NCBI GenBank assembly: GCA_024636775.1
Contig: JAGXGP010000028.1
Span: 1 to 33,843 of the forward strand
Origin: Hydrogenophilales bacterium
GTDB taxonomy: Bacteria > Pseudomonadota > Gammaproteobacteria > Burkholderiales > Thiobacillaceae
Direction: 5' to 3'
Length of the DNA: 33,843 bases
How positions within the stretch are numbered: the stretch's first letter is position 1; every line of letters starts with the position of its first letter. Below are positions 1 through 33,843 of the stretch, piece after piece. The notes under the pieces were generated by a model. That model had not been told where the DNA came from and did not search any database. It saw only the letters and a program-made list of their open reading frames with translations. Made by a program: the position numbers and the translations under genes.

Positions 1-942
1 GCCATTGATTTTAAGGGTTTCCATTTTTTCGACTGCCGCTACGGCGAGTTCGTCTGCTTGGATGGTCTTGGGGTGGTGCGTCATCAGGTCGGTCACTCGC
101 GCTTGTTGCAGATCGAGTGCGTGTTCCAGCGCGCGCCGTAGATCTCCGTCAGTAAATACGCCCGCAACCTTGCCGGCTGTATCGACCACGGCCGTCATGC
201 CCAGGCCTTTCTCGGTCATCTCGAGCAAGGCGGTTTTGAGCGAAGCGTCGTGATCGATTTTCGGGAGTGCATCGCCTGTGTGCATGACATCGCGCACATG
301 GATTAACAAACGTCGACCCAGACTGCCACCGGGATGGGTGCGGGCAAAATCGTCGGCCGAAAATCCACGCGCATCAAGCAAGGCCACTGCCAACGCATCA
401 CCCAACGCAAGTGCCGCGGTGGTGCTGGCGGTGGGAGCGAGATTAAGCGGGCAGGCTTCTTTGTCGACCGCCGCATTGAGATGGACATCGGCCACACGTG
501 CCATGGTCGAACTGGGGTTGCCCGTCATCGCAATGAATTTTGCGCCGCGGCGCTTGATCAGCGGAATGATGCTGACAATTTCGTTGCTTTCACCTGAGTT
601 CGACAAGGCTAGCACCACATCGTCGTGCGCGATCATGCCGAGGTCGCCATGGCTGGCTTCGCCCGGATGCATGAAAAAAGAAGGGGTCCCTGTCGAGGCA
701 AGCGTCGCGGCAATTTTGCAGCCGATATGGCCGGATTTGCCCATGCCCGACACCACCACGCGACCGGTGCACGCCAGGATCAGATGAACCGCATCGGCGA
801 ATTGCAGGTCGAGGCGCGAAGAGACTGCGCGCAGGGCATCGACTTCGATGTCGAGCACCTGACGCGCAAGCGCAAGTAAATGTTCGGGGGAGTTCGATTG
901 GGGGTGCATGGTCGGCAAGTATACTAAAGCCTGCTTATCCAT
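1..942 (-). CDS. kdsD: Arabinose-5-phosphate isomerase KdsD (3' end cut by window)
   Basis: Converts D-ribulose 5-phosphate to D-arabinose 5-phosphate, the first step of Kdo synthesis for lipopolysaccharide, in the cytoplasm. Translating the minus strand from 942 gives an open frame to the window edge. An N-terminal SIS sugar-isomerase domain carries SGMGKSGHIG and LSNSGES, and the linker has the family stretch HPGGSLGRRL. It is followed by a CBS pair (DVMHTGDALP, GVFTDGDLRR, DLMTHHPKTI). About 25 C-terminal residues are missing compared with the usual ~328. The ATG at 942 has AGGGA 8 nt upstream. An in-frame ATG at 909 would give a more typical length but has no ribosome site, so the start is not settled. 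It diverges from the Kef antiporter, an arrangement known from other betaproteobacteria. Identity is confident. Confidence 0.93.
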   Translation of the reverse strand, partial: MDKQALVYLPTMHPQSNSPEHLLALARQVLDIEVDALRAVSSRLDLQFADAVHLILACTGRVVVSGMGKSGHIGCKIAATLASTGTPSFFMHPGEASHGDLGMIAHDDVVLALSNSGESNEIVSIIPLIKRRGAKFIAMTGNPSSTMARVADVHLNAAVDKEACPLNLAPTASTTAALALGDALAVALLDARGFSADDFARTHPGGSLGRRLLIHVRDVMHTGDALPKIDHDASLKTALLEMTEKGLGMTAVVDTAGKVAGVFTDGDLRRALEHALDLQQARVTDLMTHHPKTIQADELAVAAVEKMETLKING

Positions 943-1074
943 CCACGATTTCCCTGATGCCGTTAAACAAAAGGACTCCAAAACCACGCATTGTCGAGGC
1001 CATGACGGCTTCCGATTGCCGATGTGCTGACGTCATGCAAGGCGGAGTGGGATCTTTTACCCATGGGCGTTCCT

Positions 1075-3045
1075 ATGCATAGCGGATTGGAACTTGTATT
1101 GATCTTGCTCGCTGCAGCGGTCCTGGTGGCAACCATTGCGCGCGCCTTGCGTCTGCCGACCATGCTGGGCTATCTGGTAACCGGCATTGCGATTGGACCG
1201 TTCGCGCTGGGCTGGATCCCGGATAGCGAAGAAGCGCGCTATCTGGCCGAATTCGGCGTGGTGTTCCTGATGTTTTCCATCGGCCTGGAATTCAGTTTGC
1301 CACGCCTGATGACCATGCGCATGACCGTGTTTGGTTTCGGCGGGGCGCAGGTGGTGCTGACGATTGCACTGACGGCGTTGATTGCCTGGATGCTTGATTT
1401 GCCCTTGCTGACTGCCATCGCGCTCGGCGGCATCATGTCGATGTCGTCGACGGCAATCGTGTCGAAGATGATGGCCGAGCGGTTGGAGATTCAGACACCT
1501 CATGGCCGACAAATCTTTGGCGCTTTGCTGTTCCAGGATTTGGCGGTGGTGCCGCTGTTGATATTGATTCCGGCATTTGCCCAGGAATCGGATGCCATGG
1601 CCATGACCCTGGGCTTTGCCATGCTCAAGGCCGTGGTGGTGCTGGGCTTTTTGCTGTTCGTGGGTCAGCGCATCATGCGCCCGTGGTTCCAGTGGGTGGC
1701 TAGCCACAAATCGCCCGAACTTTTCACCCTTAACCTGCTGCTGTTTACGCTAGGGTTGGCGTTTTTTACCGAAAGCGCTGGACTGTCGCTGGCACTGGGC
1801 GCTTTTCTGGCGGGCATGCTGGTGTCCGAAACCGAATATCGCTACCAGGTTGAAGACGACATCAAGCCTTTCCGCGATGTCTTGCTGGGTCTGTTCTTCG
1901 TCACCATTGGCATGCGGCTCGACCTGATGCAGGTGATGTTGAACTGGGGCGACGTGCTGCTGCTGGTGGCGGCCATCGTCATCGGCAAGGCTGTGCTGGT
2001 AACCGGTCTCGCCATGGCTTTTGGCAGCGCCCGTCCCACTGCCGTGCGGACTGCGCTGGGGCTGGCGCAGGCGGGCGAGTTTGGTTTCGTGTTGCTGGCG
2101 CAGTCAGCTGACCTCAATCTGCTGGGTACCGAGATCACTCAACCGGTACTGGCAGCGATGGTGCTGTCGATGCTGATTGCCCCCTTGCTGATTAACCGCA
2201 TGGATACGCTTACCCGACTACTCGCCGGCAGCGAATGGGCTGGCCGCGCCAAGGAAGTGCACGACATCGCGGTCAAAACTTTTGGTAAATCCAAGCATGT
2301 GATTATCTGTGGTTATGGCCGCAGTGGACAAAACCTGGCGCGCTTGCTGGAAGCCGAAGGCATTAGTCTTGTTGCGCTTGACGCCGACCCCGAGCGTATT
2401 CGAGCGGTGTCTGCCTCCGGCGTCAACGTGGTGTACGGCGATGCCAGCCGGCGCGAAGTGCTCGTCGCGGCTGGGCTTAGCCGTGCCAAAGCCATCGTGG
2501 TCACGTACTCCGATCTGCACTCGAGCATGGCGATTCTGCGGCATGTGCGCGAATTGCGCCCCGAATTGCCCGTGGTGGTGCGCACGATTGATGACACGCA
2601 TATTGATGCACTGAAATCAGCAGGCGCCTCCGAAGTGGTGTCCGAAGTGATGGAAGGCTCGCTGATGCTGGCATCGCACGCCTTGATGCTGCTCGGTGTG
2701 CCGCTTTCTCAGGTGCTGAAGCGCATCCGCGAGGTACGCGAATCCCGCTACGCCATGATGCGCGGCTTTTTTCGCGGCGCCAGCGACGTCGACGACGAAC
2801 TCGACCAGCAATCCCAGCCACGTCTGCATACCGTACTGGTCACCCAGGGCGCAGCTGCGGCAGGACAGCAATTGGAAAGCCTCGCGCTGGATGATTTGCT
2901 GGTTGAAGTGGTAGCGATCCGCCGTCAGGGCATCAAGGGCGTCGACCCGCAGCCAGAAACCGAAATTCAGGTGGGTGACGTGCTGATGCTGCGCGGTGCC
3001 GCCGATGGGTTGGCGGCGGCAGAGTTTAGGGTGTTGCAAGGATGA
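1075..3045 (+). CDS. Kef-type monovalent cation:proton antiporter (CPA2) with RCK domain
   Basis: Predicted inner-membrane K+/H+ antiporter of the CPA2 family (KefB/KefC/YbaL type), about 656 residues. The N-terminal ~380 residues are a run of hydrophobic helices with the family stretches LGYLVTGIAIGP, FGVVFLMFSIGLE and LGAFLAGMLVSE. A TrkA-N (RCK) Rossmann domain follows, with the nucleotide-binding motif ICGYGRSGQ, and then a TrkA-C domain near the end (QVGDVLMLRG). The RCK domain normally gates transport in response to nucleotide or glutathione adducts. Start choice is uncertain: GTG 1024, ATG 1063 and ATG 1075 are all in frame and none has a close Shine-Dalgarno. I chose 1075 because the first membrane helix begins directly after it. 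The specific kefB/kefC/ybaL subtype cannot be fixed from sequence alone. Confidence 0.9.
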   Translation: MHSGLELVLILLAAAVLVATIARALRLPTMLGYLVTGIAIGPFALGWIPDSEEARYLAEFGVVFLMFSIGLEFSLPRLMTMRMTVFGFGGAQVVLTIALTALIAWMLDLPLLTAIALGGIMSMSSTAIVSKMMAERLEIQTPHGRQIFGALLFQDLAVVPLLILIPAFAQESDAMAMTLGFAMLKAVVVLGFLLFVGQRIMRPWFQWVASHKSPELFTLNLLLFTLGLAFFTESAGLSLALGAFLAGMLVSETEYRYQVEDDIKPFRDVLLGLFFVTIGMRLDLMQVMLNWGDVLLLVAAIVIGKAVLVTGLAMAFGSARPTAVRTALGLAQAGEFGFVLLAQSADLNLLGTEITQPVLAAMVLSMLIAPLLINRMDTLTRLLAGSEWAGRAKEVHDIAVKTFGKSKHVIICGYGRSGQNLARLLEAEGISLVALDADPERIRAVSASGVNVVYGDASRREVLVAAGLSRAKAIVVTYSDLHSSMAILRHVRELRPELPVVVRTIDDTHIDALKSAGASEVVSEVMEGSLMLASHALMLLGVPLSQVLKRIREVRESRYAMMRGFFRGASDVDDELDQQSQPRLHTVLVTQGAAAAGQQLESLALDDLLVEVVAIRRQGIKGVDPQPETEIQVGDVLMLRGAADGLAAAEFRVLQG

Positions 3046-3075
3046 TGTCCCCGTTTGAAAGGGCAAACGGGAAAT

Positions 3076-3098
3076 AAAAAAGCCCGCCGAAGCGGGCT
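3076..3098 (-). terminator. Rho-independent terminator of the lone pilin gene
   Basis: A perfect 7-bp GC-rich stem (AGCCCGC / GCGGGCT, 3081-3087 and 3092-3098) with a 4-nt loop is followed, on the minus strand, by a run of six U. It lies about 20 bp beyond the stop of the minus-strand pilin gene. The plus-strand side lacks a T run, so it serves the pilin rather than the Kef gene. Confidence 0.8.
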
Positions 3099-3118
3099 GT
3101 ATCAAGCGGGGCGTTGAG

Positions 3119-3760
3119 TTAAACACCCATGCAGACAATGTAGGGAGTGGCATCAACTAGAGTCCCGGTGGCAATGGCTGTCGGCAAGGTAGTACCCACC
3201 ATCAGGGAACCTGTTGCTGTGTTGCCGTCATCAAGTTGGGTGTCAAGTTGTTTGGCAAATCGGCCCAGAATGGCACCTGAACAAATGAAATAGGTGCCTG
3301 TCATCCCAGTAAATGGCGCAGCACCTTGGACACCGATGACGCCACCCACTGCATTGCGTTGTTGAAAGTCGGCTGCGGCTAATGCGGTCGGTCCGGGAGC
3401 CAATCCGGCCAGCCGAACATGTTGCCAGAACAGTACGGACTCATCGGCGGGAGTGACGCTGTTCCAATTGCCTGTGATGATCCCATCGCCATTGCCAGCT
3501 CCTGGGGTGACGGTGGTTGTGCCTACATGTAGCGCGGCGGCGGAGTCATCGCCTGGAAGTGCCCTGAACTTGTCTTGGTAGCCGTAAATGAATACCGGAA
3601 CGTTGCGGAAGTCGGAAGCGAGATTTTTCACCCGGGCGCTGTTAATCAGCTCTTGCCCCTTTAGAATACCGCCAAGCAAGAGCCCGATGATGACCAGCAC
3701 AATGGCGATCTCGATCAGGGTGAATCCCGATTGGTGTTTCGGGAGGGTGGGATGCGGCAT
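3119..3760 (-). CDS. Type IV pilin / pseudopilin with class III signal, sigma-54 promoter
   Basis: A 213-residue prepilin-like protein. A short basic leader is followed by the prepilin peptidase site and methylated N-terminus HQSG/FTLIEIAIVLV and a hydrophobic helix to about residue 36. Next comes a segment typical of pseudopilins (YQDKFRALPGDD, then a GDGI/NW stretch). Two cysteines (FICSG and IVCMGV at the very C-terminus) could form a disulfide loop, as in many pilins. The ATG at 3760 is supported by GGAG 8 nt upstream; in-frame starts further up would extend into the promoter region. It stands alone between a sigma-54 promoter and a terminator, away from the main pilus operon. It could be the major pilin or a regulated minor pilin of that machine; sequence alone does not decide. 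Confidence 0.85.
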   Translation of the reverse strand: MPHPTLPKHQSGFTLIEIAIVLVIIGLLLGGILKGQELINSARVKNLASDFRNVPVFIYGYQDKFRALPGDDSAAALHVGTTTVTPGAGNGDGIITGNWNSVTPADESVLFWQHVRLAGLAPGPTALAAADFQQRNAVGGVIGVQGAAPFTGMTGTYFICSGAILGRFAKQLDTQLDDGNTATGSLMVGTTLPTAIATGTLVDATPYIVCMGV

Positions 3761-3798
3761 GTAAGGTTCTCCGTTATATTTTCGCCTGCCATAAAGCC

Positions 3799-3814
3799 TG
3801 CAAAATGTGTGCCA
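3799..3814 (-). promoter_or_regulatory. Sigma-54 (-24/-12) promoter of the lone pilin gene
   Basis: The minus strand reads TGGCACACATTTTGCA, matching the RpoN consensus TGGCAC-N5-TTGCA at every defined position, with GG and GC at the required spacing. Transcription would start near 3788, about 28 nt before the pilin ATG, leaving room for the GGAG ribosome site. A sigma-54 activator of the NtrC class (GAFTGA motif) is encoded at 16347-17780. Confidence 0.85.
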
Positions 3815-3887
3815 GGCAGGGTGACGTTCTAACTTGTTGATATAAAAAATTAAAGTATCGATTTCCGCCTTTGAATGAAGGGCGTTC

Positions 3888-3924
3888 TGTCGAAAATACG
3901 ACACTCCTGCCAGAATTCCGGCAG
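3888..3924. promoter_or_regulatory. Two adjacent dyads upstream of the sigma-54 promoter, possible activator sites
   Basis: Dyad 1 (3888-3903) is TGTCG-N6-CGACA, perfect. Dyad 2 (3907-3924) is CTGCCAGAATTCCGGCAG, an 18-bp palindrome with one mismatched pair. Their centres lie about 107 and 127 bp upstream of the predicted pilin transcription start, 20 bp apart (two helical turns). That is the usual position for enhancer sites of NtrC-type activators. The two sequences are not copies of each other, and they could equally serve the divergent kinase gene. The role is inferred. Confidence 0.4.
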
Positions 3925-4020
3925 AGGTTGGGGGGAGGGATAGATGGACACGGGTTTTATAAAGCGGGTACCGGGGGCGATATTTCGCCGAATCATGGTT
4001 TGCATGAGCCATTTTTCGGG

Positions 4021-5751
4021 ATGACTGAACACGCCAACACCGCGCCGCATGTGAGTTGGCTGACTTCACTGGCTAACCGGCTTGCCCGGGTGGGATCCGG
4101 ACGCTGGCTGGCCTTGATGCTATTGGCGTTACATGCGGCGGTGGTGCTTGATGCCGAATCGGCAGTCACCCGCGCATTTTTGCTGGCGCATTACGGCCTG
4201 TTTTTGCTGTGGCAACCCGTGGTGCGCAGTGAATCGAGGATCGAGCCGCGCCTTGCGTTGCCGGTGTTCGCCATGGCCGCGTTGCTGGTGCTGGTGGACA
4301 GCACCTGGGTGATGGCATTGTGGCTGGCGGTTTTGGCTGGTCTCATGGGCGCTGTGGGCACGTCGCAAAACGATCGGTTTTCCCGGTGGGCGTATCTGCT
4401 CGCTTTGGCGTATTTGCTTGCGTTGCTTTTGGCCTGGGTATTGCCGCAGAGTCTGGGCGACACCTCCCTCCCCGACGAATTGAAATCGGTGGTGAACTAC
4501 GGGTTGCCGTTACTTCCGCTGGTGATCCTTTTTTTGCCGGCAAGCCGTCAGAAAGCCGCTTCCTCTACACTCGACTTTGTCTATGGCTTGATGCTGTCAT
4601 TGCTCATCATGGTGGTGGCGCTGGGTGCCTTTGCCGTGGTGGCGGTGGCCAAGGTGAGCTACGCTTGGGCGCTGGTGCAGACCTTGTTGGGGATGGCGGT
4701 GTTGCTGCTGTCGCTGTCGTTGCTGTGGAACCCACGCGCAGGATTTTCCGGGCTGGGTCAGGTGACTTCACGTTACCTGTTGTCAGTGGGCCTGCCTTTC
4801 GAAGGCTGGGCGCAGCGTCTGGCGACCTTGGCCGAGCGCGAGCGCGATCCGGAATCCTTTGTGCGCGATGGCCTGGCCGACCTCCACGAGCTGACCTGGA
4901 TACGGGGTGGTCACTGGCAGGCAGCTCGCGGCGAAGGCGTATTTGGTGAACCGGCCGAGCATAGCGTGAGCCATGTCTTTCATGGTCTCAGCCTGACCTG
5001 GCAATCGCCGCGGCCACTCACGCCCGCGCTGGCTTTGCATGTCCGTCTGCTGTCGCAGCTGCTGGGCTTTTTTTATGCCGCCAAAGTGCGCGAGCAAACG
5101 CTCCGCGAACAGGCCTACAGTCAGGCGATTCACGATACGGGCGCACGCCTGACCCATGACGTGAAGAACATCCTGCAGTCGATGAAAACCCTGATCGCTG
5201 CCGCGGATACGTCGACGCCTGAAGACGGTGAGCGTTTGCAAGCGCTGATGAAGCGCCAGCTGCCGCAATTGGCCGCGCGGTTGTCACAAACCGTCGACAA
5301 ACTCAAACAACCGGCTGAAATGGATGCCGCCAGTGTGGCTGCAAAAACCTGGTGGAAGGCCTTGCAGACGCGTTATGAACACGACGATGTGCAGTTTTTT
5401 GCAGATACGATCGATGACACGCCCCTGCCGCAGGACTTGTTCGATAGCGTAATCGACAATTTGCTGACCAACGCCTTGCGCAAACGCCAATCCGAATCGG
5501 CAGTGGCAATCGAGGTGCGTCTGTCCTTGAATCCACTGGTAAGCCTGACCATCACCGACAGCGGTGCACCTGCACCCGAGCATGTGGCGCGCAATCTGTT
5601 TCTGAGCCCGGTGGCATCGGATTCGGGATTGGGTGTGGGCTTGTATCAGGCCGCACGACAGGCTGCGCGGTCGGGGTTTCGCCTGGAGTTGCCGGACAAT
5701 CAGGCGGGGCGGGTGACGTTCCGGTTGCAGGCTACGGAGCGCAACCCGTAG
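4021..5751 (+). CDS. Membrane sensor histidine kinase (PrsK-like layout)
   Basis: Predicted 576-residue inner-membrane sensor kinase. Residues ~29-232 contain about eight hydrophobic helices with short loops, so sensing is probably within the membrane or via a bound partner rather than a large periplasmic domain. Residues ~250-360 form a soluble linker that may be a degenerate GAF domain. The phosphoacceptor is His379 in LTHDVKNILQSM, followed by a HATPase domain with an N box (VIDNLLTNAL), a D box (ITDSGAP) and a G box (GLGVGLYQAA). HDVKN-type H boxes after many N-terminal helices resemble PrsK kinases. The frame is open back to 3871, but ATG 4021 was chosen because the upstream part overlaps the regulatory region. 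It is divergent from the pilin, and its natural partner would be the regulator at 16347-17780. Confidence 0.85.
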   Translation: MTEHANTAPHVSWLTSLANRLARVGSGRWLALMLLALHAAVVLDAESAVTRAFLLAHYGLFLLWQPVVRSESRIEPRLALPVFAMAALLVLVDSTWVMALWLAVLAGLMGAVGTSQNDRFSRWAYLLALAYLLALLLAWVLPQSLGDTSLPDELKSVVNYGLPLLPLVILFLPASRQKAASSTLDFVYGLMLSLLIMVVALGAFAVVAVAKVSYAWALVQTLLGMAVLLLSLSLLWNPRAGFSGLGQVTSRYLLSVGLPFEGWAQRLATLAERERDPESFVRDGLADLHELTWIRGGHWQAARGEGVFGEPAEHSVSHVFHGLSLTWQSPRPLTPALALHVRLLSQLLGFFYAAKVREQTLREQAYSQAIHDTGARLTHDVKNILQSMKTLIAAADTSTPEDGERLQALMKRQLPQLAARLSQTVDKLKQPAEMDAASVAAKTWWKALQTRYEHDDVQFFADTIDDTPLPQDLFDSVIDNLLTNALRKRQSESAVAIEVRLSLNPLVSLTITDSGAPAPEHVARNLFLSPVASDSGLGVGLYQAARQAARSGFRLELPDNQAGRVTFRLQATERNP

Positions 5752-6436
5752 GACATACGCGGGGAAACAACAGGTAATACGGAATCCAGCTAATCAGATC
5801 GTCGAATTCACCGCTCGGATGGTCTGGATTGGTAGGCACTCCACTGACATAGACATTATCCCCATCCTGATTCTCCAACTCGTTTGGGCTCGTGGGGGCG
5901 GCCAGGGTGTTGCCGTTGATATTACGTGCGCCCCAGCCGTTGGCGCCGCGTGAAACTAGAACCACGGGCACATCAAGGGCAATGTCCCCTACTACGCAAG
6001 TATTTGAATTGCAGATTTGGTTCCAATTAGGGCCGGGTACGACGCCACTATTGATTCCAGCATTGTCGTTGGTGACATCGGTGTGCGTTGCATAATGCAG
6101 GCGATTACCCCAAGCATCCTGGGCTCCCGCGCCGAGCGTAACCCAAGGCAGAAATCCAAATTGTTGTGGGCATTCGCCGGCGGTACGTAACTCTTCTATT
6201 CCATCACCATTCGTATCGGGGCATGGTAAATACGGCTTATTACCCGCTGTCGTTTTGTGGGTCATTGCATAGCCGATTATCGCTTCCCGCGCCTCTTCCA
6301 GCGTTTTCTGGGTTTCGGCGATCCGCCGCGCCTGAATCTGCGCCGACAACGGTACCGCCAGCCCGCCAATCAGGATGGTGATGATGACCAAGACAATGGC
6401 CATCTCAATCAGGGTGAAGCCACGCTGGGTTGTCAT
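5732..6436 (-). CDS. Pseudopilin, last gene of the MSHA-type operon
   Basis: A 234-residue prepilin-like protein. The very short leader MTTQRG is followed by the cleavage and methylation site G/FTLIEMAIVLV and one hydrophobic helix to about residue 30. The next ~15 residues are likely coiled helix. After that comes YLPCPDTNGDGIEE, a signature seen in a class of betaproteobacterial pseudopilins near msh genes, and a Cys-rich C-terminus (CNSNTC, CPTGC). It would be processed by a prepilin peptidase not encoded here and inserted in the pilus or its tip. The ATG overlaps the stop of the upstream gene (ATGA), indicating translational coupling. Its stop lies inside the 3' end of the convergent kinase gene (20-bp overlap). 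It could be an MshO/MshD-like minor pilin; the assignment is not firm. Confidence 0.85.
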   Translation of the reverse strand: MTTQRGFTLIEMAIVLVIITILIGGLAVPLSAQIQARRIAETQKTLEEAREAIIGYAMTHKTTAGNKPYLPCPDTNGDGIEELRTAGECPQQFGFLPWVTLGAGAQDAWGNRLHYATHTDVTNDNAGINSGVVPGPNWNQICNSNTCVVGDIALDVPVVLVSRGANGWGARNINGNTLAAPTSPNELENQDGDNVYVSGVPTNPDHPSGEFDDLISWIPYYLLFPRVCPTGCAP

Positions 6437-6912
6437 GGCGCAATTTCCTTCATGGCAGGCTCGGCCATCGGGCTGGGGAGTTGAGGGCGCAACACCTGAT
6501 ACGGCTCATACACTTTGCCGTTGGCGCGGATCTGGCCCGGCTTCAGCCCGGTCACGCTGGAGGTGCCTACTTCGGCCTTGCCGTCGACCCAACGGGTGGA
6601 TTTTCCGTCCGAGCGGATGACGATGCCGTCAAAGCGTAGCGGTGCCGGGGCACGCGCAGGTTGGCTTTGTTTCGGACTGGTGTGATGTGTCAGGTTGCGT
6701 GCACGGGAATTTTCCAGCTGGCTACGTTGTGCCGGTGTGTAAAACAGCCGTCCGAATTCGGTCGGTTCTGCCTGGCTGACTGGGCTTGCCAACAGTGACA
6801 GCGGAATCAGCCAACCCATCAAGAAAACACGCCACGTGATCGCCTTTCCAGGCGAAAAGGCATGCAGACCATTGCGTAGGTCGCGATTCGATAACTCGCG
6901 CTGTAATTTCAC
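6433..6912 (-). CDS. mshK: MshK-like pilus biogenesis protein
   Basis: A 159-residue protein with one N-terminal membrane helix or signal anchor (residues ~31-48, ending near SPVSQAEP). A Pro/Ser-rich linker and a small C-terminal domain follow (FDGIVIRSDGKSTRWVDGK). That small domain resembles the short OB-like domains of MshK, GspC and PilP proteins, which link the inner-membrane platform to the secretin. The start is a GTG at 6912, chosen because AGGAGG lies 6 nt upstream and the GTG overlaps the stop of mshJ (GTGA); the frame is open further up but without support. Naming rests mostly on position after mshI-mshJ and on size, since the family is poorly conserved. Confidence 0.62.
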   Translation of the reverse strand: MKLQRELSNRDLRNGLHAFSPGKAITWRVFLMGWLIPLSLLASPVSQAEPTEFGRLFYTPAQRSQLENSRARNLTHHTSPKQSQPARAPAPLRFDGIVIRSDGKSTRWVDGKAEVGTSSVTGLKPGQIRANGKVYEPYQVLRPQLPSPMAEPAMKEIAP

Positions 6913-7508
6913 GAGGCTCCTCCTGTTGCTTCTACAACGGTATACCACTGAAGTTCACATTCGGCCTGCATATGCGGCAGGTTAAGGGCTTCGAAAGCCG
7001 GGGCGCCCTGCATGGTCAGACTGCAGCCCTGTACTCGAACCACGCCGGGGGCACGCGCCTTGAGCGCAGCCAAAAAGCGCGGGATATCGGTCTCCACCAG
7101 CACGGGGAATAGCAATGTCATGTTGGTCTGGCCAAGCGCCAATCCCTGTGCGAGGGTGGGTGGTGAGGCCATGCGTGGTGTGAGTCGGTAATCCAGGCCG
7201 TAGAGTCCCGCGTCGCGGTTGGCATTTTGTGCGGCCTCGATCCAGGCCAGACGATCTTCGGGGCCGACAAATCCGCGCACCGCCAGCGCCTGATAATCGT
7301 TCAGATGGGTTGCGATCAGTTGTTGCTGTTGGCGGCTGCGGTCAAGTTGTTGGCGCGCGGCATTCAGTGCAATGTCCTCCTGTTGCAATGTGGCGGCGGC
7401 GACTTGCGCCTGATTCCAGCTCCAGAGTGTGCCCCCTGCTGCCAGCACGAACGACACCAGCACCAGCACCAGGGATAGTTTGAGGACAGCAAACGGTGGG
7501 CGTTTCAT
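6909..7508 (-). CDS. mshJ: MshJ-like (PilO-type) inner-membrane assembly protein
   Basis: A 199-residue bitopic protein. One membrane helix (residues ~9-28) is followed by a Gln-rich coiled coil (~32-65) and a periplasmic alpha/beta domain, the layout of PilO/GspM/MshJ proteins. In the pilus machine this would pair with the MshI product through the coiled coil and form the alignment subcomplex between the ATPase platform and the secretin. The ATG at 7508 overlaps the stop of mshI and its own stop overlaps the start of mshK, so the three are translationally coupled. Sequence similarity in this family is low; the call is based on architecture and place in the operon. Confidence 0.7.
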   Translation of the reverse strand: MKRPPFAVLKLSLVLVLVSFVLAAGGTLWSWNQAQVAAATLQQEDIALNAARQQLDRSRQQQQLIATHLNDYQALAVRGFVGPEDRLAWIEAAQNANRDAGLYGLDYRLTPRMASPPTLAQGLALGQTNMTLLFPVLVETDIPRFLAALKARAPGVVRVQGCSLTMQGAPAFEALNLPHMQAECELQWYTVVEATGGAS

Positions 7509-9004
7509 GGCGGCGCCTCACGGTAGGTCAGGCTGAGGCCGAAGCGTACTACGGGCGCTTCGGCCGTATCGGGGCCGAAGGTTTTACCGGACAGGGTGCT
7601 GCTGGAATCGGCATTCACCGGGCTATTGCGCAAGCGGACCTCGAACACAGTGGGGACAGCCTGCAGGCGGCTCATGAAACGTTCAATGCGTTGCATGGCG
7701 GCGCGGTAGTTGCCGTCGAAAGTCGCGAGAGAAGCGTCGATATTGACAATGATCTGGCCTGAAGGTGTGAGCGTGTCGTCGGCCCATTCCAGCGTATTCA
7801 GGGTGATTTCTGGCGATGCATCCATGGCCTGCCCGACTGCGGCAAACAGTCCTCTGGCGTTGGGCTGCAGAGTATCAAGCTGGCGTGCCAGCGTGACGGT
7901 CTGTGCCAGTTGCTCGGGCGCGGCAGTTTGCACTGGAAATGAAGCCACAATGGTTTGATGCTGGGCCATTTGCTGCTGGCGCTGCTGGACGCGTTGCTGG
8001 GTCTGGTCATTGAGGTCCTGAGCCTGCAACCAGTAGGCAGAAGTTATCCCCAGTCCCAGCATCGCGATGAGTCCGGCAGCCGCATGCAGGCTGCGCCGCC
8101 AGCGAAACTCGGTGTACCGCTGCAGCAGTTCGGGTGGCGCCAGATTGAGCTGGATGGCTTCGCCGGCAATAGCGACCAACGAGGCGACTTCTGGCGTAGC
8201 AGCCAAAAAATCTTCAGGCATGCGTAACGCATGGCCGAGCGTTGAAAGTTGTATCAGCCGAGTGCTGAATGCAGGATCGGCATTGAGTTGCGCCAGTGCA
8301 CTGTCCAATTGTCCACTGGGATCGAGCAGCAAGACGTGCAGGCGTGCTTCGCGCGGCAGGATGCGCTGTCCCGTAAGATACAGCTGTGTCTTGGCTATTT
8401 CATCGGCGGCATTGCCCGGCAATTGCGTGGGCGAATCGCCGCCGATCAGACGTGAAAATCGCAGCATGCCTTCGTGATAGTAGGAAAGCCGCAAATTGCT
8501 GTTGAGGCGACAAGCCAGCAGGGTGTGTGTTTCCTGAACACGCAGTTTGCCCAGCAAGTGCTGGCAGGCTTTTGCCAGTGGGGTAATGCCAGACAACGGC
8601 ACCTGCGCACGGTGCAGCACGGAGAGCCAGGGCATCAGCCAGTCGGTATCGGTCAGGGCGGCCAGGAGGTAGCGATCGTCGCGGCGGCCCGTCGTTTCGC
8701 GTTTTTGCAGCCACGCGCCGGTAAAGCGTGCATTGCGAAATACCTGCTTGAGTTTGCGCGCGAGCAATTCGTCGCGTGAATGCCCTTGTACGTGGGGCAT
8801 GATTTCGCTGCGGTAATCTTCGTCGACGGTGTCGACGACCAGCAGCACCGGCAGGCTGGCATGCTCTTCAATGACCTGTCGGAACGCGGCCAGCCCTTTT
8901 GCGTTGTCAGGAAACTCGCCCAGCCAGTGCATGTGGCCCGGACGCCAGTCGAGCACACCAATCTTGTTGGGTGTGGCAAGCAGAATGAGTCGGTGGTCAA
9001 ACAT
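7505..9004 (-). CDS. mshI: MshI-like pilus assembly protein (PilM/PilN-type fusion)
   Basis: About 499 residues. The N-terminal ~290 residues are cytoplasmic and resemble the actin-like ATPase fold of MshI/PilM/GspL. One membrane helix follows (residues ~308-326, LIAMLGLGITSAYWL), then a Gln-rich coiled coil (QQRVQQRQQQMAQ) and a periplasmic domain like PilN. One protein therefore combines the cytoplasmic and membrane parts that are separate in PilM-PilN systems. It should recruit the MshE ATPase to the membrane and pair with MshJ. The stop of mshG overlaps the start as TGATG; a GTG directly before the ATG (9007) is an alternative start. The family assignment is mainly from layout and neighbours. 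Confidence 0.78.
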   Translation of the reverse strand: MFDHRLILLATPNKIGVLDWRPGHMHWLGEFPDNAKGLAAFRQVIEEHASLPVLLVVDTVDEDYRSEIMPHVQGHSRDELLARKLKQVFRNARFTGAWLQKRETTGRRDDRYLLAALTDTDWLMPWLSVLHRAQVPLSGITPLAKACQHLLGKLRVQETHTLLACRLNSNLRLSYYHEGMLRFSRLIGGDSPTQLPGNAADEIAKTQLYLTGQRILPREARLHVLLLDPSGQLDSALAQLNADPAFSTRLIQLSTLGHALRMPEDFLAATPEVASLVAIAGEAIQLNLAPPELLQRYTEFRWRRSLHAAAGLIAMLGLGITSAYWLQAQDLNDQTQQRVQQRQQQMAQHQTIVASFPVQTAAPEQLAQTVTLARQLDTLQPNARGLFAAVGQAMDASPEITLNTLEWADDTLTPSGQIIVNIDASLATFDGNYRAAMQRIERFMSRLQAVPTVFEVRLRNSPVNADSSSTLSGKTFGPDTAEAPVVRFGLSLTYREAPP

Positions 9005-10209
9005 CACAATGGCAGATTCCCGATCAGGTCGTAGATGGGCAACAGCACCGAGACCAAAATACCACCGAGCAGAATGCCGAGAATGGCCGTGAGCATGGGC
9101 TCGAGCACCCTAAGACCATTTTCAATCGATTCGAGCACTTCCCGGTTATAGAAAAACGTCACGTTATCCAGTGCTTCATCGAGCGCACCGGTCGTCTCAC
9201 CCACGCGCAGCATGCGGATCACCAGCGGCGGAAACAGCGCCTGCGCCTGAAAGCTTTCGGACAGCCCCTTGCCGTCTGAAATTTGCTGCGCGGCGCGATG
9301 AATGCCACGGGCAATCACCCGGTTGCCGGCTACGGCTTCGCCCGCGCGTAACGCGTCGAGCACCGTGACGCCCGAGCGGTACATCATCGCCAATGTGTTG
9401 GTAAAACGTGACAGCACGATCTTCTGCACGATGGGCCCGATAATGGGTAGCCGTAATTGGGCGTTGTCCCACCATTCGTGTCCCGCTTCGCTCTTTTTTA
9501 TCCATAGCGGTAATCCCACCCCCAGTGCGAGTGCCAGCAACAGGCCCACCAGCCAATATGAGCGCACCGCACTCGATACCGCCATCAGGATCAGCGTCGG
9601 CAGCGGCATCGCAACGCCCATGGTCTTCACCAACGAGAGCACCTGTGGCACCAGATAAATCAGTAAAAACAGAATGGCCGCGCCCACCACGACCAGAACC
9701 AGCGCCGGATAGATCATCAACTGTTTTGATTTGGCGGCCACTTCATCTTGCCATTTGAGCGATTCGGCCAAACGCTCGAATACCGCGTCAAGCAGCCCGG
9801 TCTGTTCGCCCGCCTTGATGCTGTGAACGAACACGGTACCGAACACAGCCGGGTGCGCAGCCAATGCTTGCGATAGCACTTTGCCCCCCTCCAGATCTTC
9901 CAGCAGCGCGGTCAGTACATCGCGAAAACCACGCTTTTCCATGGTGTCGCGCAAGTCGCGCAAGCCATCAAGCAAGGGAATCCCGGCGCGGGTGATATAG
10001 CGCATATGGATGCAGAAAGTCACCAGATCGCGCCGCGTGACCCGCTCGCGGCCGCTGGGCGCGTATTGCCGCGACAGTTCCGACAGGGTGATGAGGTCGA
10101 GCCCCATGCGCTTCAGGCGCAGTTCGAGGTCGACGTCGTTGACGGCAGAGAGCACGCCCTTGACCGAGCGTCCGGTTTGGTCGATGGCGCGGTAGTCAAA
10201 GAAGGGCAT
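9004..10209 (-). CDS. mshG: MshG, GspF/PilC-family inner-membrane platform protein
   Basis: A 401-residue polytopic protein of the type II secretion F family. Two copies of the cytoplasmic F domain are visible: residues ~65-190 (ITRAGIPLLDGL, AGEQTGLLD) and ~270-390 (MYRSGVTVLDALRAGE, RVGETTGALD). Each is followed by membrane helices, with a third pair near the C-terminus (LGILLGGILVSVLLPIYDL). It forms the platform on which the MshE ATPase acts to insert or remove pilin subunits. The ATG at 10209 has GAGG about 11 nt upstream. The length matches the family. It is separated from mshE by 83 nt, one of the few real gaps in the operon. Confidence 0.93.
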   Translation of the reverse strand: MPFFDYRAIDQTGRSVKGVLSAVNDVDLELRLKRMGLDLITLSELSRQYAPSGRERVTRRDLVTFCIHMRYITRAGIPLLDGLRDLRDTMEKRGFRDVLTALLEDLEGGKVLSQALAAHPAVFGTVFVHSIKAGEQTGLLDAVFERLAESLKWQDEVAAKSKQLMIYPALVLVVVGAAILFLLIYLVPQVLSLVKTMGVAMPLPTLILMAVSSAVRSYWLVGLLLALALGVGLPLWIKKSEAGHEWWDNAQLRLPIIGPIVQKIVLSRFTNTLAMMYRSGVTVLDALRAGEAVAGNRVIARGIHRAAQQISDGKGLSESFQAQALFPPLVIRMLRVGETTGALDEALDNVTFFYNREVLESIENGLRVLEPMLTAILGILLGGILVSVLLPIYDLIGNLPL

Positions 10210-10292
10210 GGTTAATTACGCCTCGCCATGGGCTTGCGAAAAGCGAAGTAGTCGCAAGTGCGTGCGCGGCAGAACCGAAACAAACTTCATCC

Positions 10293-11990
10293 TCACACCC
10301 GCCCGGTTAAGTCGACCACCCGCGCTACTTCCGCCAGCGAGGTGATGCCATCTTTCACCCGCTGGATGCCGTCTTCTGCCAGGGGATGGTAACCATGCTC
10401 GAGTGCGGCGCGACGTATTTCGTGGAGCGGAGCGTGATTGGCCACGAGTTCATCCAGCGTGGGGTCCATCCGCAGCAGTTCGATCAGCGCCAGCCGGCCT
10501 TTGTAGCCTTTGTTGCTGCAACCCGGGCAGCCGACAGCGCGGTAGATCTGCGGCGGCTGGGCCGGATCGGCACCGAGGAGGCCGATCTCATGTTCGTCCG
10601 GCGTGTAGGCTTCCTTGCACTTCGGGCAGAGTTTTCGGATCAGCCGTTGCGCGACAACACCGATGATGTTGCCGGACAGAATGCCGGGCTGGATACCGAT
10701 GTCCATCAGGCGCGGAAATACGCCGAGCGCGGAGTTGGTGTGCAGAGTGGTAAACACCTGGTGGCCGGTCATGGCGGCACGGAAGGCCATTTCGGCAGTG
10801 TCCTTGTCGCGGATTTCACCGACCAGGATGATGTCGGGGTCCTGTCGCATGATCGAGCGGATGCCGTTGGCAAAATCGAGCTTGATCGTTTCGTTGACTG
10901 AACTCTGGCGCATCAGCGTGACCGGATATTCGACCGGGTCTTCCAGCGTCATGATGTTGACGGTCTCGTTATTCAGATGCGAGAGCATCGAATACAGCGT
11001 GGTGGTTTTACCGGAGCCGGTTGGCCCGGTAACGACCAGAATGCCTTCCGGTCGCGCCATCATCAGGTGCAATTCACGCAGGGCCTTGGGGGTGAATCCC
11101 ATCTGTTCCAGCGGCACGATGGACTTTTCGCGGTCGAGTATGCGCAGCACCAGATTTTCGCCGTGAATGCCCGGTTGAGATGACACCCGGAAATCGATCG
11201 GGCGACCGTTCAGCGTCAATGACATGCGGCCATCCTGCGGCGCGCGCGTCTCCGCGATGTTCATCCCGGACAGCACTTTCAGTCTCACCAGGATGCCCGG
11301 CCAATAGGTTTTATGCAGGCTGCGAATTTGCTCCAGCACGCCGTCGATGCGGTAGCGGATGCGCAAAAAAGCGTGCTCGGGCTCGAAGTGGATGTCGGAG
11401 GATTCGCGCTTCATCGCATCGGTGAGGAGTGCGCCGACCAGCCGTACCACCGGCTGGGTGTATTCCTCCGTCTCGGGATTGAGGCTGGCGTAATCGACCT
11501 CGCCGGTTTCGATTTCGCGCAGAATGCCATCGAGCGAAAGGTCAAAGCCGTAGAACTTGTCGATGCATTCGAGCAGTTGGGCTTCGGCCGCCAGCAGGGT
11601 GTAGATTTCAAGCTGGCCGCCGAGTGCGGCTTTTAATTGGTCGAGTGCGACGACGTTGAACATGTCGGTGGTCGCCAGCGTCAGGATATTGCGCGTCGCG
11701 TCGTGGGCAATGGGGAGCAGGTGGTGGCGGCGGGCGAATTCCTCGGGCACCAGTTGCAAGGCCTCGGAATCGGCGACCACCTGGGAGAGATCGATACCCT
11801 GGCTGCCCAGCGCGTTGGCAAGCTGGTCGCGCAGCACCGCTTCGGTCATGAAGCCAAGCGCAACCAACTGGCGCCCAATGGGCAGGCCGGTGGTTTTTTG
11901 TTCTTTTAGACCAATGCGCAGCTGGTCGGTGGTGATGAGGCCCTGAGAAATCAGGGTTTCACCCATGCGGAGTTTTTTACGACGCTCCAT
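10293..11990 (-). CDS. mshE: MshE, GspE/PilB-family pilus extension ATPase with MshEN domain
   Basis: A 565-residue hexameric ATPase that drives pilus polymerisation at the inner membrane. The N-terminus holds an MshEN-type region with two tandem half-motifs: RMGETLISQG...LKEQ (residues 9-32) and IGRQLVALG...LANA (~38-60). In the family this binds c-di-GMP. The ATPase core has Walker A GPTGSGKT (322-329), an Asp box around IMTLEDPVEYP, Walker B DPDIILVGEIRD and a His box TTLHTNSA. A four-cysteine zinc knuckle (CPKC ... CPGC) lies near residue 480. The ATG at 11990 is supported by AGGA 7 nt upstream, overlapping the mshN stop. An in-frame ATG at 11966 would remove the first residues of the c-di-GMP motif. 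Ten bases separate it from mshN. Confidence 0.95.
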   Translation of the reverse strand: MERRKKLRMGETLISQGLITTDQLRIGLKEQKTTGLPIGRQLVALGFMTEAVLRDQLANALGSQGIDLSQVVADSEALQLVPEEFARRHHLLPIAHDATRNILTLATTDMFNVVALDQLKAALGGQLEIYTLLAAEAQLLECIDKFYGFDLSLDGILREIETGEVDYASLNPETEEYTQPVVRLVGALLTDAMKRESSDIHFEPEHAFLRIRYRIDGVLEQIRSLHKTYWPGILVRLKVLSGMNIAETRAPQDGRMSLTLNGRPIDFRVSSQPGIHGENLVLRILDREKSIVPLEQMGFTPKALRELHLMMARPEGILVVTGPTGSGKTTTLYSMLSHLNNETVNIMTLEDPVEYPVTLMRQSSVNETIKLDFANGIRSIMRQDPDIILVGEIRDKDTAEMAFRAAMTGHQVFTTLHTNSALGVFPRLMDIGIQPGILSGNIIGVVAQRLIRKLCPKCKEAYTPDEHEIGLLGADPAQPPQIYRAVGCPGCSNKGYKGRLALIELLRMDPTLDELVANHAPLHEIRRAALEHGYHPLAEDGIQRVKDGITSLAEVARVVDLTGRV

Positions 11991-11999
11991 GCGATGTTC

Positions 12000-13199
12000 C
12001 TACCGAACCGATTTGAGTTGTTGCACGCGCGCTTCGGCTTGGGCGCGATCGAAGCGGTGCACGCCTCCGATCGCGATCGCCTTCTCGTAATACCTCAGCG
12101 CGGCGGTAGTCTGCCGCAACTGATCGAGACTGACAGCAAGATTGAACGCGTAATCGGCATTGTCTGGGGCATTGCGATAGGCCTCGAAATACGCGGCCTG
12201 GGCATCGCTCCAACGCTTCTGGTCTGCATACAGGTTACCGAGCGTTTGGTAGAGCTGCGGACTGGGATCGCGGTCGATCAGCGTTTTCAGACGGCTTTCT
12301 GCCGCCAGGCTGTCGGTATTGCCCAACAGGTCGAGCAGGGCAGCTTGAGCAGCAGCGTTGCGCGGATCATTGTCCAGCACTTCGCGGTACAGGCGTTGTG
12401 CGTCAACCTCGCGATTCTGCACGCTGGCAATGGCGGCTAATCCCAACATGGCATCCACGCTACGGTTGCGCGCCGCAGCCTGAGTGTAAAGCCGTTGTGC
12501 TTCGGTCAGTGTACCGCGCTGATAGGCGGCGTAGGCCTGGCTGAGCAAAGCGGTGTGAACATCGGGCTGGAACTGCACCGGCGCGGCAGGCGGGGGGGCT
12601 ATGGTTCTGTTGGGGGGGCTGCTCGAGCGAACACTGCGGGTTGTGACAGAGGAGACTGAAATGGATTGCTCAGGCGCAGGCGCGGTCACTTGAGCGGGCG
12701 CTGATAGGGGGTCGGCTGTCGCCGTTGCGGGTTCCGAACGCGGCAACGGAGGCGTGTGGGCCAATGCAGCGGGCGCGTGAGCAGAAGGGGTTGCTGGCGT
12801 CGGACTGAGGGGGGCGGGTGCAGCGACAAATGGCGTAACGGAGGGCGTAATAACATTTGCTGGAGGCGTGGTTACCGCAGCAGGGGGCCGTAATTCAAAA
12901 TACAGGTAAATCCCGTAGCCCACTGCAACGAGTGCAGCAAGCAGTGCAACCAGCGGCACCAGCGAGAGCTGCGGCCAGCGAAAAGCCGGCGCGAGTCGCG
13001 GCGCGTCTGGTGCCAGACCGCTTGGGCCAAACAACAAGCCCGGCGGCTCTATCCATTCGGGATCTTTATCCGTCCCGGTGGCAGACAGGGGCTCCAGTTC
13101 AAGGTCCCCCTCACCACGACCCGGCCCGGTTTCACCGGCCTCGGGCTTGGCCGCATGGGCGGCTTCAGCCTGCTTCAGCGCTTTGAGAAGCAGGCTCAA
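12000..13199 (-). CDS. mshN: MshN-like TPR protein with TTG start
   Basis: A 399-residue bitopic protein. It opens with the conserved MSLLLKALKQAE of MshN/GspB/ExeB-like proteins. One membrane helix (residues ~77-100) is followed by a long Pro/Ala/Thr-rich periplasmic linker (~105-205) and a C-terminal array of TPR-like helices (~210-395; YAAYQRGTLTEAQRLY, YQTLGNLYADQKRW, YAFNLAVSLDQL). It probably scaffolds secretin or pilus parts across the periplasm. The start is TTG at 13199: no ATG or GTG exists between the upstream in-frame stop (about 13215) and this point, the family N-terminus begins exactly there, and GGAG lies 6 nt upstream. It follows mshL by 25 nt. Confidence 0.8.
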   Translation of the reverse strand: MSLLLKALKQAEAAHAAKPEAGETGPGRGEGDLELEPLSATGTDKDPEWIEPPGLLFGPSGLAPDAPRLAPAFRWPQLSLVPLVALLAALVAVGYGIYLYFELRPPAAVTTPPANVITPSVTPFVAAPAPLSPTPATPSAHAPAALAHTPPLPRSEPATATADPLSAPAQVTAPAPEQSISVSSVTTRSVRSSSPPNRTIAPPPAAPVQFQPDVHTALLSQAYAAYQRGTLTEAQRLYTQAAARNRSVDAMLGLAAIASVQNREVDAQRLYREVLDNDPRNAAAQAALLDLLGNTDSLAAESRLKTLIDRDPSPQLYQTLGNLYADQKRWSDAQAAYFEAYRNAPDNADYAFNLAVSLDQLRQTTAALRYYEKAIAIGGVHRFDRAQAEARVQQLKSVR

Positions 13200-13224
13200 G
13201 GCGTGCTCCGCACGTCAGGCTTGA

Positions 13225-15000
13225 TCACTGGGCACTCCGACTGGGGAGCAAGCGCTGGAACTGGCGCAGTTCATCGCTTTCCAGCGTGGGATTTGTAACG
13301 ACAATCGGGCGCAGAAAAATCACCAGTTCGGTCTGGCTGTTGATGCGCTCGTGTTGGCCGAAGATGGCACCGACCCCCTCGGGGCGGGACAGGCCTGGCA
13401 AGCCATCTCGGGCGTTGTTGCTGTCGTCCTGGATCAAGCCGCCGAGGACGACGGTTTGGCCGCTGCGAATCTGTAACAATGATTCCATCTCACGGACCTG
13501 GATGACCGGGACCTTGTTGCTGATGTTGAGTCCGCCTTGTTTTAATAATGGGCTGGGGTCTTCTACGTCGCCAACTTTGCGGGTGATGGTTGGGCGAACT
13601 GTTAGGGAAACAAGGCCGTTGTCACCAATCTGGGGTGTCACGCTCATGACTACACCTACCGGAACAGTATGGACTTCAGTTTTGACGGCTGAGGGGATAA
13701 CAAGCCCTGACGCGGTGATGGTGCCCTGTGCTACGTCTATGGAAAAATAGACTAAATTGTTGACCACTTTGAGTAAAGCGGTCTGGTTGTTAAGCGCCAT
13801 CAATTTAGGACTCGATAGCACCTTGGTATTGCCATAGGATTCCAGTAAGTCAATCGTTGCCTTGAAATCCCATTTATCGTTGTTTGTGTAGGCAATGTTG
13901 AAAAATGGCGAAAGCGCATTTGCCAAATTGGTGCCCCCAGTTCCTGCGCCGACGGTATTCACCGTCCAGCCGGTGACACCTGAAACCAGGTTTTGCCAGT
14001 TGATTCCGGCGCGATATTGATCCTTGAGTGTGACTTCGACAATGGTAGCCTCTATCAATACTTGACGCTGTGCAGATTGCATTACGCGATCAATGTATTG
14101 CTGCACCAGTTCCTGCTGTTTTGCGGTGCCTAGAACCGAGATTGTGCCTGCCATTGGGTTGGCCGCGACATCGTACTTACCGTCACCCACTGGCTGGTTG
14201 GCAAACGCTGCTGTAAACAGGCTGGCTGCGCCTGCCCCCGCTTTGCTGGCCGCTTCGGCCTGCGACACCCGTTCGGCGCGGGCGATTTTCTCGGCATCCA
14301 GCCGGGCGGCGCGTTCTTCGTTGTTCTGGGTGACAGCGCGGGTGCCGGCGAGAATGGTTCGGATGTTGTCTGCCAATACCGTCCACAAGTCGTTGTTGGA
14401 CTGGCTGGACACGGTGGTGTTGGATGAGTTTCCACCTATCGCAGACGAACCGCCTGCTGTTCCTACGCTGCCGCCGGTGCTGGCAATTTGCGCCGCCACC
14501 CCCACGCTGGAGGTGGTGTTGCGAGCGACGTTCACATAATTGACGGAATAGGTTTTGACGTAGGGGGTGTCAGGCATGATCGACACGGTGCGGCCATTCA
14601 ATTCGTAGCGAAGATCAGCCTGTCGCGCGATGCGGTCGAGGATGGCGGGTAGCGGTTCCTGAACGGCATTGAGTGAGACGCGACCGGAGATGCCCGGATG
14701 CAGATCGATGTTGTACTGGGTATCCCGGGCGATGGAAAACAGCAGATCCTTGACCGGCACATCGTTGACCACCACGGTGTAGGTGGGCACCGGGGCGCTG
14801 GGCTGAGGGGGCGCCAAGGTGGGGGCGGCTCTAACCGGTGCCGGTGGCGGAGTAGCCGATGCGGCGGTTTGAACGGGCTGGTTGATATGGCCGGGCGACG
14901 TGTCAAACGCTTTGGGAGGCACACAGCCCCCGATCAGTAGCAAGCTGATCAGCCCTGGACCGGTCAATAAGAAGCGTTTCAATACAGCGTTCATCTTCAT
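13225..15000 (-). CDS. mshL: MshL, outer-membrane secretin lipoprotein
   Basis: A 591-residue secretin of the PulD/PilQ superfamily through which the pilus crosses the outer membrane. A lipoprotein signal ends at LLLIGGC (Cys26). A Pro-rich linker leads to an STN/N0-like domain (residues ~74-145; VPVKDLLFSIARDTQYNI). An unusual Gly/Ser/Asn-rich loop and an Ala/Glu/Arg-rich helix (~190-290) precede an N1-type domain. The secretin core runs from ~325 to 575, with VLIEATIVEV, VLSSPKLMALNNQTA, VPVGVVMSVTPQI and SGQTVVLGGLIQDD. The ATG overlaps the stop of mshM (ATGA). Length and domain order fit MshL. Confidence 0.93.
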   Translation of the reverse strand: MKMNAVLKRFLLTGPGLISLLLIGGCVPPKAFDTSPGHINQPVQTAASATPPPAPVRAAPTLAPPQPSAPVPTYTVVVNDVPVKDLLFSIARDTQYNIDLHPGISGRVSLNAVQEPLPAILDRIARQADLRYELNGRTVSIMPDTPYVKTYSVNYVNVARNTTSSVGVAAQIASTGGSVGTAGGSSAIGGNSSNTTVSSQSNNDLWTVLADNIRTILAGTRAVTQNNEERAARLDAEKIARAERVSQAEAASKAGAGAASLFTAAFANQPVGDGKYDVAANPMAGTISVLGTAKQQELVQQYIDRVMQSAQRQVLIEATIVEVTLKDQYRAGINWQNLVSGVTGWTVNTVGAGTGGTNLANALSPFFNIAYTNNDKWDFKATIDLLESYGNTKVLSSPKLMALNNQTALLKVVNNLVYFSIDVAQGTITASGLVIPSAVKTEVHTVPVGVVMSVTPQIGDNGLVSLTVRPTITRKVGDVEDPSPLLKQGGLNISNKVPVIQVREMESLLQIRSGQTVVLGGLIQDDSNNARDGLPGLSRPEGVGAIFGQHERINSQTELVIFLRPIVVTNPTLESDELRQFQRLLPSRSAQ

Positions 15001-16340
15001 CCTGTTGGTAGCACTACGGTACGCATTTTGCCGACCGACCGCAGAAACGGAGAACCCGCAGGCATGGCAGGCAAGGTGCGCAGGGCTGCCATGGCCGTGT
15101 CACGATTGGGATACTCCCCCGCCAGGATCATCCAGGCGGGCTTACCCTGACTCAAACCATGCAGCACCCGCACCGGTTGTGGGGTGGCATGTCCAAATAT
15201 CATCAATAATACGGCTGCCTGAGCCGCTTCTTTAGCTGAGGCCACCTGAATCACGTGGGTACCGGGGGAGGCGGCAGCTAGCCAGTGTTGGGTTTGTCGG
15301 GCCAAATCGGTTACACGGGCGATGGATTCAACTACGGGGGCGGCGGTTACCGTGGCTTCGGGGAAAGCTGCGACAGAGGGGGACTGTGCAGCGGGAACGG
15401 CTGCCAGAGGCGAAGGCTTCTGCGACAGTGACTGCCACGCCACAAACACCAGCAAGCCGAGTGCGGCCGCGAGTCCTGCACTCAGCCACGCCCAGCGACG
15501 GTGTTCCGGTCGGATTAGAGGTCGTTGAGGGTGCGGTTGCATTTCAGCATCGCCCGCAGCGGCATCGAGGTGCGCCGAGGTGAGGGTATGGGTTTGCCCG
15601 GCGTAGGCCGCCAGCAAGGTCTTGTCGGCCAGCACGTTGATGCGGCGCGACAGTCCGCCCGAAATTCGGGTCATGCGCGTGATCAGTGATGGTGAAAATA
15701 GATCAGGGCCGCGATATCCCGCTACTGCCAGCCGTGACCGGAGGTAATCGGCGACTTCGGATTCTGCCAGCGGCGACAGGTTCAGGCTCAGCGTGATGCG
15801 GTCTTTCAACTGGCGGATACGTTGATCGGCCAATTGCACGTCGAGCTCGGGTTGACCAAACAGAACAATTTGCAGGAGCTTGTCGGTCGCGGTTTCCAGA
15901 TTGGTCAGCAGCCGCAGAAATTCCAGGTTGTCGAGTGCGATGCCTTGCGCTTCTTCGACAAACACCACGACACGCCGTCCGGTTTCGTGACGGGCCAGCA
16001 AGGCGCTATTGAGTTGGGCCAGCCGTGCTTGCCGGCTGGTCTCGGGGGTGTCAACGCCGAGGTCAGCCAGAATCGCCGCCAGCATGTCGTCGGGCGACAA
16101 GGTCGGATTGCCGAGATAAACGCTGTCGACGCTGTCGGGTAGCTGGGCAACCAGCTTGCGGCACAGCATGGTCTTGCCGCTACCGACTTCGCCCACCACC
16201 TTGATGATGCCTTCACCCTGAGCAATGGCGTAGAGCAGGGCTGCGAGCATTTCCCCGCGTTGACCACCGGCATACCAGTACTCGGTATTCGGCGTGATGC
16301 GAAAGGGGGCTTCGTTTAGACCGAAATAATCAAAATACAC
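14997..16340 (-). CDS. mshM: MshM, ExeA-type AAA ATPase with C-terminal SPOR-like domain
   Basis: A 447-residue protein. It begins with MYFDYFGLNEAPFRITP, the family N-terminus. The AAA domain has Walker A GEVGSGKT (residues 50-57), Walker B VVVFVEEAQ and a sensor segment LLQIVLFGQPEL. A membrane helix follows at ~282-300 (WLSAGLAAALGLLVFVAWQ) and then an Ala/Pro-rich linker. The last ~85 residues resemble a SPOR/DamX domain (THVIQVASAKE, KPAWMILAGEYPNRDTAMAAL). ExeA-type ATPases help the secretin pass or anchor in peptidoglycan, and a SPOR domain binds denuded glycan. The start is GTG at 16340, 7 nt after the regulator's stop, with a weak ribosome site; the conserved N-terminus supports it. 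Confidence 0.87.
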   Translation of the reverse strand: MYFDYFGLNEAPFRITPNTEYWYAGGQRGEMLAALLYAIAQGEGIIKVVGEVGSGKTMLCRKLVAQLPDSVDSVYLGNPTLSPDDMLAAILADLGVDTPETSRQARLAQLNSALLARHETGRRVVVFVEEAQGIALDNLEFLRLLTNLETATDKLLQIVLFGQPELDVQLADQRIRQLKDRITLSLNLSPLAESEVADYLRSRLAVAGYRGPDLFSPSLITRMTRISGGLSRRINVLADKTLLAAYAGQTHTLTSAHLDAAAGDAEMQPHPQRPLIRPEHRRWAWLSAGLAAALGLLVFVAWQSLSQKPSPLAAVPAAQSPSVAAFPEATVTAAPVVESIARVTDLARQTQHWLAAASPGTHVIQVASAKEAAQAAVLLMIFGHATPQPVRVLHGLSQGKPAWMILAGEYPNRDTAMAALRTLPAMPAGSPFLRSVGKMRTVVLPTG

Positions 16341-16346
16341 GTGAGC

Positions 16347-17780
16347 TTATTCTTCGGTGCTGTAGGTCTGCATCCGACTATAAAGCGTGGTGCGGTTGAT
16401 GCCGAGCATCTTGGCGGCCTGCGACAGGTTGCCATGGGTCATGTTGAGAGCGGCTTCCACGTAGGCCTTTTCCCACTGACGCAAGGTGACGTCGAGGTTG
16501 AAGTTGGCGACCGTTTGCAGTTGTTTGCGCGCCAGTTCAATCAGCAATTTGCCGTCGTTGGCCAACGGAATTTCTTGCGGATAGGCCTGGTCGGTATCGA
16601 GCTCGTCCTCCAACTGCTGGGCGTTTACTGTCTTACCAGGGTATTTCGTGGTCAGGCGAATGGCGATGTTGCGCAGTTCACGCACGTTGCCCGGGAAGTG
16701 GTAGTCCGCCCACATTTGCTGTGCACGGTCATCAAGATTAAATGGCTGGCTTTTGGCTTCGTGAGCGTAAAAGCCGCGGAAATGATTGAGCAGGGTGAGT
16801 TTGTCCTGACCCATTTCACGTAGCGGCGGCACCGCAATGGAGAATACCGATAACCGATGATAGAGGTCGGCACGAAAGCGGCCGGCCTTGATTTCTGCGC
16901 GTAGGTCACGGTTGGTCGCGGTGACGACACGCGCATTGGAAAAACGCGGCTGGGTTTCGCCGACACGCTGGTATTCGCCGTTTTCCAGCACCCGCAACAA
17001 CTTGGCCTGGAGTTCCAGCGGCAACTCGCCGATTTCGTCGAGGAACAGTGTGCCGTTTTCGGCTTCTTCGAAATAACCGGCACGGGAGCTGGTCGCGCCG
17101 GTGAACGCACCCTTGGCGTAACCGAACAAGGTGGGTTCGACCAGCGTTGGTGAAATGGCCGCACAGTTCAGTGCCAGATAGGGTTTGGGTGCACGGGGTG
17201 ACAACTGGTGCAGGCTGGATGCGACTCGCTCTTTTCCGCTACCGGATTCGCCTTCGATCAGGACGGGGAAAGGTGCGGCAGCATATTGCTTGATTTGCTC
17301 CCGCAGTTTGTCTATGGCCGGACTTTCGCCCACGATGCCGGAGTCTTTGATGGGTGCAGGGGCTTTTTCAGCGCTACGTTCTGCATCCTGAACCAGCAGC
17401 GCATTGAACAGCAGCGACTTGAGCCGCTCGGGCTCGCAGGGCTTGGCCACGAAATCGATCGCACCCAGCGCCCGAGCGTGACGTGCATTGGCTTCGTCGC
17501 TCTGGCCGGAAAGGACCAGAATCTTGATGCTGGGGGAAATGCTCAGCAGGTCTGCGATCAGGGCAAAGCCCTCATCGGGCTTATGCGGATGCGGTGGCAG
17601 ACCCAGATCAACCAGGGCTAACTGGGGCGGTTCGTCCAGTTGCATCAGCAGGCTTTTAACCTGGGCACGTGACTCGGCGGCCGAGATTTCGAAATCCTTG
17701 CTCAATACATAAGTGAGCGTATCGGATATCAGCGGATCGTCATCAACGATCAGCAAACTAGGCTTGTTGGTATGGGCCAC
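16347..17780 (-). CDS. Sigma-54-dependent response regulator (PrsR-like), first gene of the pilus operon
   Basis: A 477-residue NtrC-class activator. The receiver domain has DDD at residues 13-15, the phosphoacceptor Asp58 in LVDLGLPP, and the switch lysine in FVAKPCEP. The AAA+ domain has Walker A GESGSGKE (177-184), the sigma-54 contact loop GAFTGA (224-229) and Walker [12 protein letters not shown] Fis-type helix-turn-helix closes the protein ([20 protein letters not shown]). The DLGLPP-x-P-x4-EG receiver resembles PEP-CTERM regulator PrsR, but no PEP-CTERM gene is present here. The start is GTG at 17780 with GGAGG 4 nt upstream; ATG at 17816 is in frame but lacks a ribosome site. The kinase at 4021-5751 is the likely partner and the promoter at 3799-3814 a likely target. 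Confidence 0.9.
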
Positions 17781-17968
17781 ATGTCCTCCGGGTCGAGTGG
17801 TACCCCTTCGGGGCATAAATGCGAAATCGCGCCTGCATCTGAGGATGCGTCATTTGTTCTACGCGTGTCGGATTTTCGCCGATTGTGCCAGAGACACAGA
17901 TAAAGTTAAACCAGATTGGTAGACAGCGTGGCGGTTTGCGCTGTGTAGTTGGACCGGATAACGTCTAT

Positions 17969-19672
17969 TTAGCCCTCCACAGGCTTGATGGCTACATGAA
18001 TCCAGCCTTCGCTGCTCTCGATGGGCTTGCCTAACAATATGAGCTTGAGGTCGGTTGTGCCGTTGACCTGACATACTTTTCCGGACAAATAATGCACAGA
18101 ATCAAGAATCAGGCTGTGGTTGCCTTTGCTGTCTGCCAGGATCAAACCTGAATTTGGCAGGGTTGGTGGGTTGTTGACTGAGCCCTTGACGGTGTAGTCA
18201 GCCGTGCCCGCATCTTGCAGGGATATCAGCGAAGGGGTTTCGGTCAATGTTTCAATCCCGACCGAACTGGTATCGCTACTGATACGCGACAAACGGCGCA
18301 CCATGCCAAGCTGCCATGTGTCCGACTCGTGTGTTTTGATGCCAATCAGCGCGCCCACCCGCAGCCAATCCTTGTCGCGTGATTCAACAACCGCACCAAA
18401 GCCGCATTCGCTTTCGTCGTGCATGACCCAACGTTCGACGTCGGGGGCATTAGCGGTGCTCGTTACGGTTGGAGTCTGTGTGGAATCGACACGTTCACGT
18501 GTACGTTCGGTGATAAAGCCATACACCCGAACATCATCTTCTTCATTGTAGTTGAGCCCCATACCGTAGGGTGAGGCGCGGGTGGGGGCATCCGCTGCCT
18601 TGAGTTGGCCAAAAATGGCATTCAGACCGTGCGCAACATCGACCAGGCGTTTGATGGGGGCACGCGGGGCCCGGCGTTGTTCGCGGTCCTCGAGTGAAGC
18701 CCATTGGTGCTGAAGATGTTCCAGGAGTTCGAGGCTTTCGGCGGTACGGGCGTTGTCGCCCAAACCCAATTGTGCGGGGGTGCCGCCTTTTTTCAGTGAG
18801 TCATGAAGGGTTTGCACCACGAGTAAAAGATCGGCCGTGGACCAGAATCGCATGGGTTTCTCTATGTCGGGTTTACGAACCCGACGTGGCCCCTGGTCGG
18901 CTGACATATCAACGGAAAACGTATGGGCTTCAGCATCCAGTTGGGTGTCGAGGTTGAGTTGGTTATGCCACAGGCATAGCCAGCGATCCAGCAGGTCGAG
19001 TTGCTTGGGGTAGAGCGTGCCGGAATTGGCCAGGTTCAGCATCAACGTGTGCAGGTAGGCTGATTGGCAGCTGCATTCGGTTGTTTCTTCAGGATAGGCG
19101 CGCTGCAGTTTCACCTGGAAATCATGGGCTTCGGCTATGCGGTAGAGGTTATGCAACCTGAACCAGAGTTTTTCGCTGGCGGGCAAGTAGCGAATGGCAC
19201 GCCATTTCAGTAACTGGCCAAATGCGCGAATGGCCCGCAGGGTAATTAGCGGAATCGAAGCATCCAGCGGGTTTTTTCCGGTTTCGTTGGAAATGTGCAA
19301 TACAAAGGTGTGATAGCCCCGAGCAACTTCCCAGTTCAGGCCGTACACCGCATGCCAGAGTTGGCTTTCGACCTGTCGAGACATGCGCGGATTGCGTAAA
19401 TATTGGCGAACCAGCGTGTCCTGAAAGTCTCGCGACTTCACGTCCAGCAACATGAATATAGCCAGACGGACTTTTGTGAAATCCGTTGAAGTTTCGTTGA
19501 TGCGCTTAAGTTGAGCGTAGATGGCCTGCTGGCTCTTGTAGGCATCACCTGCGTGCAGCCCCTCGATCCAGCTTGTGGCTGCCTTGAGGCTGACGAGCGG
19601 GTCATCAGCCGGCTTGCCGGTTGGCAACAGTCGAGCAAATCCAGATGCAAGCTTTTCGGCGAGTGAATTCAT
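17969..19672 (-). CDS. Conserved protein with PilZ-like C-terminal domain, possible c-di-GMP binder
   Basis: A 567-residue, predominantly soluble protein with no signal peptide or clear membrane helix. The first ~380 residues are alpha-helical and match no family I can name. The C-terminal ~180 residues look PilZ-like: RTRER (Arg390 and Arg394, pattern RxxxR), then 25 residues later DESECG (Asp419, Ser421, Gly424; pattern DxSxxG). This is followed by LRVGALIGIKT and WQLGMVRRLSR, in the manner of beta-barrel PilZ strands. In true PilZ domains these residues bind c-di-GMP. The gene lies upstream of the pilus operon on the same strand, 188 bp before the regulator, and 70 bp downstream of alaS. 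Molecular function is unknown; c-di-GMP binding is inferred from the motifs only. Confidence 0.7.
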   Translation of the reverse strand: MNSLAEKLASGFARLLPTGKPADDPLVSLKAATSWIEGLHAGDAYKSQQAIYAQLKRINETSTDFTKVRLAIFMLLDVKSRDFQDTLVRQYLRNPRMSRQVESQLWHAVYGLNWEVARGYHTFVLHISNETGKNPLDASIPLITLRAIRAFGQLLKWRAIRYLPASEKLWFRLHNLYRIAEAHDFQVKLQRAYPEETTECSCQSAYLHTLMLNLANSGTLYPKQLDLLDRWLCLWHNQLNLDTQLDAEAHTFSVDMSADQGPRRVRKPDIEKPMRFWSTADLLLVVQTLHDSLKKGGTPAQLGLGDNARTAESLELLEHLQHQWASLEDREQRRAPRAPIKRLVDVAHGLNAIFGQLKAADAPTRASPYGMGLNYNEEDDVRVYGFITERTRERVDSTQTPTVTSTANAPDVERWVMHDESECGFGAVVESRDKDWLRVGALIGIKTHESDTWQLGMVRRLSRISSDTSSVGIETLTETPSLISLQDAGTADYTVKGSVNNPPTLPNSGLILADSKGNHSLILDSVHYLSGKVCQVNGTTDLKLILLGKPIESSEGWIHVAIKPVEG

Positions 19673-19742
19673 GGTTTCAGCGGTCAGGGCAACATGTTCT
19701 CAAACACTATACGGTTGATTTAGCAAAATCTGTACCCGGCGA

Positions 19743-22361
19743 TCAACCCAGCTTATTTTTTACCCAGTCAGATACGGATTCCAGGGCAGCGGGCAATTGC
19801 GCAGGCTCAGTCCCGCCTGCCATCGCCAAATCGGGTTTTCCACCGCCTTTCCCCCCCACCTGCGTAGCGACAAAATTCACCAGCTCACCGGCCTTGATCT
19901 TGGTGATGACATCAGGGGTGACGGCAGCAATCAGGCTGACTTTCCCGTCAATAACCGTGCCGAGGACCAGCGCACACGACTTCAGCTTGTCGCGCAGTTT
20001 GTCGGCGGTTTCGCGCAAGCCCTTGGCATCGACGCCGTCGAGCTGTGCCGCCAAGACCTGCACCCCACCGATGTCAACTGCCCGCTGCACCAGTTCGTCC
20101 CCGGCGCTGGCGGCGAGTTTGGATTTCAGGCGATCGAGTTCTTTTTCCAGGGCACGCACGTTGTCGAGCATCTGGGCCAGTTTGGTGCCGAGTTCAGCCG
20201 GTTGCGCTTTCAAGGTTGCTGCAGCTTGGCGGATTTCCTGTTCGCGCGTCTGCACATAGGCCAGTGCATTGTCGCCAGTCACTGCCTCGATCCGTCGTAC
20301 GCCAGCCGCGACGCCGGATTCGCCTATGACCAGGAAAAGGCCGATATCCCCGGTACGTGCCACGTGGGTGCCGCCGCACAGTTCGCGCGAGTTGCCAATA
20401 TCGAGCACGCGTACTTCGTCGCCGTATTTCTCGCCAAACAGCATCGTCGCGCCGGTTTTCTGCGCGTCATCAATGGCCATCACACGCGCCTGCGTGGCCT
20501 GATTGGCCAGGATCTCGGCGTTGACCCGGATCTCCACCTCGCGAATCTGCGCGTCGGTCATCGGGCTGGGCTGTACAAAATCGAAGCGGGTTTTTTCGCT
20601 GTCGACCAATGAGCCTTTTTGCTGCACATGTTCGCCCAGCACATCGTGCAAGGCCTTGTGCATCAGGTGGGTGACTGAATGGTTACGCATGGTGCGGGCG
20701 CGCGCCAGTTCATCGACTTTGGCCGAAACCGGTTCGCCGAGCTTGAGCGTGCCGGTTTTGACCACACCGTGGTGGCCGAATACTTGCGCCTGGATTTTCA
20801 ACGTGTCTTCCACCGCAAAGGCGCCGCCCGCCGCCTGCATCACCCCGCAGTCGCCGGCCTGGCCACCGGATTCGGCGTAGAACGGCGTGTGGTCGAGCAC
20901 CACCACGCCGAGTTCGCCCTCGTTCAACTGATTGACTGCCGTGCCGTCCTTGTACAGCGCGAGGATGGTGCCGTCGTGCGCCAGCGTGTCGTAACCGTGG
21001 AAAGTGGTCGCCGTGCCGGCATATTCCAGTCCTGCGCCGAGCTTGAACTTGCCGGCTGCGCGCGCCTGACTCTTTTGCCGCTGCATGGCGGTGTCGAAAG
21101 CCGCCGTGTCGACAGTCATGCCGGCTTCGCGGCAGATGTCGGCGGTGAGGTCGAGCGGAAAGCCGTAGGTGTCGTGCAGCTTGAATGCCAGTTCGCCGTC
21201 GAAGGTGCCACCGGCTGGCAGGGTTTTCAGCGTGGATTCGAGAATGCCCATGCCATGTTCGATGGTCTCGAAAAAGCGTTCTTCTTCCTGCCGCAGAATC
21301 TCGATGACCCGATCCTGGGCCTTGACGAGTTCCGGGTAGGCCTCGCCCATCACCGCGACCAGGTCAGGCACCATGCGGTTGAAAAAAGCCGACCGCACGC
21401 CCAGCTTATAACCGTGACGAATCGCGCGGCGGATGATGCGACGCAGCACATAGCCGCGCCCTTCGTTGCCGGGGATGACACCGTCGACAATCAAAAACGA
21501 GCAGGCGCGGATATGGTCGGCAATGACCTTGAGTGAATTGATGCTGAGATCAGTCGTTTGGGTTTCGCGTGCGGCAGCTTGAATCAGCGCCTGAAACAGA
21601 TCGATTTCGTAATTGGAATGCACATGCTGCATCACCGCCGAAATGCGCTCCAGCCCCATGCCGGTATCGACGCTGGGCTTGGGTAGCGGATGCATCACGC
21701 CGGCCTCATCGCGGTTGAACTGCATGAACACGTTGTTCCAAATTTCTATGTAGCGGTCGCCATCTTCGTCGGGTGAGCCGGGTGGGCCACCGGCGATCTC
21801 CGCACCGTGGTCGTAAAAAATTTCGGTGCAGGGGCCGCACGGGCCAGTGTCGCCCATCGCCCAGAAATTGTCGGAGGCGTAGCGCGCGCCCTTGTTGTCA
21901 CCGATTCGGACGATGCGATCTTTGGGTACGCCGATATCGTTGTGCCAGATATCGAAGGCTTCGTCGTCCTCGGCATAGACCGTCACCCACAGCTTCTCGG
22001 TCGGCAGCTTCAGCACCACCGTCAAGTATTCCCAAGCGTACTTGATCGCGTCCTGCTTGAAATAATCGCCGAAGCTGAAGTTGCCCAGCATCTCGAAAAA
22101 AGTGTGATGGCGCGCCGTGTAACCGACGTTTTCCAGATCGTTGTGCTTGCCGCCGGCGCGCACGCAGCGCTGCGAGGACACCGCGCGGGTGTAGGCGCGC
22201 TTGTCCTGCCCGGTGAACACATCCTTGAATTGCACCATGCCCGCGTTGGTAAACAACAGGGTCGGATCGTTGCCCGGCACCAGCGGACTGCTGGCGACAA
22301 TGGTGTGACCCTTGGAGGCAAAATAATCGAGGAAACTCTGGCGAATCGCGCTGCTTTTCAT
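19743..22361 (-). CDS. alaS: Alanyl-tRNA synthetase
   Basis: An 872-residue class II aminoacyl-tRNA synthetase that charges tRNA-Ala, cytoplasmic. The N-terminal catalytic core has the classic opening [20 protein letters not shown], motif [17 protein letters not shown], and the class II motif 3 region GMGLERI. The editing domain has the zinc ligands HSVTHLMH (HxxxH) and CGGTHV. The C-terminal oligomerisation (DHHA1-like) domain ends with [15 protein letters not shown]. Length is normal. The frame is open to 22535, but the ATG at 22361 gives the family N-terminus; upstream sequence is the divergent intergenic region. It lacks a strong Shine-Dalgarno. The region between it and DUF1415 (91 bp) must hold both promoters. 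Confidence 0.98.
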
Positions 22362-22404
22362 GGTGTGGGCGGGGGTTAAGTGCGTTAACGTCGAACAATA
22401 AGGC

Positions 22405-22410
22405 ATTGTA
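22405..22410 (-). promoter_or_regulatory. Candidate -10 element for alaS
   Basis: The minus strand has TACAAT (5 of 6 to TATAAT) about 44 nt before the alaS ATG. No good -35 hexamer is visible 16-18 nt upstream (the best is CTGCAA), so this is only a candidate. Confidence 0.3.
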
Positions 22411-22452
22411 TCCGTTAAAGTTCCGGCCTTGCAGGCAGCATCAGGAGGAAAA

Positions 22453-22995
22453 ATGGACGACGCATCCGTCATCGCAGCCACCCGGGTATGGCTCGAAAAA
22501 GCCGTGATCGGGCTCAATTTGTGCCCCTTTGCCAAAGCGGTCTACGTCAAGAATCAGGTGCGTATCGTCGTGAGCCACGCCAAGCATCTGGACGGCTTGC
22601 TGGAAGACCTCGACCGCGAACTGGATTTTCTGGCCGCAGCCGACCCCGATGAACTCGATACTACGCTGCTGATCCACCCCACGTTGTTGCCGAACTTTCT
22701 CGACTTCAACGACTTCCTGCAACTAACCGACGCAGCCGTGGAAGACCACGAACTGGAAGGCGTCATCCAGGTCGCCAGTTTCCACCCACAGTTCCAGTTC
22801 GAAGGCACCGAACCCGACGACATGGGCAACTACACCAACCGCGCCCCGTTTCCCACCCTGCATTTGCTGCGCGAGGCGAGCATCGAACGGGCTGTCGCAG
22901 CATTGCCAGAAGCCGAAACCATTTATGAACGCAACATCGAGACGTTGAAGGCGCTGGGATACGCGGGCTGGCTGTCCTTGTGGCGCAAGCCGTGA
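22453..22995 (+). CDS. DUF1415 family protein
   Basis: A 180-residue soluble protein of the DUF1415 family, function unknown. The conserved opening [20 protein letters not shown], the segment [20 protein letters not shown] and the [17 protein letters not shown] stretch identify the family. Asn/Asp and His residues near the end ([20 protein letters not shown]) are also typical. The ATG at 22453 has a strong AGGAGG 5 nt upstream, which settles the start against an in-frame start at 22429. It is divergent from alaS and not obviously in an operon with anything downstream. No catalytic role can be assigned from the sequence. Confidence 0.92.
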
Positions 22996-23196
22996 TTCGG
23001 GTGTGAATGCTCAGGCTGATCAGACAAGACGCGCGGGAGCGGGACGAACTCCGCAAAACATTCGCGGCAGGAACGGCCGAGCCGAAAGAATGCGGGCAGG
23101 TGCGGTTGTCTGCCGAACTCAGGTCGTCAACGTTCAAGGCAATTGGGATGGGCCACGCACCACAAAAGCGGCCGACTCATGGCCGAAATGTCCCCG
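22996..23196. other. Intergenic region without supported gene
   Basis: This holds the downstream regions of the convergent DUF1415 and trkA genes. An inverted repeat CGGCC-N7-GGCCG (23169-23185) is followed on the minus strand by CTTTTG and could be a weak terminator for trkA. Short open frames here lack ribosome sites and recognisable products. No RNA gene was recognised. Confidence 0.4.
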
Positions 23197-23865
23197 TCAG
23201 CTACTGGGCCGGCGCTGCTTGCGCAGCCCCCAGCGTTCCTCCAGATCGAGCACATTGCGACTGTGGGTGATGACCACCACTTCGTCGTCGACGCGCAGGT
23301 TGTCCTCTGGCTTGGGCAGCCTGAACTTGCCATCCCGGTAGCAGCAGATCACCCTGCTGTCCTTGGGCAGGTCGAGGGCTTCTATCGTTCTCGCATCTCC
23401 TTCCCTGACGACAAAGCTGAATACCCGCGCCTCGTCCTTGATCATGGCGGACAGTTCCATCCGGTCATGGCCGGCGAACATTTCCGCCAGGTAGCGGCCG
23501 ATAGTACGGGCCGGCACGATGGTGTCCTCCAGGCCCAGTCCGATGCAGATGTGTTCGAACTCCGGATCCTCGATGCGGGTCACGATCCGCTTGAATCCCA
23601 GGGATTTTCCCACCAGGCTGGCGATGATATTGCTCTGGTCGTTGTCGGTGAGGCAGAACAGGAAGTTGGTTTGCTCCGGATCGGCTTCCCGCAGGATGGC
23701 CGGCTTGCCGCCGTCGCCATGGATGAAACCGCAGTCCAGTTCCTCGCCGAGCGCATCGATCCGTTCCTTGTCCCGCTCGATGATCACGACCTCGTGGCCG
23801 TGTTTGACCAGGGTTTGGGCGGTCATCACTGCTATTGCTCCCGCTCCGATGAATACCGCACGCAT
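23197..23865 (-). CDS. trkA: TrkA/KtrA-type K+ uptake regulatory protein (single RCK unit)
   Basis: A 222-residue cytoplasmic RCK protein that gates the TrkH channel-like subunit. A TrkA-N Rossmann domain has the nucleotide-binding motif GAGAIA (residues ~7-12) and the acidic end of the second strand at VVIIERD. A TrkA-C domain follows from ~140 (MELSAMI ... DDEVVVITHS). It has one N-C unit, half of the E. coli TrkA (458 residues) and the size of KtrA. The ATG at 23865 overlaps the trkH stop (TGATG), with AGGAGG 4 nt before it, so expression is coupled to trkH. The extended open frame up to 23958 is within trkH and is not used. Confidence 0.93.
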   Translation of the reverse strand: MRAVFIGAGAIAVMTAQTLVKHGHEVVIIERDKERIDALGEELDCGFIHGDGGKPAILREADPEQTNFLFCLTDNDQSNIIASLVGKSLGFKRIVTRIEDPEFEHICIGLGLEDTIVPARTIGRYLAEMFAGHDRMELSAMIKDEARVFSFVVREGDARTIEALDLPKDSRVICCYRDGKFRLPKPEDNLRVDDEVVVITHSRNVLDLEERWGLRKQRRPSS

Positions 23866-25325
23866 CATGCCTCCTGTTTTCTGCCGAGCCAGGTCACAGG
23901 ATACAACGTCACCAACAGGGCGACGATCTCCAGGCGACCTGCCAGCATGTCCAGACACAGCACCAGCTTGAGAAAGGCGGGCAAATCGCTGCCCGTGATC
24001 CCGGTGGACAACCCCACGGTGCCGGTGGCAGAAACCACCTCGAACAGGGCGTCCAGGGCCGGATAGCCATGGGCCAGAAAGGCCAGCCAGGAAAGCACGA
24101 CCACCGCGCCGAACAGCGCGATGATGAGCAGCACTTGAGTCATGTCCGCCGCCTCAAGACGCCGTCCGCCAAGGCGCGCCTCGACCACGGCGTGTTCCGT
24201 GGCAGCGGTGCGGCGCAGCAGCGACTGGATGAGTCGCAGCAGGATCAGCACCCGCAGCAGCTTTACCCCTCCAGCCGTGGAGCCCAGGCTGCCGCCAACG
24301 GCCATGGACAGGATGAGCAGGCCTTTGGGGTAAGCATCCAGGCTAGCGGTCGACTGGGCGCTGAAGCCCGCTGTGGTTTGCGCCGAGACAATCAGCAGGC
24401 CGCCCTGGCGCAGGGCTTCTGCCATCGGTACGCCGGCCTGCCAGAACCACAGGGCCAGCAGCAGGGTGCCCGTCAGACAGGCGCCCGCCAAGGTACGCAA
24501 CTCCAGATCCCCCAACAGTTCGCCGATGCCGCGGCGCCAGGCGAAGAAGTAAAGGGGGAGGGAAACGGCACCCAAGAAACTCACGAACATCACGGCGACG
24601 GGCACAACGGCGGGCAGCGCACCCCCCAGGCTCCGATCGAAGGTAGAGAAGCCGCCGGTGGATACGGCGGACAGCGCGTGGGCCAAGGCGTCGAAGGGTG
24701 CCAGGCCCGCGGCCCAGATCAGCAAACCGCCGGCCAGCGTGAGCAGGGCATAGACCGCCAGTACACGGCGGGCGTGGGTGCGGGTGGAGGAGACCTGTAA
24801 CTCGGTTCCCGAGGATTCCACCAGCTTGCGGGTAGCCATACCGTGCTGGGCCATGATGGCCATCGCCAGCACGGCAATGCCCAGACCGCCGTACCATTGC
24901 ATCCAGGCCCGGGCGAAGAGGAAGGAATGCGCGCTGTCCTGCACCGTGGCCAGGGTGGTCAGACCGGTGGTGGTGACTCCGGAGACGGCCTCGAAATAGG
25001 CGTCCAAGCCTGATAATCCCGCCGCTGCCAGGGGCCAGCTCATGAGCAGCGGACTCAGCACGAAGGCGAGGGTGACGATCACCATGGCCTCGTTGCTCTG
25101 GATTCGATCAGGCGCCTGGAGACGGGAAAGCGGCCAGCCAGCGCCTACCAGCAGGGCGATGATGGCGAGATAGCGCAAGCTGATGGGGATTTCCCCGTAA
25201 TACAGGGAGACACCTATGTTCGGCAGGGTAAGCAGGGCAAGCACCAGAGCCAGCTGCCCCAGATAGCGGCCCATCACCGGCCATCGGACGGCGTAGAGCA
25301 GTGCACTCTCCCCTTCGATTCCCAT
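23865..25325 (-). CDS. trkH: TrkH/KtrB-family potassium uptake membrane protein
   Basis: A 486-residue polytopic K+ transporter subunit built from four membrane-pore-membrane repeats. The four selectivity-filter segments are visible in order: VSGVTTTGLT (~residue 110), SAVSTGGFST (~222), SAQTTAGFSA (~317) and VSATGTVGLST (~435). The conserved GGSLGSTAGGVKLLR stretch after the third repeat is typical of TrkH. ATG 25325 has GGAGG about 10 nt upstream. It is co-transcribed and overlapping with the RCK gene downstream. Together they import K+, opposite in direction to the Kef antiporter at 1075-3045. Confidence 0.94.
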   Translation of the reverse strand: MGIEGESALLYAVRWPVMGRYLGQLALVLALLTLPNIGVSLYYGEIPISLRYLAIIALLVGAGWPLSRLQAPDRIQSNEAMVIVTLAFVLSPLLMSWPLAAAGLSGLDAYFEAVSGVTTTGLTTLATVQDSAHSFLFARAWMQWYGGLGIAVLAMAIMAQHGMATRKLVESSGTELQVSSTRTHARRVLAVYALLTLAGGLLIWAAGLAPFDALAHALSAVSTGGFSTFDRSLGGALPAVVPVAVMFVSFLGAVSLPLYFFAWRRGIGELLGDLELRTLAGACLTGTLLLALWFWQAGVPMAEALRQGGLLIVSAQTTAGFSAQSTASLDAYPKGLLILSMAVGGSLGSTAGGVKLLRVLILLRLIQSLLRRTAATEHAVVEARLGGRRLEAADMTQVLLIIALFGAVVVLSWLAFLAHGYPALDALFEVVSATGTVGLSTGITGSDLPAFLKLVLCLDMLAGRLEIVALLVTLYPVTWLGRKQEA

Positions 25326-25618
25326 GAATTGGACTCCTCCCTTTTTGCGCAGACTATTACTCAGCGTTGCATATGATCGTCCATCTTGGCGTGTGCCGAC
25401 CCATTGCCGCAGTGCGGGGCGATGGGAACACCCTCCGGTTTTGATGTCAGACTGCAGTCATGGCTTACTGGCCCAGCCTATTCGAAGAATAGCAGGGGCA
25501 CCAGAAAGCTTGCCCTGCGCCCCTTCCTTTTACAGTAAGAACTCTTTGGGCCTTAGCAACCATTGCCGCCGCCAGACTCCCCCGCTAAGGTGATCTCTTT
25601 TCAACGGCAGGATTCCCC
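25326..25618. promoter_or_regulatory. Divergent intergenic region between trkH and the MoxR operon
   Basis: No gene was seen. It contains two inverted repeats: CTATTC-GAA-GAATAG (25478-25492) and CCTTAGC ... GCTAAGG (25551-25557 and 25584-25590). No convincing -35/-10 pair was found. Promoters for trkH and moxR are expected here by position. Confidence 0.35.
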
Positions 25619-26575
25619 ATGTCGAACCAGACCCGCATCCAAGAACTGCGCCAGGCTCTGTCGCAAGTCATCGTTGGACAGACCGCGCTGCTCGATCGCC
25701 TGGTGATCGGCCTGCTGGCAGACGGCCACGTGCTGGTGGAAGGGCTGCCGGGGCTGGCCAAGACAACGGCGGTGAAAACTTTGGCGGCGGCGATTCATGG
25801 CAGTTTCCGGCGGATTCAGTTCACACCGGATTTGTTGCCGGGCGATCTGACCGGCACTGACGTGTATCACGAGGGGCAGTTCGAATTCATCGAAGGGCCG
25901 CTGTTTCACGAAATCATTCTGGCCGATGAGATCAACCGCGCGCCGGCCAAAGTACAGGCGGCGCTGCTGGAAGCGATGCAGGAGCATCAGATCACGGTGG
26001 GCGGGGTGACGCGTCCGCTGCCGCCGCTGTTCATGGTGATGGCAACACAAAATCCACTGGAGCAGGCGGGCACCTATCCGCTGCCGGAAGCGCAGCTGGA
26101 TCGCTTTTTATTGCATGTGTCGCTGGACTATCCCAGCCCCGCCGAAGAACTCGATATTTTGCGGCGCGATCGTGCGCAGCCTGCGCTGGCCAAGCGGATG
26201 CCGTTGCCCGCCGTGATCGATGCGGCGACAGTGCTGGCGGCACGCGAGGAGGTGCGGCAGGTGCATGTGGCCGATGCGGTTGAGGCGTATATCGTCGAGC
26301 TGGTTCGCGCCACGCGCACCCCGGGCGCGTGGCGCCCCGACTGGGCGCAGGCGGTGGAAGTGGGTGCCAGCCCGCGCGCTTCGCTCGCCCTGCTGCACGC
26401 TTCATCCGCTGCAGCCTATTTGCGCGGACGCAATTTTGTGACGCCGGACGATGTACGCGAACTCGCCGCCGATTGCCTGCGTCATCGCATCACCTTGAGC
26501 CTCGACGCACGGCTGCAAAAGCTCAGCCGCGATGCGTTTATTGCAGGTCTGATCGAGGCGGTGCCCGCGCCGTGA
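25619..26575 (+). CDS. MoxR-family AAA+ ATPase
   Basis: A 318-residue AAA+ chaperone-like ATPase. Walker A is GLPGLAKT (residues 42-49), followed by TPDLLPGDLTGTDVY. Walker B is IILADEINRAPAKVQAALLEAMQE, the sensor 1 region MATQNPLEQAGTYPLPEAQLDRF, and the lid domain carries GASPRASLALL. MoxR proteins act with VWA-domain partners in assembling or activating other proteins, and the VWA genes follow directly. The ATG has AGGA 7 nt upstream. Its stop overlaps the DUF58 start (TGATG), making it the first gene of a tight six-gene operon of the Bat (aerotolerance) type. Confidence 0.95.
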   Translation: MSNQTRIQELRQALSQVIVGQTALLDRLVIGLLADGHVLVEGLPGLAKTTAVKTLAAAIHGSFRRIQFTPDLLPGDLTGTDVYHEGQFEFIEGPLFHEIILADEINRAPAKVQAALLEAMQEHQITVGGVTRPLPPLFMVMATQNPLEQAGTYPLPEAQLDRFLLHVSLDYPSPAEELDILRRDRAQPALAKRMPLPAVIDAATVLAAREEVRQVHVADAVEAYIVELVRATRTPGAWRPDWAQAVEVGASPRASLALLHASSAAAYLRGRNFVTPDDVRELAADCLRHRITLSLDARLQKLSRDAFIAGLIEAVPAP

Positions 26576-27570
26576 TGCCGCGTGCTGCACAGCTTGCGCG
26601 CAGGTTTATTCTGGAATGGTTTAAGGCATTTGCGCGCAGCCGTACCCAACCGCATCTTGCCGATGCGGGCATACACGCACCGCTGATTTCCGCAAACGAA
26701 ATTGCTGCGCTGGCCGAACAGGCCAGTTTGTTGGCGCAACTGCCGGTGCGCGAAGTCCACGATCACCATGCCGGCGACTGGGCCTCGCGCTGGCTCGGGC
26801 GCGGGCTGGATTTCGAGGAGTCGCGCTTGTATAGCCCCGGCGATGACACCCGCGACATGGACTGGCGCACCACTGCGCGAACCGGACGCCCGCACCTTAA
26901 AATCTACCGTGAAGAACGTAAGCCGGCGGTGCATCTGGTGGTCGATCGTGGCGCAACGATGCGCTTTGGCACCCGCAAGCGGCTCAAGGTGACGCAGGCC
27001 GCGCGGGTGGCGGCGATATTGGCCTTTGCCGCCAGCGGGCAGAACGGCGTGGTCGGTGCCACACTGTGGAGCCGTGAGGACGAGACGTTGCCGGCGCGCC
27101 ATGGAAGGTTGGCTGCCCTCGGCTTGATTGATCAGGCTGCCGCAGCGTGCCCGCCGCAGACCGATCCTGCGCCGACCGATGCGTTGCGCCAGACCGATCG
27201 TCTGGCCATCCTGGAAGAAAGTCTGCCGCGCGGTGCGCGGCTGGTTCTGATCAGCGATTTCGCTTGGTTGAGCACCGAGCACGAGTCATCGCTGGCGCAA
27301 CTGGCTGCCCGTTTCGATGTCTGGGCGATTCAGATTGTCGATGCCGCAGAACAGGTTTTACCGGCGATGGGTCTGGTGCGTTTTCATGACATGGCCAGCC
27401 GCCAGGACGTCTGGCTGGATACCGCGCAGGCCAGCGTACGCAGTGCCTGTCAGATTGCGTTTTCCCGGCGGCTTGACGCACAGGCGGCCAGCCTGGCGCG
27501 TGCCGGGATCCACCATCAACGTATTGCAAGCGAGGCCGACGATCTGGTCGCGCTGTTGGCGCATGGCTGA
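26575..27570 (+). CDS. DUF58 domain protein
   Basis: A 331-residue protein of the DUF58 family, which is related to VWA domains and nearly always lies next to moxR. The family signature is clear: VHDHHAGDWASRWLGRGLDFEESRLYSPGDD-type text around residues 60-95, then MDWRTTARTGRPHLKIYREE and the VWA-like strand VHLVVDRGATM. The start ATG overlaps the moxR stop. The last 8 nt overlap the start of the next gene. It presumably is cytoplasmic or membrane-associated with the MoxR complex; the molecular role is unknown. No signal peptide or clear membrane helix was seen. Confidence 0.93.
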   Translation: MPRAAQLARRFILEWFKAFARSRTQPHLADAGIHAPLISANEIAALAEQASLLAQLPVREVHDHHAGDWASRWLGRGLDFEESRLYSPGDDTRDMDWRTTARTGRPHLKIYREERKPAVHLVVDRGATMRFGTRKRLKVTQAARVAAILAFAASGQNGVVGATLWSREDETLPARHGRLAALGLIDQAAAACPPQTDPAPTDALRQTDRLAILEESLPRGARLVLISDFAWLSTEHESSLAQLAARFDVWAIQIVDAAEQVLPAMGLVRFHDMASRQDVWLDTAQASVRSACQIAFSRRLDAQAASLARAGIHHQRIASEADDLVALLAHG

Positions 27571-27991
27571 TCCGCGCAACGAACTGGCGGATATTGTCGC
27601 GCCGGTTGCACCGGCGATGACGGCAAGCGCGGGCGGATTGCCGGGGTGGCTGTGGGCCGCTGGATTGCTGGGGATGGCCGGGGTGATGCTGATGGTTTGG
27701 CAATGGCGTCGGCGTCGTTTTGCGCGCAGCTTGCAGGCGATTGCTACCGCGGTAGCCCGTTAGCAGGGCACGCCGGTGGAGATCGCTCGTCTGCTCGACG
27801 CCTGGGCGCGCGGCCGATTCAATTTAAGTCGGCTGGACGCGGCACACTGTCCGCAAGGCCTCGATCCGGACAACTGGTCTGTCTGGGTCAATGCGCTGAC
27901 GCGTCTGCGGTTTGCGCCGTCGCCACCCGGCGGCACGAAAGAACTGGCGGGCTTGTGCGCGACTGCACAGGCGTGGAAACCCCATGCTTGA
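27563..27991 (+). pseudogene. DUF4381-like gene interrupted by an in-frame amber codon
   Basis: One frame runs from ATG 27563 to TGA 27991 with a single TAG at 27761-27763 (codon 67). Before it lies a 66-residue part with the DUF4381-type opening DPRNELADIVAPV and one membrane helix (residues ~27-45) followed by Arg-rich text. After it the frame continues 75 residues (IARLLDAWARGRFNLSRLDA ... AWKPHA). Both parts keep good coding character and both ends overlap the neighbours by 8 nt (ATGGCTGA and ATGCTTGA), as expected of an intact gene of ~142 residues. The TAG is followed by CAG, so a C-to-T change in CAGCAG would explain it. It could be a recent mutation, a base-calling error, a suppressed stop, or two separate polypeptides (GTG 27776 could restart). 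Confidence 0.75.
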
Positions 27992-28964
27992 ACTGGCGCA
28001 GCCGCTTTGGATGATTTTGCTGCTGCCGGCCGCCGGCTGGACTTGGCTGGCCTGGCGGCGTACGCAAGGCGAAACCCCTGCTGTAATACTCAATCACCCG
28101 GCTTTGCCCTTGGCCGAGGTCGGTCGGTTGCCCACGCCCAGTCTGCGCGTGCCGGTCATGTTGCGCGGGGTGGCAATGGGATTACTGGTGCTGGCGCTGA
28201 CACAGCCGCGCGAAATGGGCGACTGGATCACGCCGCCGCCCGAGGGTCGCGACATGGTGCTGTTGATCGACACCTCGCTCACCATGAGCATCCGCGACTT
28301 TACGCAAGCCGGGCGCGAAGTCGAACGCATGGCCGTGCTGAAGGACACGTTGTCGCAATTCATAAAAGGCCGCCCTGGAGATCGCTTTGGCGTGATTGTG
28401 TTTGGCAGCGAAGTGGCGACGCTGACGCCGCCGACGTTTGATCGCGCGCATGCCATCGCCCAGATCCAGCGCTTGCAGGTGGGCATGGCGGGGCCCGATA
28501 CCGCGCTCGGGGATGCGCTGGGCATGGCGCTCAAGCAGGTGCAAACGCGCCGCCTGCGGCCGGCCATCATTCTGGTGAGCGATGGCGCGGACAACAATGC
28601 GGGTTCGCTCACGCCCGTCGAGTCGCTCGCGGTGGCCCGGCAAGCCGGTGTCGCCATTCACACCCTGCAATTTGGCAGGGATCCCTTTGCTGCAGGTCGC
28701 GCCGCAGCCCTCGGATCTAAATCAGATGACGCCGAATTGCAGCCTGATCTGGCCGATTTGTCGCGCCTGACTCAAGGGCAACATTTTTCTATCGGCGGTT
28801 CGGATGATGCGGCGCACGTCATCCGTGCCATCGATCAACTCGAGCCGACACTTGCAAACCCGGCGCAGCACCGGCAGGTGCGTGAGTGGTACTGGGTTTT
28901 GCTCGCGCTGGCGGCGGTTGCGCTGGCGGGCGCACGCTGGCTCAGCCTGAGGCACACGGCATGA
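27984..28964 (+). CDS. BatA-like VWA protein
   Basis: A 326-residue inner-membrane protein. N-terminal helices (residues ~6-25 and ~55-73) are followed by a VWA domain with the metal site at LLIDTSLTMS, then GPDTALGDAL and LVSDGADNNAG. A C-terminal helix closes it (~305-322). The usual MIDAS pattern DxSxS reads DTSLT here, with Thr in place of the second Ser; Thr can still donate an oxygen ligand. Bat proteins are thought to work with MoxR in the envelope. The start overlaps the previous frame by 8 nt and the stop overlaps batB (ATGA). Confidence 0.9.
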   Translation: MLELAQPLWMILLLPAAGWTWLAWRRTQGETPAVILNHPALPLAEVGRLPTPSLRVPVMLRGVAMGLLVLALTQPREMGDWITPPPEGRDMVLLIDTSLTMSIRDFTQAGREVERMAVLKDTLSQFIKGRPGDRFGVIVFGSEVATLTPPTFDRAHAIAQIQRLQVGMAGPDTALGDALGMALKQVQTRRLRPAIILVSDGADNNAGSLTPVESLAVARQAGVAIHTLQFGRDPFAAGRAAALGSKSDDAELQPDLADLSRLTQGQHFSIGGSDDAAHVIRAIDQLEPTLANPAQHRQVREWYWVLLALAAVALAGARWLSLRHTA

Positions 28965-30694
28965 TCGACATGCTGCTGAGCCTGCACTGGCGTGAACCGC
29001 TGTGGTTGGGGCTGGCTCTGATGCCACTGTTGTTTGTTTGGTGGCGTTGGCGAAGGCGCGCTCGCTTGTTGCGCTATGCCGATGCTGCATTACTGCCCTG
29101 GGCGTCGAGTCGGCCAAGCGCGGGGCCGACGTCGAGCTTGCGCGGTTGGGCGCATGGCTTGGCCTGGCTGTTGCTCGCGCTGGCGGCAGCCGGGCCGCGC
29201 ACGCCGCTGGAACTGCGCGAAGGCCAGTCCACACCGCGCCATCTGTTGACCGTGATGGTCGCGCTTGATGTATCGGCTTCGATGCGTGCCACCGACATTG
29301 GGCCAGACCGTCTCACCCGCGCCCGCCTCGAACTGCTTGACTGGTTGCCCCGACTGCAGGGTGAGCGGGTAGGGCTGATTGTCTATGCGGGCGAAGCCGG
29401 GGTGTTGCTGCCGCCGACCGACGACACGGCGCTGCTGCAACGTGCCATCGAACAAGCCGACCCGCGTCTGATCGATGCGCAGGGTAGCAACCTCGGGGCC
29501 GCGCTGGATCTGGCTCGCACGCAACTGCAAGCGGCACCCGGCAAGGCCCGTGCGGTGCTGCTGGTCACCGATGCCGAATCCGGCAGTGCGGATGCCGCCG
29601 CAGAAAAAGCGGTGCAGGCGCTTAGCAAAGCCGAGTTGCCATTGTTTATTTTGGGGGTGAGCAGCGAGGCGGGTGCGCCGATACCGCTGCCAGAAGGCGG
29701 CTTTGCCGAACAGGAAGGGGTGCAGGTACAAAGCCGCATGGCTGTTGTGCCATACCGTCAGTGGGCGCAAACATCGGGGGGGCGCTTCGTCGAGGTGAGT
29801 GACGGGGATGCGGATTGGACTGCATTGCACGATAGCGGACTTGCCAACTTGCCGGGGGATTCGGTTTCGCCCGAGGCGACTGCTGCCTGGAACGAACGCT
29901 ATGCCTGGTTTTTAGCGCCTGCGCTGGCGTTGTTCATGGCCGTTTTCTTGCCGCGCCGAGTGGTCGCCATCGTGGCGCTGGTGGTGTGGGTTGGCGCGCT
30001 GTCGCCTGGGCCTGCATGGGCCAGCGAGGCCTCTGCCTGGCAGGCCTGGCAACAAAAACAATATGGCAGCGCGCAAACGCTTTATATGCACGTTGGTGGT
30101 TACGCCGGCCAGATGGGCGCGGGCGCGTCGGCCTGGCGGCTGGCGGATTACTCTATCGCAGCGCAACACTTTGGCGCGGCCTTGTTGCTGGCTGCCAACG
30201 ACAGTCAGCGTGCCGACGCGCTCTACAACCTGGGCAATGCCCATTACGGCCAGGGGCAATATGCCATTGCCGTCGAGGTTTACGAAGCGGTGTTGCGGAT
30301 GCGGTCCAAGGATGCAAAAGCGCAAGCCAATCTGGTCTGGGCCAAGCAGCGTCTAAGCCGTCAGCCGGCCGAAACGCCGATGCAAAGCGATTTGCGCGGA
30401 CGGCGCGGGATGCTCGCCGAAGGCCAGATTGCGCTTGACGGCGAACCCGGCTGGCGCCGTGAAGACACGCAGTCCGATCCGATAGGCGTGCAGCTGGACC
30501 GGCAATCACAGGCAGCAGCGGGTGCGCGTGCGAAAGCTGGCCTTGGCGCCAAGAAAACCATCACGGTCAATTCGCGTCTGGCCGTATCGGGCTTGAAAAA
30601 GCTGGATCGGCTGGAAGATCGCCCGGATGCCATGCTGAAAAATATGCTGAAGCAGGATGCGCGTCAAAGTAGTGTGGAGCGTTCGCCATGGTGA
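28961..30694 (+). CDS. BatB-BatC fusion: VWA plus TPR protein
   Basis: A 577-residue protein. Two N-terminal helices (residues ~12-30, ~64-80) precede a VWA domain with a canonical metal site VALDVSASM, SNLGAALDLA and VTDAES. A helix pair (~310-350) leads to a periplasmic part with TPR-like repeats (ALYNLGNAHYGQGQYAIAV, YEAVLRMRSKDAKAQANL, ~415-470). A basic, low-complexity tail ends in several KK/RQ residues. In other genomes BatB (VWA) and BatC (TPR) are often separate; here they are one reading frame. Overlaps on both ends (4 nt with batA, 7 nt with batD) show the operon is intact. Confidence 0.9.
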   Translation: MIDMLLSLHWREPLWLGLALMPLLFVWWRWRRRARLLRYADAALLPWASSRPSAGPTSSLRGWAHGLAWLLLALAAAGPRTPLELREGQSTPRHLLTVMVALDVSASMRATDIGPDRLTRARLELLDWLPRLQGERVGLIVYAGEAGVLLPPTDDTALLQRAIEQADPRLIDAQGSNLGAALDLARTQLQAAPGKARAVLLVTDAESGSADAAAEKAVQALSKAELPLFILGVSSEAGAPIPLPEGGFAEQEGVQVQSRMAVVPYRQWAQTSGGRFVEVSDGDADWTALHDSGLANLPGDSVSPEATAAWNERYAWFLAPALALFMAVFLPRRVVAIVALVVWVGALSPGPAWASEASAWQAWQQKQYGSAQTLYMHVGGYAGQMGAGASAWRLADYSIAAQHFGAALLLAANDSQRADALYNLGNAHYGQGQYAIAVEVYEAVLRMRSKDAKAQANLVWAKQRLSRQPAETPMQSDLRGRRGMLAEGQIALDGEPGWRREDTQSDPIGVQLDRQSQAAAGARAKAGLGAKKTITVNSRLAVSGLKKLDRLEDRPDAMLKNMLKQDARQSSVERSPW

Positions 30695-32109
30695 GCAAGC
30701 TCCTGTTCCTGGCGTTGTTCTCTTGTGGTGTGGTCCAGGCGGCTTCGCTAACGGCACGGCTAGACAAATCCGCCATAACACTGGGCGAAGCGGTGCGGCT
30801 GACAATCGAGGCGCGCAGTCTGAGCCTGGATACACTGGATCTCACGCCGATCACGTCATCTTTCGATATGACGGCGCGAACCCTCAGCCGAGGTGCAGAT
30901 CAAGAAACGTTGGAGCTGACTTTGTATCCGCGTGGCGTGGGCGCGTTACGCGTGCCGCCGTTGCAGGTGCAAACCCAGCGCACAACCGCGCTGGCACTGA
31001 AGGTGGCCGATGGAAGCGAGACAATACCGCGCGTGACGGCAAGTTGGACACTGTCCCCGGCGTTAACCCTGGTCAATCAACCGACGCGTCTCACGCTGTC
31101 GATTTGCGACGATGGCAGCCTGCAATGGCAGCGCCCCGTCTTGCCCACGTCAACCGGGCATTTGGTGCGAGCGCTGGGTGAAGAAGAAGGTGAAGGGAGG
31201 CGTGGCGAGGAGGCTTGTACTTTGCACCAATTCCATTGGTCGCTGATTGCCACGCAAAGCGGACCCGTATCGGTAGGCGCACCCATGATCAACGCCGGCC
31301 GTTTTGGTCAGCGCTTGCGGTTTCCGGGGCCAGTTGTGGACTTTCAGGCCCGTGCACTTCCTGCGTGGTTGCCTGGGGCCGCGCCCCCAGTGGAACCTCA
31401 GGTAAAGATTGAATCATTGCCAGCGCGCTGGCCCCTGAATCGCCCGCTGAGTTGGCGCTTTCAGGTGACCGGCGGCTATAGCGCAGAAGGCCTGAAAACC
31501 TTGCTTGAGTTACAGCTGCACGAGTCACCCGAACTCGGTATGTATCCGCCCCTGATTGAAGTCGCGGCGATGGACGACAGCGCATCACCGTTGTTTCGAT
31601 ATCAGGTGACCTTGTATTTTCAGCCCCGCAGACGCGGGCCGTTGACGCTGCCTGTTGTGCAGTTACCGTGGTATGACGCTACACGCGGCCAACTGGCGAA
31701 TACTGTATTGAAGACCCAGTCGTTGATCGTATTCGACCCATTCTGGAAGCAAGCGGTTTGGGTGGCGGGCGGACTTGTCAGTGCGTTGCTGCTTGGCGGA
31801 CTCATCTGGCAGGCGCGCAACATGTTGCGTTGGCGGTTGGCGCGGAGGCGCAGTTTGCAGCGCATTCGCCAGGCAGGATCAGTAGACGCCTTGGTGCACG
31901 CGGTGAGGCAGTTTTCTCTGACAGGGCAACCCGATGCGCCCAGTCTGGGCGAGTGGATGCAGCGTTTACAGCAGCATGCGCAGATAGGCGATGTGGCGAA
32001 AGCCGTTGCGCAATTGGAGCAGCAGCAGTTTGGGCGAGCGGCCTATTCATTGACTGAATTGCAGCAGCACTTCCTGCAGGCGCTGGCGGGAACACAGCCT
32101 AAATCGTAG
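30688..32109 (+). CDS. BatD-like membrane-anchored protein
   Basis: A 473-residue envelope protein. A signal peptide (MVSKLLFLALFSCGVVQA, cleavage near residue 18) is followed by beta-rich Ig-like domains (SLTARLDKSAITLGEAVRLT, VGALRVPPLQVQT) typical of BatD oxygen-tolerance proteins. A single membrane helix lies at ~358-376 (VWVAGGLVSALLLGGLIW), followed by a short cytoplasmic helical tail. The ATG has GGAG 8 nt upstream and overlaps the preceding gene by 7 nt. It is the last gene of the operon; a strong hairpin terminator follows. Confidence 0.88.
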   Translation: MVSKLLFLALFSCGVVQAASLTARLDKSAITLGEAVRLTIEARSLSLDTLDLTPITSSFDMTARTLSRGADQETLELTLYPRGVGALRVPPLQVQTQRTTALALKVADGSETIPRVTASWTLSPALTLVNQPTRLTLSICDDGSLQWQRPVLPTSTGHLVRALGEEEGEGRRGEEACTLHQFHWSLIATQSGPVSVGAPMINAGRFGQRLRFPGPVVDFQARALPAWLPGAAPPVEPQVKIESLPARWPLNRPLSWRFQVTGGYSAEGLKTLLELQLHESPELGMYPPLIEVAAMDDSASPLFRYQVTLYFQPRRRGPLTLPVVQLPWYDATRGQLANTVLKTQSLIVFDPFWKQAVWVAGGLVSALLLGGLIWQARNMLRWRLARRRSLQRIRQAGSVDALVHAVRQFSLTGQPDAPSLGEWMQRLQQHAQIGDVAKAVAQLEQQQFGRAAYSLTELQQHFLQALAGTQPKS

Positions 32110-32148
32110 GATCGATCAACCGAGCCCGCCCAGATGTACCGAATGGAC

Positions 32149-32186
32149 AGGCGTAAAAAAGGGGCTTCCGCCCCTTTTTTACGCCT
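32149..32186. terminator. Bidirectional rho-independent terminator between batD and soxB
   Basis: A 17-bp perfect inverted repeat (32149-32165 and 32170-32186) with a 4-nt loop TTCC. A GC core (GGGGC/GCCCC) is flanked by A6 on the left and T6 on the right, so both strands read as hairpin plus U run. It lies 40 bp after the batD stop and 20 bp after the soxB stop, and serves both convergent genes. Confidence 0.95.
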
Positions 32187-32205
32187 CGACTGAGTCTAAC
32201 CCGAA

Positions 32206-33843
32206 TCAGGACACACCGCCTTGGTAATCGGCAATTCCTGGATTGGATTTGCCGATGCCGACGATCTTGGGCTCGTTGAGCTTCAGCCCCTTGATGACTT
32301 TTTTGTCACGCAGGTAGCTGGCAACCACGTCCCAAATCGGTTCACCGGTCGCACCTTCAGCAACAGGCGCCCAGCCTGCAACCTTGTAGGTCTTCTTGGC
32401 ATCGACCAACTTGCCCTTGATGCGCATGTCGGTGATCCGTTTGCCGATCTTCTGGTTCGGGTTGATGGTGTATTCGATGCCACCCACTCGCACCATGTCG
32501 CCGCCCTGCTGATAATACGGATCGACGTTGAACAGGTTATCGCAAACGTCTTCCATGATGGTCTTGATCGTTTCGCCCGTCATGTTGTTCAACGTAGTCT
32601 GCGGATAGGTAATCGCCGTCTGGTCCATCAGGCGCTCCATCGTGATGGGGTCGCCCGGAAGCAGCGTGGTACCCCAACGGAAACCGGGCGAGAAGGCCGC
32701 ATCTGCGCCTTTCACTTCCATCATGGCATCAACCAGCAGTTGATCCCAGGTGCCGTTGAAGTTGCCGCGGCGATAGAGGAAGTCATCGGTGACAGCAAGC
32801 TTTTCGTTGAGCTTGGATTCGTAAGGTGCGCGCACCTTGTTGATGTACGCAGACATGGTCGGGTCGGCGGGCAACAGGTTGGAGAATACCGGCAGCAAGC
32901 GATATTTATAGCTGGCTACGCGGTTGTTTTTCACCTCGAAATCCATCACACCGAGGAACTTGCCGTTGGAACCTGCGTTGGTCACAAGCGTAATGCCCTT
33001 GGCGTTCTTGACGGGTACCGGTTGCGGCACACCGTCATGGGTGTGGCCGCCGAAGATGGCATCGATGCCGGTAACGCGCGTTGCCATTTTCAGGTCCACA
33101 TCCATACCGTTGTGCGACAGCACGATCACAACCTTGGCACCCTTTGCGCGAGCGTCATTGACCCATTTCTGCATGCTGTCGTCGCGGATGCCGAAGCTCC
33201 AGTCCGGGACCATGTGTCGCGGGTTGGCGATCGGCGTGTAAGGGAAGGCCTGGCCGATTACAGCAACTTTGACACCATTCATTACTTTCATGGTGTAGGG
33301 CTTGAACACCTGATCACCAAAGTCGTTGGTGACGATGTTTTGCGCGACGAAATCGATGTTGGCTTTCTTGAAGTCCTTGTTGACGATTTCCAGAACGCGT
33401 TCGGCGCCAAAAGTCGACTCCCAGTGTGGTGTCATGACGTCAACGCCGAGCTTGATACAAGCGTCGACCATGTCTTGCGCATTGGTCCACAATGATGTGG
33501 CCGAACCCTGCCAAGTGTCGCCGCCATCAAGCAGCAAAGCACCGGGACGTTGTGCCCGCATCTTGTCGATCAGCGTTTTTAAGTGAGCGAAGCCACCGAC
33601 CTTGCCGTAGACCTTGGCCGCTTCAGTAAAGTCCAGGTAGGTGAATGCGTGGGCTTCTGCGCTGCCTGGCTTGATGCCAAACTTCTTCAGCAAATCTTGC
33701 CCGACAATATGCGGAGCCTTGCCAAGCGCTTCGCCTACGCCAATATTGACGTTAGGTTCACGGAACCACACCGGCAGCAATTGCGCATGGCAGTCGGTAA
33801 AGTGGAGAAACGATAGATTGCCGTGACGAGGTACGTCGTAAAA
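32206..33843 (-). CDS. soxB: SoxB thiosulfohydrolase, 5' end cut by window
   Basis: Periplasmic hydrolase of the Sox multienzyme pathway that removes sulfate from the SoxY-bound thiosulfate adduct; a metallophosphatase-fold enzyme with two metals. The frame stays open to the window edge, and 545 residues are present. The first reads FYDVPRHGNLSFLHFTDCHA with the metal motif DxH, continuing into FREPNVNIGVG. Further motifs are LLDGGDTWQGSATSLW, MTPHWESTFGAE, IGQAFPYTPIANPRHM, VIVLSHNGMD and GGHTHDGVP. The missing N-terminus would carry the export signal (usually Tat). It implies that the host oxidises reduced sulfur; other sox genes are probably beyond the right edge, upstream of soxB. Confidence 0.97.
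   Translation of the reverse strand, partial: FYDVPRHGNLSFLHFTDCHAQLLPVWFREPNVNIGVGEALGKAPHIVGQDLLKKFGIKPGSAEAHAFTYLDFTEAAKVYGKVGGFAHLKTLIDKMRAQRPGALLLDGGDTWQGSATSLWTNAQDMVDACIKLGVDVMTPHWESTFGAERVLEIVNKDFKKANIDFVAQNIVTNDFGDQVFKPYTMKVMNGVKVAVIGQAFPYTPIANPRHMVPDWSFGIRDDSMQKWVNDARAKGAKVVIVLSHNGMDVDLKMATRVTGIDAIFGGHTHDGVPQPVPVKNAKGITLVTNAGSNGKFLGVMDFEVKNNRVASYKYRLLPVFSNLLPADPTMSAYINKVRAPYESKLNEKLAVTDDFLYRRGNFNGTWDQLLVDAMMEVKGADAAFSPGFRWGTTLLPGDPITMERLMDQTAITYPQTTLNNMTGETIKTIMEDVCDNLFNVDPYYQQGGDMVRVGGIEYTINPNQKIGKRITDMRIKGKLVDAKKTYKVAGWAPVAEGATGEPIWDVVASYLRDKKVIKGLKLNEPKIVGIGKSNPGIADYQGGVS

Follow-up and report, generated by a model that had tools for sequence, protein, structure and literature searches.

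How is the supply of a single pilin controlled when its gene stands apart from the operon for the pilus machine? This question is raised by the 33,843-nucleotide stretch of DNA analyzed here (the window), which makes up contig C68 of a draft genome (2.8 Mb, 87% complete) whose closest named relatives are mostly Thiobacillus. In it, a lone type IV-type pilin gene lies back to back with that of a membrane sensor histidine kinase, followed by an MSHA-type operon with an NtrC-type response regulator at its head (Table 1). The original prediction saw in this arrangement a dedicated two-component switch for one pilin, a reading now supported by a conserved -24/-12 element, paired upstream dyads, an IHF-type site at a common offset in Thiobacillus, the distribution of a strict dyad core and the co-occurrence of kinase and regulator. 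Going by sequence comparison, we put at about 0.84 the probability that the kinase–regulator pair forms a dedicated RpoN switch for the lone pilin; it is footprinting, i.e., conservation across genomes, that carries the case. The genome itself has one RpoN match, so that rpoN is present.

Table 1. Coordinates of the genes and predicted signals in the window.
Feature	Position	Strand	Basis
Intrinsic-terminator-like hairpin past pilin stop	3081..3098	-	1 found in scanned stretch, 1.6 expected in shuffles
Lone type IV-type pilin gene, 213 aa	3119..3760	-	N_methyl PF07963; N-terminus conserved, body exchangeable
Ribosome-binding site GGAGA of pilin	3768..3772	-	Sequence
Predicted transcription start	3788	-	Position of the element: 12 nt downstream of the -12 C at 3800
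-24/-12 sigma-54 promoter element TGGCACACATTTTGCA	3799..3814	-	Perfect match and conservation
IHF-type site TATCAACAAGTTA	3830..3842	-	Sole perfect match in window, 0.5 expected
Putative upstream activator dyad II TGTCGTATTTTCGACA, centre about -108	3888..3903	-	Conservation; strict core match
Putative upstream activator dyad I TGCCGGAATTCTGGCA, centre about -128	3908..3923	-	Conservation; 20 bp from dyad II
Membrane sensor histidine kinase, divergent from pilin	4021..5751	+	HATPase_c; hydrophobic segments in residues 24-235; LTHDVKN H-box
MSHA-type operon: MshL-like secretin, ATPase, GspF/PilC-like protein, second pilin	5732..16340	-	NCBIfam/Pfam matches
NtrC-type response regulator, heading the msh operon	16347..17780	-	Receiver, Sigma54_activat with GAFTGA, Fis-type HTH
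Dyad at regulator promoter (plus strand: TGTCGGATTTTCGCCG)	17866..17881	-	Genus alignment; strict core match
Sigma-70-like promoter TTTAAC-17-(TGG)CACAAT before the dyad	17882..17910	-	15-row genus alignment; hexamers tentatively assigned

For the comparisons, a scan of named genomes gave 385 relatives, and from these we retained 80 loci; the pilin is present in 74 of these, with no pilin within the examined DNA of the other six (L147, L167, L176, L177, L178 and L187). The loci L129-L179 come largely from the same genomes as the genus set G001-G055, and the two sets were never summed. The thresholds of all comparative counts are those set in this analysis.

The -24/-12 element has, as originally claimed, no mismatch to TGGCAC-N5-TTGCW; it is the sole perfect match within the window and lies 38 nt upstream of the pilin ATG. 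The predicted start leaves a leader of 28 nt, in agreement with the length first given. Imperfect matches by themselves carry no meaning in the window, since those with up to two mismatches number 27 against 27.2 expected. Genome-wide there are 13 perfect matches against one for a reversed control pattern, and several of the remaining 12 also precede open frames, as judged by eye. Conservation of the site upstream of the same pilin in related genomes had been named as a check on the original prediction, and it is widespread: when up to two mismatches are allowed, 40 of 43 Thiobacillus loci (1.7% in shuffles) and 28 of 30 loci of other genera (1.3% in shuffles) have such a site no more than 80 nt from the ATG, the distance between site and ATG being mostly 34-52 nt. 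The Thiobacillus exceptions are L141 and L155, with three mismatches each, and L169, with no site; outside the genus, L191 has three mismatches, L200 five, and the site-less L205, lacking an ATG, was omitted from the count. Given these counts, we regard the predicted element as confirmed and as going beyond chance. On the same stretch, a sigma-70 scan around the pilin gave no match, which is weak evidence since merely 0.7 was expected, and the terminator-like hairpin is no more frequent than in shuffles, so that its placement after the pilin stop, rather than number, is the argument for it.

The site is absent at its usual spacing from all six loci examined in three further genera of the family (L113-L117 and L127), which keep the pilin and the kinase. 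In four of these six, a single degenerate dyad precedes the pilin match by 81-89 nt; in five, GFTLIE is preceded at 31-32 nt by a GG/GC pair.

When 30 intergenic regions from the genus are aligned, further conserved blocks become apparent. The IHF consensus is WATCAANNNNTTR, and a match to it with at most one mismatch is found at one common offset in 28 of 42 Thiobacillus loci, as against none at seven control offsets; among the loci of other genera no common offset is apparent. Farther upstream are two tandem dyads of the form TGNCG-N6-CGNCA with centres 20 bp apart. A pair of these at a spacing of 20-21 bp, with up to two mismatches each, is present in 39 of 42 Thiobacillus loci (missing in three) and 20 of 30 loci of other genera (missing in 10), compared to about 1% in shuffles of blocks of two bases, the site-less L169 and L205 being omitted from these counts. 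As the motif was discovered in Thiobacillus, the figure from the other genera is the independent one.

A strict version of the dyad core, GTCGNATTTTCGNC, ties the pilin to the regulator: it has exactly two matches in the 2.8-Mb genome, one in the pilin promoter and the other in that of the regulator gene. In the genus (56 genomes) its matches number 40, distributed over 30 genomes, against 12 for the reversed control; 21 of the 40 are in regulator promoters, seven in pilin promoters and 12 elsewhere, a number equal to that of the control, so that the strict core shows no excess outside the two promoters. Weaker regulon sites may exist, since the strict core misses many degenerate dyads, including those before many pilins, and it is absent from 26 of the 56 genomes. 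This absence and the restriction of the IHF-type site to Thiobacillus slightly lower our confidence in the switch. An alignment of 15 rows from the genus (L222 omitted) shows the region upstream of the regulator gene to be conserved, with the dyad, located immediately past the sigma-70-like promoter, recognizable by eye in 14 of the 15. A row from another family (L223) has no match to this region, and outside the genus the dyad was not found at the regulator promoter in any of five loci.

The two proteins have most of the features first ascribed to them. The kinase gene is indeed divergent from the pilin and its product matches HATPase_c; the HisKA domain that had also been claimed gives no match with Pfam, where none of 12 kinase homologues gives a PAS or HisKA match at E 1. 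Its putative phosphoacceptor is H379 in the LTHDVKN motif. The regulator has all the features of the NtrC-type class, with D58 of the receiver as the candidate phosphoacceptor, and probably starts at the GTG at 17780 rather than at 17816; its GAFTGA motif and its place at the head of the operon stand as predicted, and its start is about 14 kb from the pilin ATG. A distance of 10.6 kb separates the kinase gene from that of the regulator. The machine between them has an MshL-like secretin slightly below the model cut-off (TIGR02519, 247.0 bits against 250.2) and an ATPase with an MshE-type c-di-GMP motif above its own (NF053729, 51.3 against 38); the genes of the operon are, presumably and partly by position, mshM, N, G, I, J and K.

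Despite their separation the two genes go together. At E <1e-50, fragments included, 51 of the 56 genus genomes have the kinase, which also occurs in other families of the order, in 34 of 82 sampled genomes. Among 199 genomes, uncorrected for relatedness, 108 have both proteins, seven only the kinase, five only the regulator and 79 neither, with cut-offs of E <1e-50 for the kinase and up to 1e-100 for the regulator and with many incomplete drafts among them. In five stretches chosen because the regulator lies away from the kinase and pilin (L224-L228), the regulator is directly before msh genes in all five, with alaS upstream of it in three; in the same genomes the pilin is within about 2 kb of the kinase (L113, L114, L115, L121 and L125), and in two of them, G058 (L113, L224) and G083 (L115, L226), kinase and regulator are on separate contigs. 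In the window, a 567-aa protein (17969-19672) is encoded between the regulator and alaS, a place kept in three loci of another genus; it has no Pfam or NCBIfam match at the thresholds used.

The proteins had also been called PrsK/PrsR-like, which raises the prospect that the pilin belongs to the PEP-CTERM regulon governed by that pair, or that the window pair is itself the PrsK/PrsR system. TIGR02915 is the best NCBIfam match of the regulator; the genome's PrsR is its nearest paralogue in a tree of 12 proteins (94/93, with long branches), in which seven regulators form one clade (100/100); and TIGR02916 matches six of 12 kinase homologues below its cut-off. The identity is nevertheless rejected: the regulator attains 365 bits against a TIGR02915 cut-off of 502.6 and the kinase 41 against 300 for TIGR02916, with no match of the window kinase to the latter at E 0.1 in the scan of the 12 homologues, and a pair above both cut-offs is encoded on contig C77 of the same genome. 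In the part of the published account drawn on here, the PrsK and PrsR genes are in tandem or close (PMC1569441), unlike the widely spaced genes of the window, and motif 1 ends in TTTACA, unlike the window dyad (PMC1569441). The label was thus a loose one, and we consider the PEP-CTERM explanation very improbable.

Somewhat less remote, though still improbable, is the prospect that the sigma-54 promoter answers to PilR or another enhancer-binding protein, with the window regulator controlling something else. The genome has five other proteins with a full Sigma54_activat domain, one of them on contig C119 beside a kinase whose PAS-like and HEIRNPLS sequence we take as a PilS hallmark, so that the two presumably constitute a PilS/PilR-like pair; PilS has PAS and HisKA domains. 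That pair, along with the split genes of the window, is why the latter were not classed as PilS/PilR. Against another activator stand the strict core, common in this genome only to the pilin and the window regulator's own promoter, and the joint occurrence of regulator and kinase. Least credible of all is a fortuitous -24/-12 match with the pilin using some other promoter: the chance-level number of imperfect matches and the three related genera without a site at the usual spacing speak for it, but conservation near the ATG across genera, together with the paired dyads, is hard to reconcile with it.

The dedicated RpoN switch would, as we envisage it, act as follows. The membrane kinase would sense a signal and phosphorylate the NtrC-type regulator, which would bind the pair of tandem dyads centred some 108 and 128 bp ahead of the start; IHF might, in Thiobacillus, bend the DNA at about -48, and the regulator would then drive RpoN polymerase at the -24/-12 element. 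The lone pilin would be a single-gene sigma-54 unit, probably providing a major subunit for the MSHA-type pilus next to it. Autoregulation in Thiobacillus is suggested as well, by the dyad that covers the start of the regulator's sigma-70-like promoter.

Two-component control of pilins through RpoN is known from PilS/PilR and Nps/Npa; judged from the DNA, the window presents a variant with split genes and an MSHA-type machine. For that machine the known counterpart is probably the MSHA pilus of Vibrio, with which the secretin and ATPase matches and the gene order agree; the sigma-54 pilin differs in lying outside the operon. As in PilS/PilR, which controls pilA in Pseudomonas (also recounted in the available part of PMC6528607), a sensor kinase and an NtrC-type regulator go with a pilin behind a predicted sigma-54 element, and the promoter anatomy fits; in contrast, the genes here are split, the machine is MSHA-type and the kinase is without a PAS or HisKA match. 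The closest published system that we found is Nps/Npa of commensal Neisseria. According to the portions of that report consulted, Nps/Npa and RpoN control pilE by way of an upstream activator sequence and with IHF, the control does not extend to the nine further pilus gene clusters that were tested, nps and npa follow one another in an operon that also contains parC, their products serving the main type IV pilus, and Nps, a PilS homologue, is without PAS (PMC6528607). The promoter logic is the same here, a likeness drawn without comparing the proteins; unlike those genes, which on this partial account are in tandem with parC, those of the window kinase and regulator occupy the two ends of an MSHA-type locus. 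With PrsK/PrsR, as far as the excerpts go, the window shares a transmembrane kinase, an NtrC-type regulator and single genes behind a sigma-54 site with an upstream motif (PMC1569441, PMC9850573); it differs in having the two genes far apart, another upstream motif and another target. PilA is listed among the genes with predicted sigma-54 promoters, enriched in beta-Proteobacteria, in the section seen of a further study (PMC12316311). No RpoN control of an MSHA pilin appears among the papers listed in the literature searches, and no title or opening of an abstract among them describes this switch, of which a published account may exist. The pair may stand for a two-component family that no model in our Pfam and NCBIfam scans fits, and such a private regulator would allow the way in which a pilus adjusts its subunit supply to be tested directly.

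The pilin itself evolves in two parts. Compared with L148, whose kinase is 97% identical, DNA identity in steps of 100 bases is 86-99% through most of the kinase, the intergenic region and the pilin N-terminus, drops to 36-69% over the pilin body and its 3' flank, and recovers to 82-99% in the next gene. Three body types occur among 43 rows (A in 22, B in 14, C in seven); these are diverged homologues, with about 37-44% identity between A and B and 29-40% between A and C. On the kinase tree 15 changes of type are needed, the minimum being two, against a mean of 18.1 in shuffles, 11 of 200 of which were as low; thus, the body type tracks the kinase tree weakly. The body of the lone pilin (3119-3660) has, in this manner, been swapped among three types behind a constant promoter and N-terminus, suggesting selection on the exposed pilus surface in these environmental sulfur bacteria. 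Such divergence is to be expected of surface-exposed subunits and would fit the role of major pilin. A PDB sequence search gave five weak matches, including a geopilin (E 0.049) and MshA 9lab (0.73). Between close relatives, strong divergence of the body is likewise seen in the second pilin (5732-6436), with which the msh operon ends.

What the kinase senses may be the pilin itself: as a tentative idea, to which we give odds well below even, it could act as a pilin-inventory sensor of the MSHA-type pilus by reading the membrane-embedded N-terminus. This would account for the kinase keeping its place next to the pilin also where the regulator and the msh operon lie apart, and for a nearly invariant N-terminus combined with a freely exchanged body. 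If true, species could change the exposed surface while the feedback loop and the promoter stay intact.

That the exchanged bodies stem from silent pilin cassettes was considered and rejected for lack of evidence: of the 56 genomes, 47 match a type B body query and 46 a type C query, usually with a single match at the pilin locus. Additional matches are a 27-residue piece (G055:C221), a weak match (G013:C16), two adjoining pieces in G008 and one at the end of a contig (G006:C40). An Rfam scan of the window gave no match at the gathering threshold. Relatives of the kinase with 44-85% identity also occur under the labels Bordetella, Rhizobium or Chitinophaga (L181, L186, L201, L132 and L200), which possibly are mislabelled metagenome bins. 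Finally, two loci (L196:8360-10195 and L119:10753-12578) have two extra genes between kinase and pilin, whose products resemble, by eye, an ABC-2 permease-like membrane protein and a TPR-like protein.
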